Source: Rubrobacter indicoceani (GTDB lineage Bacteria; Actinomycetota; Rubrobacteria; Rubrobacterales; Rubrobacteraceae). From it: DNA of 64,000 bases. Shown here piece after piece: positions 1 through 64,000 of this stretch. The first letter of the stretch is position 1. Each line of letters opens with the position of its first letter. Location: NCBI RefSeq assembly GCF_003568865.1, contig NZ_CP031115.1:1488001-1552000 (forward strand), written 5' to 3'. Made by a program: the position numbers and the translations under genes. The notes beneath the pieces were generated by a model. That model did no database searches and was not told the origin of the DNA. It worked only from the letters and a program-made list of their open reading frames with translations.

Positions 1-1
1 A

Positions 2-694
2 GAAGCGGAGAAAACCTACCGGCAGGCTATAAACCTTTTACATACCAGCTACGAATTGTCCGAAGCGGCGGATAGTTCTTCCGGCAAGGCGGACGCTCTG
101 GCTCTCCTCGCAAAGATCCTCCACCGCTCGCTCTACCGGCCCGGAGAAGCGCTTGACGCTTACGAAGAGGCAGCCGGGATCTACCGCCGCCTGAATGAAA
201 CCGCAAAGCTCCGTAAGCTCCTCATGGGCCTCGCCGGATTGCGCTGGCAAATCCGAGACTTCTCAGGCTCCGCCGAGGTTTACAATGAGGCCCTCGAACT
301 GGCCCGCGCTCAATCCGAAGCGGCGCCTGAAGCCGCCGCCCTCGCCAGCCTCAGCGTTGTCTACCGTGAGGCAGGCGACCTCAGGCGATCCCTGCGGGCC
401 GGCAAAGACGCCCTCGGGCTACTTCGAGAACTGGAAGACCTGCAGGCCGAAGCTTACGTTCAGAGCAGCCTGGCCGAGAGTTACCGAAAGCTCGGACACT
501 ATCCGAGCGCCCTCTCATGCCTCAAACGTTCGCTGCGGCTCAGGCAGAGGGTCGGCGACGCCGAAGGCGAGGTCAGGGTCCTCCATGATATGGCCAGAGT
601 CAGTGAACCCCTCGAAGAAGCGGCATCAAAGAAAGGACTGGAGAAAGCACCGTCGCAGACGCGAACCGCTCAACAAAAAGCTCTTCGAAGGTGA
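2..694 (+). CDS. TPR-repeat protein, 5'-truncated by window edge
   Basis: The reading frame is open from the first bases of the window, so the gene starts upstream. A TTG at 56 is only an internal possible start. The visible 230 or so residues are helix-turn-helix pairs typical of tetratricopeptide repeats, with regularly spaced Ala/Gly/Tyr positions (for example LAESYRKLGHYPSALSCLKR near the C-terminus). Such domains bind peptides or partner proteins. The tail after the last repeat is Lys/Arg/Gln-rich and looks disordered. No enzymatic domain is visible in this part. It could be the sensor end of a TPR regulator (for example a SARP or NB-ARC type) whose other domains lie outside the window. 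Function unknown. Confidence 0.75.
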   Translation, partial: EAEKTYRQAINLLHTSYELSEAADSSSGKADALALLAKILHRSLYRPGEALDAYEEAAGIYRRLNETAKLRKLLMGLAGLRWQIRDFSGSAEVYNEALELARAQSEAAPEAAALASLSVVYREAGDLRRSLRAGKDALGLLRELEDLQAEAYVQSSLAESYRKLGHYPSALSCLKRSLRLRQRVGDAEGEVRVLHDMARVSEPLEEAASKKGLEKAPSQTRTAQQKALRR

Positions 695-733
695 AACAGT
701 AACGTACAGGCACTTCAAGTAAAAAGGAGAAAG

Positions 734-997
734 ATGCCCAAGTACATTCTAGTCAGGACGGTCGGAGAAGTCTCCGAAAAAGAGATCGAAGCCGCCGCAG
801 TAAGATCTCTGGCAACTCTGGACGAGATGACGGGGGTGCGCTGGATCCGCTCTTATTACTCTGCCGAGGAGGGCAAACTCTACTGCGAGTATGAAGCCCC
901 CAGCGTAGACCTCGTCTACGAACACGCCCGAAAAGCACAGCTCCCCCTCGACCACTGCTCAGTGGTCAGGGAACTCGAACCCGCCATGTTCAGATAA
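734..997 (+). CDS. DUF4242 family small protein (87 aa)
   Basis: An 87-residue protein preceded by a good ribosome binding site (AAAGGAG, 6 bases before the ATG). It matches the DUF4242 pattern as I know it: an N-terminal strand (PKYILVRTV), a central segment ending in W-I-R-S-Y-Y, then EEGKLYCEYEAPS and a final V-V-R-E strand, which suggests a ferredoxin-like dimeric fold. A Streptomyces member (SCO4226) is reported to bind nickel; whether this one does is unknown. It has one Cys in the YCEYEAP segment and one later Cys near a His (DHCSVV). It lies 39 bp after the TPR gene and may share its transcript. Confidence 0.65.
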   Translation: MPKYILVRTVGEVSEKEIEAAAVRSLATLDEMTGVRWIRSYYSAEEGKLYCEYEAPSVDLVYEHARKAQLPLDHCSVVRELEPAMFR

Positions 998-1027
998 CCC
1001 GGACCTGCTTTGTCCATACTAACGGCT

Positions 1028-1061
1028 TTTGTAGTGGCGCAGCATGCTGCGCCACTACAAA
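1028..1061. repeat. Perfect 34-bp palindrome between convergent genes
   Basis: The 17-base arm TTTGTAGTGGCGCAGCA is followed immediately by its exact reverse complement, with no loop. It sits between the DUF4242 gene (plus) and pyrD (minus), which converge. In RNA it would form a very stable hairpin in either direction, so a bidirectional terminator is the simplest reading. Neither side has a clear U-tract, however. Perfect symmetry without a loop is also typical of dispersed palindromic repeats. Confidence 0.7.
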
Positions 1062-1127
1062 GGCTCACCGCGCAACTCTGCGAATATGGGTCGCTCCGCT
1101 ATAGAGAATCGCAGACAGAACCCCCGG

Positions 1128-2030
1128 CTACGCGCTCCGCAGTTCCCCCGTCAACTGGGCAGCCGTAAGCCCGACCTGCTGTAAATACCCCGCAAACTCG
1201 GTAAGCATCTTCTCCGGCTCCCGCACGAAACTGGCCGTCCCGACCTGTACCGCCGTAGCCCCCGCGAGCATGAACTCCACGACATCTTCCCCGCTTGCTA
1301 CCCCGCCGCTCGCCACGACCGGAACGTCCACTGCGCCCGCTACTTCGTACACAGCCCGCAGCGCAACGGGCTTTATGGCCGGTCCCGAAAGCCCGCCCCG
1401 AACAAGCTTCTTTCTTGAATTCACGTCTACCGTGAGCGCCGGGATCGTGTTTATCGCCGTTACCGCGTCCGCTCCCGCTTTCTCGGCTGCAACCGCGTTG
1501 GCGACCACGCCCTCAAAGGTGAGCTTGACGATAAGCGGCTTCTTCGTCGTCTCCCGGGCCGCCGCAACGACCCCTTCGACGCTCCCCGGTCCGGCACAGA
1601 ACGTCAGCCCCCCGTGCTCGACGTTCGGACACGACAGGTTCATCTCGATGGCCGATACTCGCTCATCCGCCGCTACGCGATCGACGATCTCCCGGAACTC
1701 CTCCACCGTGTCCCCCGCCACCGAGACAAAGAGCGGCACTCCAACGTCGTAGTCACCCAGATGCGCCATAAACTCCTCGACCCCCGGGTTCTGAAGCCCG
1801 ATGGAGTTGACCATCCCGCCATATGTCTCCGCGATGCGCGGCGTCGGGTTCCCGTCACGCGCCCTCGGAGTGGTCGTCTTCGGGAGGATCGCCCCGTAAA
1901 CCCCCCCGACCTCAACGAGCGATTCCTTGGACATCGTTCCCGATGCGGGTATTATGGGATTCTTCAGGGTCAGGCCACAGAGTTCGACCCGGGTATCTGC
2001 CCCTGCCCGGGTATTGTGCTGTATCACCAT
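1128..2030 (-). CDS. pyrD: Dihydroorotate dehydrogenase, class 1B catalytic subunit
   Basis: Oxidises dihydroorotate to orotate (fourth step of UMP synthesis) using FMN, passing electrons to PyrK and on to NAD+. A TIM-barrel protein of 300 residues, the usual size. The family core NLSCPNVEHGG carries the class 1 active-site Cys. The FMN phosphate-binding end is seen in VVASGGVASGEDVVEFMLAGATAVQVGTA written in two parts: VVASGGVASGEDV and LAGATAVQVGTA. I chose the ATG at 2030 because it overlaps the pyrK stop by 7 bp and starts the family-like sequence VIQHNT...VELCGLTLKNP. Upstream extension would be out-of-frame pyrK sequence. Last gene of the operon. Confidence 0.95.
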   Translation of the reverse strand: MVIQHNTRAGADTRVELCGLTLKNPIIPASGTMSKESLVEVGGVYGAILPKTTTPRARDGNPTPRIAETYGGMVNSIGLQNPGVEEFMAHLGDYDVGVPLFVSVAGDTVEEFREIVDRVAADERVSAIEMNLSCPNVEHGGLTFCAGPGSVEGVVAAARETTKKPLIVKLTFEGVVANAVAAEKAGADAVTAINTIPALTVDVNSRKKLVRGGLSGPAIKPVALRAVYEVAGAVDVPVVASGGVASGEDVVEFMLAGATAVQVGTASFVREPEKMLTEFAGYLQQVGLTAAQLTGELRSA

Positions 2031-2788
2031 GCAAGAACCCCTGCGTCGAAGACGGGCCCTTCCACGCAGGAGCGAACGTAGCCGCGATGTTTCACCGGGA
2101 CAACGCAGCCGTTGCAGGAGCCGTTGCCGCATCCCATGCGTTCTTCTACCGAGAGCTGGCACCGGACGTCCGGCGGCGCGGCGAGCTTCACGGCGGCGAG
2201 CATCGGGTTCGGGCCGCAGGCGTAGAGGGCGCCATATTGCTCGATCCCGCCGGACCCGGCGACCGCGTCGAGAACGGTTCCGCCGAACCCGACCGAGCCG
2301 TCCATCGTTGCAACGGTCGGGGTGTCGAAGCCGTCCGCCGCCTTTGCGAGTTCTCCGTCGGCGAAGCCGAGGTAGGTGTCGTGCGGGACGTTCAGCCGTG
2401 CAAGGTGCCGGGAGAGAAACCTGAACGGCGCGACGCCGATACCGCCGCCCAGAAGGGCGACGCGGCTCGTCTCGTTCAGCTCCGAAAGGTCGAAGGCCCG
2501 GCCGAGCGGGGCCGTCACCTCGACGGTTTCGCCGGCTTTCTTCCGGGCAAGGTTCTCCGTGCCGCGGCCACGCACCTCGAAGAGCAGGCTCGCAACCCCT
2601 CCGTTGTAGTCGTAGAAGGAGAGTGGACGCGCAAGAAACGGATCGAGCGTCGCCGGGAACCCGGCGGCGCGGGCCATCACAAACCGGCCCGGCTCCGGCG
2701 AGTGTTCCTCAGCGTCCCACCTGTAGCGCAGAACGTGGTATTCGCCCAGTCGCTCGACGCCTTCCACTCCGGCTTCGTAGAACTTCAC
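2024..2788 (-). CDS. pyrK: Dihydroorotate dehydrogenase electron-transfer subunit
   Basis: Iron-sulfur flavoprotein partner of class 1B PyrD: carries FAD and a [2Fe-2S] cluster and reduces NAD+. The N-terminal half is a ferredoxin-reductase FAD barrel. A nucleotide-binding motif follows (LLGGGIGVAPFRF, about residue 90). Near the C-terminus the cluster-binding cysteines stand in the segment GCGNGSCNGCVVPV with a further Cys in RSCVEGPVF. Length of 254 is normal. It overlaps pyrD by 7 bp and ends the carA-carB-pyrK-pyrD run, consistent with co-translation of the heterotetramer subunits. Confidence 0.94.
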   Translation of the reverse strand: MKFYEAGVEGVERLGEYHVLRYRWDAEEHSPEPGRFVMARAAGFPATLDPFLARPLSFYDYNGGVASLLFEVRGRGTENLARKKAGETVEVTAPLGRAFDLSELNETSRVALLGGGIGVAPFRFLSRHLARLNVPHDTYLGFADGELAKAADGFDTPTVATMDGSVGFGGTVLDAVAGSGGIEQYGALYACGPNPMLAAVKLAAPPDVRCQLSVEERMGCGNGSCNGCVVPVKHRGYVRSCVEGPVFDAGVLAW

Positions 2789-2798
2789 CGGTCCGCCT

Positions 2799-5700
2799 TC
2801 AAGCCTTTGCGGCGTAGAGGTTCTGCAGGGAGTTGACGCTCTTCGTCTCGCCCCGGATGGTTGCTTCGATCCCCTGAATCGCAGCAGAGGCCCCGGCCAG
2901 GGTCGTGATGCACGGGACGCCGTGCGTCAGGGCGGCGCGGCGGATCAGGTACCCGTCCGTACGCGCTCCCCGGCCCCAGGGTGTGTTGATCACGAGATCT
3001 ATCTCCCGGGCTTCGATCATGCCGATGATGTCCCGGTCGCCCTCCCCGATCTTCGGCACGACGGCGACCGGGAGCCCGTTGTTCCTCAAGACCTCCGCCG
3101 TCCCCTCGCTCGCCAGAACCTCGAAGCCGAGGTCGGCAAAGGCACGGGCTATAAGAACGACCGCGCGCTTGTCGCGGTTCGCCACCGAGATATAGACCCG
3201 GCCGCTCTCCGGGAGCTTCTGCCCGGCGGAGGTCAGGGCTTTGGCGAACGCCCCGCCGAAGGAGCGGTCGATGCCCATCGCCTCGCCCGTAGAGCGCATC
3301 TCCGGCCCGAGCAGCGGGTCCGCATCGGCGAACCGGTCAAACGGAAACACCGGAGCCTTTACGCTGTAGCGCCCGCTCCGCGACGCTTCGAGGTCCATGT
3401 CCCGCAGCTTCTCCCCGAGCGAAACCCTCGCTGCAACCTTCGCCAGCGGCACGCCCGTCGCCTTTGAGATATACGGGACCGTCCGCGACGCCCTCGGGTT
3501 GCATTCGATCACCATGACGTTCTCCCCGCGGATAACAAACTGTATGTTCATCAACCCCACGACCCCGATGGAGAGCGCGAGCTTCCTTGTGTAGTCCTCG
3601 ATCTTCCCGACCAGGCTCCGCTGCAGCGTGATCGGCGGCGTTACACACGAAGAATCGCCGGAATGAACCCCCGCCTCCTCGATATGCTCCATCACCCCGC
3701 CGATGTACACGTCCTCTCCGTCGCACACGGCGTCAACGTCAACCTCGACGTAAGCCTCCATGAACCTGTCTATAAGGATGGGGTGATCCGGGCTCGTCGT
3801 TACGCTTGACTTGAGATACAGGTCCAGGTCGTCGTCGTTGTAGACGATCTCCATCCGCCGCCCCCCGAGTACGTAGGACGGCCTGACTACAACCGGGTAG
3901 TTCAGCCTCTTTGCAACCTCCCGCGCCTCGTCGGCGTTTGTCGCCGTGCCGTAGCGCGGATGCGGAATTTCGAGGTCCTCCAGAAGCCGCCCGAAACGCG
4001 AACGGTCCTCCGCGAGGTCTATCGCGTCTGGCGAAGTCCCGAGGATGCGAACCCCGGCCTTCTCAAGCTCGCGGGCGAGCCGCAGCGGGCTCTGGCCGCC
4101 GAACTGGAGGATCACACCCTTCGGCTTCTCCCGCCTTATCACCTCCAGCACATGCTCCGCCGAAAGCGGCTCGAAGTAAAGGCGGGTCGAGGTGTCGTAG
4201 TCGGTAGAGACGGTCTCGGGGTTGGAGTTGACCATCACCGCGTCGAGTCCGGCTTCGATAAGCGCGTAGCTTGCGTGGACGCAGGCGTAGTCGAACTCGA
4301 TGCCCTGCCCGATGCGGTTAGGGCCGGAGCCGAGCACCACGACCGACTCGTTCCCGCCGCGCTCGACCTCGTCCTCGACCTCGTAGGTGGAGTAGTAGTA
4401 CGGCGTGCGGGCCGGAAATTCCCCGGCGCAGGTATCGACGGATTTGTACGTCGGCCCGATCCCGAGCGCCTGACGGACACCGCGAATCACCTCCGTCGAC
4501 GAGCCGGACGCGGAAGCAAGGGCTTCGTCGGTCAGACCGATCTTCTTGAGTTCCCGGATCTCCTCCGCCCCGAGCGTCTCCCCGACCGAGCCCTCCGCCG
4601 CGATGATGCGGGCTATCGAGGCGATAAAAAACGGGTCTATGCTCGTGCGGGCGTGGATCTCCGGTATGTCCATCCCCGCCCTGAGCGCGTCGAAGACGGC
4701 GAATATCCGGTACGGGCTCGGCTCGTCCAGCCTCGGCTCGATGTCCGCTCCGTCCACCTCAAGCGAGGCTATGGCCTTCAGCAGGCTCTCGGTAAAGGTC
4801 CGGCCTATCGCCATGACCTCCCCGACGGAGTGCATCCGGGTCGTGAGGCGGGCATGCGTCCCGGGGAACTTCTCGAAGGCGAAGCGCGGGATCTTCGTAA
4901 CAACGTAGTCCAGCGCGGGCTCGAAGGACGCGGGCGTGGCCTCGGTGATGTCGTTCGGGATCTCATCGAGCGAGTACCCGACCGCGAGCTTGGCGGCTAT
5001 CTTCGCTATTGGGAAGCCGGTCGCCTTGCTCGCGAGCGCGCTGCTCCGGCTTACCCGCGGGTTCATCTCGATAACGTAGAAATCATCGGAGTCCGGGTCT
5101 ACGGCGTACTGGATGTTCGAGCCGCCGGTGGAGACGCCTATCTCCCGGATCACCTCTATGGAGGCCGACCGGAGCGTCTGATACTGCCGATCCGAGAGCG
5201 TCTGAGCCGGGGCGACGGTGATGGAATCTCCCGTGTGAACGCCCATCGCGTCTATGTTCTCTATAGAGCAGACGATAACGACGTTGTCCTTGAGGTCGCG
5301 CATGACCTCGAGCTCGAATTCTTTCCAGCCGGTTACGCTTTTCTCGACAAGCACCTGCCCGACCGGGCTCGCATCGAGGCCATCCTCCACCGAACGCCTG
5401 AGGTCCTGCCAGCCCGAGGCCACCGAACCGCCCTTGCCCCCGAGGGTGAAGCTCGGGCGAATGATAAGCGGGAACCCTATCTCGCGGGCAAGAAGCTCGG
5501 CCTCTTCGTAGCGTTTCACCGTCCGGCTCGCGGGGACTTTAAGACCTATTCTGTCCATGGCATCGTGGAACAGCTGCCGGTCCTCGGCCATCTGAATGGA
5601 CTCGATGGACGCCCCCAGAAGCTCCACGTCGTACTTCTCAAGAACGCCCGCCCCGTCAAGCTCGATGGAAAGGTTCAAGGCCGTCTGGCCGCCGAGCGTC

Positions 5701-5963
5701 GGCAACAGCGCATCCGGCGATTCCTTGCGGATGATCTCGGTGACCGATTCCACCGTCAGCGGCTCGATGTAGGTTGCGTCCGCTACTTCCGGGTCGGTCA
5801 TTATGGTCGCCGGGTTGGAGTTGACAAGGACGACGCGGTAGCCCTCCTCGCGCAACGCCCGACACGCCTGCGTCCCGGAGTAGTCGAACTCTGCTGCCTG
5901 TCCGATAACTATCGGTCCGCTCCCGATGATGAGTATGGTGTGCAGGTCGTCGCGGCGCGGCAC
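2799..5963 (-). CDS. carB: Carbamoyl-phosphate synthase large subunit
   Basis: Makes carbamoyl phosphate from ammonia delivered by CarA, bicarbonate and two ATP, for pyrimidines and arginine. The duplicated architecture is clear: the N-half opens with [20 protein letters not shown] and the C-half repeats it as [19 protein letters not shown] near residue 555. Each half has its ATP-grasp region ([13 protein letters not shown] and [13 protein letters not shown]). The last 130 residues are an MGS-like allosteric domain ([19 protein letters not shown]), usual site of UMP/ornithine control. 1054 residues is full length. Its start overlaps the carA stop by one base. Confidence 0.96.
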
Positions 5964-7075
5964 TACTCACCCGCCTTTCTCTCGCCGGAGATATCGTTTA
6001 CGAAGTCGTCGAAGAGATAGCCGGAGTCACGCGGACCGGGGCTTGATTCGGGGTGATACTGGACGCTCGACGCTCGAAGCTCGGCGTTCCTGATCCCCTC
6101 CACCGTTCCGTCGTAGAGGTTCTTGTGCGTCAGCTCCACACCATCCGGCAGCGAGTCCTCGTAGATGGAAAACCCGTGGTTCTGGCTGGTTATCTCGATC
6201 CTCCCGGTCTCGAGGTTTCTTACCGGATGGTTCGCCCCGTGGTGTCCGAACGGCATTTTGTAAGTCTCGCAATCCAGAGCAAGGCCGAGAAGCTGATGCC
6301 CGAGACAGATGCCGAAGACCGGGACCTCCCCGACGACGGGTCGAAGCACCTCCACCGCCCGGTTGAGCGCCGCCGGGTCTCCCGGCCCGTTCGACAGGAA
6401 AACCCCGTCCGGCTCGGTCGCGAGTATCTCCTCGGTCGTGGTCGAGCCGGGCATCGCCATGACGGACGCACCGCGCTTTCTGAGCTCCCGGTAGATGGAC
6501 GACTTCACCCCGTAATCGAGCGCGGTGATGCGGCAGCGTTCCTCACCGATGGCCTCCAGAAGAGTCGGTTCCGCAAACTGGCTGCTCGTCGAGGCGAGGT
6601 CGAGGCCGACCATCTCCGGGTGCTGGTTGGCTTTCTTTTTAAGCTCCACCCGGTCGCTCTCCACGGTCGAGATAATGCCGCGCATCGCGCCCTTGTCCCG
6701 AAGGTGGCGAGTCAGGGCGCGGGTGTCCACACCCTCTATGCCCATCACCCCGGTCTCGTTCAGAAGCTCGGCCAGCGAACGCTCGGATGCCCAGTTGCTA
6801 TGGTGCGGCGTGTACTCGCGAACTACAACGGCCCTGGCCTGAACCTTTGCGGACTCCTCATCCCCGGCGATAACGCCGTAGTTGCCGATCAGGGGATAAG
6901 TAAACAGGACTATCTGCCCCCGGTAGGAGGGGTCGGTCAGCGTCTCCTGATATCCGACCATGCCCGTCGTGAAGACAACCTCGCCCGATACCTCGCCGTC
7001 CCCCGCGAAACTCCAGCCCTCAAAGGAAGCCCCGTCCTCAAGGACCAGGGTTGCCCTGCTACGCCCGTACTCCAA
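5963..7075 (-). CDS. carA: Carbamoyl-phosphate synthase small (glutaminase) subunit
   Basis: Class I glutamine amidotransferase that hydrolyses glutamine and channels ammonia to CarB. The N-terminal CPSase_sm domain starts [13 protein letters not shown]. The amidotransferase Cys lies in [13 protein letters not shown] and the His/Glu pair in [11 protein letters not shown] chose the TTG at 7075: it lies six bases after GGGAG, overlaps the pyrC stop by only 17 bp, and puts the conserved LVLEDG about ten residues from the N-terminus as usual. An alternative start at 7123 would lie 65 bp inside pyrC and give 386 residues. Confidence 0.9.
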
Positions 7076-8408
7076 ATCCGACTCCCGCGATATCTCTAGC
7101 GTTGTACACAAACTCCCCGCCAACTATAGTCCCTGCCACCCTACCCGTCAGCCTCCGTCCCCGGTACGGCGAGTTCTCCGACTTGCTCAGAAGCGTCCGA
7201 CGCTCGACGGTCCACTCTTCGGTGAGGTCCACGAGCGCAATATCCGCCGGGCCCCCGACGGCAAGGCCCCCGCCCTCTCCGACCCACCGACCCGGCGCGC
7301 AACTCATCGCCTCCACAAGCCGACGGAGAGATAATCTACCGCTGAGCACAAGCTCCGTGTAGATTGCCGCAAACGCCGTCTCGTGGCCGAGGAAACCGGG
7401 GTTCGCCTCTTCCAAGGGAAGGTCTTTCTCGTGTGAGGCATGTGGGGCGTGATCCGTCGCGACGAAATCGAACGTCCCGTCCGACAACGCCTCCCGAACA
7501 GCGTTCAGGTCCTTTTTCGGCCTCAAGGGCGGGTTGACCCGGTACAACCCTTCGAGCGTCGCTACAAGCTCGTCGGTGAGCGTCAGGTGATGCGGCGTCG
7601 TATCCGAGGTCACGTCCGCTATGCCCAGCTTCTTGAAGAACCCGACAAGCGCGGCCGACAGCCCGGTCGAAACGTGTGTTATATGAACCTTCGCGCCCGT
7701 CTCGGCGGCGAGTATCAGCCCGGCGGCGGTCGCTACGTCCTCCGCGCTCGCCGGGGTCCCGGGCAGCCCGGTCAGGGCCGAGTGTCTGCCTTCGTGCACG
7801 ACGCCCGTTGCGAGGGTGTGATCCTCGCAGTGCAGGATAACCGGCAGGCCCGCCGACCTTGCATACAGCATCCCGCTCCGGAGTACGCTCGCCCGCTGCG
7901 TCCCGAGCCCGTCGTCCGAGACGCAGAGAGCCCCGGCCTCTTTCAGCAGCTTCATCTCCGTCAGGCGCTCGCCCGCAAGCCCGACGTGCAGCGCGGCGGA
8001 GACGTACGCCCTGACCCGCGACTCCCTCCCGGCGCGCCGCACCAGCCCCGAAACCACGACCGGCCTGTCCACGACCGGGTCGGTGTTCGGCATCATGACC
8101 ACGCCCGTAAAGCCGCCCGCCGCCGCCGCGCCGGAGCCGCTCTCTATGCTCTCGCGGTGTTCCTGACCCGGCGACCGCCAGTGGGCGTGTACGTCCACGA
8201 AACCGGGGAAGAGATGCAGCCCGTCGGCGGCTATCTCACGACCGCCGGCGAGGTTCTCTCCGACCTCCGCGATGCGCCCGCCAGCGACGCGTACGTCCAT
8301 CACCCCGTCGAGGTTCCCGGAAGGATCCAAAACGTGGGCGTTCTTTATTACAAGCTCGACGTCCGTGCCGCTGCGGGTCGTCGGGATGTGGTTCCGACCC
8401 TCCGTCAA
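7059..8408 (-). CDS. pyrC: Dihydroorotase, type I
   Basis: Zinc amidohydrolase cyclising carbamoyl aspartate to dihydroorotate. The metal-binding HxH is in [17 protein letters not shown], further ligands in HCEDH and HITHVST, and the catalytic Asp in ATDHAPH. 449 residues fits the longer type I enzymes of Gram-positives, which often associate with aspartate transcarbamylase. It is encoded directly after pyrB with a 4-bp ATGA overlap, so the two are probably co-translated. Confidence 0.95.
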
Positions 8409-9325
8409 ACCGCGATCCGCTCGACGGCCCCGGTCGCGAGGGCAAGGACGGCAGAGCGGACGTGAACCCCGGCCGCGACCTGACTTTTTATAAGGGAGCG
8501 TTCATCCATCACCACATCACCCGCTATCTCGACGCCGCGATTCACCGGGCCGGGGTGCATGACGAGCAACTCCGGGTCGGCGCTGAGGTGATGCCTCTGC
8601 ACGCCGTAGAACCGCGAGTACTCCGCAACGGACGGGACCAGAGCGCCGGTCATGCGCTCGTTCTGGAGGCGCAGCATGTAGAGCGCCTCCGCCCCCCACG
8701 CAAGCGCCTCGTCGATCGAATCAAGCACCGGAATACCCCACGCCCCGGCCTCCGCTGGAAGAAGCGTCGCCGGGGCGCAGACGGCAACCTCGGCCCCGGC
8801 GGCCTGAAACGCGGGTATTATGCTGCGTGCGACGCGGCTGTGTAGCACGTCCCCGACGACCGCTATCTTCTCGCCTTCGAGTTCGTCGAAGCCGCCCCGC
8901 GCTTCTGCGAGCGCGTAGAGGTCGAGAAGCGCCTGGGTCGGGTGCTGACCGCAGCCGTCGCCCGCGTTTATGACCGCCGCAGCGGTGTGCTGCGCCGCGA
9001 GACGCGCCGCTCCGGCTGCGGGATGGCGAAGCACCATCGCGTCCGCACCCAGGGCATCAAGGGTAACGACCGTATCAACCAGCGATTCGCCCTTGGAGAT
9101 AGACGAGCCCTTCTCGCTCAGGGAGATCACGAACGCGCCGTTGCGCCTTGCGGCAAGCTCAAAGGAGACCGCCGTCCGGGTGGACGACTCGAAAAACGCC
9201 AGACAGACCGTCCTGCCGGAGAGAACGTCGTTCCCGAACCGACCGCTCGCAAAGTCCTGCGCCGTCTCGATAACCTCGCGCAGGCTCTCACGGTTCAGGC
9301 CCTCCACCGTCAGAAAGTTCCGCAT
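8405..9325 (-). CDS. pyrB: Aspartate carbamoyltransferase catalytic subunit
   Basis: Condenses carbamoyl phosphate with aspartate. Carbamoyl-phosphate-binding motif [13 protein letters not shown] is near residue 50, the second substrate loop is [17 protein letters not shown], and the aspartate-domain loop is [13 protein letters not shown] chose the ATG at 9325 ([11 protein letters not shown]), preceded by GGGGGTT, rather than the upstream TTG at 9349 that would lie inside pyrR. This gives 306 residues, normal for the family. No pyrI regulatory subunit is present, as expected in Gram-positives using PyrR. Confidence 0.95.
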
Positions 9326-9338
9326 AAGACTCAACCCC

Positions 9339-9911
9339 CTAGCGTCCAACGATAACCACCTCGTCCTCTGCGTCGGTCTCCGAAAGGCTCACTACGACCC
9401 GCTCGTCGATCGCGGTCGGGGCGTTCTTTCCGACGTGGTCCGCCCGGATCGGCAGCTCCCGGTGTCCCCGGTCCACAAGGATGGCGAGCCGCACCGCCGC
9501 CGGGCGACCAAGCTCCGAGAGGGCGTCCATCGCCGCCCGCGCCGTGCGTCCGGTGTAGAAAACGTCGTCAACGAGGACCACGGTCTTCCCCGTGACGTCA
9601 AACGGGATGTAGCTCTCCCCGATCTCCGGCTCTTCGGCTCCGTCGAGGTCGTCGCGATGGAGGGTGATGTCGAGCGACCCGACCGGGGCTTCGATGCCCT
9701 CGAAAGAGCGCAGGTTGTGGGCGATGCGCCTCGCCAGCGGTACACCACGCGTAAGGACGCCGACAAGGACGATGTAGTCGAGGGCGTTCGAGTTCCGTTC
9801 CAGGATTTCGTGGGATATTCGCCGCAGGGAGCGGCTGATGTCTTCCTCCGAGAGCAGGACGGAGCGCACTCGCTCTTCGGTCCCGACCCGGCCAAGTTCA
9901 GCGTTATCCAC
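9339..9911 (-). CDS. pyrR: PyrR, RNA-binding pyrimidine operon regulator / uracil phosphoribosyltransferase
   Basis: PyrR binds UMP and then a specific loop in pyr mRNA to lower expression; many also have weak uracil phosphoribosyltransferase activity. The PRPP-binding motif [18 protein letters not shown] is clear, and the flexible loop and the [16 protein letters not shown] segment match the family. The start is the GTG at 9911, seven bases after AGGAGGA. The upstream extension to 9935 would read through the regulatory loop. 190 residues. First gene of the operon, so it is probably autoregulated through the element at 9926-9943. Confidence 0.94.
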
Positions 9912-9925
9912 GCTGATTCCTCCTT

Positions 9926-9943
9926 CGCGCCTCACGGGACGCC
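9926..9943 (-). promoter_or_regulatory. PyrR-binding loop in the pyrR leader
   Basis: The leader RNA reads GGCGUCCCGUGAGGCGCG. Its core UCCCGUGAGGC fits the published PyrR-loop consensus UCCNGNGAGGY exactly, flanked by pairing GCG/CGC arms. It ends about 5 bases before the AGGAGGA ribosome binding site of pyrR. PyrR-UMP binding here would most simply block ribosome loading, as described for mycobacterial pyr operons, rather than act by attenuation; no terminator/antiterminator pair is evident. Confidence 0.75.
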
Positions 9944-9991
9944 GTTAAAGGTGGTTTCCGGCTGCTTCAGACTTCTATTCGGCTGATGGAG

Positions 9992-10020
9992 AAGCTAACA
10001 GACGCGCCGCCTCGATTCAA
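9992..10020 (-). promoter_or_regulatory. Predicted promoter of the pyr operon
   Basis: TTGAAT (10020-10015) and TAGCTT (9997-9992) are separated by 17 bases on the minus strand, a SigA-like arrangement, which would give a leader of roughly 75 nt containing the PyrR loop. The -10 matches only TANNNT, so the assignment is tentative. Confidence 0.4.
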
Positions 10021-10067
10021 GCCGCCCACCCGGCAGAGTGCCCCGGCGAGGTTGCTGCCGCCCGGAG

Positions 10068-10967
10068 CTACCCTCTCTTTTCAAAGCCGAGCCTTCCGGC
10101 TTCGAGGCGCAGGTCTTCCGGTATATCGGCGTCGAAATAGATCTCCTCTCCGCTTTTCGGGTGGACGAATTCCAGTTTTTCGGCGTGGAGCCAGAGCCGT
10201 TCCGCAGGGATGGCCTTTCCGTAAAGCGGGTCGGCGTGTACGGGGGATCCTATGGCCGAGAGGTGGACCCGGATCTGATGCGTGCGGCCCGTTTCCAGCT
10301 TCACGCGCAGCATGGTGTGTTGCGTCGCTTCTTCCAGCCGTTCGAAGTGCGTAACGGCGGGTTTGCCGATCCCGGCGGCCATAAGCGTCGGGTTCTCGGG
10401 GTCGCGCCCGACGGGGGAATCTACCGTCCCGGTAGCCGGAAGCCCGAGCCCCTCGACAACCGTCCGGTAAGTTCTGCCGACCTCGCGCCGCGAGAGCATC
10501 CCGACAAGCCCCTCATACGATTCCTGGTTTTTCGCGACCACCATAAGGCCGGAGGTGTCGCGGTCGAGGCGGTGGACGATGCCCGGTCGAACCGGGTCTT
10601 CACCGCCTGCGATGCCCCGATCGAGCAGCGCGTTCACGAGCGTCCCGCTCTGGTTACCCGCGCCCGGATGCACGACAAGCCCGGCGGGTTTGTTGACTAC
10701 TATGAGGTCTCCGTCCTCGTAGACCGTCTCGACGGGGATGTCTTCGGGGGTGAGTTCGGTCGAGGGGAGTTCGGCGCGAACCAGTTCTCCGCCACGCAGT
10801 TTAAGCGAAGGGTTCGCGGGTTCTCCGTCGACGGTGATGTACCCCTCGGCGACGTGCCGCTGGGCCGCGCTGCGCGTCAAACCGAAGGCGGTCGCCGCGA
10901 CTTTGTCGAGCCGCTGTCCGACACCGGAGGCCGGCACGGTAAAGGTTGTCTTGCCGGGCTCGGACAT
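10068..10967 (-). CDS. rluD: RluD-family ribosomal large-subunit pseudouridine synthase
   Basis: Isomerises specific uridines of 23S rRNA. An N-terminal S4 RNA-binding domain (QRLDKVAATAFGLTRSAAQR) is followed by the RluA-type catalytic domain with the nucleophilic Asp in HRLDRDTSGLMVVAKN and the later motif GRTHQIRVHL. The start is the ATG at 10967, four bases after the stop of the DUF167 frame. The longer frame to 11087 has no family resemblance. In many Gram-positives lspA precedes this gene; here it is absent. 299 residues, normal. Confidence 0.9.
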   Translation of the reverse strand: MSEPGKTTFTVPASGVGQRLDKVAATAFGLTRSAAQRHVAEGYITVDGEPANPSLKLRGGELVRAELPSTELTPEDIPVETVYEDGDLIVVNKPAGLVVHPGAGNQSGTLVNALLDRGIAGGEDPVRPGIVHRLDRDTSGLMVVAKNQESYEGLVGMLSRREVGRTYRTVVEGLGLPATGTVDSPVGRDPENPTLMAAGIGKPAVTHFERLEEATQHTMLRVKLETGRTHQIRVHLSAIGSPVHADPLYGKAIPAERLWLHAEKLEFVHPKSGEEIYFDADIPEDLRLEAGRLGFEKRG

Positions 10968-10971
10968 CGGG

Positions 10972-11300
10972 CTAGAGCCTCTCCGGAAACTTTCGTGCGA
11001 CGAGTTCCTCCTCGGCCTCGAAGGCGCGAAAGACCCTGTCCCGGCCTGAAAGACCCCGAACGATAAGTACATCAAGATCAGGAACACCGGGGACTTCGGC
11101 TACCAAGACGTACGACTTCCTTTGGCGTCGGCCTTGCCGTTCTGAGGAGGGGCGGCGACGCGGGCTCTCAGGGCCGCATAGCCGTAGATGCCCCGCAGGC
11201 CCCTGTGTTTGGCGCCGGGTGAGACCCGCAGCGGAACCTCCACCTCGCCGCTACGGGTCCCCCGGACAAACGGGAGGTGCCGACCCGTCGCGCTAGCCAC
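10972..11300 (-). pseudogene. DUF167 (YggU-type) gene with a -1 frameshift
   Basis: The GTG at 11300 overlaps the divIVA stop and opens a frame reading VEVPLRVSPGAKHRG...ALRARVAAPPQNGKADAK, the N-terminal half of DUF167. It then runs into a stop at 11100. Shifting by -1 at the AAAGGAAG near 11120 continues the family: YVLVAEVPGVPDLDVLIVRG, then SGRDRVFRAF, ending four bases before rluD. Joined, the product would be about 109 residues. Either a real frameshift mutation, a sequencing error or recoding; the C-terminal frame has kept coding character, so the break is recent or artefactual. Confidence 0.75.
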
Positions 11301-12372
11301 GCCTTCTCAGAAAGCGGCTGGCGCGGAATATCCGGCTGTCCTCCTGGGGCTCTTCGTCGCTCGTCTCCTGGTCTTCGCGGTCAAAGAACTCGTCGGCTGC
11401 GGGATCTTCGGTGCTTTCGTATTCCCGCTCGTCGCGAGCGTCTTCCGGAGAAGACGCCCCGGTTCCGGCACCGCCGCTGACGACGGTATCTTCGCCCCCG
11501 TAGTTTTCGCTGTCGGAACTTCCGACTTCTCCGGCCCGGTCAGGGTTCTTGCCTGCGGCCCCGGGCTCCCGGGTCTGCGAGCCCGGCATCTCGCTCAGGT
11601 CTATGCGCTGCGTCTCGTCGCTGCTTGAGGCTGAGGCGTCGTTATCCGCGGCGGCGACCGGAGCTTCGTCGGTCTCGTAGAGCGGACCGCCCTGTATCCC
11701 CTCCTCACCGTTCACCGGCTGGCGCTGGAGGCCGGAGGCGGCGATGCCCGGTGAAGTCCCGCCCTCGCCGGGGCCGTCGCTCGCGGCGGCCTCACGGGCA
11801 ACGGCCATAGACTCGGTATCGAGGCGGTTGCGGAGCTGGGCTTCGATGCCCTTCGCCGAGGAGACCTCCATGTCCTCCATAACATCCATGTACGTCTTGA
11901 GAAGCTGGCGGAAGTCGTTTTTGAAGTCGCGCTTGGCGTCGACGAGGGCCTCGTAGGACTCCTGAATGCGCTCTACGCGTCCGGACGAATCAGCGAGCAT
12001 CTGGTGGGCCCGGTTCTGGGCCTCCTGGATCGTCAGCTCCGCCTCCTTCTGCGAGCTGATGCGCAGGCTCTCTGCATCGCGCTGAGAAGAGAGCCGCGTC
12101 TCGTCGGCCTCGCGCTGGGCGGAGTTACGCAGATCGTTCGACGCCTGTTCGGCGTGAACCAGGGCCGAGCGAATAGAGCCTTCAAGGTCTTCGAACTGCT
12201 GCAGCCGCTCGCGCAGGGAGGAAACCTCCTCGCGCATCCGCTGGTTGTCCGTGTAGGCCCGCTCGAACTCGTCCGCGACCTGGTCAAGAAAATCGTCCAC
12301 CTGGTTCGCGTCGTAGCCCCGGAAGCCGTTCTTGAACTCCTTGCGCCTTACGTCTATCGGTCTGATGGCCAT
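11293..12372 (-). CDS. divIVA: DivIVA-domain cell division / polarity protein
   Basis: Coiled-coil protein that senses negative membrane curvature at poles and septa. The diagnostic N-terminus is intact: IDVRRKEFKNGFRGYDANQVDDFLDQV. A coiled coil extends to about residue 165. The last 170 residues are a low-complexity, strongly acidic tail (Asp, Glu, Ser, Gly) ending in a basic RASRFLRRRG. At 359 residues it is longer than Bacillus DivIVA and resembles the extended actinobacterial forms (Wag31-like). The stop overlaps the start of the DUF167 frame; yggT lies 7 bp upstream. Confidence 0.9.
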   Translation of the reverse strand: MAIRPIDVRRKEFKNGFRGYDANQVDDFLDQVADEFERAYTDNQRMREEVSSLRERLQQFEDLEGSIRSALVHAEQASNDLRNSAQREADETRLSSQRDAESLRISSQKEAELTIQEAQNRAHQMLADSSGRVERIQESYEALVDAKRDFKNDFRQLLKTYMDVMEDMEVSSAKGIEAQLRNRLDTESMAVAREAAASDGPGEGGTSPGIAASGLQRQPVNGEEGIQGGPLYETDEAPVAAADNDASASSSDETQRIDLSEMPGSQTREPGAAGKNPDRAGEVGSSDSENYGGEDTVVSGGAGTGASSPEDARDEREYESTEDPAADEFFDREDQETSDEEPQEDSRIFRASRFLRRRG

Positions 12373-12379
12373 AAAAGAA

Positions 12380-12736
12380 TCACCCCGTCACAGGTTGAAT
12401 GAAGTTTTCGATGATCAGGAGGAGCAGCCTCCTCGCTATCAGAAGTCCGATTATGGCGATGATCGGCGAGAGGTCAAGGCCGAACCCGCCGAGCTGTATG
12501 GTCGGGACCCTCGCTCGTATAGGCCCGAGGATCGGCATCGCAACCGCCCGGACCGCATCGTAAACGGCCTGCATGAACCCGCTCGACGGATATCCCGGAA
12601 ACCATGAAAACAAGATGTTTGCGATGATAAACCCGAAGAGTATGTAGTAGGTGTAGTTCACAACCCCAGACAGCAGTTGCGCAACCGAGAACCCGAACTG
12701 CGGAACCTGAGCGAGGCTCACCAAGAGTTCCGTCAT
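12380..12736 (-). CDS. YggT family integral membrane protein
   Basis: 118 residues with two YggT-type hydrophobic regions: an N-terminal pair around NYTYYILFGFIIANILFSWF and a C-terminal one around LSPIIAIIGLLIARRLLLLI, with the family motif PILGPIRARVP between them. The family sits between sepF and divIVA in many Gram-positives and cyanobacteria and is linked to septum and membrane organisation; biochemical role unknown. ATG overlaps the proC stop by 4 bp. Confidence 0.85.
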   Translation of the reverse strand: MTELLVSLAQVPQFGFSVAQLLSGVVNYTYYILFGFIIANILFSWFPGYPSSGFMQAVYDAVRAVAMPILGPIRARVPTIQLGGFGLDLSPIIAIIGLLIARRLLLLIIENFIQPVTG

Positions 12737-13536
12737 CCGCCGAGCTCCTTTGCCTGCCGGGTCGCGGCCGCCACGCCGTCGTATACCGCCCCCTGAAACC
12801 GCGCCCGCTCCATCGCCACGAAGGCCGCCGCCGTCGTGCCTCCCGGCGTCATGACCTCGTCTCGGACCTGGTGTGCGCTTCTCTCTTTCAGAAGCTCCGC
12901 CGTGCCTTCGATGGTCCCGACGACGAGCCGCCTCGCAACGTCGCGCGGTATCCCCTCCCGGACCCCGGCCTGTATCAGCGAGTCCGCGAAGAGCGCGACG
13001 TAGGCCGGGCCGCTTCCGTGCAGCGCGGTCGCCGCGTCAAAGAGCCGCTCCGGGAGTTCCATAACGTCTCCGACGTGGCCGAATATCTCTTTGACCAGCG
13101 GCAGGTGGGATTGCCCGGCCTCGTTTGCCGTGACGACCGCCGAACCGAGGCCGACCGAGGCGCAGACGTTCGGCATCACGCGCAGAACGGACGCACCGGC
13201 GGGGAGGTTCTTCTCTATCGTGGAGATCGGGATCCCGGCCGCGACGCTCGCAAAGGCTTTGTCCGGTGAGATATCCGACGACACCTGATCGGCGATGGCG
13301 GCCACGTCCCAGGGCTTCACCGCGGCGACGATAAGGTCGCTGCTCGCAGCGAGTTCTCTGTTCGAGGTCGTTGTCTTTACGCCGCGCTCGGCGTAAGGCT
13401 CTAGTTGTTCAAGGTGTATATCGCTGACTACAAGGTCGAAATCGCCGGAGTCCGCAAGTCGGGTGAGCAGCGAGCCGCCGATCTTACCGGCTCCTATAAC
13501 CCCTATCGTCTTTCGGGTTCCCCTCTGTTGCGTCAT
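12733..13536 (-). CDS. proC: Pyrroline-5-carboxylate reductase
   Basis: Last step of proline synthesis, NAD(P)H-dependent. N-terminal Rossmann motif IGVIGAGKIGGSLLTRL; C-terminal helical dimerisation domain with LHGSGPAYVALFADSL and the signature MTPGGTTAAA. 267 residues, standard. It lies inside the division cluster between sepF and yggT, an arrangement common in Gram-positive bacteria although proline synthesis has no obvious link to division. Confidence 0.93.
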   Translation of the reverse strand: MTQQRGTRKTIGVIGAGKIGGSLLTRLADSGDFDLVVSDIHLEQLEPYAERGVKTTTSNRELAASSDLIVAAVKPWDVAAIADQVSSDISPDKAFASVAAGIPISTIEKNLPAGASVLRVMPNVCASVGLGSAVVTANEAGQSHLPLVKEIFGHVGDVMELPERLFDAATALHGSGPAYVALFADSLIQAGVREGIPRDVARRLVVGTIEGTAELLKERSAHQVRDEVMTPGGTTAAAFVAMERARFQGAVYDGVAAATRQAKELGG

Positions 13537-13548
13537 CTGCGAAGAGGC

Positions 13549-14145
13549 CTAGAGCTGGTTGAAGAAGGCACGCTCGGCGAGGGCCTTTCTCTCCTCCGCG
13601 CTCACCTCCACGTCGCGGGGCGTAAGCAGGAAGACGCGGTTGGCGACCGTCTGGATGTTTCCGTCGAGCGCGTAGGTCAGGCCGGCGCAGAAGTCCACCA
13701 TCCGGCGCGACAGGTCTCCGTCAACGCTCTGGAGGTTCAAGATAACCGGCTGCTGGCGCTTGAAACGGTCCGCAAGAGCCTGAGCGTCGTTGAAGCTCGA
13801 CGGCTCCAGCACGCTGACCTTCGCCGGCCTCTGATCCGGAACGGCCCGAAGGTGCGGCTGGCTTGTCTGCGAGCTATACCGCTGGCTTGCCCCGCTGTCG
13901 CTGCCGAACAGGTCCCCGAGCGAGGTCCCGAACGCCGAAGACCGCTCCGAGCGACCGAGCCTCCTCACCGCAGGGCTTGGTTCTGCGGCTTCGCTGCGCC
14001 GCGAGGGCGCGGCTACCGAAGAGCCGCCGTAGCGGTCTTTCCTGCCGTGGCGCTCATCCTCTTCCTCATCGTCGTAGTAATCATCCTCGTCCACGCCAAA
14101 GCCAAACCAGGCCGCAACTCGCTCCATTTGATCTCTAACTCCCAC
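13549..14145 (-). CDS. sepF: SepF, membrane anchor of FtsZ
   Basis: Links FtsZ filaments to the membrane through an N-terminal amphipathic helix (MGVRDQMERVAAWFGF), followed by an acidic, disordered linker and the C-terminal SepF domain (VLEPSSFNDAQALADRFK through ANRVFLLTP). 198 residues. The GTG start shares one base with the yggS stop (TAGTG). It occurs here alongside ftsA, so two different FtsZ anchors are encoded 2.7 kb apart. Confidence 0.92.
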   Translation of the reverse strand: MGVRDQMERVAAWFGFGVDEDDYYDDEEEDERHGRKDRYGGSSVAAPSRRSEAAEPSPAVRRLGRSERSSAFGTSLGDLFGSDSGASQRYSSQTSQPHLRAVPDQRPAKVSVLEPSSFNDAQALADRFKRQQPVILNLQSVDGDLSRRMVDFCAGLTYALDGNIQTVANRVFLLTPRDVEVSAEERKALAERAFFNQL

Positions 14146-14864
14146 TACGTTCGCCTCCTAACGGCTGGCTCACCCTCCTCTATCAAAACTCGCCCGATCC
14201 GAACTATGGTCGAACCTTCCTCGACCGCAACAGCGTAGTCGCTGCTCATCCCCATGGAGAGTTCGGAAAGATCGAAATGAGGGCTCCAGCTTTGCCGGAG
14301 CCGCTCACGAACCTCCCTGAGCCTCGCGAAAACATATCGTACATCGCTCGCCCGTTCAACCGCCGGAGCTATGGTCATGAAGCCCGCGACGTCCACTTTC
14401 CCCCCGGTCCCGGCCGCCGCCTCCAGCAGCTCCTCTACCTCAGCTTCAGCTACGCCGTACTTTGCTTCCTCACCGCTCACGTTTACCTGCAGAAGTACCT
14501 TTGCCGGGTTCTCGGCCCGTTTTGCAATTTCCTTTACGAGCCGTATGGAGTCTACCGATTGGATGTTCTCGACGTGAGAGATCACGTCTTTCACCTTTCT
14601 GCGCTGAAGATGCCCGATGAAATGCCACTCGAAGTCCGCCCCGAAGCGGGCCTGCTTCTCGCTCAGTTCCTCGGCGCGATTCTCCCCGACGAGCTTAACC
14701 CCGGCCTCTTTAAGGGCTTTCATCTGATCCGCATCGTAGTACTTGCTCGCCACGAGTAGCTTCACCTCCTCCGTCCTGCGACCGGATCTCTCCGAAGCCC
14801 GGGCGATCTCTTCCCCGACCCCGTGAAGCCGCTCCCGGAGCAGGTCTGAAGAGACCCCGATCAC
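14145..14864 (-). CDS. PLP homeostasis protein (YggS/PROSC family)
   Basis: Single-domain alanine-racemase-like TIM barrel that binds pyridoxal phosphate and buffers its level, without known catalysis. PLP lysine in LLVASKYYDAD; other family marks are LVGENRAEEL, WHFIGHLQRRK and the phosphate-binding end SMGMSSDYAVAVEEGST. The GTG at 14864 forms a GTGA overlap with the pgeF stop and follows GGTGGGGG, giving 239 residues; the frame extends to 14900 but only into pgeF. Confidence 0.9.
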   Translation of the reverse strand: MIGVSSDLLRERLHGVGEEIARASERSGRRTEEVKLLVASKYYDADQMKALKEAGVKLVGENRAEELSEKQARFGADFEWHFIGHLQRRKVKDVISHVENIQSVDSIRLVKEIAKRAENPAKVLLQVNVSGEEAKYGVAEAEVEELLEAAAGTGGKVDVAGFMTIAPAVERASDVRYVFARLREVRERLRQSWSPHFDLSELSMGMSSDYAVAVEEGSTIVRIGRVLIEEGEPAVRRRT

Positions 14865-15661
14865 GTTCCCCCACCACCCGACGGCCTCGCGATGACGCAC
14901 AGGTTACGTCCGGTCTTCGGTTTCTGGGTGCGGTGGGAGAAGAACAGGTCGCCCCGGCATCCGGTACAGAGACCGGTATCTACTATATCCCCGACCCCGG
15001 CCCGTCTCAGATCCACCGCGATGGCTTCGGCGATATCCAGTCGGCGACCGCTGACGACTTCCTCTCCGAACTCGCGGGCGAAGTCATCCGCTATCTCCTG
15101 AGACACTTCGTAGCAGCAACGCCGGATGCACGGTCCGATGTACGCCGCCGGAGCCCCCCCGGACGGCTGGACCATCCCCCTGGCCGCCTCGCCCGAGATC
15201 CCCGCGAGGGTCCCCCGCCAGCCGGAGTGGACCATGGCCACCACATCCCCCGCGACAAGCGCGACCGGGGCGCAGTCCGCCACCCCGATGGCGAGGCTCA
15301 GGTTCTCCCTGGAGGTAAAAAGCCCGTCCGCCACCCCCGAGAAACCTCCGGCCTCGACCTCTACCACGTCTTTCCCGGCGACCTGATCCACCCAGGCCAC
15401 CGGGTAACCGCCCATCGCGGACCTTATCCTTGCAAGGTTTTCGTCGACGGCCTCCGCCGTATCCCCCATCTTCCTTGAGACGTTGAGGCTGTCGAAGGGG
15501 GTTTTGGAGACACCGCCGAGCCGGGTGAAGAAGCGTACATCAACGCCCTCGGGTGCGGGGCGCGGCTCGATGTAGACCGCGCCCGAGTGAGATACCCCCA
15601 TCTCGGCGCGGTCCCCGCTCTGCGTTTTGATCCCGTCTCTATCTGCGTGTGGCAACGCCAC
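14861..15661 (-). CDS. pgeF: Peptidoglycan editing factor PgeF (multicopper polyphenol oxidase family, DUF152)
   Basis: Family enzymes correct peptidoglycan stems carrying L-Ser instead of L-Ala, and some members act on purine nucleosides. Metal-site motifs are visible: GVADCAPVALV, MVHSGWRGTLAGI and YIGPCIRRCCYEV. 266 residues from the GTG at 15661; an ATG 20 codons later would still retain the domain, so the start is uncertain. Position between ftsZ and yggS is conserved in Gram-positive division clusters. Confidence 0.9.
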   Translation of the reverse strand: MALPHADRDGIKTQSGDRAEMGVSHSGAVYIEPRPAPEGVDVRFFTRLGGVSKTPFDSLNVSRKMGDTAEAVDENLARIRSAMGGYPVAWVDQVAGKDVVEVEAGGFSGVADGLFTSRENLSLAIGVADCAPVALVAGDVVAMVHSGWRGTLAGISGEAARGMVQPSGGAPAAYIGPCIRRCCYEVSQEIADDFAREFGEEVVSGRRLDIAEAIAVDLRRAGVGDIVDTGLCTGCRGDLFFSHRTQKPKTGRNLCVIARPSGGGGT

Positions 15662-15678
15662 CGGTGAAACGCCCGGCC

Positions 15679-16773
15679 CTAGCGGCGGCGGAGAAAGGCC
15701 GGGATGTCAAGGACATCGCCTTCCTCGCGCGGCTGAGACGGTTCGTCATCAAAGCCCGTGTTGTTCTGCTGGGTCTGGGTTGTCTGCTCCTGAGCCGGAC
15801 GCTCCGCCCGACGCTGGTTTGCGATGCGCTGGTCGAAGCCGGTCGCGATAACCGTTACCGTAACCCGTTCGCCGTACGTATCGTCTACGACCGCGCCGAA
15901 GATCAGGTTCGCATCCTGGTGCGCGGCGTTGTGGACAATCTCCGCCGCCTCGTTCACCTCGAACAGACCAAGCTCCGTCCCGCCCGTGATGTTCAGGATG
16001 ATCCCGGTCGCACCCTCGATGCTCGCTTCTAGCAGCGGGCTGGATATCGCAAGCCGCGCCGCCTCCTGACCGCGGGCCTCGCTCGACGACTCACCGATGC
16101 CCATAAGCGCCGAACCGGACGCCGCCATGATCGTCCGCACGTCTGCGAAGTCGAGGTTGATCAGACCCGGAACCGTAATCAGGTCCGTGATGCCCTGAAC
16201 ACCTTTGCGGAGGATGTCGTCGGCCATCTTGAAGGCTTCCATCATGCTCGTGCGCTTCTCCGCAACCTGAAGCAGCCGGTCGTTCGGGATGATGATAAGC
16301 GAGTCGACGTTCTCCTTGAGGCGCTTGATCCCCTCTTCCGCGTACGTCGAACGCCTGCGGCCCTCGAACGTGAACGGCCTTGTAACGACCCCGACCGTCA
16401 GCGCGCCGCCCTCACGGGCGACCTTCGCCACCACCGGAGCCGCCCCCGTGCCGGTGCCGCCGCCCTTGCCAGCCGTGACGAACACCATGTCCGCGCCGCG
16501 CAGAGCTTCCTCGATCTCGGCCTTGTTCTCTTCAGCGGCCTCCATCCCGATCTTCGGGTCGGCCCCGGCTCCAAGCCCCCGGGTGAGTTTCTCACCGATG
16601 TGGATCTTCTGATCGGCATCACACATCTGTAGAGCCTGCGCGTCCGTGTTGATCGCGATGAACTCCACCCCCTGGAGGCCGGAGCCGATCATCCGGTTGA
16701 CAGCATTCGTTCCGCCGCCCCCGATACCTACGACCTTGATCACCGCCAGATAGTTTGTTCCCGCGTCCAACAT
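15679..16773 (-). CDS. ftsZ: Cell division protein FtsZ
   Basis: Tubulin-like GTPase that forms the Z-ring. GTP-binding motifs [14 protein letters not shown] (residue 16 on) and the tubulin signature [16 protein letters not shown]7 loop [12 protein letters not shown] short Gln/Glu-rich linker precedes the conserved C-terminal peptide [12 protein letters not shown], the docking site for FtsA, SepF and other partners. 364 residues. GGGAGAG lies just before the ATG. Separated from ftsA by 58 bp, the largest gap in this part of the cluster, so an extra promoter is possible though none is clear. Confidence 0.97.
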
Positions 16774-16831
16774 TCTCTCCCAGCCCTCCGTGAAGCTTTT
16801 ACCAGTCCGCCAACCGCACCCAAACCAACCG

Positions 16832-18052
16832 TCACCGGGGCGGATTTACCTCCCCGCTCCGGAACCAGCCTCTCACCAACTCCGCAATGCTACCAAAACT
16901 GAGAACAGACGCACCTTTACCTTTAGCTATACGGTTATTGTTTCTGGCTGCAAAGTATAGCAGACCCACTGCGGTCGAATACTCAGGTTGCTGTAGAGGT
17001 TTACTCTTGGTCCGGTGCAGGGTTGGCGACACGGCCCTGGCACGCAGGCCGAGCATCTCTTCGGTGAGTTCGATCATGCCGTCGAGTCTGGAGCCGCCAC
17101 CGGTCAGGATCACGTCTCCGGCGATGCGATCGTAGACGCGGGCTTCGGTCAGGGAATCCCGGGCGTATTCGAGGATTTCACGAGCACGGTATTCAAGGAT
17201 CTGAGCTACAAAGCTGGCGTTGTAGTGGCGGTCTCCGAGCCTGACGGCGGCAACTGAATCAACGGCGCGCGAGATAACGGTGCCGTAACGGATTTTGAGC
17301 CGCTCGGCGTCTTCAAAGGGAACTTTCAACCCGTAGGCTACGTCGGCGGTGAGGCTCTCGCCGCCGATGGGTATAACGGCGGTGTGGACGAGTGCGTTGT
17401 CCACGAAAACGGCCAGGTCGGTCGTGCCGCCGCCGATGTCGAGCAGAACGGTACCGCGCTCGCGGTCCCGGCCGGTGAGACAGGATTCGGCGGAGGCTAT
17501 CGGTTCCAGAACTATATCGGTAGCGCGGACGCCGCAGTCTTCGACGGCCCGCAAGAGGTTCTGGATGCTCGAGACCGAACCGCTGACGACGTGGGCGCGC
17601 ATCGTGACCTTTCTTGCCGCAAGGCCGAGAGGATTTCGTACGCCATCCGTTTCGTCGAGAACATATGTTCGCGGTACGACCTGCAAGACCCTGTCCCCAC
17701 CGCCCGGTTCGGTGCTCGCCGCCTCGGCTTCGAGGCGCTTCAGCAAGCGGCTTCCGACCTCCGGGCTGCGGCCCCGGTTGAGCAGGGTTACCTCGATGTT
17801 TCGAGAGGATACGTGGCCGCCCGCGATACCGACGACGGCTGATAGAAACCGCTCGCCGCTCGCCTCGATGGCCCTGGAAACAGAGTCGGCGGCGAGCTTT
17901 CTGTCCACGATCACACCTCGCTTGAGACCCCGGCTCGGGGCTTCACCGTAGCTGACGACCTCGACGCTGTCCCGGCGAAGGTCGACCCGCCCGGAGAGCG
18001 CGACCACTTTAGTCGTGCCGACATCGATACCGAACACAAGAGGCTGAGCCAC
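16832..18052 (-). CDS. ftsA: Cell division protein FtsA
   Basis: Actin-like ATPase that tethers FtsZ to the membrane and recruits later division proteins. ATP-binding motifs: [13 protein letters not shown] at the N-terminus, [15 protein letters not shown] in the middle and [12 protein letters not shown] further on. 406 residues. The very C-terminus ([15 protein letters not shown]) could form the usual membrane-binding amphipathic helix. FtsA is missing from well-studied actinobacteria such as Mycobacterium and Streptomyces, so its presence marks a deep-branching lineage. Six bases downstream of ftsQ. Confidence 0.94.
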
Positions 18053-18058
18053 GATTAT

Positions 18059-18793
18059 CTACCCCGCCGGGTTTTCCGACCCGGAGTTCCCCGAGTTCTC
18101 CCCGGAGGTCTCCGCTGCGCCGTTCCCCCCGAAACCGCCGACCACGACCCGGCCCGGAGAGCGAAGATCGAAAACCGCCGCGGGCTCGGGATTATCGCGG
18201 ATCACCGCCCCGAGCGCCTCGACCTGCTCTGCCTCCACGGACTCGGACAGCAGAACCCTGCGACCGGTAACGGTGGCCGAGATCCCCTCCGCCCCGACCG
18301 AATCCACCGACTCGAACCCCGAACCGCCCTCCATCATCCGTGCGGCTCCGAGAACTTCAGACACCCGCCAACCTTTCAGCTCAACGACCGGCAACTCTGC
18401 GCCACCGTCCCCCGGCAACTCCGTGCCGTCCGACGCCAGTATCTTTATCCTACCGTCAACCGAAACCCGAAGTACAGCCGACCTTTCTTTAACTTCAACC
18501 ACAACTTCATTTTTGTTCCAGTCTCGGCTGATCCCGGCACTCTCAACCCAGGGGTCAGATTCGATCTCCTGCTGAAGTGAGGCTACGTTCAGGGTGAGTA
18601 GGCTTGGTGAGGAGACTAGCCTCTCCACCTTGTCGGCGGAGAGCATCTCGTTTCCCTTGACGGCCACACCTTTCAGGGGAAAAGCGACGTAAGCCCCGGC
18701 GAAGATGGCCGTTGCGGCGACGGCTCCGGCGAAGACCGAGAGCAGCGCGGTCTTCAGGACGTGAGAGGTCAGCCTGTTTCTCCTGCTTCTCAA
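18059..18793 (-). CDS. ftsQ: Cell division protein FtsQ (POTRA domain)
   Basis: Bitopic membrane protein linking cytoplasmic and periplasmic-side division proteins. One transmembrane segment near residues 15-35 (LLSVFAGAVAATAIFAGAY), then a POTRA domain (FPLKGVAVKGNEMLSADKV) and a beta domain. The last 25 residues are a Gly/Asn/Ser-rich tail (NSGNSGSENPAG). 244 residues. Begins with a 4-bp overlap with the murC stop. Confidence 0.85.
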   Translation of the reverse strand: MRSRRNRLTSHVLKTALLSVFAGAVAATAIFAGAYVAFPLKGVAVKGNEMLSADKVERLVSSPSLLTLNVASLQQEIESDPWVESAGISRDWNKNEVVVEVKERSAVLRVSVDGRIKILASDGTELPGDGGAELPVVELKGWRVSEVLGAARMMEGGSGFESVDSVGAEGISATVTGRRVLLSESVEAEQVEALGAVIRDNPEPAAVFDLRSPGRVVVGGFGGNGAAETSGENSGNSGSENPAG

Positions 18794-20145
18794 AGGGTCG
18801 CCAGAAATTCCTCACCGATGGTGGAGATATCGCCCGCTCCGAGGGTCAAGACGGTATCTTCGGGGGCGGATATCTTTTCCAGCACGTTCGGGATGTCGTC
18901 CTTGTTCGGGACAAAGTAGACGTTCGGGAAGGCGTTCCGGGACTCGCAGATCGCATCCACTATCAGCTTTCCGTTTACGCCGGGCTCGGGCTGTTCGCCT
19001 GAGCCGTAGACTTCGGTGATGATAACGGAGTCCGCCGCTTTGAAGGCTTCTCCGAACTCCCGGTAGAGCTTGCGGGTACGAGAGTACCGGTGCGGCTGAA
19101 AAACCGCGACGACGCGGCCCGGCTCGGGCGTGGTCGCGCGCGCCACGTCGAGGGTTGCAAGGATCTCGGTCGGGTGGTGCGCGTAGTCATCCACGACCTT
19201 GACGCCGGACTTCACGCCCTTGACCTGAAACCTGCGCCGGACCCCGCCAAAGTCAGCCAGGGTGCGGGCCGCTTCGTAAGCGTCGTGGCCGAGCCAGCGG
19301 GCGACCGAGACGGCGGCGAGCGAGTTCAGGATATTGTGCCGCCCGTGCACCCCGAGCGTAACGGGACCGCGCTCCTCGCCGTTCTCGAAGAGGATGTACC
19401 CATCCGAAGAAGTTACCTCGGCGCGAAGATCGCCGGAGTTCAGGCCGTACAGCGTAACCGGACAGGGCGAGAGGGCGGCGGCCTCGAGACAGTTCTCATC
19501 GTCGGAGCAGACAACGAGGTGACCGGACCCCGGCAGGTCGGAAACGAACTTCGCAAAGGTGTCCTTCACGTCCTGAAGAGAGGAATAAAAGTCCGGGTGA
19601 TCGAACTCGATGTTGGTTATAACGGCGGCTTCGGGGTGGATCTGCAGCAGCGAGCGGTCGCTCTCGTCCGCTTCGGCGATGATGAGGTCGGTGCGTCCGA
19701 AGGCGACGTTCGAGCCAATGTCGTTCAACTCGCCGCCAACAAGGGCGGTCGGGTTCTCCCCGAGCTTCATCAAGGCGTGGGTCGTCATGCTCGTCGTGGT
19801 CGTCTTGCCGTGCGTCCCGGCGATCGCAACGCCACACCCTTCGGCCACGATCATCCCGAGCGCGGCGGCCCGCTGTATCACCGGGATCGAACGCCTCTGA
19901 GCCTCCATTACGTCTATGTTCGTCTTCGGGATGGCGGTCGAGACAACGACAAGCTCCGAATCGCCGAGCTGCTCCGGGTCGTGACCGATGTATACGGTTA
20001 TACCGATTTCTTCCAGTCTTTTTGTCTGCACCGATTCCTTGAGGTCGGAGCCGACCACATCGTTGCCCATACGCTTAAGGACTTCGGCGACGCTGCTCAT
20101 CCCGGCCCCGCCGATACCGACCATGTAGATCTTCTGCTTTTTCAT
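18790..20145 (-). CDS. murC: UDP-N-acetylmuramate--L-alanine ligase
   Basis: Adds the first stem residue, L-Ala, to UDP-MurNAc with ATP. N-terminal UDP-binding motif GIGGAGMSSVAEVLKRMG; ATP P-loop AGTHGKTTTTSM; C-terminal DDYAHHPTEI. 451 residues, normal. ATG overlaps the murG stop by 4 bp and its own stop overlaps the ftsQ start, indicating strict co-translation of late precursor and division genes. Confidence 0.96.
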   Translation of the reverse strand: MKKQKIYMVGIGGAGMSSVAEVLKRMGNDVVGSDLKESVQTKRLEEIGITVYIGHDPEQLGDSELVVVSTAIPKTNIDVMEAQRRSIPVIQRAAALGMIVAEGCGVAIAGTHGKTTTTSMTTHALMKLGENPTALVGGELNDIGSNVAFGRTDLIIAEADESDRSLLQIHPEAAVITNIEFDHPDFYSSLQDVKDTFAKFVSDLPGSGHLVVCSDDENCLEAAALSPCPVTLYGLNSGDLRAEVTSSDGYILFENGEERGPVTLGVHGRHNILNSLAAVSVARWLGHDAYEAARTLADFGGVRRRFQVKGVKSGVKVVDDYAHHPTEILATLDVARATTPEPGRVVAVFQPHRYSRTRKLYREFGEAFKAADSVIITEVYGSGEQPEPGVNGKLIVDAICESRNAFPNVYFVPNKDDIPNVLEKISAPEDTVLTLGAGDISTIGEEFLATL

Positions 20146-21233
20146 CTCCGCTCCTTGCCTTCGGGCTCTCCGGCGCGAACGAGCCGCTCTGCAACCGCAT
20201 CCGCCGCACCCGGCGTCGCCAGCGATTTCATATTCCGGGCAAGCTCCTCTCTGCGACCGGCGTCGCCGAGAAGCCCCTCGACCCGGCTCCGCACCGAACC
20301 GGCATCCACCTCCCGGTCGGAGAGAAGCTCCGCCGCGCCCCGCTCCGTGAAATACCGGGCGTTGTGGAGCTGATGGTCACCCGTCGCGTAGGGGAACGGA
20401 ACCAGAACCGAAGCCCGACCCACCGCAGCGAGATCAAACAGCGAACCCGCCCCCGCCCGACTTACCACCACGTCCGCCGCCGCTACGTACCGCCAGATGT
20501 CCCCCGCGTACTCCAGAACAACGTGGCGGGTATTATCGGTTGACAGCTTCGGGAAGTCCCGTTTACCGGCGACCTGCACGACGGTGTAGTCCGTGGAATC
20601 TTTTCTACGAAACGCCTCTTCGGCGGCGGTGTTCAGCTTGAGCGCGCCGCCGCTGCCGCCAAAGACCAGCGCGACCGGCGGTTCTAGGGCGAGTTCTTCC
20701 AGGGCTTCGCTTTGCGATACGTCAAAGAACTCCTGGCGCGTCGGCATCCCGACTTCGATAGCGTTCGGCAGGTTCTCCGCGGCTGCGGGGAAGGTTACGA
20801 AGTTCTCCCTTGTAAAGCGTCCGGCCAGCCGGTTGACCCGACCGGGAACGGAGTTCTGCTCGTGCAGAAAGGTCGGGAGGCCGAGCGTTCGGGCCGCGGC
20901 TACGGCGGGTGCGCTCGCGTATCCTCCGACCCCGAGAACGGAGACGGGCCGGAGCTCCGAGAGCACCTTGCGGCATTTCGTGACGGCCCGGGCAAAGAGC
21001 GCGCCCGCCTTCAGGCGAGCGGTCGGTCCGCCCGTAAAGCCCGCGAGCGGCAGAGAGTGGAGCTGGAACCCGGCCTGCGGCACGAGCGTTGTTTCGATGC
21101 CGCCCGTCGAGCCGATAAACTGCACCTCCGCACCCAGCCGGCGCAGGGACTCAGCCACGCAGAGGGCGGGGATCGCGTGTCCCCCGGTCCCGCCGCCCGC
21201 TATCACCACGCACGATCCGTTCTCTGCCGTCAA
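20142..21233 (-). CDS. murG: UDP-GlcNAc:lipid I N-acetylglucosaminyltransferase
   Basis: Glycosyltransferase family 28 enzyme that turns lipid I into lipid II at the inner membrane face. N-terminal lipid-I loop IAGGGTGGHAIPALCVA, then EQNSVPGRVNRLAGRF, the second G-loop VFGGSGGALKLN, and the UDP-GlcNAc signature SRAGAGSLFDLAAVGR. 363 residues. The glycine-rich loop begins at about residue 12, so a start much later than 21233 is not possible; this forces an 83-bp overlap with the end of ftsW. Confidence 0.95.
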   Translation of the reverse strand: MTAENGSCVVIAGGGTGGHAIPALCVAESLRRLGAEVQFIGSTGGIETTLVPQAGFQLHSLPLAGFTGGPTARLKAGALFARAVTKCRKVLSELRPVSVLGVGGYASAPAVAAARTLGLPTFLHEQNSVPGRVNRLAGRFTRENFVTFPAAAENLPNAIEVGMPTRQEFFDVSQSEALEELALEPPVALVFGGSGGALKLNTAAEEAFRRKDSTDYTVVQVAGKRDFPKLSTDNTRHVVLEYAGDIWRYVAAADVVVSRAGAGSLFDLAAVGRASVLVPFPYATGDHQLHNARYFTERGAAELLSDREVDAGSVRSRVEGLLGDAGRREELARNMKSLATPGAADAVAERLVRAGEPEGKERR

Positions 21234-22347
21234 TGCTCCTCGATCCGTTTCTGTCCATCGTCTTTTTCACCCTCGCCGGTTTCGCGACGCTCGCCCGCTC
21301 GCTGTCCTCGGAGATCCTGTAGAGGATACCGACGGCGGCAAAGCAGACCACCAGGCTCGAACCGCCGTAGCTTATAAACGGGAGGGTGATACCGGCCAGC
21401 GGCAAGACTACCATTGCCGCGCCCATGTTAAAGACCGCCTGCAGCGAAATCATGGTCGTAAGCCCGCTGGCGATACACCGGGCCATTACCGTCGGGGCGT
21501 TCAGGGCGATTCGGTACCCGAGCACCGCAAACGCGCCGAACGAGAGTATGACGACCGCCATCCCGAAAAACCCCAGCTCCTCGCCGATCAGAGCGAAGAT
21601 CATATCCGTCTGAACCTCCGGGATGGCGACGCTCTCGGCCCCGCCCCCGGCCCCGATGCCGAAAGCGTCGCCGGCTTTTATCGCGATCATGGACTGAACC
21701 ACCTGATAGCCCGAGCCATCCGCCACCGCCCACGGGTCGAGAAACGTCATGAACCGGTCGCGCCGGTAGGGTTCTGCGATCATGACCAAGACAAGCGCCA
21801 CGAACCCGGCTCCACCTGCAAGCAGCAGGTCCCGACTTCTCACCTCCGAGGCCCACAGCGCGCCCGCCGCCCCGGCAACCAGCACCACCGACGTACCGAA
21901 GTCCGGTTGTAAAAGCACGAGCCCGACCAGAACCCCGACCGCCCCGAGCGTCCTGAACGGCAGCCCCGAACCCTTCGGCATCCGCGCAAGCGCGCAGGCC
22001 AGGATCAGCACCGCCGCGAGCTTGGCGAACTCGGAGGGCTGCAAACTGAAGAACCCGAGGTCTATCCACCGCCGCGCGCCGCCGACCGTGCTGCCGACGC
22101 TCGGGATCATCACCAGCACCAGCAACCCCACGACCACGAAGTAGTAGTTTTTCGTGATCCTGCGCCACGCCGGGTAGCGAATGCGGCTCGCCAGAAAGAA
22201 CACCCCGATTCCCAGACCGACGTGCAGACCTCGCACGAGAAGATAGTGCATCCCGTAGTCCCGGTAAGTTGCAGAGTAGACCATGATCACCCCGAGCAGC
22301 GAAAGCCCGAGCGCGATGAACAGTAGAAGCGACCGACCTGAACTCAC
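21151..22347 (-). CDS. ftsW: FtsW, SEDS-family septal peptidoglycan polymerase
   Basis: Lipid II polymerase working with FtsI at the septum. Multi-pass membrane protein with the SEDS motifs IPEVQTDMIFALIGEELGFF and ITLPFISYGGSSLVV. The GTG at 22347 forms a GTGA overlap with the murD stop and gives 398 residues. After the last transmembrane helix a 55-residue basic cytoplasmic tail (Arg/Asp/Gly-rich) continues 83 bp into murG, so part of the tail shares DNA with the MurG N-terminus in another frame. Confidence 0.93.
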   Translation of the reverse strand: MSSGRSLLLFIALGLSLLGVIMVYSATYRDYGMHYLLVRGLHVGLGIGVFFLASRIRYPAWRRITKNYYFVVVGLLVLVMIPSVGSTVGGARRWIDLGFFSLQPSEFAKLAAVLILACALARMPKGSGLPFRTLGAVGVLVGLVLLQPDFGTSVVLVAGAAGALWASEVRSRDLLLAGGAGFVALVLVMIAEPYRRDRFMTFLDPWAVADGSGYQVVQSMIAIKAGDAFGIGAGGGAESVAIPEVQTDMIFALIGEELGFFGMAVVILSFGAFAVLGYRIALNAPTVMARCIASGLTTMISLQAVFNMGAAMVVLPLAGITLPFISYGGSSLVVCFAAVGILYRISEDSERASVAKPARVKKTMDRNGSRSIDGRERIVRGDSGRRDRGTRDPRPLRG

Positions 22348-23681
22348 ACCGACCCGACCCGCGCAAGCCGGGCGAACACGTCCCCGCGCTCGGCATAACC
22401 GGAGAACTCGTCGAAGCTCGCGCATCCCGGAGACAGCAGAACGACGTCTCCGCTCCGGGCGGTCGCCTTTGCAGCCTTCACCGCGTCACCCAGTTCATCG
22501 GCCAGCGTAGCCCGCTCCCCGAAACCGATTCCCTCCAGCCACCGGAACAGCCTCGGCCCCGACTCCCCACAGCACACGACCGCCCGACAGCCGCCGAGAT
22601 ACGGCTCGACCTCCGCGAAATCGGTCTTCTTCTCCGAGCCGCCGAGGATCAGGACAACCGACCGCCCCCGAAAACTCAGCAGCGCGGCCACGACCGCCGC
22701 CGGGTTCGTCGCCTTCGAGTCGTCTACCCACGTGATACCGCTCGACCTCTCCACGACCTGTATCCGGTGCGGCTTCGGCCCGTAGGCGAGAAGCCCCTCC
22801 CGAACGGCCTCGATGCCCGCCCCGAGCTTTACCGCGCCCGACGCCGCGAACAAGGCGTTCTCGAGGTTGTGCGGCCCGCCGAACGGCAACTCCTCTGCAC
22901 GCACGATCCGCTCGCCCCGGACAACGAGCTCACCGCCTCCGGTAACGAGCGTCTCGCCCTCCCCGACTACGACGGTTCGTGCCCGCAGACCCGGTACCGC
23001 CCCCCGACCGACCTCATCCGTCGCGCTGACAAGGGCGAGGTCGGACGCCTTCTGGCCAGCGAAAACGGTGAGCTTGTCGCGGACGTACTCATCAAAAGAG
23101 GCGTGCCAGTTCAGGTGATCCGGCCTGACGTTCAGAAGGGCCGCCGCCTCGAATCCCGGCTCCGGCAGGTAGTGAAGCTGAAACGAAGACACCTCCAGCA
23201 CGAGCCGCCCGGCCTCCCGAACCTCATCCGCACATCCCGTCAGGGCGCGCCACGAGTTACCGGCCAGTACGTTCGGCAGGCCCGCTGCGTCGAGCATCCC
23301 GGCGGTCATATCCGCAACGGTCGTCTTACCGTTCGTGCCGGTTACGGCGGATACCCTTACGTCTCCGCCGAGCAGTTCCAGCCCGAACGCGACCTCGGAC
23401 AACACCGGAACGCCCCGCTCCCCGGCCGCCCGGAGCACCGCGTCCGAGGGCCTGACGCCGGGGCTTACAACAACCCGCTCGACGCCTTCAAGAACCTCCG
23501 GCCCGGCACCAAGCGTGGTCGCGAAGTCCAGCCCGGCTGCAACGCGACGGAGGCTCTCGTCGTCCTGACTGTCGGCGGCGAGCGTCTCGACCCCGGCGGC
23601 CTGAAGGGCGCGAATCGAGGAGATGCCCGACTCACCGAGCCCGTAGACCAGCGTTCGTCCGTTTGTCGGGCTCACCGTCAT
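22344..23681 (-). CDS. murD: UDP-MurNAc-L-Ala--D-glutamate ligase
   Basis: Adds D-Glu to the peptidoglycan stem. N-terminal GRTLVYGLGESGISSIRAL, ATP P-loop AVTGTNGKTTVADMT, ligand-binding NVRPDHLNWH, and C-terminal WVDDSKATNPAAV. The ATG at 23681 overlaps the mraY stop by 4 bp and starts MTVSPTNGR, giving 445 residues; the frame extends upstream only into mraY. Confidence 0.95.
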   Translation of the reverse strand: MTVSPTNGRTLVYGLGESGISSIRALQAAGVETLAADSQDDESLRRVAAGLDFATTLGAGPEVLEGVERVVVSPGVRPSDAVLRAAGERGVPVLSEVAFGLELLGGDVRVSAVTGTNGKTTVADMTAGMLDAAGLPNVLAGNSWRALTGCADEVREAGRLVLEVSSFQLHYLPEPGFEAAALLNVRPDHLNWHASFDEYVRDKLTVFAGQKASDLALVSATDEVGRGAVPGLRARTVVVGEGETLVTGGGELVVRGERIVRAEELPFGGPHNLENALFAASGAVKLGAGIEAVREGLLAYGPKPHRIQVVERSSGITWVDDSKATNPAAVVAALLSFRGRSVVLILGGSEKKTDFAEVEPYLGGCRAVVCCGESGPRLFRWLEGIGFGERATLADELGDAVKAAKATARSGDVVLLSPGCASFDEFSGYAERGDVFARLARVGSV

Positions 23682-24667
23682 ACGTTGTAGAGAAAAAGGT
23701 AGTAGACGATAAACCCGGTCGCGGCAAAAGCGGACTGGATGATCCAGAACCGCACCACCACCTTGTTCTCTTCCCACCCGATAAACTCGAAATGATGGTG
23801 TATCGGGGCCATCTTGAAGATGCGCTTGCCCGTCAGCTTGAACGACGCGACCTGCAGGATAACCGACGCCGCCTCGATAACGAACAGCCCACCGATGATC
23901 GGCAGCAGCATCTCCGTTTTCGTCAGCACCGCCGCCGCGGCCAGCATCCCCCCGATGGCCAGCGAGCCGGTATCGCCCATGAAAACCTGCGCCGGATGCG
24001 AGTTGTACCAGAGAAAACCGATGATCCCCCCGACCATCGCCCCGCAGATTACCGCGAGGTCATACTGCCGCTCGAGAAACGCTATCGCCGTGTAGCAGAG
24101 CAGCGCGATACCGCCCGCCCCCGCCGCAAGCCCGTCGAGGCCGTCGGAGAGGTTCACGGCGTTTGTTGTCCCGACTATGACCAGCAGCATCAGGACGCTG
24201 AAAAGCGCGACGCTCACCAGCCCCGGCCCGAGAACCACGTTCGACGAAAGCCCCGGCACCACTACGTTCTGCGTTACGCCGACAAAGTAGATAGCCATCA
24301 CGTCGGCGATAACGACCGAGAGCGAAAGCAAAAGAAACTTCGCCCGCACGCTGAGACCCTCGTTGTGGCGCTTCGTGATCTTCTGCCAGTCGTCGTACAG
24401 CCCGATGCCCGCCGCGACCGCGACGAGTATGAGCGCCGTGAACGTCGCCGGGTTCGGCCTCGATACGACCACCAGCGCCGCCACCACCCCGACAAGAAAG
24501 ACCACGCCGCCCATCGTCGGCGTCCCGGCCTTTATGAGGTGCGTCTGCGGACCCTCCTCCCGAATGAACTGCCCGAACTTCTTTGTCTGCAGAAAGCCTA
24601 TGAACTTCCCGCCGAGAGCGACCGTTACCGCAAACGCAATCGCCGCCGCAAGCACGACGCTAAACAA
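23678..24667 (-). CDS. mraY: Phospho-N-acetylmuramoyl-pentapeptide transferase
   Basis: Integral membrane enzyme forming lipid I from UDP-MurNAc-pentapeptide and undecaprenyl phosphate. About ten hydrophobic helices; conserved Asp-rich loop VNLSDGLDGLAAG, N-terminal KAGTPTMGGV and the C-terminal histidine motif MAPIHHHFE. 329 residues, typical for actinobacteria. Starts 8 bp inside the murF end and ends in an ATGA overlap with murD. Confidence 0.96.
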   Translation of the reverse strand: MFSVVLAAAIAFAVTVALGGKFIGFLQTKKFGQFIREEGPQTHLIKAGTPTMGGVVFLVGVVAALVVVSRPNPATFTALILVAVAAGIGLYDDWQKITKRHNEGLSVRAKFLLLSLSVVIADVMAIYFVGVTQNVVVPGLSSNVVLGPGLVSVALFSVLMLLVIVGTTNAVNLSDGLDGLAAGAGGIALLCYTAIAFLERQYDLAVICGAMVGGIIGFLWYNSHPAQVFMGDTGSLAIGGMLAAAAVLTKTEMLLPIIGGLFVIEAASVILQVASFKLTGKRIFKMAPIHHHFEFIGWEENKVVVRFWIIQSAFAATGFIVYYLFLYNV

Positions 24668-26048
24668 GAGGTAACGACTCCTTTAACGTGAGGGTTACTC
24701 TGTCCAGACCGATCCCCCTGGAACCCTTCACCACCACGTAATCGTTTGGCTTGAGCAGCCCGGGGAGTTCCTCGGCGGCGGTTTCGGCGTCGGGGTAGGC
24801 GACGCTCTCGCCGGGGAAAGTCTCGGCGTACCAGCGGGCCTCTTCGCCGACGCAGACGAGCAGGTCCACGCCGGACGTCGCCGCTACGTCGCCTATCTCC
24901 TGGTGGTAGGCGCGCGTCGAGGACCCGAGCTCGAACATGCCGCCGAGGATCGCGACGAACCGCCTCTCCTGCTGGGCGGCCTGCCCGGCCCCGTACTTGA
25001 GCACCGCCGACATCGCCGCCGGGGAGGCGTTGTACGAGTCGTCGTAGACGGTTATGTCGCCGCGCAGGCTAAAGAGTTCGCCCCTAAGACCGGTCCGCTT
25101 TATGCGTGCGGCCCCGGCGGCGCATTCCTCCAGGGACAGGCCGAGCGCAAGACCACCGCCTATAGCCGCGAGCAGTGGCTGTATAAGGTGCGTCCCGAAT
25201 ACCGGGGCCAGAACCTCCGCAGAGCGCCCCTCGTACTCGACGGTAAACCGTAGCCCTTCGGTGGTCTCCGAGACGCCTGAAGCAGAGAGGTCCACCCCCC
25301 CGCTTATCCCCTCGTCGGCGGCGAATGAGATCCTCCGCGCAAGGCTCCGCTCGGAGGCCACCGCAGCGGCCGGAACGCCGGAGGGGGCCACGAGGGTTCC
25401 GTTCTCCAGGAGGCAGGTCGCAAGCTCACCTTTAGCTTCAGCGAGGGCTTCGAGGCTCCCGAAAGAGTCCAGGTGAACGGGAGATATAGCCGTGAGTATT
25501 CCGACGCTCGGGCGGGCTATGCTGCACAGCTGGGTTATGTCCCCGGCGTGGGTCGCGCCCATTTCGAGGACGAGGTGTTCGGTCCTCGGTCCGGCGGCGA
25601 GCACGGTCAGGGGGAGCCCTATCTCGTTGTTGAAGTTCCCGGCGGTTGCAAAGGTGCGGCTGCCGGAGTTGCGGAGGATCGCGGCGAGCGCGTCCTTTGT
25701 CGTGGTCTTCCCGACCGTCCCGGTGATGCCCACTATCGCCGGAGCTTCGTTCTTCAGATCCGACAGGCTCCAACGCGCGAGCGACTGCAGGGCGGCGAGC
25801 GGGTCTTCAACGACGAGCGTCGGAAGGCTTTCAAGGGGCCGGTCGGCCACGACGGCTGCGGCCCCGGCTTCGATGGCCGAGCGGGCGTACAGTGCACCGT
25901 CGGTCCTGCCCCGGAGGGCAAAGAACAGATCCCCGGGTCGGACCTCGCGGGAGTCTATGGCGGCTCCGCTCACAACGTCTTCGGATGGGCAGTTCACGAT
26001 CCGCGCACCGGTCGCGGCGCGGACCTCTTCGAGCGTTACGGGTCTCAT
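24660..26048 (-). CDS. murF: UDP-MurNAc-tripeptide--D-Ala-D-Ala ligase
   Basis: Adds D-Ala-D-Ala to the stem tripeptide. The N-terminal domain is the Rhodanese-like UDP-binding fold of MurE/MurF (VSGAAIDSREVRPGDLFFAL); P-loop GITGTVGKTTTKDALA; C-terminal DSYNASPAAM. 462 residues. The DSYNA motif and the P-loop form mark it as MurF, not MurE. Overlaps the ftsI stop by 4 bp, leaving no room for murE, which usually sits here. Confidence 0.95.
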   Translation of the reverse strand: MRPVTLEEVRAATGARIVNCPSEDVVSGAAIDSREVRPGDLFFALRGRTDGALYARSAIEAGAAAVVADRPLESLPTLVVEDPLAALQSLARWSLSDLKNEAPAIVGITGTVGKTTTKDALAAILRNSGSRTFATAGNFNNEIGLPLTVLAAGPRTEHLVLEMGATHAGDITQLCSIARPSVGILTAISPVHLDSFGSLEALAEAKGELATCLLENGTLVAPSGVPAAAVASERSLARRISFAADEGISGGVDLSASGVSETTEGLRFTVEYEGRSAEVLAPVFGTHLIQPLLAAIGGGLALGLSLEECAAGAARIKRTGLRGELFSLRGDITVYDDSYNASPAAMSAVLKYGAGQAAQQERRFVAILGGMFELGSSTRAYHQEIGDVAATSGVDLLVCVGEEARWYAETFPGESVAYPDAETAAEELPGLLKPNDYVVVKGSRGIGLDRVTLTLKESLPLV

Positions 26049-27871
26049 TCGGTTGCCTCCGGTTCCCCGACTATCAGGCGGTCGGGCGGCACGTTGAAGT
26101 ACGAGAGGGTGAAGTTCATGACTTTCTCGAAGGCCGGGGCGGCGACGCTCTCCCCCCAGATCGACCTCTGCGGCTCGTCTACGACGATCAAGGTCACGTA
26201 CTCCGGGTCGTCAACGGGGGCGAACCCGATAAAGGAGGCGTAGTAATCCTCTCCGTAAGTTCCGCTTTCGGGGTCTACCTTCTGGGATGTTCCGGTTTTT
26301 CCTCCGACGGTGTAGCCGGGTATCTCGGCGAGGCGACCGGTCCCGTCGTCAACGGTGGTTTGTAGCATCCCGCGTACTATATCCGAGGTACGCTCGCTTA
26401 TCACACGTTCTTCGCGCCCGGTTTTCTCGCCCTCGGTGACGTACGGCGTAACGCGCTGGCCGCCGTTGACGAGCGCGGTAAACGAGGTGGTCAGCCCGAG
26501 CGGGGTTACCGTCAGCCCCTGACCGATCGGGATGTTCCCGATCGAGACGCCGCTCCAGTCTCCGGTGCTCGGGAGGTAACCGGGGTCTTCCCCGTAAAGC
26601 TCGAACCCGGTCGCCTCTCCGATGCCGAACGCGGCGAGGTAACGGTGCACCCCCGCCTCACCGAGCCTTCGGGCGATCTCGATCGTCCCGACGTTGCTTG
26701 AATCAGCGAGGATCCCAGCGGGCGTCATCACCTCCGTTTCGTGCGGCACGGAGTCCCGTATTATCCGGTCTCCGACCTGTATGCTGTCCGGCACGACAAA
26801 GGTATCGTCTCTGGAGACGATACCTTCTTCTATCGCCCCGGCGAAGGTGAAGGGTTTCAGGGTCGAGCCGGGTTCGTAGGGGTCCGTTATGGCTCGGTTG
26901 CGCTGCTGTTCGGGGGTTGCGTCGGAGAAGCGGTTGTTGTTGTAGGCGGGGCTGTTGGCGAGGGCCACGAGCGCGCCGTCGTCGGCGCGCATGACGACGC
27001 CGACCGCGCTCCTGGCGTCGAATTCCTCGACGGCTTCGCGAAGAGAACTCTGAAGTTCCTGCTGCACGGCGGTGTCTATCGTGAGGGTGACGTCCCGGCC
27101 CTCGGCGAGCTCCGCATCGTAGCGGGCCTCGACGCCCCCGAACGTCCCGCCCGCGCTTCTGTTGCCGATAACCTGCGAGGCAAGGAAATCGTCGGGGTAG
27201 ACGCGCTCGGTCGTTGTTTCCAGATAGATACCTCTGAGGCCGAGGGCCGAGATCTTCTCTGCGCTCTCAGGCGCTACGGTTGCGACGGGGCTGTAGTCGT
27301 CTGGCTCGCCACCCTCGGAATCGGCCGAAAGGAGGGCTTCGATCTCATCTGCGGTCTGTCCGGTTTCGTCAGAGATGATTCCGGCAAGCTCCCCGGCGGA
27401 CTTGCGGGGATCTTCCACCTCGTAGGGCGTGGCGACGATTCGTGAGGCCTGGACGCTCGTCGCCAGCGTCCTGCCGTTTGCGCTGAGGATATCGCCGCGA
27501 GTGACCTCGACCCCGGAGAGCGGTGTGTGATCCACCATGAACTCCGAGATCTCGGCCCCGTCGGAGACGTTTATGGCGAAGGCCCGGCCGAGCAGAAGAA
27601 CGCTGGCGCAGGCGAACAGCCCGAGCACCAGCCCGACCCGCCGGGTGCCGGTCCCGCCGGGTCGGGTTGTTTCCTTTGTTCCGCTTTGAGGGTCGGTGCG
27701 CGAAATCGCCGGCGGGTGAGAAGGTTTTACCGGGCGTCTGTTGCGCGGGAGTTCTATAACCTCGGCCCCCTTGCTCCTGAGCCTCCGGCGGGCACGAAGT
27801 CTCTCGACCCTTACATTCCGCTGACCGTTCCTGCCGACTTCCCTGCGCGTCAAGCGATCCCTCGTTTCCAA
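26045..27871 (-). CDS. ftsI: FtsI / class B penicillin-binding protein
   Basis: Septal transpeptidase acting with FtsW. A basic N-terminal cytoplasmic region of about 75 residues (Arg-rich) precedes one transmembrane helix (VGLVLGLFACASVLLLGRAF). A dimerisation/pedestal domain and the transpeptidase domain follow, with all three active-site motifs: SxxK in EPGSTLKPF, SxN in ADSSNVGTIE, and KTG in GGKTGTSQK. 608 residues; no PASTA domains. Lies 14 bp after ftsL, the standard place for the division-specific enzyme. Confidence 0.94.
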   Translation of the reverse strand: METRDRLTRREVGRNGQRNVRVERLRARRRLRSKGAEVIELPRNRRPVKPSHPPAISRTDPQSGTKETTRPGGTGTRRVGLVLGLFACASVLLLGRAFAINVSDGAEISEFMVDHTPLSGVEVTRGDILSANGRTLATSVQASRIVATPYEVEDPRKSAGELAGIISDETGQTADEIEALLSADSEGGEPDDYSPVATVAPESAEKISALGLRGIYLETTTERVYPDDFLASQVIGNRSAGGTFGGVEARYDAELAEGRDVTLTIDTAVQQELQSSLREAVEEFDARSAVGVVMRADDGALVALANSPAYNNNRFSDATPEQQRNRAITDPYEPGSTLKPFTFAGAIEEGIVSRDDTFVVPDSIQVGDRIIRDSVPHETEVMTPAGILADSSNVGTIEIARRLGEAGVHRYLAAFGIGEATGFELYGEDPGYLPSTGDWSGVSIGNIPIGQGLTVTPLGLTTSFTALVNGGQRVTPYVTEGEKTGREERVISERTSDIVRGMLQTTVDDGTGRLAEIPGYTVGGKTGTSQKVDPESGTYGEDYYASFIGFAPVDDPEYVTLIVVDEPQRSIWGESVAAPAFEKVMNFTLSYFNVPPDRLIVGEPEATE

Positions 27872-27885
27872 CCTGCCTCTAAGAC

Positions 27886-28329
27886 CTATCGGGCTTCAAC
27901 CGCCTCTTCGACCGCCTCTATCTGAGAGGCGTCGGCATCCTTCATGCCGTGTCCCTCCTCGGCGAGCGAGCGTATCCTCTCCGGGCTTGAGAGTTCCGCC
28001 TCCCGCACCCCGAGTTGCTCGTAGCGGGTCTCGGTCCGGTCTATGCGCTCCTCTACGGTCATGACCCGCTCCCGCGTGTCGGCGGCGACGTCGTGCAGGT
28101 ACACGCTCCCGAACATCAGCAGGGCCGGAACGACGACGAGCAGAATAAAGCTTCTTCTGCGCCGGGCGGCGTCTCTTCTCTCGCGCAGCTCACGACCCCG
28201 GCGCTCGCGCTCGACTTTCCGCCGGACGTCCGTTTCCGGCGGTCGGGCCGGGGCCGGGTAGCCGCCGTGATCCCGGTAGCCGCCGTGATCCCGGTAGCCG
28301 CCGTAGTCCCGGTAGTTCGGGGCGGCCAC
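27886..28329 (-). CDS. ftsL: FtsL/DivIC-like division protein with N-terminal hexapeptide repeats
   Basis: 147 residues between rsmH and ftsI, the fixed place of ftsL. Layout: a Tyr/Gly-rich N-terminus with near-perfect six-residue repeats (YRDYGG, YRDHGG, YRDHGG), a highly basic stretch, one transmembrane helix (FILLVVVPALLMFGSVYL, about residue 60-78), then a short coiled coil (VMTVEERIDRTETRYEQL) and the SSPERIRSLAEE motif typical of FtsL/DivIC. FtsL proteins are scaffolds with little sequence conservation, so the name rests on position and topology. GTG start shares one base with the rsmH stop. Confidence 0.8.
   Translation of the reverse strand: MAAPNYRDYGGYRDHGGYRDHGGYPAPARPPETDVRRKVERERRGRELRERRDAARRRRSFILLVVVPALLMFGSVYLHDVAADTRERVMTVEERIDRTETRYEQLGVREAELSSPERIRSLAEEGHGMKDADASQIEAVEEAVEAR
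28258..28311. repeat. Three 18-bp tandem repeats inside ftsL
   Basis: Two identical copies of GTAGCCGCCGTGATCCCG at 28258-28275 and 28276-28293, and a third copy with two changes at 28294-28311, followed by a partial copy. They encode the six-residue repeat at the FtsL N-terminus and could vary in number by slippage without breaking the frame. Confidence 0.9.
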
Positions 28330-29300
28330 TAGACCCCCTCTTCTTTCTCAAGGGCGCCGACCGGCTCCGAAGTACGGAGTGCCGTCCTCATCCTCGCCGA
28401 CGCGCTTCTCGGGTTCGCCTCCACCTCGGCCTCGGACGGCTTGACAACCTTCCCGCGCCGGAGCGTCGCCTTCGCCCCGCAGACGCACACCGGAAGCTCC
28501 GGTGGACACACGCAGCGTCCTTCCCGGCCCGCGATAAACCGCTTCACCATCCGGTCCTCGCCGGAGTGAAACGAGATAACGACGAGCCGTCCGCCCGGAA
28601 CGAGCATCCTCTCCGCCGCAAAGAGAGCGCGTTCAAGCGACCCAAGCTCGTCGTTCACGTAGACTCGTACCGCCTGAAACACCCTCTTCGACGGGTTTCC
28701 GCCGCGCTCCTTCCAGCCCACGGCGTTCCGCACGGCTTCCGCAAGCTCCACCGTCGTCGCGAGCGGTCGGAGGCTCACCACCGCTCGTGCGATGCGACCG
28801 GCCTCACCCCGCCTCACGTCCCCGTACTCAACGAGAACATCCGCTATTCTCTCTGGCTCCGCCGAGTTCAGAAACTCCGCCGCCGACTCGCCCCGCGTCG
28901 GGTCCATCCGCATGTCGAGCGGCCCGGCGTTCGAGTAACTGAAGCCGCGCTCCGCATCGTCTATCTGAAAGCTCGAAAGCCCGAGGTCAAAGAGAACCCC
29001 GTCCGCCCGCACACCCTCTCTATGGAGACCTTCAAGGATCTCATCGTAGGTTCCGGCGACAAAAGTGAAGCGTCGGTCTCGTAAGAGTCCCGACGCTCTC
29101 TCGGCGGCCTGTGGGTCCCGGTCTATCCCGAAGACCCGGCAGCCGGGCGGCGCCTCCTCCAGCATCAGCCGCGAATGCCCGCCCCCGCCGAAGGTCGCAT
29201 CCACCAGAACGCCTGCCTCTTCGGAAACAAGCGCCTCGACCGCCTCCCGGTAAAGTACGGGGACGTGGCCGCCGAAGTCGCCCGGACCGTGCGCGTCCAT
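28329..29300 (-). CDS. rsmH: 16S rRNA (cytosine-1402-N4) methyltransferase
   Basis: SAM-dependent enzyme (formerly MraW) methylating C1402 in the ribosomal P site. SAM motif LVDATFGGGGHSRLML near the N-terminus; later ISFHSGEDRMVKRFI is a family signature. A Cys-rich patch near the end (CVCPPELPVCVCGA) is common in actinobacterial and Gram-positive members. The ATG at 29300 shares a base with the mraZ stop (TGATG); the upstream extension of the frame lies inside mraZ. 323 residues. Confidence 0.95.
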   Translation of the reverse strand: MDAHGPGDFGGHVPVLYREAVEALVSEEAGVLVDATFGGGGHSRLMLEEAPPGCRVFGIDRDPQAAERASGLLRDRRFTFVAGTYDEILEGLHREGVRADGVLFDLGLSSFQIDDAERGFSYSNAGPLDMRMDPTRGESAAEFLNSAEPERIADVLVEYGDVRRGEAGRIARAVVSLRPLATTVELAEAVRNAVGWKERGGNPSKRVFQAVRVYVNDELGSLERALFAAERMLVPGGRLVVISFHSGEDRMVKRFIAGREGRCVCPPELPVCVCGAKATLRRGKVVKPSEAEVEANPRSASARMRTALRTSEPVGALEKEEGV

Positions 29301-29755
29301 CACGCCCCCGGCTCCCGTCCGGCGAACCCCTCGACGATCTCCGCGAAGCTCTCGTCCGCCTCGGAGACGTACCGGTCCCACTCGTTTGTGTCCCAGATCT
29401 CCAGCCGGTCGTCCACGCCCGTGATCGTTACGTCCTTCGTCAACCCGGCGTACCCGGCGAGCTTCGTCGGGAGCAGCACCCGCCCCTGACGGTCGAGCGT
29501 CGCCTCGAAAGCCATCGAGAAAAACATCCGTGAGAGCTGCCGCCCCCGAGAGGTGAGATCCGCGTTCATCTTTATGTTCGATTTGAATACAGCCCACTCC
29601 TCAGGAGGAAACGCGAACAGACAGCGATCCACGCCCTTCGTTATCACGATCCCACCCTCGAAATAGGGTCGGAGACGGGAAGGTAGCGTAAGCCGCCCCT
29701 TCTCATCCAGCGTGTGTTCGTACTCGCCTAACAGGGCCAGGGTAGTGCCTCCCAC
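29300..29755 (-). CDS. mraZ: MraZ transcriptional regulator
   Basis: DNA-binding regulator of the division cluster; forms a ring of AbrB-like folds that binds GTGGG repeats upstream of itself. Two copies of the core are visible: LGEYEHTLDEKGRLTLPSRL and FEATLDRQGRVLLPTKLAG. From the GTG at 29755 it has 151 residues with an unusual N-terminus (MGGTTLAL). A CTG at 29740, seven bases after GGAGG, would give MALLGEYEH, closer to typical MraZ proteins; the start is therefore open. First gene of the dcw cluster. Confidence 0.93.
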   Translation of the reverse strand: MGGTTLALLGEYEHTLDEKGRLTLPSRLRPYFEGGIVITKGVDRCLFAFPPEEWAVFKSNIKMNADLTSRGRQLSRMFFSMAFEATLDRQGRVLLPTKLAGYAGLTKDVTITGVDDRLEIWDTNEWDRYVSEADESFAEIVEGFAGREPGA

Positions 29756-29775
29756 TACGTTCCACTTTGACCCAC
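29751..29775 (-). promoter_or_regulatory. Three MraZ boxes (GTGGG repeats)
   Basis: On the minus strand GTGGG, GTGGA and GTGGG occur at 29775-29771, 29765-29761 and 29755-29751, each separated by 5 bases, giving an exact 10-bp period. Direct GTGGG repeats at this spacing are the known MraZ operator. The last box contains the annotated GTG start of mraZ itself, so binding would cover the start of translation as well as the early transcribed region. Confidence 0.8.
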
Positions 29776-29790
29776 TACGCCGGAAATTCT

Positions 29791-29819
29791 TGCATATGCC
29801 GGGGAAACCCGCAATTCAA
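29791..29819 (-). promoter_or_regulatory. Predicted promoter of mraZ / dcw cluster
   Basis: TTGAAT (29819-29814) and TATGCA (29796-29791) are separated by 17 bases on the minus strand. Transcription would start about 10 bases upstream of the first MraZ box, fitting autorepression. The -10 is a partial match, so confidence is moderate. Confidence 0.4.
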
Positions 29820-29899
29820 GCCGCTCAGATGAGCCTGATCCGACAGATTTGATGCTTTATATTCTTTTTTACCCTCCCCTATAGGGTATTGGTCCCCCT

Positions 29900-30125
29900 C
29901 TAGATATCCCGGGTTTGCTTTGGGGGGACGGAACTTCTCGGGGGTGGGTGAGGTGAGCGGGAGCGTAACCTGGTGTGGGTGGAGCGGCTTGGGGCACACT
30001 ATGTTGTGCTTGTTGAGAATTGCGTTGGGGAGGCCGGGGTATTCAGGGGTGGGGTTTCGGCTGCAGGGTCACAGGGACGGTTGTTTGAGGGGTGTTCTTC
30101 GGGGGTTCAGGGAGAAGAAGAGAAG
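29900..30125 (-). other. C-rich, G-poor untranslated stretch after tRNA-Met (possible rut site)
   Basis: Between tRNA-Met and mraZ there are about 370 bp without a convincing gene. Read on the minus strand, the part next to the tRNA is rich in C and A and poor in G (for example CTTCTCTTCTTCTCCCTGAA, then repeated ACCCC and CCCCAC runs). No stable terminator hairpin is seen. A long C>G bubble behind a transcription unit is the hallmark of a Rho utilisation site, so Rho-dependent termination of the tRNA transcript is the best guess. Short open frames here lack ribosome sites and family resemblance. Confidence 0.4.
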
Positions 30126-30199
30126 TGGGTCCACCAGGGCTCGAACCTGGGACCGTCCGATTATGAGTCGGATGCTCTAACCGACTGAGCTATGGACCC
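30126..30199 (-). tRNA. tRNA-Met (CAT anticodon)
   Basis: Cloverleaf of 74 nt: acceptor GGGTCCA/TGGACCC, D-arm GCTCAGTCGGTTAGAGC, anticodon stem CCGAC/.TCGG around loop CTCATAA, T-arm with GGTTCGAGCC, discriminator A. The D-arm and loop resemble elongator tRNA-Met. A tRNA-Ile2 whose C34 is modified to lysidine also has CAT and cannot be fully excluded. The 3' CCA is not encoded. Confidence 0.92.
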
Positions 30200-30224
30200 A
30201 CGCCTGCGGGGCTTTTCGCCCCAG

Positions 30225-30297
30225 CTCCCCCGGCTGGACTCGAACCAGCAACCCTCTGATTAACAGTCAGATGCTCTGCCTATTGAGCTACAGGGGA
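30225..30297 (-). tRNA. tRNA-Asn (GTT anticodon)
   Basis: Cloverleaf of 73 nt: acceptor TCCCCTG/CGGGGGA, D-arm GCTCAATAGGCAGAGC, anticodon loop CTGTTAA (GTT), T-arm GCTGGTTCGAGTCCAGC, discriminator G. The 3' CCA is not encoded. 25 bp upstream of tRNA-Met, with a GC hairpin (GGGGCGAAAAGCCCC) in the spacer that may help processing. Confidence 0.94.
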
Positions 30298-30309
30298 AGG
30301 CAGGGGAAG

Positions 30310-30338
30310 ATTATACGGGGAAGATCGCCGGGCTTCAA
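30310..30338 (-). promoter_or_regulatory. Promoter of the tRNA-Asn/tRNA-Met unit
   Basis: TTGAAG (30338-30333) and a perfect TATAAT (30315-30310) separated by 17 bases on the minus strand. It lies directly after the dnaG stop and about 13 bases upstream of the tRNA-Asn 5' end, so the tRNAs need not depend on read-through from dnaG. Confidence 0.75.
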
Positions 30339-30342
30339 GAAA

Positions 30343-32181
30343 TCAGGAGGGCGCTGATGTGTTGATCGCGCCCTTGAGCCGCAGAACTTCGAGGTGGAGT
30401 TGTTCTTTAAGGTCGAAGTCCCGGGTTGTTCTCATGCGGTTCTGGCGGGAGAGTATGGCGAGCCGGAGCCACGCCGCGCGCATCGAAGCTTCGTCTTTGA
30501 ACAGGTTCTCTCCCCTGCTGGAGAGCCTGCCGATGTGGTCCATGAAGGGCCGGGCTTCCCCGTCCGCCGGGAGCGTCCTGAGCTCTTCGTGGACGTGTCT
30601 GGCGAGGAGCGCGAAAAGCTGCCCCTGACCGGACGTGGCGAAGTCCTGCGGCATAAGGACAAGCGTCTCCGGGGCTTCCGGCTCCAGCTCGACGCCGCCC
30701 TCTATAAGTTCAGCGGCGGAATCCGGCGCGGCGAGGATAAAGGCGAGAACGTCCAGCCCGGCCTGGTCGAAGGGGCTGGTCCGGGGTTTTTCGCCGCCCC
30801 CGAGGCTGTTCGATGCGTCTCTTCCGCCCGAACGTCGGTCGGCCCTGGGCGGCAGGAGTTCCTCCACCCTCACACCGAGATGCTCGCTTGCGACCCGCGC
30901 GGCGTCGTTTCTCATCACGGGGTCGTCCATGCTCTGCACGAGGCTCTTCGCCCAGGGCAGGAGGCGGGATTTACTCGCCGCGCTGCCGCCGCTCTGCCCG
31001 GCGAGCGCGGTCTGAAGCAGGTACTCGACTATCGGAACGGAACGGTCCAGCTGCTCCCGAAAATCCGCCTCCGAGTGTTCTTTAAGCCAGTCGGCCGGGT
31101 CTTTGGTCAGCGGGACCATCCTGAGGTCTATCTGCAGTTGCGCCGCCGCCGCCGGGAGGGAGGATCCCGGATCCCGGCTCAGAGCTTCGGGGTCGGCGAG
31201 GCGCGAGGCGGCCCGGTTTCCGGCGTCGTCGGGGTCGAAGATAGCGTAGACCCGGTCGGTGTGCCTGCCGAAGTACCGACCGAGGATCTTGAGATGGGCG
31301 GGCGTCGCCGCCGTGCCCAGCGTCGCGGCGGCGTTTTTTATGCCGGCCTGATACATCATTAGAACGTCCGTGTAACCCTCGACAAGGATTGCGGCGCTTT
31401 CCCGGCGGATATGCTCCGTTACCTGCGGGAACCCGTAGAGCAGGTTCCGCTTGTCGAAGACTTCGGTCTCCGGAGAGTTGAGATACTTCGGGCCGTCATC
31501 CCCCATCGCCCGCCCGCCAAAGCCGACGATCTTGCCCCGCCTGTCCGAGATCGGGAACATCACCCTGCCCGCAAAACGCTCCCCGCCACCGCTCGACAAC
31601 AACCCCGCAGCGTCGAGGTCCCCGCGTCCGATGTCGTACCTCCCGGCGGCCCGCATCAAAGCACCCCGACCCCTCGGCATGGCGTACCCCAGCCTGAATT
31701 CTTCTATAGTAGAATGCGTGAAACCTCGCGATTTCAGGTACTTTCGGGCCTCTTCAGCGTGTGGGGAATCGGAGGCCGTAAGGGTTTTGTGGTAGTAGGC
31801 GGCGGCGAGGGACAGAGCGCGGAGGACGGCCTTGCGGCGGGACTGGCGTTTCTTGGCGGCTTCGGCGTCGGAGCGGGAGCCTTCGAATTCGAGCTCGATG
31901 TTGCTGCGTTCGGCGAGGTAGGTTACGGCTTCGGAAAAGGGCAGGTCTTTCAGGTCGGAGACGAGCTTGATGGCATCACCGCCGCGCTGGCAGCCGAAGC
32001 AGTAGTAGAAACCCTGCTCCGGAGTTACGCCGAAGGAGGGAGATTTTTCATCGTGGTCGGGGTAGGGGCAGAGGCCGACGAAGCGTTGTCCCTGGCGGCG
32101 GAGCGCGGTGAACTCCGAGGCAACCTCGATGATATCGGCGGTCTCTTTGACCCTCTCGATGCTCGACTGTGAGATCCTCAC
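30343..32181 (-). CDS. dnaG: DNA primase
   Basis: Makes RNA primers at the replication fork. N-terminal CHC2 zinc-binding domain (GLCPYPDHDEKSPSF ... YYCFGCQRGGD); a primase core with the TOPRIM motifs AILVEGYTDVLMMYQ and YAIFDPDDAGNRAA; and a C-terminal helical helicase-interaction region. 612 residues, normal. GTG start, seven bases after GGGGAG. About 145 bp separate it from dgt, with no obvious gene between. Confidence 0.95.
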   Translation of the reverse strand: MRISQSSIERVKETADIIEVASEFTALRRQGQRFVGLCPYPDHDEKSPSFGVTPEQGFYYCFGCQRGGDAIKLVSDLKDLPFSEAVTYLAERSNIELEFEGSRSDAEAAKKRQSRRKAVLRALSLAAAYYHKTLTASDSPHAEEARKYLKSRGFTHSTIEEFRLGYAMPRGRGALMRAAGRYDIGRGDLDAAGLLSSGGGERFAGRVMFPISDRRGKIVGFGGRAMGDDGPKYLNSPETEVFDKRNLLYGFPQVTEHIRRESAAILVEGYTDVLMMYQAGIKNAAATLGTAATPAHLKILGRYFGRHTDRVYAIFDPDDAGNRAASRLADPEALSRDPGSSLPAAAAQLQIDLRMVPLTKDPADWLKEHSEADFREQLDRSVPIVEYLLQTALAGQSGGSAASKSRLLPWAKSLVQSMDDPVMRNDAARVASEHLGVRVEELLPPRADRRSGGRDASNSLGGGEKPRTSPFDQAGLDVLAFILAAPDSAAELIEGGVELEPEAPETLVLMPQDFATSGQGQLFALLARHVHEELRTLPADGEARPFMDHIGRLSSRGENLFKDEASMRAAWLRLAILSRQNRMRTTRDFDLKEQLHLEVLRLKGAINTSAPS

Positions 32182-32325
32182 CGCGCCTCTCCCCTTTCTC
32201 TGGATCTTCCACCGCTGCCCCGAAATCTTACTTTACGATCTCCGGTTGAAGTAGTCCCGTTGCGTATGTTGAAAGCGCTATCGGGCTCTGCGGGGGCGTC
32301 CCGGCGGCGCGCTCCGGGCGGCACC

Positions 32326-33291
32326 TCAGGCGAAGTCTTCGCCGCGCGGGACAAAGACCCGCCGGTAGGTCGAGATAGCGAAGCGGTCGGTCATTCCGGC
32401 GACGAAATCAACCGTCTCGGTCACGGGGTCGGGGTCGCTCGAACGGCGTTCTTCGGGGTGATCCAGAAAATACTCGAAGAGCGAGGCCACGACGCCCGCG
32501 GCCTTCCCGGTCTGGCGCGAGCGCGGGCTGCGGTAGACGTGGTCGAAGAGCCACGCGCGAAGTTCCAGCAGGGCCGCCAGAACACCGTCCGAGAGGGAGA
32601 TGTATCCGCGCTCCCGTGAGGTCAGGATCATATCCCGAACGAGCGTGTCTATGCGCTGGCTCATCTTTTCCCCGAGGATCTCTATCGGGCGGGCGGGCAG
32701 GCTCTCCGCCGATATGACCCCGGCGCGAAGCGCATCGTCCACGTCGTGGTTTACGTAGGCGATGCGGTCAGCGGTCTGGACGATCGCACCCTCGTGCGTC
32801 GCGGGCCTGCCGGAGCCGGTGTGGTTCAGGATGCCGTTCCGGACTTCTTCGGTCAGGTTCAGCCCGGCTCCGTCGCGCTCCAGATGGTCCACGACCCGCA
32901 GCGAGTGGATGTTGTGCCGAAACGTCCGGCCGTACGGCCTCAGGGCACGGCTGAGGGCTTCCTCTCCGGTGTGACCGAAGGGCGTGTGCCCGAGGTCGTG
33001 TCCGAGGGCGATGGCTTCGGTGAGATCCTCGTTTAAACCGAGCGACCGGGCGATGGTGCGCGAGACCTGCATCATCTCCAAAGTGTGGGTCAGGCGCGTT
33101 CGGTAGTGATCGCCATCCGGCGAGATAAAAACCTGCGTTTTGTGCATCAGCCGCCGAAAGGCTTTAGCATGTATTATGCGGTCACGATCACGCTGGAAGT
33201 CGTTTCTCACGCCGTCGGGTTTCTCCGGCCTGACACGCCCCGCCGAGACGGTGCAGGCTTTGAGGTTCGGGGGGGCGAGACCCTCCATCAT
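32326..33291 (-). CDS. dgt: Deoxyguanosinetriphosphate triphosphohydrolase-like protein
   Basis: HD-superfamily phosphohydrolase that removes triphosphate from dNTPs. Family motifs: RDRDRIIHAKAFRRLMHKTQV, YRTRLTHTLEMMQ, and the metal-binding ALGHDLGHTPFGHTGE. The ATG at 33291 overlaps the recO stop by 4 bp (321 residues); the longer frame to 33534 is recO antisense-frame sequence and is rejected. In Gram-positives this gene often neighbours dnaG, as here. Confidence 0.9.
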   Translation of the reverse strand: MMEGLAPPNLKACTVSAGRVRPEKPDGVRNDFQRDRDRIIHAKAFRRLMHKTQVFISPDGDHYRTRLTHTLEMMQVSRTIARSLGLNEDLTEAIALGHDLGHTPFGHTGEEALSRALRPYGRTFRHNIHSLRVVDHLERDGAGLNLTEEVRNGILNHTGSGRPATHEGAIVQTADRIAYVNHDVDDALRAGVISAESLPARPIEILGEKMSQRIDTLVRDMILTSRERGYISLSDGVLAALLELRAWLFDHVYRSPRSRQTGKAAGVVASLFEYFLDHPEERRSSDPDPVTETVDFVAGMTDRFAISTYRRVFVPRGEDFA

Positions 33292-34085
33292 CCCCGCGCC
33301 GCCCGGCGGCTTCGGTCCCCGAACCTTGCGACGTCGGAGCGGGTAACGAACTGACCCGACGGCGCGTGAGCCGCGATGTGGGACCGCACGACCCGCCGCA
33401 GCACCTCCCCGAGCTCTGCCGCCTTGGAGTTGGCCACGCCTTTCACGGAAGAGTTCACAAGCGTCCTGAGGCCGTCGAGGGTCTCCGGCGGGATGGCAAA
33501 CGAATCCCGCGATGCGACGGCGCAGCTTGCACACACCACGCCGCCGAGGTCGGGGGCGAAACGCAGGGGTGCTCTCGAGTCCGGCGAGTCGGAGGCTCCG
33601 GGTTCCCCTTCGCAGACAGGGCAGGCGTCGAGTTGCGGCGCGTATCCGGCCAGCACGGCGAGCTTCATCCCGAACGCGGCTTCAAGGACCTCGTAGCCGT
33701 CCGGCTCGGAGCTTTCGAGAACATCGAGGGCCTTGTAGAGAAGGTTGAAGACCCGCCGGTCGGCCTCGTCGCCGCCGGAGAGGGCGCGGATGTATCCGAC
33801 CATCTTCGCCGCCGAATCGAAGCGGGCAAGGTTCTCGCGGATGCCCTTGAAGCTGCGGAGCGTCTCGGCCTGCGTCAGCGTATCGAGGTTGCGCCCCTGA
33901 TAGGCCAGAAACTCAACGCAGGAGAGCGGCTCCAGCCTTGCGCCGAACTTCGACTTCGTGCGCCGGACACCCTTGGCTATAGTGGAGATAAGGCCGGTGT
34001 CGGTCGTGTAGAGGTCAAGGATGCGGTCGGCCTCACCGTAGCGAATGGACCGCAGGACGATGCCCCTACTCCTGTAGACCGCCAT
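33288..34085 (-). CDS. recO: DNA repair protein RecO
   Basis: Loads RecA with RecR on SSB-coated DNA during gap repair. N-terminal OB fold begins AVYRSRGIVLRSIRYGEADRILDLYT; central helical region; a zinc-binding pair of CxxC motifs (DACPVC and GVVCASC). 265 residues, usual. The ATG overlaps the deoC end by 20 bp. Confidence 0.92.
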   Translation of the reverse strand: MAVYRSRGIVLRSIRYGEADRILDLYTTDTGLISTIAKGVRRTKSKFGARLEPLSCVEFLAYQGRNLDTLTQAETLRSFKGIRENLARFDSAAKMVGYIRALSGGDEADRRVFNLLYKALDVLESSEPDGYEVLEAAFGMKLAVLAGYAPQLDACPVCEGEPGASDSPDSRAPLRFAPDLGGVVCASCAVASRDSFAIPPETLDGLRTLVNSSVKGVANSKAAELGEVLRRVVRSHIAAHAPSGQFVTRSDVARFGDRSRRAARG

Positions 34086-34767
34086 CTTCCGCTTCCTTCA
34101 TCACAGCAACGCTGGAGGACATCCCGAGCCTCGAAGCCCCGGCGTTCAGCATCTCAAGAGCGTCTTCGAGCGTCCGTATTCCACCCGAAGCCTTGACCGC
34201 AAGGCCGTCGGGGGCCTCTTCGCGCAGGAGCGCGACGTCCTCCGGGGTCGCCCCGCCCGGCCCGAAGCCCGTCGAGGTCTTTACGAAATCCGCGCCGCTC
34301 GCGGCGACTATCTGCGTCGCGAGCCGCTTCATCTTCTCGTTCAGAAAGCACGTCTCGATTATGACCTTGACCACGATATCGTTCAGGCCGTTGTTCATCG
34401 CGACGACGCTTACCTCCTGGTTGACGTTCGACAGCTCCTCGGCGACGTAGTTGAAGTTGCCCGAGAGAAACTGTGAGACGTTCATCACCACGTCGAGCTC
34501 GGAGGCTCCGCCCGTTATCGCATCACGAACCGCAGCGGCCTTCGCCGGGACGGTGTCGGCCCCGAACGGAAACGAGATAACCGTAGCGATCTTCACGTCT
34601 ACGCCGCGCAGCTCGTTCGCCGCGAGCCGGACGTAGCCGGGCGGGATGCAGACGGCGGCGAAATGATACTCGGCGGCCTCGGCACAGAGCTTCAGGATGT
34701 CCTTCTCCGTAATGTTCGGCTTGAGGAGGGTGTGATCCACCGTCTTCGCAAACTCCCTGACCCTCAT
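34066..34767 (-). CDS. deoC: Deoxyribose-phosphate aldolase
   Basis: Class I aldolase splitting 2-deoxyribose 5-phosphate to glyceraldehyde 3-phosphate and acetaldehyde in deoxynucleoside salvage. Schiff-base lysine in ADFVKTSTGFGPGGAT; second active lysine in AVKASGGIRT. N-terminus FAKTVDHTLLKPN is the family start. I chose the ATG at 34767 (MRVREFAKTVDHT; 233 residues) over the one five codons upstream. Sits with cdd, suggesting local grouping of nucleoside salvage. Confidence 0.92.
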   Translation of the reverse strand: MRVREFAKTVDHTLLKPNITEKDILKLCAEAAEYHFAAVCIPPGYVRLAANELRGVDVKIATVISFPFGADTVPAKAAAVRDAITGGASELDVVMNVSQFLSGNFNYVAEELSNVNQEVSVVAMNNGLNDIVVKVIIETCFLNEKMKRLATQIVAASGADFVKTSTGFGPGGATPEDVALLREEAPDGLAVKASGGIRTLEDALEMLNAGASRLGMSSSVAVMKEAEDGGLQE

Positions 34768-34838
34768 CGCCACGATCCACACACCTTACTAGACGCCTCT
34801 ACGACCCTTGCTCCGACTCTAACGCGAAACCGAAGCGA

Positions 34839-35744
34839 TTATAAACCGAGCCGCTCCAGAAACTGCGGGTTGCTTCGCCATCCCGGCGTAACCTTTACCT
34901 TCAGATCGAGATAGATTCTGACCCCGAGAAGACGCTCTACCTCCTGTCGAGCTTCAGTTCCGATTTTGCGGATGGTCTGTCCGTTTTTGCCGAGCACGAC
35001 CATACGCTGCGACTTCCGCTCGACGTGGAGGATGGCGTATATGACCGTTACGCTGTCTTTCTCCTCGACCTCGTCTATCTCGACCGCGACGGCGTGCGGA
35101 ATCTCTTCTCGCAGCGCGCTAAGGGCTTTTTCGCGGATAAACTCGGAGATTATAAAGCCTTCCGGGTAGTCCGTAACGACACCGTCGGGGAAATAGCGCG
35201 GGCCCTCCGGCAGAAGCGCGGTGATGGACTTCATCAGCGGTTTCGTGTTCAGGCCGGTGGTGGCGGAGAGCAGGTAGACCTCGTGCCAGGGTCGGATCTC
35301 GGAGAGTTCCTTTACCAGAGGTAGAGCTTCATCCTTGCGTTTGAGCAGATCAAGCTTGTTGAGGCAGGCGATGGCGGGGGTGTTGGTCGCGGATACAAGG
35401 TCTGCGACGTAGCGGTCTCCCTTCCCGAAACCGCTCTTCGCCTGCGAAGCGTCGAGGATAAAAAGGACCGCATCGGCTTCGGAGAGGCTCGATACAACCT
35501 GCTCCTGCATCCGCCGGCGCAGGGTATCCCGGGGCTTCTGCGAGCCGGGGGTGTCTATAAAGACGATCTGGAACCCGTCTCCGTTTCTGACGCCGCGCAC
35601 GGGATTTCGGGTTGTCTGCGGACGCGGCGAGGTGATCGAAACCTTCCGCCCGACGAGCCGGTTGACGAGCGTGCTCTTCCCCACGTTCGGCCGTCCGACC
35701 ACCGCTACGAAGCCGCTCCTGAAGCCATTGACAGCTTCCGTCAA
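34839..35744 (-). CDS. era: GTPase Era
   Basis: GTPase that binds the 3' end of 16S rRNA and acts in 30S assembly. G1 GRPNVGKSTLVNRLVG, G3 DTPGSQKPRD, G4 NKLDLL; a C-terminal KH domain (GKNGQTIRKIGTEARQEVE) contacts rRNA. 301 residues. TTG start overlaps the cdd stop (TTGA) and follows CGGAGTC. Co-occurrence with ybeY, cdd and dgkA is a widely conserved neighbourhood. Confidence 0.95.
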   Translation of the reverse strand: MTEAVNGFRSGFVAVVGRPNVGKSTLVNRLVGRKVSITSPRPQTTRNPVRGVRNGDGFQIVFIDTPGSQKPRDTLRRRMQEQVVSSLSEADAVLFILDASQAKSGFGKGDRYVADLVSATNTPAIACLNKLDLLKRKDEALPLVKELSEIRPWHEVYLLSATTGLNTKPLMKSITALLPEGPRYFPDGVVTDYPEGFIISEFIREKALSALREEIPHAVAVEIDEVEEKDSVTVIYAILHVERKSQRMVVLGKNGQTIRKIGTEARQEVERLLGVRIYLDLKVKVTPGWRSNPQFLERLGL

Positions 35745-36148
35745 AGCGACTCCGGCCCGAAGGAGTTGGGCAGCATTTCCTTGAACGGGTAGCTCAGCAG
35801 CTCGCCGTTAGCGCCTTCCACCACCACCTCTTCGCAGTCGAACTCGCGCAGAAACTGGCGGCACGCTCCGCACGGAAAGCACGGCGCGGTATCTGGGCTG
35901 TGGATCGCGACGAGGCGGATTTTACGATCCTGCGGGTCGGTGCCGGCCATCGTGGTCGCGGCGTTGCGCTCGGCGCAGATGGCGAGCCCGTAGGAGGCGT
36001 TCTCGACGTTGGAGCCGCCATAGACCTTTCCGCCGGTGGTCAGGACTGCGGCCCCGACATGGAAGTCGCTGTACGGCGCGTAGGCCCGCCCGGCGGCCTC
36101 GCGCGCGACGCGCATCACCTCCGAAACATTCGGTCTGTCAACGCTCAA
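35741..36148 (-). CDS. cdd: Cytidine deaminase
   Basis: Zinc enzyme deaminating cytidine and deoxycytidine. Zinc/proton-shuttle motif CAERNA and second zinc motif PCGACRQFL; substrate loop GGSNVENASYGL. Tetrameric short form of 135 residues. The start is the TTG at 36148, five bases after GGGGGA. A possible promoter lies about 40 bp upstream. Confidence 0.94.
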   Translation of the reverse strand: MSVDRPNVSEVMRVAREAAGRAYAPYSDFHVGAAVLTTGGKVYGGSNVENASYGLAICAERNAATTMAGTDPQDRKIRLVAIHSPDTAPCFPCGACRQFLREFDCEEVVVEGANGELLSYPFKEMLPNSFGPESL

Positions 36149-36187
36149 GTTCGTCCCCCGTTCGCGCGAGTAATTGAAGCCTGCCGA

Positions 36188-36216
36188 GAATATACCAACC
36201 CGTCTGCTCTTCGAAA
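36188..36216 (-). promoter_or_regulatory. Possible promoter upstream of cdd
   Basis: TATATT at 36193-36188 on the minus strand is a good -10. The -35 position (TTTCGA or TTTTCG, 16-17 bases upstream) is a poor match. It lies in the 80-bp gap between dgkA and cdd, the only gap in this run, and would serve cdd-era-deoC-recO-dgt. Confidence 0.4.
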
Positions 36217-36228
36217 AATACCGGCGAG

Positions 36229-36672
36229 CTACGAGTCGAACAACCGGTCAAGGAGCCGGGAGATCTCATCGTGGAAGACCAGCACCCCGACAACGACCGC
36301 CCCGACGGAGAGGACAAGAACGGCCCCGGCGGCACAGTCCTTCGCGGTCTTGGCAAGTGGGTGCCTTTCGGGGCTTGCAAGGTCCACGACGGCCTCGACG
36401 GCAGTGTTCACCATCTCCGCCGCAAAGACCGCCGAGATCGTCAGGGCCAGCAGGGCTAACTCAAGCGCCGGGAGGCCGAGGAGCAGTCCGAGCACAACGA
36501 CCGCGAAGGCGGCGAGAACATGGAAGCGCATGTTGCGCTGTGAGGAGACGACAAGCCGGATGCCGCTCCAGGCGTGGTCGAAGCCACCGATAAAAGCCCG
36601 CTTCGGCTTGCGCTCTTCCGGTTCGGTGGGGCGAACCTCGTCGTGGTCTTTGTGGCTCTCCGGCGGTTTCAC
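36229..36672 (-). CDS. dgkA: Diacylglycerol/undecaprenol kinase family membrane protein
   Basis: Small membrane kinase; Gram-positive members phosphorylate undecaprenol to feed cell-wall lipid carrier. Three transmembrane helices are visible (HVLAAFAVVVLGLLLGLPAL; LALLALTISAVFAAEMVNTA; GAVLVLSVGAVVVGVLVFHD), with the active-site signature EMVNTAVEAVVDLAS. A hydrophilic N-terminus of 25 residues is extra. 147 residues. Overlaps the ybeY stop by 4 bp. Confidence 0.9.
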   Translation of the reverse strand: MKPPESHKDHDEVRPTEPEERKPKRAFIGGFDHAWSGIRLVVSSQRNMRFHVLAAFAVVVLGLLLGLPALELALLALTISAVFAAEMVNTAVEAVVDLASPERHPLAKTAKDCAAGAVLVLSVGAVVVGVLVFHDEISRLLDRLFDS

Positions 36673-37076
36673 CCGGCTTTTAGAGCTTCTTCCATCACGC
36701 GTCTCTGGATACCGGACATCTCACTCGCCTCGAAATCGTCGCCGTGATCCAGCCCGCACAAATGCAGCGTCCCGTGAACGACGAGTTCGTCGAGTTTCAT
36801 CTCGGCGGCTTCGGGGCAGATGACTATCTCCCCGACCATCTCCCCGCCGGGGCCGTCCATCGTAAAACTGAGCACATCCGTTGCGTAGTCCCTGTCGCGA
36901 AAGCGGCTGTTGAGGCCGCGCATCTCCTCCGCCCCGACCAGCACGACCGAGACCTCGCCGAGCCCGGCGGGGTCGTGGCCCATCTCCGAGAAGGCAAGGG
37001 CGCAGAGGCGGGTCGCGCTTCTCCCGGAGATGCCCCCGAGGCCTTCCTCGTCGAGCAGGTCCACCCTGAAGGCCAT
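36669..37076 (-). CDS. ybeY: Endoribonuclease YbeY
   Basis: Zinc endoribonuclease for 16S rRNA 3' maturation and ribosome quality control. The metal signature HGTLHLCGLDHGDD is intact; preceding MVGEIVICPE matches the family. 135 residues, a little short but complete. One base after the stop of the HD membrane protein gene. Conserved partner of era and phoH. Confidence 0.93.
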   Translation of the reverse strand: MAFRVDLLDEEGLGGISGRSATRLCALAFSEMGHDPAGLGEVSVVLVGAEEMRGLNSRFRDRDYATDVLSFTMDGPGGEMVGEIVICPEAAEMKLDELVVHGTLHLCGLDHGDDFEASEMSGIQRRVMEEALKAG

Positions 37077-37077
37077 G

Positions 37078-39399
37078 CTAGAGGCTTTCCTTACCGGGTA
37101 CCGGGCCCCCGGTGGCGGAGAGGCTTGAATCGTCTCCCGCCCTCGCCGCCGACTTGACCGGCTGCTTTTTCCTGCCGGTGCCCTGAGCCTCCTGCGGGTA
37201 CTCGATGCGCGGCCCGAGGAAGCCGATGACCGACTCGCGGACCGCCTCCCCGACCTCGTGGATCTCCCGCAGGGTCAGGTCGCTCTCGTCGAACTGACCG
37301 TCTTCGAGCTTGCGGCTGATCGTATCCTGGATAACCTCCTCGATGCGCTTCGGGGTCGGCTTCGGCAGGGAGCGCACCGTCGCCTCGACCGTGTCGGCGA
37401 TCATCAGAATACCCGCCTCCTTGGACTTCGGACGACCGCTCGAGTAGCGGAAGTCCGACTCGCGAACCGTTCCTTCCGGGTTCTCTTCCAGGGCTTTGCG
37501 GTAGAAGTATTCGATGCGCGTCAGGCCGTGGTGCTGGGCGATTATGTCTATGATCTCCTGCGGCAGACCCCAGTTCCGGCCGATCTCGATGCCGTCCTTG
37601 ACGTGTCTCTTGATGACCTTTGCGGAGAGCGTGGGCGAGAGCGCATTGTGCGGGTTGGTGTAGCCTATCTGGTTTTCGATAAAGTAAGCCGGGTGCTCCA
37701 TCTTGCCGATGTCGTGGTAGTACGCCCCCACTCGCGCGAGCATCGCGTTCGCCCCGATGCGCTTCGCCGCGTTCTCGCTCATCACCCCGACCTGCATCGA
37801 ATGGGAGAACGTCCCCGGTGCGCGGCGCAGAAGCTTCTGGAGAAGCTGCGAGCCGGGGTCGGAGAGCTCAAGGAGCTTCATCGGTGTGAGGAGGTTGAAC
37901 GTATTCTCAAGGACGGGAAGAAGGACCATCGCGATCATCAGCGAGAGAACCCCGTTTATCAGGCCGAGAACGCCCTGCCAGAGCGCGACCGGGAACGTCG
38001 CCCCGCCGACGAGGCTTATAGCAAAGGTAACGACCGCCGTTACAACCGCGATGATGACCCCGGCGCGAAGAAGCTGGTCTCGAGATCCGACCCTCACGAC
38101 GGTATAGATGGCGAAGCCCGACGAGATCAGGAGCGCGGCGGCGAGCAGGAAGTCGCTCCCGGCGATTATGCCTATGTTCACCGACGATACGACGACTATC
38201 AAAAACATCAGGCGCGGGCCGAGCAGGATGGTGCCGAGGATGGAGAGCCCGGCGAGCGGAATGGTGTAGGCGGGTAGCGAGAGGAGCATGAAAAGCCGGG
38301 CAACAACGGTAAACAGCACGACGAGCGAAGCAGCAAGAACAAGCTTCGCCGCGCCCCCGACCTGTATCATCTGCCGCCCGAACCGCTCCAGAAAGTAACG
38401 CGCCATCCAGATCTGGGCCGCCACGATAAGCGCGACCCCGAGCAGCATCCGCCAGGGGTTGTCCGTCTCCCCGGTGTTGCCGAGCGCATCGAGCTTGGCC
38501 ACGTCCTCCCGGTCGAGCAACTCCCCTCGGGCGACCACGAGCTCGCCCGGCTGCACCGTACTCTGAACCGGCTCGACCGCCGCCTCGGCCTGGGTACGGG
38601 CGGCTTCCGTGGCCCGCCGGTCTATAACGTAGTTCGGCTGCAGAAGCCCCCGGCTGAGCGACTCTATAAGGCTCCCCGTCTCCCCCGAAGCGTCGCGCTC
38701 TCCGGCTTCGGTGAGGCGGTTTCTGGCTTCCGAGATGCGTATGACGTCCGAGGCCGGTATCTCCGAAACCCCGTCCTCGGCGACCGCCGTGAGCTCGTAA
38801 AGCTCCGTGAGGTTCTCGATGGAGTACCGCTCCACGTCCCTGAAGTCCTCTTCCCCGAGAAAGACAAGCGAGCGAGCGGTGGCCTCGGTCATGTTGAACG
38901 GCGAGGTATCGAGTACCTGCGCGACCTTCTCGCCCTCCGGCGCGTCGCCCCGGCGGATCTCCGCCACCCGAGCGAAAAACGCCCGGGAATCCTCCGCTAC
39001 CTGCCCGGGGATGGCCTCGTCGCGGCGGTAGATCTCATCCACCGCGTTTGCCGCTTCGTTTCTTGCAAGCCCGGTCGCTGCCGGATCTTCGTAGCTGACG
39101 GCCCGGGTGGCGAACTCGTCCACCTGAGCCACGTCCCCGACCCGATACCCCGGCCCGTCCCTTAAACCGAAGATCCCGAAATGACTCGGGGTGAGGCCCA
39201 CTATCGCCGTCAGAAAAAGCCACGAGGCGAACATAACCCCGATGTACAGCTTCATTCTCGGTACGCTCTCCAGCTTGTTTCTGAGCCGCTCGAAGCGCGT
39301 CTGGGGACGCATGTAGTCCTGTATGCGCTTGTTGGGGCGCGGCTGACCGTTCGGCTTCGCGCCCCTGCCCGCCGCCACACCCGGTATCTTGTTGCCCAT
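37078..39399 (-). CDS. 7TM receptor with HD (HDIG) domain, PgpH-like c-di-AMP phosphodiesterase
   Basis: 773 residues. A cytoplasmic basic N-terminus and first TM helix (YIGVMFASWLFLTAIVGL) precede an extracytoplasmic region of about 230 residues (7TMR-HDED), then seven hydrophobic helices, and a cytoplasmic HD domain with HSMQVGVMS and the motif YYHDIGKMEHPAYF, later IAQHHG. PgpH proteins with this layout hydrolyse the second messenger cyclic di-AMP, which would make this a membrane-linked osmolyte/cell-wall signal regulator; substrate not proven here. Lies between phoH and ybeY as in many Firmicutes. Confidence 0.9.
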   Translation of the reverse strand: MGNKIPGVAAGRGAKPNGQPRPNKRIQDYMRPQTRFERLRNKLESVPRMKLYIGVMFASWLFLTAIVGLTPSHFGIFGLRDGPGYRVGDVAQVDEFATRAVSYEDPAATGLARNEAANAVDEIYRRDEAIPGQVAEDSRAFFARVAEIRRGDAPEGEKVAQVLDTSPFNMTEATARSLVFLGEEDFRDVERYSIENLTELYELTAVAEDGVSEIPASDVIRISEARNRLTEAGERDASGETGSLIESLSRGLLQPNYVIDRRATEAARTQAEAAVEPVQSTVQPGELVVARGELLDREDVAKLDALGNTGETDNPWRMLLGVALIVAAQIWMARYFLERFGRQMIQVGGAAKLVLAASLVVLFTVVARLFMLLSLPAYTIPLAGLSILGTILLGPRLMFLIVVVSSVNIGIIAGSDFLLAAALLISSGFAIYTVVRVGSRDQLLRAGVIIAVVTAVVTFAISLVGGATFPVALWQGVLGLINGVLSLMIAMVLLPVLENTFNLLTPMKLLELSDPGSQLLQKLLRRAPGTFSHSMQVGVMSENAAKRIGANAMLARVGAYYHDIGKMEHPAYFIENQIGYTNPHNALSPTLSAKVIKRHVKDGIEIGRNWGLPQEIIDIIAQHHGLTRIEYFYRKALEENPEGTVRESDFRYSSGRPKSKEAGILMIADTVEATVRSLPKPTPKRIEEVIQDTISRKLEDGQFDESDLTLREIHEVGEAVRESVIGFLGPRIEYPQEAQGTGRKKQPVKSAARAGDDSSLSATGGPVPGKESL

Positions 39400-39438
39400 T
39401 ACAGAAACACTCCGAGGTCTCTGGAGTTCCCCGAAACC

Positions 39439-40410
39439 CTAGCGTTTGCCGGGGTTCGGCGCGTCTTGTTGTTTGTCTGAGGTACTCTCCACCGCCTCGT
39501 AAGCGTCGACTATCCGCATCACGAGGTCGCTTCTGACTATATCGTCCCGCTTCATCCCGACAAACGATACTCCTTCTACACCGTCGAGTATACGCCCCGC
39601 GTCCGAAAGACCGCTGCTCCGCCCCGAAGGCAGGTCTACCTGCGTAAGATCCCCCGTTATCACCATCTTCGAGCCGAACCCAAGCCTCGTCAGAAACATC
39701 TTCATCTGCTGCGGCGTCGTGTTCTGGGCCTCGTCCAGGATGATAAAGGCGTCGTTGAGCGTCCGACCGCGCATAAAGGCAAGCGGTGCGATCTCGACGA
39801 TGCCGCGCTCAAGGTGAGACTGGAACTTTGCCGGGTCTATCATCTCGTAGAGGGCGTCGTAGAGCGGCCTGAAGTACGGGTCCACCTTCGCCATCATATC
39901 CCCCGGCAGGAACCCGAGCGACTCCCCCGCCTCGACCGCCGGGCGCGTCAGGATTATCCGGTTCACCTCGCCCCTGTTCAGGGCATCCACCGCGAGCGCG
40001 ACCGCGAGGTACGTCTTTCCCGTACCCGCCGGCCCGACCCCGAACGTAACCTGGCTTTTCCTGATGGCGTCCGTGTAGTGCTTCTGGTTGCGCGTCTTCG
40101 GCGAGACCCGCTTGCCCCGGTACGTCAGGATCACGTCCGAAAGAACCTCCTGCCCCTTCGTCCGTTCTCCGGCCTCCCTGTCCGAATCGTCGGCCCCGCT
40201 CATCCGGTAGAGCCGTTCCGCCGTCTCCCGGTCGGGGTGGTGACCGCGCTCCGCAAGCCCGAGCAGACCCTCGAAGACCGCCTCGGCCCGCACTACCGCG
40301 GACTTCTCGCCCCGGAGCATGACCTCGTTGTCGCGGACTATCACCTCACACCCTACGAGTTCCTCGACCCGCCGGAGAACGGAGTCCCGCTCCCCGAAGA
40401 CCTCGAACAT
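39439..40410 (-). CDS. phoH: PhoH family ATPase
   Basis: P-loop ATPase/possible RNA helicase associated with YbeY and ribosome maturation. Walker A GVGPAGTGKTYLAVALA, Walker B AFIILDEAQNTTPQQMK. From the ATG at 40410 it has 323 residues but lacks the family's first beta strand, and the ATG has no spaced ribosome site. The same frame is open upstream through RVTIPPAR to a strong AGGGGAGG at 40500-40493, where only an ATT (40482) or ACG (40488) could serve as start. The true N-terminus may therefore be about 24 residues longer. Confidence 0.9.
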   Translation of the reverse strand: MFEVFGERDSVLRRVEELVGCEVIVRDNEVMLRGEKSAVVRAEAVFEGLLGLAERGHHPDRETAERLYRMSGADDSDREAGERTKGQEVLSDVILTYRGKRVSPKTRNQKHYTDAIRKSQVTFGVGPAGTGKTYLAVALAVDALNRGEVNRIILTRPAVEAGESLGFLPGDMMAKVDPYFRPLYDALYEMIDPAKFQSHLERGIVEIAPLAFMRGRTLNDAFIILDEAQNTTPQQMKMFLTRLGFGSKMVITGDLTQVDLPSGRSSGLSDAGRILDGVEGVSFVGMKRDDIVRSDLVMRIVDAYEAVESTSDKQQDAPNPGKR

Positions 40411-40577
40411 CCTCGCCGGGGGTATCGTGACCCGGCTCTGCGCCTCCGCCGCACCCGATGAAATATTCGTTACGTTCGAAATATTCGTGTTGCCTCCCCT
40501 TATGATTCTGCGTTCGCTGTCAGATCCCGAGATACCCTTTGCACCTGTCCCGTCACTATTCTCCGTCCGATGACTTT

Positions 40578-41027
40578 CTATTGCAACCGCGCCCGCACGA
40601 GGCCCGAGAGTTCCCGACCATCGGCCCGACCCCCGGCAAGCTCCGTTGCCCGGGCCATCACGCGTCCCATGTCGCGCATACCCTCCGCTCCCGTCTCCGA
40701 GATGGCCCGGTCTACGATCCCTTCGAGTTCTTCACCCGAGAGCGGCTCCGGCAGGTATTCCCCGATCACCGCCGCCTCGGCCTCCTCGGAGGCGGCCTGC
40801 TCTTCGCGTCCGGCCTTTCGGTAGGCCTCCGCAGACTCGTTGCGCTGCTTGAGCTGCTTTTTAAGGATGGTCTGCTCTTCGTCTTCGGAAAGACTTCCGC
40901 TCGAACTGTCTATCGAGGCGTTCTTGAGGGCCGCGTTCAGCATCCGAAGCGTCCCGAGGCGTTCCCTATCCCGGGCCTTCATCGCAGTCTTCGTGTCCTC
41001 CTGAATGCGCTCCGCTATCGTTGTCAT
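40578..41027 (-). CDS. yqeY: GatB/YqeY domain protein
   Basis: 149-residue helical protein equivalent to the C-terminal tRNA-binding domain of GatB, typically starting TIAERIQEDTKTAMKARDRERLGTLRML and ending in a small three-helix bundle (MRDMGRVMARATE). Exact role unknown; usually found close to ribosome-associated genes, here downstream of rsmE with a 4-bp overlap. A glutaminyl-tRNA role is inferred only from homology. Confidence 0.9.
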   Translation of the reverse strand: MTTIAERIQEDTKTAMKARDRERLGTLRMLNAALKNASIDSSSGSLSEDEEQTILKKQLKQRNESAEAYRKAGREEQAASEEAEAAVIGEYLPEPLSGEELEGIVDRAISETGAEGMRDMGRVMARATELAGGRADGRELSGLVRARLQ

Positions 41028-41800
41028 CCCCGTCCTTCCGCTATGTAATCGTCATCGCTGGCACCGATTGTAGTACCTGATACGCCCGACCCTGCGAGTT
41101 CGATCACCGCCCTTGCCCGGACCACCGCCACAAGCCCCGCCGTCTCGCTCCTGAGCCTGAACGGCCCCATCTGCGCCGCCGCGATCCCGGCCTCCGAGGC
41201 GAGCTGCAGCTCCCCGTCCGTGAACCCGCCCTCCGGCCCCACGAACAGCGAGACATCGCCGCCCGCCGATCCGAGGACTTCCTCGAGAAACGGCAGCTCC
41301 GGCGCGTTGTGGAGGATCACACCGCTCCCGGCCCCCCGAACGGCTTTGGTGAAGCTTGTCGGCTCCAGTATCTGGGGGATGCCCCGCCGAAGAGACTGCC
41401 GCGCCGCCGACTCGGCGATGCGTCGCCAGCGATCGAGCTTCGCGCCTTCTCCCGGCCTCACCACCGAACGCTCCGTCAGAAGCGGCACTATCCCGTCCAC
41501 CCCGACTTCGACGGCCTTCTCTACAACGACCTCCATGCGCTTGCCTTTCGGGACCGCCTGGTAGAGCACGACCCGTCGGGCGGGGCCGAAAGCACCCGCA
41601 AAGGCGGCGACCACGACCGCCGTACCTCTGTCCCCGAACCGCGCCACACAGACCCGCCCCGAAGCCGTTACGATTTCGAACTCGTCACCCGGCTTCGCCC
41701 GCAGAACCGTCCCCAGGTGGCGCGCATCCTCCGCCGGGAGATCAAAAGCCTCACCCGGCTCCGGCTCCGAAGCTACAAAGATTCTCGTGAGGCCGCTCAA
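41024..41800 (-). CDS. rsmE: 16S rRNA (uracil-1498-N3) methyltransferase
   Basis: SPOUT-class (knotted) SAM methyltransferase. N-terminal PUA-like domain (ARHLGTVLRAKPGDEFEIV); C-terminal knot motifs SLFVGPEGGFTDGELQLA and MGPFRLRSETAGLVAV. 258 residues. Directly after dnaJ (12 bp), a conserved arrangement in Gram-positives. Confidence 0.93.
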   Translation of the reverse strand: MSGLTRIFVASEPEPGEAFDLPAEDARHLGTVLRAKPGDEFEIVTASGRVCVARFGDRGTAVVVAAFAGAFGPARRVVLYQAVPKGKRMEVVVEKAVEVGVDGIVPLLTERSVVRPGEGAKLDRWRRIAESAARQSLRRGIPQILEPTSFTKAVRGAGSGVILHNAPELPFLEEVLGSAGGDVSLFVGPEGGFTDGELQLASEAGIAAAQMGPFRLRSETAGLVAVVRARAVIELAGSGVSGTTIGASDDDYIAEGRG

Positions 41801-41812
41801 GTCGTGATCGAA

Positions 41813-42961
41813 CTACCGGAACGCGCTGCGAAGCCGGTCAAAGAAGGACACGCCGTGCTCGGAGTAGGTTTCATTACCCGTCGCCGCCTCGAACTTCTCC
41901 AGCAGGTCGCGCTGCTCGTGCGAGAGCTTTGTCGGGACCATCACGTCCACGACCACCTTGAGGTCGCCGCGTCCACGCCGCTGCAGCCGCGGCATTCCCC
42001 TGCCGGGCAGCTTGAGCGTCGTACCGGGCTGGGTTCCGGCCTCGATGCGAAGCGGCTCCGCCCCGTCGAGCGTCGGGACTTCGACTTCGCACCCGAGCGC
42101 GGCCTTCACAAAGTTGACCCTCGTGCGGTAGAGAAGGTCGTCTCCGTCGCGCATGAGCTCGGCGTGTTCGGCGACGCGGATGTCCAGGTAAAGATCTCCG
42201 GGCGGCGCGCCGGGGTCGCCGTCGTGTCCGGCCCCGGAGACGCGCAGGCGCATCCCGTCTTCGATGCCCGCCGGAACCTTGATGGTCCGCTCCACAACTC
42301 GTGAGACTTTCCCGCTCCCCCGACACTCCGAACACGCAACGTCTATGACCTCGCCCGTCCCCCGACAGTCCGGACAGGCTCCCTGACTGACCATCTGGCC
42401 GAGCATCGTGTTCCTGACCGTCCGTACGGCCCCGACCCCGTCGCAGGTCGAGCAGCGGTGCGTCTTTTCGCCGCCGGAGCCGGCGCACCGGCCGCAATTG
42501 CCGACGACCTGCACCTTTATCTCCCGCTCGACCCCAAAGGCCGCCTCCGAGAGGTCTATCTCAACGGCGACCTCAGCGTCGCGACCGCGAACGACGCGCC
42601 TGCCGCCGCCCCCGCCGAACATCGAATCCCCGAAACCGCCGCCACCGAAGCCGCTGTTCCCGAAGAACATCTCGAAGATGTCCTGAACACCGCCCTGACC
42701 GAACGGGTCGCCGTTGGCTCCACCGCCGCCGCGCGGGATGTTGTGTCCGTAGGTGTCGTAAGCCTGGCGGGCCTGATCGTTTGAAAGAACCTCGTACGCC
42801 TCGGTGAGTTCCTTGAAACGATCCTCCGCACCGGGGTCTTCCGGGTTGGCGTCCGGATGATGCGTCCGGGCTAGCCTGCGGTAGGACTTCTTTATCTCCT
42901 GCGCCGAAGCCTCGCGGGACACGCCGAGAACTTCATAGTAATCCCGTTTCGTCTGTGACAA
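41813..42961 (-). CDS. dnaJ: Chaperone DnaJ
   Basis: Type I J-protein co-chaperone of DnaK. J domain with the HPD triad ([11 protein letters not shown]); Gly/Phe-rich linker (about residues 75-125, [18 protein letters not shown]); four CxxCxGxG zinc repeats ([32 protein letters not shown]); C-terminal substrate domains. 382 residues. Follows hrcA by 4 bp. No dnaK or grpE lies in the window, so this hrcA-dnaJ pair is separate from any dnaK operon. Confidence 0.95.
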
Positions 42962-42965
42962 TGTA

Positions 42966-44003
42966 TTAAGCCTTTGAGTTGTTGGAGAGATACTGGTTGA
43001 GCGTCTGGGCCGCCGAGCGGACGGTTGTTATGGCGGCGTCGTAGTCCATGCGTTTCGGCCCGATAAGGCTGACGACGCCGTAGGGCCGCTCGGGGCCGCT
43101 GTACGCCGCCGCGACCAGGCTTGTTCCGCCGAGGCTCTGGAACATATTCTCCGCGCCGATAGAGACGATTATGCCGCTCCGGGCCATCACCGACCGCTGG
43201 AGCGCGTCGCCCATCAGGCGCAGAAGCCAGCGCCTGCGCTCGAATATCTCGACCACGGCTGCGACCGCCTCCGGGTCGAGGTCGTCCAGGTGCGACAGGA
43301 GCGCCGATGCCCCGCGCACGAAAACCCCGCGCTCCGACGCCCGTCCGAGTGCCTCGACCGCCCGCATGACGGCCTCAACGACCGCCGGGTCGTGATCCCG
43401 GAGCGCGCCGCGAGCGGCGAGCGCAAGCTCCATGTCGCCGCCGACCGGACGACCGCCGAGCCAGCCGTTGAGCGCGGTGAAGATCTCCCGCAGTTCCTCT
43501 TCGTCGACCTCCGTCGGCAGCATGAGCGTCGAGCTCGACGACGACCCGCTCTCCATCGAGACGACAAGCAACAGCGTCCTTTCGGGAAGAGGCAGAAAGT
43601 CGACCCGCGAGAGGGTTTCGCCGATCGCGCTCGGCCCCGCAACGACGGCGAGCAGGCGGGTTACGTCGCTCATGCCTTCGGATACGTCGTCGAGGAGTTC
43701 GTCGAGGCTGCGGCCGTCGCCGCGCGGGTTGAGCTGCGCCTCCTGCGGCACGTTGACCGCCAGAAGGGAGTCCACGTAGAACCGGTATCCGGCGTCGGTC
43801 GGGACCCGCCCGGCGGAGGTGTGGGGGTGCGTCAGGAGCCCAACCGCTTCGAGGTTTGCAAGCTCGGCGCGGATGGTCGAGCTGCTCGCGTCCACGCGTT
43901 CGGCGAGGGCCGCGCTCCCGACGGGCTGACCCGTGGATATAAACAACTCCAGAGTTTTCTCCAGAACGTCGCGCTGCCGGGCTGTGATCTCGGGATGCCT
44001 CAT
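42966..44003 (-). CDS. hrcA: Heat-inducible transcription repressor HrcA
   Basis: Winged-helix repressor of chaperone genes that normally binds the CIRCE inverted repeat. N-terminal winged helix ([27 protein letters not shown]), then a GAF-like dimer domain; 345 residues. No CIRCE-like TTAGCACTC inverted repeat is visible upstream of this gene. An ATG start lies only about 10 bases after a good -10, suggesting a very short leader. Confidence 0.93.
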
Positions 44004-44013
44004 AAGCCCCCGA

Positions 44014-44040
44014 ATTTTAACACGCTGCCTATCTGTTCAA
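44014..44040 (-). promoter_or_regulatory. Predicted promoter of hrcA-dnaJ
   Basis: TTGAAC (44040-44035) and TAAAAT (44019-44014) on the minus strand, spaced 15 bases, shorter than the usual 17. The -10 is ten bases before the hrcA ATG, so the message would be leaderless or nearly so. Confidence 0.45.
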
Positions 44041-44105
44041 GCCCCGCGGTTCGCAACCATGGACACCGGCGAAAAGCCCGACGGCAACAGGCTCGTTTCG
44101 AAGTA

Positions 44106-45959
44106 TCAGATGCGGATCGCAGCGAGAAAAGCTTCCTGCGGAATCTCCACGTTCCCGACCTGCTTCATGCGCTTCTTGCCCGCCTTCTGCTGTTCGAGAA
44201 GCTTTTTCTTTCGGGAGATATCGCCGCCGTAGCACTTGGCGATAACATCCTTGCGGTAGGCCCGAACGGTCTCGCGGGCGATGATGCGCTTCCCGATAGA
44301 AGCCTGAATCGGAACCTCGAACTGCTGGCGCGGTATAAGCTCCTTCAGCTTCTCGACGATCGCCCGGCCCCGGTAGTACGCCTTCTCCCGGTGAACGATA
44401 AACGAGAGCGCATCGACCGGGTCGCCGGAGACAAGGACTTCGACCTTCACGAGGTCGCTTATCTCGTAGCCCTTTGTGTCGTAGTCGTAGGAGGCGTAGC
44501 CGCGCGTCCGGCTCTTGAGCTGGTCAAAGAAGTCCGTGATGATCTCACCGAGCGGCAGGTCGTAGGTGAGCTGCACGCGCTTGGTGGAGATGTACTCCAT
44601 TCCGACCGAGACGCCGCGCTTCTCGTGGCAGAGACCCATGACGGCCCCGACGTACTCCTTCGGGCAGATCACGGTCGCCGTTACCATAGGTTCGCGGATC
44701 TCCTCGAAGAACTCCGGCAGGTCCGAGGGGTTCGTCACCTCTTCAGACTCGCCGCTCGCCTCCGTTACCTCGTACTTCACGCTCGGGGACGAGGCGATCA
44801 GGTCGAGGTCGAACTCGCGCTCCAGCCGTTCCTGGACTATCTCCATGTGCAGAAGCCCCAGAAACCCGCACCGGAAGCCGAAGCCCATCCGCGAGTTCTC
44901 CGGCTCGAAGAAAAGCGACGCGTCGTTCAACTGCAGCTTCTGGAGGGCATCCCGGAGCCGCTCGAAGTCGTCCCCGACCGTCGGGTAGAGGCCGCAGTAG
45001 ACGGTCGGCAGAACCTGCGCGTAGCCCGGCAGCTGGTCGGTCGCGGGTTCATCCACCCGCGTTACCGTGTCGCCGACGCGCAGGGCTTCGATGTCCTTCA
45101 GCCCGGCGATTATGTAGCCGACCTCTCCGACGCCGAGAGTCGCAAGGGCGGTCGGCTTCGGCGAGTAGCATCCGACTTCCAGAACTTCGAACTGCTCCTC
45201 GGAGCCCATTGCCCGGACGCTGTCGCCCTTCTTGAGCGAGCCGTCGAAGAGCCGCACCAGGGAGATCACACCCCGGTAAGCGTCGTAGTGCGAGTCGAAG
45301 ACGAGGCCGCGCGTCTCGGGCACCTCCGTTTCCGGAGCGGAGATACGGTCGGTAACGGCGTCGAGCACCTCCGGCACGCCGACACCGGTCTTTGCGCTGA
45401 TCTTCAGTATCTCCGACTCGTCCACCCCGAGAAGCTCGACAATCTCCTCCGTTGCGGCCTCCACGTCGGCCTGCGGGAGGTCTATCTTGTTGAGGACGGG
45501 GATGATCTCAAGGTCGTGCTCCATCGCGAGGTAGAGGTTCGCAAGGGTCTGGGCCTGTATCCCCTGGCTTGCGTCCACAACGAGAAGCGCGCCCTCGCAC
45601 GCCGCTATCGCCCGCGAGACTTCGTAGGAGAAGTCAACGTGGCCCGGCGTGTCTATAAGGTTGAGCATGTACTCGGTTTCGCCGTCGCCGCCCTTATCGT
45701 TCTCGTCACGGCGATAGACGAGACGGACGGCCTGAGCCTTTATCGTGATGCCGCGTTCGCGCTCGATGTCCATGGAGTCGAGGATCTGGTTCATCCTCTC
45801 GCGCTCCGGGACGGCGTCCGTGAGGTCGAGAAGTCGGTCGGCGAGGGTGCTCTTGCCGTGGTCTATGTGCGCTATTATGCAGAAGTTCCGCGTCCGTTCT
45901 ATGGTGCGGCTTTCTACGTTTGCTGCACGGGATTTCGTAGTTTCCTTCGGGTTGTTCAC
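44106..45959 (-). CDS. lepA: Elongation factor 4 (LepA)
   Basis: Ribosome-binding translational GTPase that aids elongation or initiation under stress. G1 [19 protein letters not shown]3 [13 protein letters not shown]4 NKIDLPQAD; then EF-G-like domains and the LepA-specific C-terminal domain. GTG at 45959 gives 617 residues; the conserved part starts around residue 20, so a start at an internal GTG codon is possible. TAAAAT lies only 7 bases upstream of this GTG. Divergent from rpsT, as in many bacteria. Confidence 0.95.
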
Positions 45960-45985
45960 GGTCGGATTTTACCACCTTATGCCGA

Positions 45986-46014
45986 TTGCCCCTTTGTTCC
46001 GGGTGTGTTACATT
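45986..46014 (+). promoter_or_regulatory. Predicted rpsT promoter
   Basis: TTGCCC (45986-45991) and TACATT (46009-46014) separated by 17 bases on the plus strand, about 85 bases upstream of the rpsT ATG. It lies in the divergent lepA-rpsT gap. Partial matches to both boxes, so moderately supported. Confidence 0.45.
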
Positions 46015-46104
46015 CTTCTGGTTCGGGCGAGTGTACCGCGTGGTGCCGTGCGTCTGGAATCTGTACCGAAAAGAACTCAGAGAGCGGATCAACGGGAGTG
46101 TCAC

Positions 46105-46371
46105 ATGCCAGCACCGTCCAAGCGGGACAAGCAGAGCGTCAAGAAGTTCGAGCAGAATCGGGGTGAGCGCTCCAACCTGAGGAACATCTCGAAGAACTTC
46201 TACCGGGCCATCGAATCGGGCGACGTGGACAAGGCCCGCGAGGTACGCGACCACGCCCAGAAGTCTTTCGACAACGCCGCTTCGCGCGGTCTTCTGCACA
46301 GCAACAAGGCTTCCCGCAAGGTCAGCCGCTTCGACAGGGCCCTTGCAAAGGCTTCGGCCCCGGCGGAGTAG
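46105..46371 (+). CDS. rpsT: 30S ribosomal protein S20
   Basis: Primary 16S rRNA-binding protein. 88 residues from the ATG at 46105, which follows ACGGGAG. Sequence PAPSKRDKQSVKKFEQNRGERSNLRN... and GLLHSNKASRKVSRFDRALAK are typical; the Lys/Arg-rich helices bind rRNA. The frame is open further upstream, but that part lies in the promoter region and in lepA. The only complete plus-strand housekeeping gene of the window, with its own promoter and terminator, divergent from lepA and convergent with holA. Confidence 0.95.
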   Translation: MPAPSKRDKQSVKKFEQNRGERSNLRNISKNFYRAIESGDVDKAREVRDHAQKSFDNAASRGLLHSNKASRKVSRFDRALAKASAPAE

Positions 46372-46401
46372 CCGCAGCCGAACGCAGCCGGAAGTTTCTC
46401 C

Positions 46402-46434
46402 TGCCCGGGGGCATTCCCCCCGGGCATTTCCTTT
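46402..46434 (+). terminator. Rho-independent terminator after rpsT
   Basis: Stem TGCCCGGGGG (46402-46411) with CCCCCGGGCA (46417-46426), a small CATTC loop, followed by TTTCCTTT. It lies 30 bases after the rpsT stop and just before the convergent holA end. Confidence 0.8.
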
Positions 46435-46447
46435 GCTCCGGTTCGGG

Positions 46448-47371
46448 TTACCGCGCCGTCAGACGAAGGGTGGAGAGTTCGAGTTGCAGGGTCTCCGAGA
46501 GCTCCGAGCCGCCTTTCAGGCCGCGTTCAAGGTCGAGGACGACGGCGAGGGCGCGTTCGGCGTCGCCGTCGGAGAACCGGCGGCTCTGGGCATCGAGCTT
46601 CTTCGCCACAAACGGCGCCACCTTGAGCTCTCCGGCCAGCTCCGGTCGCGGGGTTCCGCGAGCGATGAGGGATTTCGCGCGGGCGATAAGGGTAAGCTGG
46701 CGGCGGATCATGTACAGGATCCGCATCGGCGGCTCTCCCGTCGCGGACAGCCGCTCGAGCGTCTGCACGGCCCGGCCCGTCTTGCCCACCCCGAGCGCGT
46801 CCACGAAGTCAAAGATATTTGACTGCACACCCGGTGCTATCAGCTGGTCGACCGCTTCGAGCGTCGCTTCTTCATCACCGCAGAAGAGCGAGAGCTTCTC
46901 CGTCTCGCCGGCAAGCCGGGCCTTGTCGCCGGAGCAGCGGGAGATCATCTCCCGGGCAACGTCTTCGGGGAGGTCGAGCCCGAGTCGCTTTGCGTGTCCG
47001 GCGAGCCACTTCTCGAGGACCTTTCCGGTTGGCTGCTTCAGTTCGTGGGCCTGACCGGATTTGGAGACGGCGGCGAGGAGCTTCTCCCGCGCCCCGATTT
47101 TCTGCGCCAGCATCACAAGGTCGGAGCCCTCTGAGGGACTTGCTATGTAGTCCAGAAGCTTTGCTTTCTGGGCGGCGTTCCATGCGTCGAGGTTCCGGAC
47201 AAGAACAAAGATGGAATCCCCGAAAAGCGAAAACGAGTTGCAGGCGGAGAGAACGACCTCCGGGGTCGCGTCCGCTGCATCGAAGGTTTCGGCGTTGCGT
47301 CCGGCGCGGGCCTTCTCGACGCTTCGCGTTTTTTTCTCCTCGTCGTCTCCGTAGAGCAGGTAAACGGTCAT
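46448..47371 (-). CDS. holA: DNA polymerase III delta subunit
   Basis: Clamp-loader subunit that opens the sliding clamp. 307 residues with the HolA arrangement: N-terminal VYLLYGDDEEKKT, a central AAA-like region without a functional P-loop, and the C-terminal collar helices (GVQSNIFDFVDALGVGKTGRAVQTLERL is the family signature, seen around residue 185). Downstream of comEC by about 70 bp, the usual Gram-positive order comEA-comEC-holA. Confidence 0.92.
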   Translation of the reverse strand: MTVYLLYGDDEEKKTRSVEKARAGRNAETFDAADATPEVVLSACNSFSLFGDSIFVLVRNLDAWNAAQKAKLLDYIASPSEGSDLVMLAQKIGAREKLLAAVSKSGQAHELKQPTGKVLEKWLAGHAKRLGLDLPEDVAREMISRCSGDKARLAGETEKLSLFCGDEEATLEAVDQLIAPGVQSNIFDFVDALGVGKTGRAVQTLERLSATGEPPMRILYMIRRQLTLIARAKSLIARGTPRPELAGELKVAPFVAKKLDAQSRRFSDGDAERALAVVLDLERGLKGGSELSETLQLELSTLRLTAR

Positions 47372-47443
47372 AGAATGATTCTACAGTGGTTCGCCGCGCT
47401 TACCCTGGCGTTTGCCCCGAACCGGGCGGTCTTCACCTTCTGT

Positions 47444-49072
47444 TCAGGCGTCTCCAAGGTGAGCAAGGAAAAGCCACGCGGCCACCCAGGCGAGCATTAT
47501 TCCGGCCCAGAACGTCCAGCGGTTCTCGGGTACGACAAAGCGACAGAGTGCGGCGGGTATGCAGCCGACGTAGAACGCAGCGACCATCGGAACGGTGACG
47601 CCCGGCGTGGCTACGGCGGCGAAGTCAAAGGACGAGGTGGTTGTGGCAAGGACTTCGAGAACGTAGACGAGCGCGCCGTTTGCGGCGTTCGGGGGATAGG
47701 CGAGAAGCGGAGCGACGTTCCCGAAGATGGCGGAAAACAGGCCGAGGGCTAGGATTGGGCCGGCGAGCGGGACGGCGATAAGGTTCGTGAGAACGCCGAC
47801 TATGGAGACCTGATCGAAGGAAGAGGCGATGATCGGGGCCGTCGCGACCTGCGCCGAGAGCGAAACGGCTAGCAGGTTCGCGACGGCCCCGGAGGCGCCG
47901 CTCCCCGTCGGATGCAGGGGACGCATGACCGTCGCCTCGACAAGGCTCTTGAGAGGTTTTCTCAGGACGAGTATCCCGAAAACGGCGGCGACTGAGAGCT
48001 GGAACCCGGTGTTGTATACAAGAAGCGGGTTCCAGGCCAGCACGGCGGCGAGCATGACGCTCATGAAGTGCAGGGGCGCGACGCGTCTTGCGAGCAGCCC
48101 GGCGGACAGAACGAGCGTCGCCACGACCCCGGCCCGAATGGCCGAGGGCGGCGCCCCGGCGATAACGATGTAGAGCCAGACGAGCAGGACCGTTCCGGCG
48201 ATGCGCGGAACCCTCGGGACGCGCAGGAGTTTTGCAGCGAAGAATATCCCCGCCGCAAGAACAACGACGTGCTGACCGCTTATCGCCAGCACGTGCGTTA
48301 TCCCAGACCGGCTGAACGCCTCGTCCAGCTCTTCCGGGATAAGCGAGCGATCCCCGAGGACCATCCCGCGCACGACCGCCGCCTCCGTCGGGCGCAGCCC
48401 GTAACCGAGCGCGACATCCGTGCGGCGGTGGACCGAGCCGATCCAGCCCCGCGAATCCCCGACCGGCTCCGCGAACTCGCCTTCGAGAACCGCCGAGATC
48501 CGCTCGGTTCTCAGGTACCGTGCGTAATCGAAGCCGTCGTCCCCGACCGTCGGAACGGAAAGCTCTCCCGTAACGCGGAGCCGGTCCCCGACCCCTACCC
48601 CGTCCAGCCCCGGCACGTAGACCTCGACCCCGCCGCCGCGCAAGACCTCCCGGCCATCCAGCGAGAGACCTTCCACGCGCAAATCAGCCCGCTCGCCGAA
48701 GCCCGAGGCAACCGGGGGCGACGCGACCTCCCCGACGACCGTTACCGCCCCCGGCTCGAGCGCAGCGAGCTCCGCGAGCGGGTCGGGTGCGGAGGCGTGG
48801 AGCGCCGCCACAACGTAGCCGCCGCCGACAAAAAGCGGTGCGAGGACCGCAAGAAGACGAAACCCCTCCGGCACCAACTCAACGTCCAGCGCGGCCGAGG
48901 CCGCTACGATGACGCTCGCAGCGACGAGCGCGACCCCGAAAAGCGGCGCGACGGTTGTACAAACTATCCCGGACGCGAACAGCGCGGCCCAGAATTCAAG
49001 CCGGACGGGCCGGCGCAGGTCGAGATCCGGAAGACCCGGGCGTGCCGCAGGCTCAACCTCAGACCGTTGCAA
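47444..49072 (-). CDS. comEC: ComEC/Rec2 DNA-uptake channel without the metallo-hydrolase domain
   Basis: Polytopic membrane protein that carries single-stranded DNA across the membrane in transformation. An N-terminal DUF4131-type extracytoplasmic domain (GEVASPPVASGFGERADL; VRGMVLGDRSLIPEELDEA) precedes the Competence domain with SGITHVLAISGQHVVVLA and AGAPPSAIRAGVVATL, and about ten membrane helices. It stops at 542 residues after the last helix. The C-terminal metallo-beta-lactamase domain present in many ComEC proteins (which run 700-800 residues) is absent. Start overlaps comEA by 14 bp. Confidence 0.9.
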   Translation of the reverse strand: MQRSEVEPAARPGLPDLDLRRPVRLEFWAALFASGIVCTTVAPLFGVALVAASVIVAASAALDVELVPEGFRLLAVLAPLFVGGGYVVAALHASAPDPLAELAALEPGAVTVVGEVASPPVASGFGERADLRVEGLSLDGREVLRGGGVEVYVPGLDGVGVGDRLRVTGELSVPTVGDDGFDYARYLRTERISAVLEGEFAEPVGDSRGWIGSVHRRTDVALGYGLRPTEAAVVRGMVLGDRSLIPEELDEAFSRSGITHVLAISGQHVVVLAAGIFFAAKLLRVPRVPRIAGTVLLVWLYIVIAGAPPSAIRAGVVATLVLSAGLLARRVAPLHFMSVMLAAVLAWNPLLVYNTGFQLSVAAVFGILVLRKPLKSLVEATVMRPLHPTGSGASGAVANLLAVSLSAQVATAPIIASSFDQVSIVGVLTNLIAVPLAGPILALGLFSAIFGNVAPLLAYPPNAANGALVYVLEVLATTTSSFDFAAVATPGVTVPMVAAFYVGCIPAALCRFVVPENRWTFWAGIMLAWVAAWLFLAHLGDA

Positions 49073-49511
49073 AGGGCTTTATCTGCTCGATGGTGGACGG
49101 CCCGATACCCGGCACTTCTTCAAGGTCTGAGACGGCGTCGAAGTCGCCGTTGGCGCGGCGAAACGAGATGATCTCCTCCGCCGTGGCCGGCCCGACCTGC
49201 GGCAGCTCGTCGAGTTTCTCGGCGTCGGCCGTGTTTATGTCTATGACGAGCGGCGCCTCGACCTCGGCCTCGGCTTCTTCGAGGGAGAAAGCGTAGACCA
49301 CCCTCGGCGCACTCTCGGAGAGCCGGGCGGAGTAGAGTGCGCCACCCGCCAGCACGGCGACTACGGCGACCGAAACGGCGATGTGTTTCCCATACTTACC
49401 GAAAAAGGCCGAGCGGAGGAATCCCGTGCTTTCGGAGGCGTTCCGGCGCACGTCCGGGGGACGGCGGGTAGCCGTGTAAAACGGATCGTTTCTGTGGTCT
49501 TTCCCGTTCAA
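49059..49511 (-). CDS. comEA: ComEA-like DNA-binding competence protein
   Basis: Membrane-anchored DNA receptor for transformation. A basic N-terminus, one transmembrane helix (HIAVSVAVVAVLAGGALYSA, about residue 42-62), a short acidic linker without the SLBB domain seen in many homologues, and two helix-hairpin-helix units (LDELPQVGPATAEEIISFRR and LEEVPGIGPSTIEQIKPF). 150 residues. Begins 44 bp downstream of tRNA-Ala, so the tRNA and com genes may share a transcript. Confidence 0.92.
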   Translation of the reverse strand: MNGKDHRNDPFYTATRRPPDVRRNASESTGFLRSAFFGKYGKHIAVSVAVVAVLAGGALYSARLSESAPRVVYAFSLEEAEAEVEAPLVIDINTADAEKLDELPQVGPATAEEIISFRRANGDFDAVSDLEEVPGIGPSTIEQIKPFATV

Positions 49512-49554
49512 CCGCTGTCCCCGACGGTCCTAGGAGGTGGCACGGTGGTACAAG

Positions 49555-49627
49555 TGGAGCCGAGGGGGATCGAACCCCTGACCTTCGCGCTGCCAGCGCG
49601 ACGCTCTCCCAGCTGAGCTACGGCCCC
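49555..49627 (-). tRNA. tRNA-Ala (GGC anticodon)
   Basis: 73-nt cloverleaf: acceptor GGGGCCG/CGGCTCC with the G3:U70 wobble pair that identifies alanine tRNAs, D-arm GCTCAGCTGGGAGAGC, anticodon loop CTGGCAG (GGC), T-arm CAGGGGTTCGATCCCCCT, discriminator A. The 3' CCA is not encoded. Confidence 0.95.
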
Positions 49628-49675
49628 TTGGTCTTTACGAGAGTTCTAGCTAGTCACCCTCGCAAAGCGGGTAGA

Positions 49676-49703
49676 AGTATATTGCATCCCCCCGCCTTGT
49701 CAA
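49676..49703 (-). promoter_or_regulatory. Strong promoter of tRNA-Ala
   Basis: A perfect TTGACA (49703-49698) and TATACT (49681-49676) separated by 16 bases on the minus strand, in the gap between rsfS and the tRNA. This is the best consensus promoter seen in the window and should start transcription about 40 bases upstream of the tRNA. Confidence 0.8.
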
Positions 49704-49711
49704 CGGTCGCT

Positions 49712-50134
49712 TCAGCCCTGCGCGTGGTCCTCCCACTTCTCCTGAGGCGCGCTGCGCCAGAGCGATTCGAGGCGGTAGTAGTCGCGGGCTTCGTCGGTGA
49801 AGACGTGTACGACGATGTCCATGAAGTCTATGCTGATCCACTGCTGGCCCTCGTCGAGGCGCTTGTTGCGCGGGCGGTGGCCGGCGGAGATCATCTGATC
49901 GATAACCTCTTCGGCGATGCGCTTTGTCTGGCGGTCGGTCTCTGCGCTCGTGATGATAAAGTAGTCCGTGTAGGAGACGTGTTCCCGCAGGTCGACGATG
50001 GTGATGTCCTTGCCGAACATCTCCGCTGCGGCCCTCGCCGCCGTCGTCGCCATCGAGTAGGTCAGAGCCTGCCCCTCGTCCGCGTCGTGCGCGACCGGCT
50101 CCTGTTCCCGGTTCACCGACTCATCGCCCATCAT
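49712..50134 (-). CDS. rsfS: Ribosomal silencing factor RsfS
   Basis: Binds protein L14 and blocks 30S-50S joining in starvation. Family core: ITIVDLREHVSYTDYFIITSAETDRQTKRIAEEV and QQWISIDFMDIVVHVFTDEARDYYRLESLW. 140 residues including a 25-residue extra N-terminus. Overlaps nadD by 4 bp; the order obgE-nadD-rsfS is widespread. Confidence 0.94.
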   Translation of the reverse strand: MMGDESVNREQEPVAHDADEGQALTYSMATTAARAAAEMFGKDITIVDLREHVSYTDYFIITSAETDRQTKRIAEEVIDQMISAGHRPRNKRLDEGQQWISIDFMDIVVHVFTDEARDYYRLESLWRSAPQEKWEDHAQG

Positions 50135-50823
50135 GCGCTCGTCTCCTTCATATCTTTCAGAGATTCCAAAGATAGTTCCTCCTCTGCCGTACTTTTCTCA
50201 TTCTCTCGCCGCATCTCTCCGACATAGAGCCTCCTTTCCTCGATGATCCTGAACACCGCGTCGGGCATCATGTACCGTACGCTTTTCCCCTGCAGAAGCC
50301 GCCTTCTTATCCCGGTCGCCGAGATGTCCACCCGCGAACACTCGACCGGGAAGATCCTGTCAAAGTTCCTCAGGCCCATCTCCAGGTGCTCAAGCTTCGA
50401 CAGGTCGTACCCCGGCCTCGTTGCCGCAACCATCACGACTTCTTCGAGCAGCCGGTCCGGTTCGCGCCACGTGAGCAGGTTCGATACCTCGTCCGCCCCG
50501 GTGATAAAGAACCAGTCGTGTGATGCCCGGTCGCCGGAGGCGGCTTTCAGCCTCGGGACGGTCTCTACCGTGTGCATCGCCTTCCCCGCGTCCACCTCGA
50601 TGCGATCCACCTCGAAGCGATCGTTGCCTTTTATCGCGGCCTTCACCATCTCGTAGCGGTCCTCCCCGGAGGCCCGGACGCTCGATGCCTCTTTGTGGGG
50701 CGGGATGCCGCCCGGCACGAAAACGACCCGGTCGAGCCGCATCTCGTCCATGACCTGCTCCGCGATTATGAGGTGTCCGAAGTGGATGGGGTCGAACGTC
50801 CCACCGAAGATGCCGATCCTCAC
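50131..50823 (-). CDS. nadD: Nicotinate-nucleotide adenylyltransferase
   Basis: Makes deamido-NAD from nicotinate mononucleotide and ATP. Nucleotidyltransferase HxGH-type motif GIFGGTFDPIHFGHLIIAE and later ISATGIRRRLLQGK. The C-terminal 25 residues after the domain are Glu/Ser-rich and extra. 230 residues. In one operon with obgE and rsfS. Confidence 0.95.
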   Translation of the reverse strand: MRIGIFGGTFDPIHFGHLIIAEQVMDEMRLDRVVFVPGGIPPHKEASSVRASGEDRYEMVKAAIKGNDRFEVDRIEVDAGKAMHTVETVPRLKAASGDRASHDWFFITGADEVSNLLTWREPDRLLEEVVMVAATRPGYDLSKLEHLEMGLRNFDRIFPVECSRVDISATGIRRRLLQGKSVRYMMPDAVFRIIEERRLYVGEMRRENEKSTAEEELSLESLKDMKETSA

Positions 50824-50886
50824 CGCCGGGCTCCCGGTCTCATGCGTTGTACCCTACCGTCCCGTATCCCACTGCTTGGTATCCAA

Positions 50887-52131
50887 TCACTTGAAATCAA
50901 AGACCGTCTCACCGACTCGAACCTCGTCTCCCGTCTCCGCTCCGGCCCGCCGGAGGGCCGTAACGACCCCGCGACGCTCCAGCTCGCGTGCAAAGTACTC
51001 CACGCCCTCCTCGTTTCCCCAGTCCGTCTTGAGGGCGAGGCGTTCGAGTTCTTCGCCGAGGATCACGTACACACCGTCCTCTTCTTCGATGCGAAGACCT
51101 TTCCAGGTCGGGCGGTAGACCCGGTGCTCCCGCCCGTCCGGCATCGCCTCCGCGCTCTCCGAGCCGCGCACCTCGTCCAGCTTGGCGGCGAGCATCCTCT
51201 GGAACTCCGCAACGCCCTCGCCCGACTCGGCGGAGATAAGCGCGGCTCCGGGGAACGTCTCGCGCAGATAACCCCTGAGTTCCTCGTCCAGAAGGTCTAT
51301 CTTGTTCAGCGCGGTAACGTACGGCTTCCCGGAGAGCCGTGCGGCGTGAAGCTCCGCAAGGAGCGTCGACTGCGCCCCCTCGGGGTTTTCGGAGGCGTCG
51401 AGGATCAGGGCCAGAACCCGCGCCCGCGCGACGTGTCTCAGGAAGCGGTTGCCAAGCCCCCGGCCCTCGCTCGCGCCGGAGATAAGGCCGGGGATGTCCG
51501 CGACGACGTACGGGTTCGGTGCGCCGCGCTCCTCCACGACGCCGAGCTTCGGCGTGAGCGTCGTGAATGGGTAATCCCCGACCCTCGGACGAGCCGCGCT
51601 CAGAGCGGCGAGCAGCGATGACTTCCCGGCGTTCGGCAGCCCGACGAGGCCGACGTCCGAGAGAACACGAAGCTCCAGGCGGACCTCCCGCTCCTCGCCC
51701 GGAAGCCCGCGTTCGCGGAACTTCGGGGCCTGACGCGTAGAGGTCGCAAAGGAGCCGTTACCCTTTCCGCCTTCGCCGCCGCGAGCGACGGTTACCTCGT
51801 CACCGGGCGCCGCAAGGTCGGCGAACAGGCCGCTTTCGTCAAAGACCATGGTCCCGACCGGAACCTCGATGGTTACGTCCTCGCCCCGCTCGCCGGAGCG
51901 GTTGTTTCCCGAGCCGTGTCTGCCGCGCTCCGAGGCGACAAGGTTTCTGTGGGCGAGGTATTCAAGCGTGGAGAGATCCTCGGTGGCCCGGAGGATCACC
52001 GATCCACCGTCGCCGCCGCGACCGCCGTCCGGGCCGCCGCGGGGCTTGTACTTCTCACGGTTAAAAGAAACGCTGCCGTCACCACCGCGTCCGGCGCGAA
52101 CGATAAAACGCGCTTCGTCAATGAACTGCAA
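50887..52131 (-). CDS. obgE: GTPase Obg
   Basis: Essential GTPase in 50S assembly and growth control. Gly-rich N-terminal Obg fold (RAGRGGDGSVSFNREKY, GPDGGRGGDGGSV), G domain with GLPNAGKSSLLAALS and NKIDLLDEE, and a C-terminal OCT domain (from about residue 340) found in Gram-positive members. 414 residues. 28 bp after rpmA, the conserved rplU-rpmA-obg order. Confidence 0.96.
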   Translation of the reverse strand: MQFIDEARFIVRAGRGGDGSVSFNREKYKPRGGPDGGRGGDGGSVILRATEDLSTLEYLAHRNLVASERGRHGSGNNRSGERGEDVTIEVPVGTMVFDESGLFADLAAPGDEVTVARGGEGGKGNGSFATSTRQAPKFRERGLPGEEREVRLELRVLSDVGLVGLPNAGKSSLLAALSAARPRVGDYPFTTLTPKLGVVEERGAPNPYVVADIPGLISGASEGRGLGNRFLRHVARARVLALILDASENPEGAQSTLLAELHAARLSGKPYVTALNKIDLLDEELRGYLRETFPGAALISAESGEGVAEFQRMLAAKLDEVRGSESAEAMPDGREHRVYRPTWKGLRIEEEDGVYVILGEELERLALKTDWGNEEGVEYFARELERRGVVTALRRAGAETGDEVRVGETVFDFK

Positions 52132-52159
52132 AGGCGTTACATTTCCTCAGCCGGAATTT

Positions 52160-52465
52160 TCAGGCCGTCGCCCCCGCGAGCGTGCTTTCTTTCTCCTGAA
52201 GCTCCTCGACCCGGTCGTCAACAAGGACGTTCACGACGCTGCGGTTCCGGCTTTTGCGGAAGTCGACGCGACCGTCTATCTTGGCGAAGAGCGTGTCATC
52301 CGAACCCTTGCCGACGTTCAGACCCGGGTGGACCCGCGTGCCGCGCTGCCGAATGATGATGCTGCCGGCCGTTACGGTCTGTCCGCCGTAGGTCTTTACG
52401 CCGAGACGCCGACCTTCCGAATCGCGCCCGTTGCGAGAAGAGCCGCCACCTTTTTTATGTGCCAT
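52160..52465 (-). CDS. rpmA: 50S ribosomal protein L27
   Basis: Stabilises tRNA ends at the peptidyl-transferase centre. [20 protein letters not shown] is the conserved N-terminus, present directly after Met without the cleavable Firmicutes leader. The C-terminal 15 residues are longer than usual (101 residues in total). Six bases after rplU. Confidence 0.96.
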
Positions 52466-52471
52466 ATTTCC

Positions 52472-52762
52472 TTAAACCTCCAGAACCTTGATGCGGGTCT
52501 GCTCCTGGCGATGACCCGTCTTCTTGCGGGAATCTTTCTTCGAGCGGTACTTGTAGATATGCACCTTCCTGCCGCGGAGGTGCTCCACTATCTCGACCTT
52601 CGCCGAGCCGGCCCCGAGCGAGAGGCTGCCCTCGCTCGCCGAGAGGCTCGTCGGGAGGTCTATCGAATCACCGATGTCGCCGGCGATCCTGTCCACGACG
52701 AGTTCCTGATCTTTTTTCACCCGGTACTGTTTGCCACCGCTCGTAATGACTGCGAAACTCAA
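52472..52762 (-). CDS. rplU: 50S ribosomal protein L21
   Basis: 23S rRNA-binding protein. FAVITSGGKQYRVKKDQELVVD at the N-terminus and KVHIYKYRSKKDSRKKTGHRQ... at the C-terminus are typical. 96 residues from a TTG at 52762, seven bases after AAGGAG. First gene of the rplU-rpmA-obgE-nadD-rsfS operon, with a leader of about 80 nt. Confidence 0.95.
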   Translation of the reverse strand: MSFAVITSGGKQYRVKKDQELVVDRIAGDIGDSIDLPTSLSASEGSLSLGAGSAKVEIVEHLRGRKVHIYKYRSKKDSRKKTGHRQEQTRIKVLEV

Positions 52763-52840
52763 AACCCTGCTCCTTGTTTATCCACACCCCGAGACTTCCC
52801 GCCCCGGAGCAACAGAAATCATCGAAAACCTGCTACATCA

Positions 52841-52859
52841 GTCGGCTAGTATAACCGAC
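52841..52859 (-). promoter_or_regulatory. rplU operon -10 region inside an inverted repeat
   Basis: A TATACT -10 (minus strand, 52853-52848) lies within a 19-bp inverted repeat with arms GTCGG and CCGAC. The -35 position has only a weak match. The symmetry over a -10 element suggests a binding site for a regulator, or the chance pairing of a leader; nothing in the window identifies the protein. Confidence 0.4.
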
Positions 52860-52893
52860 ACACCTCGTCCTCACTACTTCGTTACTTATATTC

Positions 52894-54282
52894 CTATTTC
52901 TCTTCCCAGAACGGATGCGTATACCCCATGTCGCTCAGGATCCGACGCAGCTCCAGCATCGCCGTGTAGGTCGGGAGAACGTAGAGCGTCTCCCCCGCAG
53001 GCGTCGCGGCGAGCCCTTTTTCAAGGGCTTTGCGGGCATCGGACTCCACGTCTGAGACCGGGATCTCGGCGTACTTGAGCCGGACGGCCATGTCGTCGGC
53101 GCGGATGCCGCCGGTCCGAAACTCTGTTCTGCGTTCCCGGTCGGGCCGGTTCAGCATCTCGAAGTCAACGTCCCAGAGCCACGATACGTCGCGTCCGTCG
53201 GCGTCGCGGTCGTTTATGGAGATAAGGACGTGCTTCGCCTCGTCGCCGAGCACGAACGTTCTGAGCACCTCGTTGAAGCCGACCGGGTTTTTTATAAGCA
53301 GCAGAAAGACCTCTTTGTCGCCGGCTTTCACCCGTTCGACGCGCCCGAACGCCCCGCCGAACTCCCCGAGAGACTTTGCAACGGTCTGCGTACCGACGCC
53401 GACCATCCCGGCAACGCCCGCTGCGGCGAGAGCGTTGTAGATGTTGTAGAGACCGGGCAGCGTGACCTTCACGTTCTCGGAACCGCCGGGAGCTTCGAGC
53501 CGGAACGACGCCCCGCGAGAGCCGTCGAGCCGGACGTCGGTCACGCGGTAGTCGGGCTTCGGGCGGGCGAAGTCACAGTTCGGGCAGGCGTAGTCGCCCA
53601 TGTGTCCGAAGTAGATCGCCGCGTAGTCGAGCGGTGTTCCGCATACGGGGCAGTCCTTTGAGTCGGCGACGTGCTGCAGGACGCCTGTGTCGAGAGAAGG
53701 GTCTTCTATGCCAAAGTAGACCGCGTCGGGTCGGTTCAGGCCGAGGTGCGCCACGAGCGGGTCGTCGGCGTTCAGAAGAACCCTGCCATCGGCTGGAAGG
53801 TCGGGGAACGCCGAGGCGATCACCCGGCCCGTGTACGAAAGCTCTCCGTAGCGGTCGAGCTGGTCTCGAAACAGGTTCAGCACCGCAAGAACGCGCAGCG
53901 GTACGTCGGCGGCGACCTTCGGGACGCTCGCCTCGTCCACCTCGAAGAGCCCGATCTCGGAGGTTGGTTTCCCTTCCAAGTCCGAGTCCGCGAGAAGCGA
54001 GGCCGTCACCCCGGTTACAAGGTTTGCGCCGGTTGAGTTGCTGACCATGTCCAGCCCGGCGGCTTCGAAGATGCGGGCGACCATGCGCGTCGAGGTCGTC
54101 TTACCATTTGTCCCGGTCAGAGCGACGGAGCCGAGCGGCAGACCGCGAGCGAGCCGTGCAAGAACCTTCGGGTCTACGCGTCGGGCGACCACGCCGGGAA
54201 CGGTCGTGCCGCCGCCCGTCCCGACGGCGCGGCTTGCGGTCCGGGCAAGACGGGCCGCCGCGAGGGCCGCTGCGAACCGCAG
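52894..54282 (-). CDS. murT: Lipid II isoglutaminyl synthase subunit MurT
   Basis: Mur-ligase-like subunit that, with the amidotransferase GatD, amidates D-Glu of lipid II. P-loop LTGTNGKTTSTRMVA; the MurT-type four-cysteine zinc insert (DCPVCGTPLDY ... DYACPNCDFARP); C-terminal DUF1727 domain with NPVGFNEVLR and RDADGRDVSWLWDVDFE. No ATG, GTG or TTG lies between the upstream stop and the family N-terminus; the CTG at 54282, just after the MBL-Rieske stop, is my tentative start (462 residues). A GTG comes only about 45 codons further in. gatD, usually the next gene, is absent. Confidence 0.88.
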   Translation of the reverse strand: MRFAAALAAARLARTASRAVGTGGGTTVPGVVARRVDPKVLARLARGLPLGSVALTGTNGKTTSTRMVARIFEAAGLDMVSNSTGANLVTGVTASLLADSDLEGKPTSEIGLFEVDEASVPKVAADVPLRVLAVLNLFRDQLDRYGELSYTGRVIASAFPDLPADGRVLLNADDPLVAHLGLNRPDAVYFGIEDPSLDTGVLQHVADSKDCPVCGTPLDYAAIYFGHMGDYACPNCDFARPKPDYRVTDVRLDGSRGASFRLEAPGGSENVKVTLPGLYNIYNALAAAGVAGMVGVGTQTVAKSLGEFGGAFGRVERVKAGDKEVFLLLIKNPVGFNEVLRTFVLGDEAKHVLISINDRDADGRDVSWLWDVDFEMLNRPDRERRTEFRTGGIRADDMAVRLKYAEIPVSDVESDARKALEKGLAATPAGETLYVLPTYTAMLELRRILSDMGYTHPFWEEK

Positions 54283-54287
54283 CCTTT

Positions 54288-55904
54288 CTAGAACGACGGC
54301 GGCCCCCCGCCGTTCACGGTGGCGGAGGCGACCCCGACGCCGTTCTTCTCGTACTCCTCCTTCGGCTGAGTGAAGAGCTTGGCCCCGTCGGAGGTCAGGC
54401 ACTCGCCCGTCTGGAGGTCGAACTGCCAGCCGTGCAGGGTGCAGGTGAGGATGCCGTCCTCCTCCTCCCCGAAGCGCGTGAGGTCGGCCTTGAGGTGCGG
54501 ACACTGCCGCTGCACCATGAAGTTTCCGCACTCCCAGAGCTGCCTGACGGGGGCCGACTGTGCATAGTATTCCTCCGAAAAAGCGAGACGTTCCTTATCC
54601 AGAACCTTGAAAAAGTTATAGACGTACTCGTTGTAGGCACCCTTGCGCTTCGCGGAGAAGCGGCAGGAAAGGAAAAGGGTGTTGATCCAGTCCTTCTCCT
54701 CGTTGACGATGCAGTACTCCACCAGAGCCGGGTCCATCCTGAAACGATAGTCCCACTTCTCATCGTTGTACGGCCCGACCGTCCGGCCCTGGAAGTCTAT
54801 TATGATCTCCTCGCGGTCTCTGTCCTGATCAGGGCCGCCGAGATCAAACAGAACCCGACCGTTGACCCCGACGCAGTTCAGGTCGGCTTGCGCCAGAAGC
54901 GGCTCGAACCACGCCTTAAGCGCGGGCAGTATCTCGACCTCGCCGCGCGGCCAGCCTGCCTTTTCGGCCTCGAGTTCCGGTCGCCAGACCTCGCGCAACC
55001 TCTCCAGATAGGCGCGTTTCTCCGAGAATATACGCTCGACTTCCCTCTCCGAAGTCGGGTGGGCGAGGCTGAGTTCGTGACCGGCGACCGTTGCCTCGGA
55101 GCCGGGGATCAGGAGATGACCGTTCTCGACGCCATGTTCCTTGAGGTACTCGATAAAGACCGTCTGGTCGGGGAAGATGTTGGACTCATGGTTCTCGAAG
55201 TCGTTGAGGTGGAAGAGGTCATCGTCGAGGAACATCGGCGGTCCGGCGGACGGGATGATGTGCGTGGCGCCGATTTGCTTTACGTAACGCAGGGCGCGGG
55301 CGAGCTGATTGGCGCGCTTCTGCCTGCCCAAAGCGTCTTTCGCCTTGTCCGGCATCTCGTAGACCATCGGGTACCAGATCGCTCCGGAGAACTGCAGGAG
55401 GTGGGCGTCGAACGGGCCGAACTCTTCCAGCGGCTCGAAGTCTATTGGGCGCGAGTCGTTCTGGTCGAAGATGCGCGTCTCGCCGTCGTCCACGCAGAGC
55501 CCGGAGTCGCCGAGCGGGCCGTCGGTCGGCGCGGTGAGGGCCGGGACCATTATGCGGAGGCCGCTTTCGAGCGTCATCGGGGTGTTGTTCTGCGTGCGAA
55601 CGAAGTTCGTAAAACCAAGCCTGCGGTATTCGCGCTCCATCAGGTCGAGCGGGTAGTCGGGGAGGATAACCTGCGTCTCTTTCGAGACGTGGTTCTTCAG
55701 GAACTCCTCATCGAAGTGGTCGCGGTGGAGGTGCGAGACATAGAGGTAGTCGGGGTTCGAGATCTTCTCCAGGTCAAGGTCGCGGTTCGAGGGAAACGGG
55801 ATCCACGACGCAAAGTACGCCGGGTTAAACCAGGGGTCCGCGAGGACGGAACCGTACCTCGTCTCGATAAAGAATCCAGCGTGCCCTACGGATGTGATCT
55901 TCAA
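54288..55904 (-). CDS. MBL-fold plus C-terminal Rieske protein
   Basis: 538 residues with two recognisable domains. The first 260 or so residues are a metallo-beta-lactamase fold (ITSVGHAGFFIET; metal motif SHLHRDHFDEEF near residue 58). The last 80 hold a Rieske [2Fe-2S] site: C468-x-H470 and C488-x2-H491 (CPH and CTLHGWQFDL). The middle (WDYRFRMDPALVEYCIVNEE) I cannot assign. CMP-Neu5Ac hydroxylase combines the same two domains in the opposite order, so a hydroxylase-type redox enzyme is a guess. Five bases upstream of murT's likely start. Substrate unknown. Confidence 0.85.
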   Translation of the reverse strand: MKITSVGHAGFFIETRYGSVLADPWFNPAYFASWIPFPSNRDLDLEKISNPDYLYVSHLHRDHFDEEFLKNHVSKETQVILPDYPLDLMEREYRRLGFTNFVRTQNNTPMTLESGLRIMVPALTAPTDGPLGDSGLCVDDGETRIFDQNDSRPIDFEPLEEFGPFDAHLLQFSGAIWYPMVYEMPDKAKDALGRQKRANQLARALRYVKQIGATHIIPSAGPPMFLDDDLFHLNDFENHESNIFPDQTVFIEYLKEHGVENGHLLIPGSEATVAGHELSLAHPTSEREVERIFSEKRAYLERLREVWRPELEAEKAGWPRGEVEILPALKAWFEPLLAQADLNCVGVNGRVLFDLGGPDQDRDREEIIIDFQGRTVGPYNDEKWDYRFRMDPALVEYCIVNEEKDWINTLFLSCRFSAKRKGAYNEYVYNFFKVLDKERLAFSEEYYAQSAPVRQLWECGNFMVQRQCPHLKADLTRFGEEEDGILTCTLHGWQFDLQTGECLTSDGAKLFTQPKEEYEKNGVGVASATVNGGGPPSF

Positions 55905-55939
55905 CCAGAACTCCTAACTCTCTCTACTGCTTTCGTCCG

Positions 55940-55960
55940 CGACCTCGCGTCCGGAGGTCG
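55940..55960. other. Hairpin in the rodA / MBL-Rieske gap
   Basis: CGACCTC (55940-55946) pairs perfectly with GAGGTCG (55954-55960) around a 7-base loop. It lies between the rodA stop and the MBL-Rieske start, about 35 bases before the latter, in the likely leader. No U-tract follows, so it is either a leader structure or a weak terminator. A second small GC hairpin (AGCGGC/GCCGCT) lies near 56000. Confidence 0.4.
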
Positions 55961-56019
55961 GATGGGGATTGCGTCCTTTTTGCAGGTCGCTTCTCCAGCG
56001 GCCCGCCGCTAAGGATATA

Positions 56020-57159
56020 TCAGATTCTCGGCTGGGTAGACATCTCCTGCCGCGATCGCATCGCGATGGACTGCAACAGCCCGAGGCACAGCAGGCTCGT
56101 TACAAGGCTCGACCTGCCGTAGCTGATAAACGGCAGCGGAATACCGGTTACGGGCATGATTCCGAGCGTCATCCCGACGTTCACGAGGACGTGAAAAAGA
56201 AAGATCGCCGCGATGCCGACCGAGATAAGGACCCCGAACCGGTCGCGGGAGATACTCGCGATGTGCAGTATCCGCCAGATAAGGACAAGGAAGAGAACCA
56301 GCAGCAACATACACCCGGCGAACCCCAGCCGCTCACCGAGGTTGGCGAAGATGAAGTCGGTGTGATCCTCCGGCAGAAAGCCGAGGTTGGCCAGGGTCGT
56401 TGCTTCTATTCCCTTGCCCGTCAGCCCGCCGGAGCCGACCGCGACCTTTGACTGCATCACCTGGTACCCGATGTCGCCGGAGCCTTCCTGGTCGAGAAAC
56501 GCCGTCAGACGGTTCATCTGGTACTCCTCAAGAACCCCGCCCTTAAGGACCGCAACGACACCGACGATTCCCGTTACGGCGAGCGCGGCGATCTGGCGGA
56601 GCCTGGCCCCCCCGATAAAGATCATCGCAGAGAAAAACGCGGCAAAGACAAGCGCGGTCCCGAGGTCGGGCTGCAGAAAGACCAGCATCCACGGTACGGA
56701 GATAAGAGCTATTGACTTCATCAGGGTCGAGTTCTCCGCGATGTTCCTGTCGGCAAAGAACGCGGCCATGACAAGGATCATGAATATCTTGGCGAACTCC
56801 GAGGGTTGAAACTGCACCGGCCCCAGGACTATCCAGCTCGTGGAGCCGTTGATGGTCGTTCCGCCGGCGAGCACGCTCAGCAGGAGCAGGATCGTCAGAC
56901 CGAAGAGCATCCACATCTTCTGCTTCCAGATCCGGTAGTCAACGAGGGCGAGCGGTATCGCGACCATGACCCCGAAGACAAAGCCGAGGGCCTGATCCGC
57001 CGCGTACTCCTGACGCTGGTCCGTTCCGGCCACGTAGACCGCAAAGATACCGAACGCGCACAGGGCAAGGGTCGAGAACAGCAGGACCGGGTCCAGCGAC
57101 CGCCAGCGGCTCAAGTTGCCGAAAGACGCTCCGGTGTCAACGCGGGTGAGGCTGCTCAA
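56020..57159 (-). CDS. rodA: RodA, SEDS-family peptidoglycan polymerase of elongation
   Basis: Lipid II glycosyltransferase of the MreB elongasome. About ten membrane helices; SEDS motifs LPEDHTDFIFANLGERLGF and GIPLPFISYGRSSLVTSL. I start it at the TTG 57159, six bases after AGGAG and overlapping the mreD stop (TTGA), giving 379 residues; the frame extends to 57222 but only inside mreD. Found with mreBCD rather than in the dcw cluster, which fits RodA rather than FtsW. No elongation PBP2 gene follows it here. Confidence 0.92.
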   Translation of the reverse strand: MSSLTRVDTGASFGNLSRWRSLDPVLLFSTLALCAFGIFAVYVAGTDQRQEYAADQALGFVFGVMVAIPLALVDYRIWKQKMWMLFGLTILLLLSVLAGGTTINGSTSWIVLGPVQFQPSEFAKIFMILVMAAFFADRNIAENSTLMKSIALISVPWMLVFLQPDLGTALVFAAFFSAMIFIGGARLRQIAALAVTGIVGVVAVLKGGVLEEYQMNRLTAFLDQEGSGDIGYQVMQSKVAVGSGGLTGKGIEATTLANLGFLPEDHTDFIFANLGERLGFAGCMLLLVLFLVLIWRILHIASISRDRFGVLISVGIAAIFLFHVLVNVGMTLGIMPVTGIPLPFISYGRSSLVTSLLCLGLLQSIAMRSRQEMSTQPRI

Positions 57160-57686
57160 CGGCTGCTCCTGACTTTGTTCGTGCTGCTCGTCCTGCCCGA
57201 CCTTCCGGCTCTTAAAAACCAACCGCCGATTAAATACGCAAGGATTCCGTTTACCAGAGCATCCGGGATGATACCGAAGAAAAGGTACTCCGCAAACGGC
57301 GGGGCTTCAAGCCCGGCGAAGCTCGTGCCAAAGAAGTTGACTATATCGTAGGCGGCTACCGAGAGCGCGACGACCTGCGCCATGATGAACTTTCTCGCCC
57401 CGCGCCGTCCCGCCGCGTCGGCGCGAATAGCGAGCGTCGCGGCGAGAAGCCCGGCCAGAGAGCCGATTCCGAACAGCCCGCCTCCAAAGGCGTCGAAAAG
57501 GATTCCGGCAAAGAACCCGAGCAGCAGGGCCTGCATCTGACGCATCCCGAGAACGGCGAAGACCACGCCGAAGATCATGAACTTCGGGGAGATCCAGCCA
57601 AAAGTCAGATACGGGCCGACAACGACCTCCAGCACCGCCGCGCAGGCAACGATAAGCGCCGCTCTGACAACCGATACGGAATGCAT
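57156..57686 (-). CDS. mreD: Rod-shape protein MreD
   Basis: 176-residue membrane protein with about five hydrophobic helices (RAALIVACAAVLEVVVGPYL at the N-terminus; LGFFAGILFDAFGGGLFGIG in the middle). Low sequence conservation across the family; the call rests on the order mreB-mreC-mreD-rodA and topology. Partner of MreC in the elongation complex. Confidence 0.85.
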   Translation of the reverse strand: MHSVSVVRAALIVACAAVLEVVVGPYLTFGWISPKFMIFGVVFAVLGMRQMQALLLGFFAGILFDAFGGGLFGIGSLAGLLAATLAIRADAAGRRGARKFIMAQVVALSVAAYDIVNFFGTSFAGLEAPPFAEYLFFGIIPDALVNGILAYLIGGWFLRAGRSGRTSSTNKVRSSR

Positions 57687-57709
57687 CTGACCCCGAACCT
57701 CTCCGGCGA

Positions 57710-58630
57710 CTACCAGCCCGTTATGACCCGAACGGAGTTCAGATCGTTCGGGGTCGCCGCCGGGTCAACCACTATTTTCTTGTACTGCTCTATGTCCTGC
57801 GAGCTTACGGACTGCACGACCCCGATGTAGAGCCCGGGCGGAAAGAGCAACTCCCGCTCCCCCGAGCGTCCGCTCGTTATCACGTAGTCGCCGGTCTCCG
57901 TTCTTGCGTTCAGCTCAACGTACTCGACCCCGAAGTTCCCTTCGATGCTTGTTCTGAGGAGGCCCTCGCCGTAGATGACCTCCCGCTCGGTGGCGTTCGG
58001 GTCTATGTTGCCGCTCGCCGGGTCGAACTCCTCAGCCGGGACTATCGTGACCCCGGCAAAGAAGTTCTGATCGGTCACGAGCATTACCTCCGCGGTGTTG
58101 CGGGACACCCGGCTGGTGGTGCGCCCTATCATGGTGTTCTCCCCGACGATAACCGGCTGCTCGGGCCGCACACCGGCGTCGGAACCGACGTTGATCTTGA
58201 CGGTCTGCGTGAGCTGCTCCCCGACGGGGGCTATGACCCTGGCTACGGGCGCGTACTCGTAGCCGCCGCGCTCCGCTCCGAGAAGCTCCTGCAGCTCGGC
58301 GTTCTCGCGTTCGAGCTGTGCGGCCCGCGCCGCGAGCGACTGCGCTTCCTGCAACTCGGCTTCAAGCTCCCGCTGGTTGCCCCCGAAAACGCCAAAGACG
58401 CCGCTTCTCACGCCGTCGAACGGCCTCGCCGCAAGCGAGACGGCACCCTGCGCGGGGCTCAGAACCTCCGCCGCCCCGAGCTGCACCGTGTGAAGCGGCC
58501 CGCAACCCTGCCCCTCGGAGCAGTCGCCCTCGCGCACATAGACCGTAAAGAGCGCGAGGCTGACCACCGTCAGGATCAGCAGGGCGGCGAAGCCGCTTGT
58601 CGGGTTCGGCCTTCCGCTGCGGCTATCCAT
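57710..58630 (-). CDS. mreC: Rod-shape protein MreC
   Basis: Bitopic membrane protein that activates the elongation synthase complex. One helix near the N-terminus (FAALLILTVVSLALFTVYV), a coiled coil with repeated Ala/Glu/Leu (AELQEAQSLAARAAQLERENAEL, split as AELQEAQSLAARAAQL and ERENAELQELL), then the beta-barrel MreC core with VIVGENTMIGRTTSRVSRNTAE. I start at the ATG 58630 (306 residues); a TTG two codons upstream is possible. Confidence 0.9.
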   Translation of the reverse strand: MDSRSGRPNPTSGFAALLILTVVSLALFTVYVREGDCSEGQGCGPLHTVQLGAAEVLSPAQGAVSLAARPFDGVRSGVFGVFGGNQRELEAELQEAQSLAARAAQLERENAELQELLGAERGGYEYAPVARVIAPVGEQLTQTVKINVGSDAGVRPEQPVIVGENTMIGRTTSRVSRNTAEVMLVTDQNFFAGVTIVPAEEFDPASGNIDPNATEREVIYGEGLLRTSIEGNFGVEYVELNARTETGDYVITSGRSGERELLFPPGLYIGVVQSVSSQDIEQYKKIVVDPAATPNDLNSVRVITGW

Positions 58631-58642
58631 ATACAAAGCCCA

Positions 58643-59683
58643 TTACGACGAAGAGAGCGCGCTGCGGTAGGAATCTATTTCCTCCAGCGAACGCCCGCTT
58701 CCGAGTGCAACGCACATCAGGGGTTCTTCCGCCACGTGCACCGGGATCCCGGTCTCCCGTCGCAGCCGCTCGTCGAGAAAGCGAAGAAGCGCGCCGCCCC
58801 CGGCCAGCACCATCCCCCGGTCCATGATGTCCGAGGCAAGCTCCGGTGGTGTCCGGTCCAGCGTATCGCGGACGGCGGCGATTATGGCCTCCACGGGAAC
58901 GCTTATGGATTCCCGGATCTCCTCCGACGTTATCACTATCGTCTTCGGCAGGCCCGTAACCAGGTCGCGACCCCGGATCTCCGCCGATTCCTCCTCGTCC
59001 AGCCGGAACGCGCTGCCGAGCTCTATCTTGAGCTGCTCTGCGGTCTGCGTCCCGATGGCGAGCTTGTACTCCTTCTGGATGTACGTCGTTATAGCGTCGT
59101 CTATGTCGTCCCCGGCGATGCGGATGGACGACTTCGTGACTATCCCGCCGAGTGAGATCACGGCAACCTCGCTCGTGCCGCCGCCGATGTCCACGATCAT
59201 GGACCCCTGCGCCTCGTTGACCGGAAGCCCCGCCCCGATGGAAGCGGCGAGCGGCTCCTCTATCGTGAACGCCTGACGCGCTCCGGCGGATTCCGTCGCC
59301 TCCTTTACGGCCCGAAGCTCTACCCCCGTTACCCCTGAGGGCACGCACACGACGACCCTCGGGCCGATGATCGAGCGGAAGATGCCGCGCCTCGGCTGCA
59401 CCTTGCGGATAAAGTACGAGAGCATTTTCTCCGTGACCTCGAAGTCGGCTATAACGCCGTCCTTCAGGGGTCTCATCGCGACGATGTTGCCGGGCGTGCG
59501 CCCGATCATGCTCTTCGCCGCCGACCCGACCGCAACGACCTTGTCCGTCTTGTTGTCTATCGCCACGACCGAAGGCTCGGACAGGACTATCCCCTGCCCC
59601 TTGACGAACACCAGCGTGTTCGCCGTCCCGAGGTCTATGGCGACGTCCCTCCCGAATAGTCCACCAAACATTCCGCGCCCCAT
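58643..59683 (-). CDS. mreB: Rod-shape determining protein MreB
   Basis: Actin-like cytoskeletal ATPase guiding cell elongation. [17 protein letters not shown] and [19 protein letters not shown] are the actin phosphate loops; [16 protein letters not shown] is the adenosine motif. 346 residues from the ATG at 59683; an ATG four codons later (59671, [10 protein letters not shown]) resembles other MreB starts more closely. Twelve bases before mreC. Presence of MreB implies a rod stage or MreB-directed wall synthesis. Confidence 0.95.
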
Positions 59684-59714
59684 CTGATTCAGATCATTTA
59701 CCGTCTTACGCTCC

Positions 59715-59731
59715 GCTCCGTAGTACGGAGC
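59715..59731. other. Inverted repeat at radC end
   Basis: GCTCCGTA and TACGGAGC flank a single central base, overlapping the radC stop on the minus strand. It could form a 6-bp stem with a 5-base loop between radC and mreB. No U-tract follows, so any terminator role is weak. Confidence 0.35.
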
Positions 59732-60414
59732 TAGAGCATCCCGTGTTCTTTCATGCTGAAATGCTCGCGACCTATTATGACGTGATCGAGCACCTCAATG
59801 CCAATTATCTTTGCCGCAGATACGAGCCTTCCGGTTATCTCCCTGTCCTCCGAACTCGGCTCTACCCGGCCGCTCGGATGATTGTGCGACAGGATGACGC
59901 TCGCAGCACTCGCCCGGATCGCGGGCTTGAAGACTTCCCTCGGATGCACGAGCGTGGACGACAGGGTCCCGACGCTGACGACCGGAGCCTCTATGACCTC
60001 GTTCTTGGTATTGAGAAGCACGGCCACGAAGTTCTCCCTGTCCTGGTTGGCGATGCGCCCCCTCAACAACCCGTCTACATCCGCCGGGGATGATATCACC
60101 GGCCTTCCCGGATTGCGAACCCTCCCGAGCCGCTTGCCGAACTCGACCGCCGCAAGGATTATGCACGCCTTCGCCGGACCGATTCCCTTTATTTCCAGCA
60201 GTTCGTGTGACGAAACAGCGTGCATCCCGAACAGGTCTCCGCTCTCGACGATAACCTGACTGGCGAGCTCCACCGCCGTCTTCTCCCGCGTCCCGATGCC
60301 GAATAGAATCCCCATAAGCTCGGCGTTGGACAATGCCTCCGGCCCGGCCGAGAGAAGCCTCTCCCTGGGCCTGAGATCCGGTGGAAGTTCTTTTATCGTG
60401 TAGCGTTGCCCCAC
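59731..60414 (-). CDS. radC: RadC / JAMM-domain protein
   Basis: 227 residues: N-terminal UPF0758 helix-hairpin-helix segment ([42 protein letters not shown]) and a C-terminal MPN/JAMM metal domain with [19 protein letters not shown]. Once linked to DNA repair, the family role is now unclear; fold suggests a metallo-protease or nuclease-like activity. Gene order radC-mreB-mreC-mreD is common. GTG start. Confidence 0.92.
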
Positions 60415-60508
60415 ACCCTGATTCTAGCCCTGCCGGCCGGCTTTACGCTACGCTGAAGTAGCCCGGTAAGGCTACCGGAATATCTGCTGTACCCGGAGCG
60501 AGGCGCTA

Positions 60509-60525
60509 CGGGCGAGGGTCGCCCG
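60509..60525. other. GC-rich hairpin after maf
   Basis: CGGGCGA (60509-60515) and TCGCCCG (60519-60525) pair perfectly around GGG, 6 bases beyond the maf stop on the minus strand. No U-tract. A possible terminator of the maf-ndk transcript in the 116-bp gap before radC; a second stem, CCGGTA/TACCGG at 60463-60478, lies in the same gap. Confidence 0.4.
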
Positions 60526-60530
60526 GGCTC

Positions 60531-61142
60531 TCAGTCTGTTTCGTACCAGCTGACGCCTACGTGTTCGAGCATCCGGGCGGTCAGGGAGAGCGGCAGCCCG
60601 ACAACGGTCGTGTAGTCACCCTCGATGCGCTCCACAAAGAGCGCCGCCGTTCCCTGTATTGCGTAGCCTCCGGCCTTTCCGATGCCCTCACCGAAGGAGA
60701 CGTACGCCTCGATGTCGCTCTCCGAGAGTGGGCGCATCGTGACCCTCGTCATCGAGTGCCGGACGGCGACCTTGTCACTCCGGACAACGGCGACCCCGGT
60801 GTGCACCTCGTGGCTGCGCCCCTGGAGCGCGGTGAGCATGCGCCGGGCCTCCTCATTGTCCCCGGGCTGGCCGAAGAGCTCGCCCTCCCCCATACCGTCC
60901 TCGGAGGGGAGAAAGACAACCGTGTCCGCTCCGACCACTATGTCGGAGGGGTACACGTCCGCGGTGGTGGTCGCCTTGCCGTGGGCGTTCTCCTCGACCG
61001 TGTACTTCGGGTCGGGGTAGGAAACCTCGTCGAAGCCGCTCCTGACGGTCTGAAAACGGTATCCCACCCCGTTCAGGAGGTCCACCCTTCGCTGAGACTC
61101 AGAGGCGAGTATGAACTGTATGAGACCCGGTACGGGTGGCAT
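60531..61142 (-). CDS. maf: Maf-like nucleotide pyrophosphatase
   Basis: House-cleaning hydrolase of non-canonical or methylated nucleoside triphosphates (dTTP/UTP or related). Motifs: ILASESQRRVDLL (normally LASxSPRR; Q replaces P), catalytic DIVVGADTVVFLP, and GKAGGYAIQG. 203 residues. Often next to mreB and radC, as here. The SQRR variant is unusual but the active-site Asp is kept. Confidence 0.9.
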   Translation of the reverse strand: MPPVPGLIQFILASESQRRVDLLNGVGYRFQTVRSGFDEVSYPDPKYTVEENAHGKATTTADVYPSDIVVGADTVVFLPSEDGMGEGELFGQPGDNEEARRMLTALQGRSHEVHTGVAVVRSDKVAVRHSMTRVTMRPLSESDIEAYVSFGEGIGKAGGYAIQGTAALFVERIEGDYTTVVGLPLSLTARMLEHVGVSWYETD

Positions 61143-61154
61143 GCCCCTCCTTTT

Positions 61155-61553
61155 CTAGCCGAAGAACAGACCGAGCTCGCGCTCGGCGGACTCGAGTGAG
61201 TCGGAGCCGTGGACGATGTTCTCCGAGATGGTCAGCGCAAGGTCGCCCCGGATGGTCCCCGGCGCGGCCTCGGCGGGGTTTGTAGCCCCCATGAGCTTGC
61301 GCATAACGGAGATGGCGTTCTCCCCCTCGACGCGCATGGCGACCACGGGGCCGGAGGTGATGAACTCGACGAGCTCTCCGAAAAACGGCTTGTCGGAGTG
61401 CTCGCCGTAGTGTTCCTCGGCGAGCTCGCGCGAGACCCGCATCAGCCTCATCTCTGCGATATCGTAGCCTTTGCGCTCGATGCGGCCTATAACCTCGCCC
61501 GAGAGCCTGCGCTTCACGCCGTCGGGTTTTACGAGTATCAGGGTCTGTTCCAT
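61155..61553 (-). CDS. ndk: Nucleoside diphosphate kinase
   Basis: Exchanges phosphate between NTPs and NDPs through a phosphohistidine. [25 protein letters not shown] at the start and the active His in [15 protein letters not shown] near residue 114. I chose the ATG at 61553, which follows GGAGGAAAGC; the frame extends 12 codons upstream without family similarity. 132 residues, slightly short at the C-terminus but complete. Confidence 0.95.
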
Positions 61554-61623
61554 GCTTTCCTCCGTGTCTTTGTCGTTTTCCATTCGCAACGGATTGTAGC
61601 GTGTGGGGGCCGGTCTATGGGGG

Positions 61624-62112
61624 TCAGATAAGCTTCTCTCCGCTGCGCTGGTCGGTCGAGCAGTACGGGCAGGTCTCCCACTCCATGTTTATGGGGCGCT
61701 CGCAGTTGGTGCAGGACTTTTTCAGCTCCCAGTTGCACACCGGACAGAGAAGGAAGTCGCTTTCGACCGTGTTGCGGCAGTTCGGGCAGAGGACGACGCG
61801 GGTACGGAGCTCACGCTCCAGGTAGGCGAGTTCGAGTTCGCGCTCGCGGGACTCCGAGAGCATCTCCGGGGGCCGGACTATCAGGTAGACGAGCGTCCCG
61901 ACAAACGGAAAGACAACCGCGACTATCCCCCAGAGGATGCTCACGGAGCCGCGCCTCTGAGCATCGGCGTAGGTCCAGTAGACAAGAGCGAGCCAGAAGA
62001 CGATCACGAGCAACACCAGAAGCTGTCCGGCTATCCTGAGCAGCGGGCTCCCGAGGACGTCCGAGATGATCTGAAACGGATCCGTATCCTGCTGCAACAA
62101 CGCGACGCTCAT
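61624..62112 (-). CDS. Membrane protein with C-terminal double zinc ribbon
   Basis: 162 residues from the ATG at 62112. Two transmembrane helices ([40 protein letters not shown]) are followed by a helical charged linker ([18 protein letters not shown]) and two zinc-ribbon pairs: CPNC...CPVC and CTNC...CPYC. The helix pattern resembles PLD-nuclease N-terminal-like membrane modules seen in actinobacteria. Zinc ribbons of this kind bind proteins or nucleic acids. No name assigned. A GTG six codons upstream is an alternative start. Confidence 0.75.
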
Positions 62113-62143
62113 AAAACCTGCAGCCCCCACTTTCTGTAATGCT

Positions 62144-62239
62144 TCAAAGTATGAACCTCATCACCGCATAGTATCCGAGCCAGAACGAACCGAACCCGAC
62201 CAGTATCAACACCACCGCGAGCTTCCACGCACCGCTCAT
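62144..62239 (-). CDS. Tiny single-helix membrane protein (31 aa)
   Basis: ATG at 62239 overlaps the folC stop in an ATGA arrangement and follows GGGGGG by three bases. The product begins MSGAWKLAVVLILVGFGSFW and ends LGYYAVMRFIL: one transmembrane helix with a short positively charged flank, no other motif. It lies 31 bp upstream of the zinc-ribbon membrane protein. Translational coupling and composition argue for a real gene, but conservation is untested and I recognise no family. Confidence 0.5.
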   Translation of the reverse strand: MSGAWKLAVVLILVGFGSFWLGYYAVMRFIL

Positions 62240-63453
62240 ACGCCCCCCTGACGACCATCCAGAAACCGCCGCGCCCCGGCCACAGTGACAAAGGAACCCG
62301 TTACAAGAACGACCCCCCCGGACACCGTAACCGCCCGCCTGACGGCTTCAGCTACATTCGGCTCCACATACACCTCCCCGCAGGACCCGACACCGGGCAG
62401 ACCAAAGATGGACCACGGCTCCGCCGCCCGCTCGTCGTCGGGCCGCGTGAGGAACAGAGAAACCTCCGCCCCTCCAAGCAACTCAAGCATACCTGCTATG
62501 TCCTTATCCCTCAAAACCCCGAAAACTACACCTATCCGGCTTTTCGAATACTCCCTGCGCACCTTTTCGAGCGTCGCCCGGAGACCTTCCACGTTGTGGC
62601 CGCCGTCGAGGATCACCCGGGCATCGCCGACGGTCCGCACCTCGAAGCGACCGGGGAGGCTTCCCGGGACCTGCTCCCGGATGTGCGTTACAAGGTTCTC
62701 CGGGATGTGCTCGCCGGTCAGTTCTCCGGCGGCGCGGCATCCGAGCCGGACGTTCGCCTCCAGGTAGCCGGAGGCGGCGGAGGCTTCGTCGCTGGCCTCG
62801 ACAAGTCGGGCGGGCAGTTCCCCACACCGGCTCCGGGCAAGGCCGACCACCTCCTGGTTGTCTGTACCGAGGATCAGAACCCCGTTTTCCGGGATGGAGG
62901 CGAGCTTTTCGGTCGCTATCTCACGGACCGAGTTGCCGAGGTATTCGGTGTGGTCCAGAGAGACGTTCGTCAGAACGACGGCCTCCGGCCCTGCAGCGGT
63001 CGTTGCGTCGTAGCGCGCCCCGAGCCCGGCTTCAAGAACGGCCCACGTAACGCCCTCCTCCCGGAACATCGCGAGCGCACCCGCCGTCAGGAGTTCGAAC
63101 TGCGTTACCTCGATGCCGAGCCCGTCCGCGACGGAGATAGCCTCGTCCATGCCCTTTGCGAAAGCCTTTTCCGAAACCTGCTCCCCGCGAAGCCGCACCC
63201 TCTCGGCGTAGGACACAACGTGCGGCGAGAGATATGTTCCCGTAGCCTCACCCGTCGCTTCAAGCGCGGCGGAGAGCGCGACCGATGTCGTTCCCTTGCC
63301 GTTTGTACCGACGACCTGCACCACGCGCAGGTAGCGTTCCGGGTTTCCGAGCGCGGCGAGCAAGGCTTCTATGCGTTCAAAGCCGAGCGAGATGGAACGC
63401 CGACGGTCGAGCTCGGCGGTTACCCGGGAGAATGTCGGTCCGACCTTCCGCAA
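62236..63453 (-). CDS. folC: Folylpolyglutamate synthase / dihydrofolate synthase
   Basis: Mur-ligase-superfamily ATPase adding glutamate to (dihydro)folates. N-terminal RRRSISLGFERIEALLAALGNP, P-loop VVGTNGKGTTSVALSAAL, LTNVSLDHTEYLGNSVREIA, and ILDGGHNVEGLRATL. 405 residues. Four bases after valS, the common Gram-positive pair valS-folC. Confidence 0.94.
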   Translation of the reverse strand: MRKVGPTFSRVTAELDRRRSISLGFERIEALLAALGNPERYLRVVQVVGTNGKGTTSVALSAALEATGEATGTYLSPHVVSYAERVRLRGEQVSEKAFAKGMDEAISVADGLGIEVTQFELLTAGALAMFREEGVTWAVLEAGLGARYDATTAAGPEAVVLTNVSLDHTEYLGNSVREIATEKLASIPENGVLILGTDNQEVVGLARSRCGELPARLVEASDEASAASGYLEANVRLGCRAAGELTGEHIPENLVTHIREQVPGSLPGRFEVRTVGDARVILDGGHNVEGLRATLEKVRREYSKSRIGVVFGVLRDKDIAGMLELLGGAEVSLFLTRPDDERAAEPWSIFGLPGVGSCGEVYVEPNVAEAVRRAVTVSGGVVLVTGSFVTVAGARRFLDGRQGGV

Positions 63454-63457
63454 GCCG

Positions 63458-64000
63458 CTAGAGGTACGCTTCGAGGCGGGCCTTCAGCGTGTCGAGGAGC
63501 TTCGCGTTTGCGTCGAGCTTCGCCCGCTCTGCGGCGACCACGTCCTGCGGGGCACGCTGTACGAACTTCTCGTTTGCAAGCTTTTTCTCGACGCGGTTCA
63601 CCTCGCCCTCGACGCGGGAGACTTCTTTGCGCAGGCGGTCTATCTCGCCCCGACGCATCTCCTCCGACAGAGCTATCTCGACCGCCGTATCCCCCGCCGA
63701 GAGCGTCGTCGCGGAACCCTCGACGGAACCGACGATCTTTACCCCGGCGAGCTTCGCGAACACCGCTTCGTCAACACCGGCCGGCAGGGTACCTCTGAGT
63801 TCGCCGCTTGTCTTTGAGTCGTTGCGGAAAGAACGCACCGCCTGAACGGCCTGCTTTGTCGCGGCGAGGATTCGCTCGGCTTCGGGGCTGTCGAGCGACT
63901 CGCTGTAGAGCGGCATCGGTTGTCGGACAAGGTAATCGTCGTAGCCGAGGGTCTTTGACATCTCCTCGGTGACAAAGGGCATGACGGGGTGGAGCATCCG
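63458..64000 (-). CDS. valS: Valyl-tRNA synthetase, C-terminal part (truncated by window)
   Basis: Last 180 residues of ValRS. The anticodon-binding domain end (MLHPVMPFVTEEM) is followed by a loop with FRNDSKTSGELRGTLPAG and the C-terminal coiled-coil arm (GEIDRLRKEVSRVEGEVNRVEKKL, seen as RLRKEVSRVEGEVNRVEKKL; KFVQRAPQDVVAAERAKL) that contacts tRNA and is diagnostic. The frame continues past base 64000. Confidence 0.95.
   Translation of the reverse strand, partial: RMLHPVMPFVTEEMSKTLGYDDYLVRQPMPLYSESLDSPEAERILAATKQAVQAVRSFRNDSKTSGELRGTLPAGVDEAVFAKLAGVKIVGSVEGSATTLSAGDTAVEIALSEEMRRGEIDRLRKEVSRVEGEVNRVEKKLANEKFVQRAPQDVVAAERAKLDANAKLLDTLKARLEAYL

What the first reader, a model, noticed from the sequence alone, without database searches (positions are those of the whole stretch)
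54288..55904. MBL-Rieske protein coupled to murT: candidate uncharacterised redox enzyme
Seen: an N-terminal metallo-beta-lactamase fold (HLHRDH) and a C-terminal Rieske site (C468/H470, C488/H491) in one 538-residue protein, separated by a region I cannot name, ending five bases before the likely murT start. Known: CMP-Neu5Ac hydroxylase also joins a Rieske and an MBL-like domain, in the opposite order. Inferred: this may be an oxygenase or hydroxylase acting on a sugar nucleotide or cell-wall lipid intermediate, given its partner MurT. The context is suggestive only.
Basis: partly seen in the sequence, partly recalled or inferred. Interest (0 to 1): 0.7.

Follow-up and report, generated by a model that had tools for sequence, protein, structure and literature searches.

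The report
NamH muramic-acid hydroxylase beside murT
The gene encodes a known kind of cell-wall enzyme, NamH, which in mycobacteria adds one oxygen atom to the muramic acid of the cell wall; here it sits in a Rubrobacter-type bacterium whose wall is not known to carry that change.

Summary
Window 54288-55904 (minus strand, 538 aa, TTG start) is an MBL - SCP2-like - Rieske protein. The 'region I cannot name' is Pfam SCP2_Rv3818 (155.6 bits, cut-off 28.2). Rv3818 is M. tuberculosis NamH, the characterised hydroxylase that turns N-acetyl- into N-glycolylmuramic acid. A 2018 paper already reports a namH homologue in Rubrobacter radiotolerans, the window's sister species, and notes no evidence of the modified sugar there.

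The link to murT is real here but local. In family f1, 5 of 39 genomes have namH. Where the junction is readable (4 of 5) it follows rodA; 11 namH-less relatives have rodA next to rplU (109-185 bp gap). murT follows namH only in the window's genus, where murT has left gatD; two genomes of another genus have pgeF there. None of 41 namH loci outside the family had murT nearby.

Open and testable: whether Rubrobacter peptidoglycan carries N-glycolylmuramic acid. Family assignment about 0.95; biochemical role here about 0.87.

The parts
54288..55904 (-). namH: MBL - SCP2-like - Rieske protein, 538 aa, TTG start
55080..55904 (-). MBL-fold domain, residues 1 to about 275
   Evidence: Lactamase_B_3/B_2; AlphaFold2 model matches CmlA diiron hydroxylase Z 19.5 (rmsd 4.4, 240 aligned), FrsH Z 18.3, NAPE-PLD Z 18.8
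55716..55733 (-). HLHRDH metal-site motif, residues 58-63
   Evidence: H58, H60, D62, H63 invariant in 29 of 29
54558..54932 (-).
   Evidence: PF25451 155.6 bits; model of residues 286-520 matches SCP2 structures, best Z 9.1, 105 aligned
54393..54515 (-). Rieske [2Fe-2S] domain match, residues 464-504, ligands C468/H470 and C488/H491
   Evidence: PF00355 34.3 bits, cut-off 20.3; ligands invariant; matches Rieske ferredoxins Z about 8 over 67 residues
55911..55915 (-). AGGAG ribosome-binding site, six bases before the TTG start
   Evidence: read from sequence
52894..54282 (-). murT, lipid II isoglutaminyl synthase subunit; start codon uncertain (CTG at 54282 or an overlapping upstream start)
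56020..57222 (-). rodA, directly upstream of namH
   Evidence: TIGR02210 372.7 bits

Best explanation
The gene is namH. Its product is an iron-dependent monooxygenase that hydroxylates the methyl group of the N-acetyl function of a cytoplasmic muramic-acid precursor (UDP-MurNAc or UDP-MurNAc-peptide), giving the N-glycolyl form that then enters peptidoglycan. Proposed mechanism: an external reductase reduces the C-terminal Rieske cluster, the cluster passes electrons to an iron site in the N-terminal MBL fold, the reduced iron activates O2, and one oxygen is inserted into the acetyl C-H bond; the SCP2-like domain holds substrate or positions the domains. Shown here: the three domains, invariant metal-site residues, and full-length homology to proteins of genera that carry N-glycolylmuramic acid. 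Known from the literature for homologues: namH is needed for N-glycolylation in mycobacteria. Inferred: iron in the MBL site, electron path, substrate, and activity in this organism.
For: PF25451 (named for Rv3818) matched at 155.6 bits against a cut-off of 28.2. Rv3818 = NamH, the N-acetylmuramic acid hydroxylase, described as UlaG-type domain plus C-terminal Rieske (PMC10050696; PMC6194230; PMC3605390). Full-length homologues of 48-51% identity lie in Nocardia, Rhodococcus and Tsukamurella, and one of about 44% in Microbacterium. Nocardiaceae and Mycobacteriaceae are described as having N-glycolated muramic acid, and N-glycolylated mureins were measured in Microbacterium strains. PF25451 is absent from all 14 control genomes, including Corynebacterium glutamicum (named among the controls), whose family is N-acetylated. 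The best profile matches of the MBL half in the PDB are oxygen-activating diiron monooxygenases, FrsH (8a90, 1.9e-10) and CmlA (2e-05). Classical MBL hydrolase motif 5 (P-x-H, from general knowledge) reads P-x-A-GPP in all 29 sequences, while D128, D133 and D150 are invariant.
Against: No enzyme assay or cell-wall analysis exists for this organism in what I could read. PMC6194230 states that no evidence for N-glycolylmuramic acid is known in R. radiotolerans. The characterised M. smegmatis or M. tuberculosis sequence was not compared directly; the link runs through the Pfam model and named Mycobacteriales relatives. The AlphaFold2 models are of medium confidence (mean pLDDT 75.8 and 75.5), and domain distances were not measured.
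Confidence: 0.87

Rival explanations
1. A NamH-fold oxygenase with a different substrate in this lineage, for example lipid II, a teichoic-type polymer or another N-acetyl sugar nucleotide.
For: No MurNGlyc is reported for Rubrobacter. For mycobacteria the step at which NamH acts is itself unsettled: lipid II was proposed, while interaction with MurF suggested the last soluble precursor.
Against: All motif residues conserved across the family are kept, and the nearest rows of the tree are 56-85% identical to the window protein. The neighbours rodA and murT are peptidoglycan genes.
Confidence: 0.08
2. A zinc MBL hydrolase of the UlaG/UPF0173 kind in which the Rieske domain has a regulatory or redox-sensing role.
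For: The model's MBL half superposes on UPF0173 and other hydrolases as well as on CmlA; Lactamase_B_3 is the Pfam match.
Against: The terminal His of motif 5 is missing in 29 of 29. The PRK00685 metal-dependent hydrolase model scores 23.8 against a cut-off of 144. The namH gene product of mycobacteria is a hydroxylase.
Confidence: 0.03
3. A decayed or silent copy without activity.
For: Sporadic presence (5 of 39 genomes in the family); no reported product.
Against: Open frame, ribosome-binding site, all metal and Fe-S ligands intact, 85% protein identity with the sister species over 533 residues.
Confidence: 0.02

Closest known systems
NamH (Rv3818 / M. smegmatis namH), N-acetylmuramic acid hydroxylase
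   Same: Domain order MBL - SCP2-like - Rieske, length, HxHxDH and CxH/CxxH ligands, PF25451 match far over cut-off
   Different: Gene neighbourhood: rodA-namH-murT here. In Rhodococcus ruber and Tsukamurella records the homologue lies by a lysophospholipid acyltransferase and a HAD hydrolase, with serS 3-4 kb away
CMP-N-acetylneuraminic acid hydroxylase (CMAH)
   Same: Works like it: MBL fold plus Rieske, N-acetyl to N-glycolyl hydroxylation of a sugar nucleotide (PMC4819959 for the reaction; the Rieske domain from general knowledge)
CmlA and FrsH diiron monooxygenases
   Same: MBL fold used for O2 activation; best solved-structure sequence matches of the MBL half and Z 19.5 / 18.3
   Different: The match covers only the MBL half; different substrates; the CmlA residue E377 (mutated in 5kil) aligns with a non-acidic residue in NamH
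Alkylsulfatases SdsA1 / Pisa1
   Same: SCP2-like domain resembles their C-terminal domain (Z 7.4-8.4); also MBL + SCP2-like proteins
   Different: Zinc hydrolases, no Rieske domain (general knowledge)

Membership tests
NamH (N-acetylmuramic acid hydroxylase) | MBL, SCP2_Rv3818 and Rieske domains in this order in one chain | tested here: met
   same PF25451 + Rieske in 29 of 29 homologues
NamH (N-acetylmuramic acid hydroxylase) | PF25451 above its curated cut-off | tested here: met
   155.6 bits against 28.2
NamH (N-acetylmuramic acid hydroxylase) | Intact MBL HxHxDH and Rieske CxH...CxxH ligands | tested here: met
NamH (N-acetylmuramic acid hydroxylase) | Full-length homology to named Mycobacteriales copies | tested here: met
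   48-51% over 95% of the protein in Rhodococcus, Nocardia, Tsukamurella
NamH (N-acetylmuramic acid hydroxylase) | Direct comparison with the characterised M. smegmatis / Rv3818 protein | not tested
   sequence not obtained by name; linked through the Pfam model only
NamH (N-acetylmuramic acid hydroxylase) | Hydroxylates UDP-MurNAc (or UDP-MurNAc-peptide) in an O2-dependent way | not testable with these tools
   needs biochemistry
NamH (N-acetylmuramic acid hydroxylase) | N-glycolylmuramic acid in the organism's peptidoglycan | not testable with these tools
   none reported for R. radiotolerans
CMP-Neu5Ac hydroxylase (CMAH) | Rieske domain N-terminal, MBL domain C-terminal | tested here: not met
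   order is reversed here; CMAH order taken from the finding and general knowledge
Ring-hydroxylating Rieske oxygenase alpha subunit | Catalytic domain of that family after the Rieske domain | tested here: not met
   Rieske lies at the C-terminus (464-504 of 538) and no such domain is found
PRK00685-type metal-dependent hydrolase (NF001911) | Equivalog score over cut-off | tested here: not met
   23.8 bits against 144; motif-5 His absent
Conserved namH-murT gene pair | Adjacency kept across namH carriers | tested here: not met
   only in G000 and G001; not in G003/G372 nor at 41 loci outside the family

The most novel reading that the evidence does not exclude
In the R. radiotolerans group NamH and MurT have become one coupled unit (junction of only a few bases in the window, murT moved over 1.1 Mb from gatD), so that N-glycolylation and iso-glutamine amidation act on the same precursor in a physical or translational complex, giving a mycobacterial-type doubly modified wall in a radiation-resistant lineage far from mycobacteria.
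Probability: 0.1. Interest if true: 0.45.

Novelty: new member of a known kind. Interest (0 to 1): 0.27.

Why it matters
It turns an apparent unknown into a precise, cheap prediction: Rubrobacter of this group should have N-glycolylmuramic acid in the wall, a chemical marker associated with mycobacteria and relatives. A positive result would show the modification outside the groups where it is recorded, in environmental bacteria, and would speak to what it is for. It also offers copies of NamH from a lineage that includes a radiation-resistant species for structural work: no solved structure matched the NamH profile over its full length.

Tried and rejected
Literature searches for Rubrobacter with glycolyl/muramic or acyl type found only PMC6194230. 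Raymond et al. 2005 itself is not held. A foreign origin of murT together with namH was considered and rejected: MurT of G000/G001 groups with the family's other MurT proteins (91/89 support); the window's MurT is 65-69% identical to those and 33-47% to MurT outside the family. A first murT query was in the wrong frame; the correct frame was used. A sigma-70 consensus scan found no convincing promoter.

Full report
What is there. The ORF at 54288-55904 is on the minus strand and encodes 538 residues from a TTG codon six bases after AGGAG. Pfam gives three domains in order: Lactamase_B_3 (2-73; the MBL fold runs to about 275 in the model), SCP2_Rv3818 (325-449) and Rieske (464-504). A separate AlphaFold2 model of residues 286-520 (pLDDT 75.5) matches sterol carrier protein 2 structures (best Z 9.1, 105 aligned, rmsd 3.2) and Rieske ferredoxins (Z about 8 over 67 residues).

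What it is. Rv3818 is NamH, the N-acetylmuramic acid hydroxylase that makes N-glycolylmuramic acid (PMC10050696; PMC6194230). The window protein matches the Rv3818 family model at 155.6 bits (cut-off 28.2) and has full-length relatives of 48-51% identity in Rhodococcus, Nocardia and Tsukamurella. Metal-site residues H58, H60, D62, H63, the acidic residues D128, D133, D150 and the Rieske ligands C468, H470, C488, H491 are invariant in 29 homologues. The family is found in 37 of 396 genomes of the phylum sampled and in none of 14 control genomes.

How it likely works. The best PDB sequence matches of the MBL half are the diiron monooxygenases FrsH and CmlA, and the model superposes on CmlA (Z 19.5, rmsd 4.4); many MBL hydrolases score equally, so the fold alone does not decide. 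The classical motif-5 histidine is replaced (P-x-A-GPP in all 29). Inference: electrons pass from the Rieske cluster to an iron centre in the MBL domain, which activates O2 for hydroxylation of the N-acetyl methyl group. The substrate is either UDP-MurNAc or a later soluble precursor; among the Mur ligases tested, M. tuberculosis NamH interacted only with MurF, which its authors read as action before lipid I (PMC3605390).

Organism. G001, of the same genus as the window's genome, carries a 51,047-base contig whose first 12,000 bases are 100% identical to the Rubrobacter radiotolerans plasmid NZ_CP007517.1 of the same length. The window's own plasmid stretch had no match. The species of the window was not identified. 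PMC6194230 already lists a namH homologue in R. radiotolerans and says no evidence for MurNGlyc was known there.

Neighbourhood. In the whole family, 5 of 39 genomes have namH: both genomes of the window's genus (g1) and 3 of 10 of g3. In G000, G001, G003 and G294 it follows rodA; in G372 the contig starts inside namH. In eleven namH-less relatives with both genes on one contig, rodA and rplU are 109-185 bases apart, a clean empty site. After namH comes murT in g1 but pgeF (TIGR00726 at 128.7 bits, under its cut-off of 141.15; PF02578 at 207 bits) in G003 and, by tblastn, G372. In eight other genomes of the family surveyed by tblastn murT lies within about 1.3 kb of gatD, and in three more 5-9 kb away; in G000 and G001 they are over 1.1 Mb apart. 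MurT of g1 is the family's own protein, so the gene moved. None of 41 namH loci from other families (18 of them Glycomyces) has murT within the stretch read, usually 8-10 kb each side. namH of g1 and g3 form one clade (100/99), although an Obg+RodA tree does not join g1 and g3 directly (weak support). Early gain with losses, or transfer by recombination at the rodA flank, are both possible.

Verdict. The sequence observation is confirmed and the functional guess was good, but the enzyme family is known, and its presence in this genus is published. What remains open is the chemistry of the Rubrobacter wall.

Noticed in passing
54282-54294: murT has no ATG, GTG or TTG between the namH stop and its conserved N-terminus; it may start at CTG 54282 or inside namH in another frame.
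   Followed up: partly
L123:6244-6900 (G000 C1 near 402262): gatD lies about 1.14 Mb from murT, while most relatives keep murT and gatD together; murT has moved to the namH site in this genus.
   Followed up: yes
L094:10629-11450 and L096:1559-2239: In another genus of the family pgeF (peptidoglycan editing factor) takes the place of murT after namH; the window's own pgeF is at 14861-15661.
   Followed up: partly
L005:1483-2952: A 489-aa MBL relative of NamH (35% over residues 3-190) without a Rieske or PF25451 match, beside an amidohydrolase-like ORF.
   Followed up: partly
L142:5001-6758 (Microbacterium plasmid NZ_CP072877.1): A namH homologue annotated as three separate ORFs, perhaps a broken copy or sequencing errors.
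   Followed up: no
Halobaculum and Halolamina plasmids (hits H8-H13): Archaeal MBL proteins resembling only NamH residues 1-221 (25-28%).
   Followed up: no
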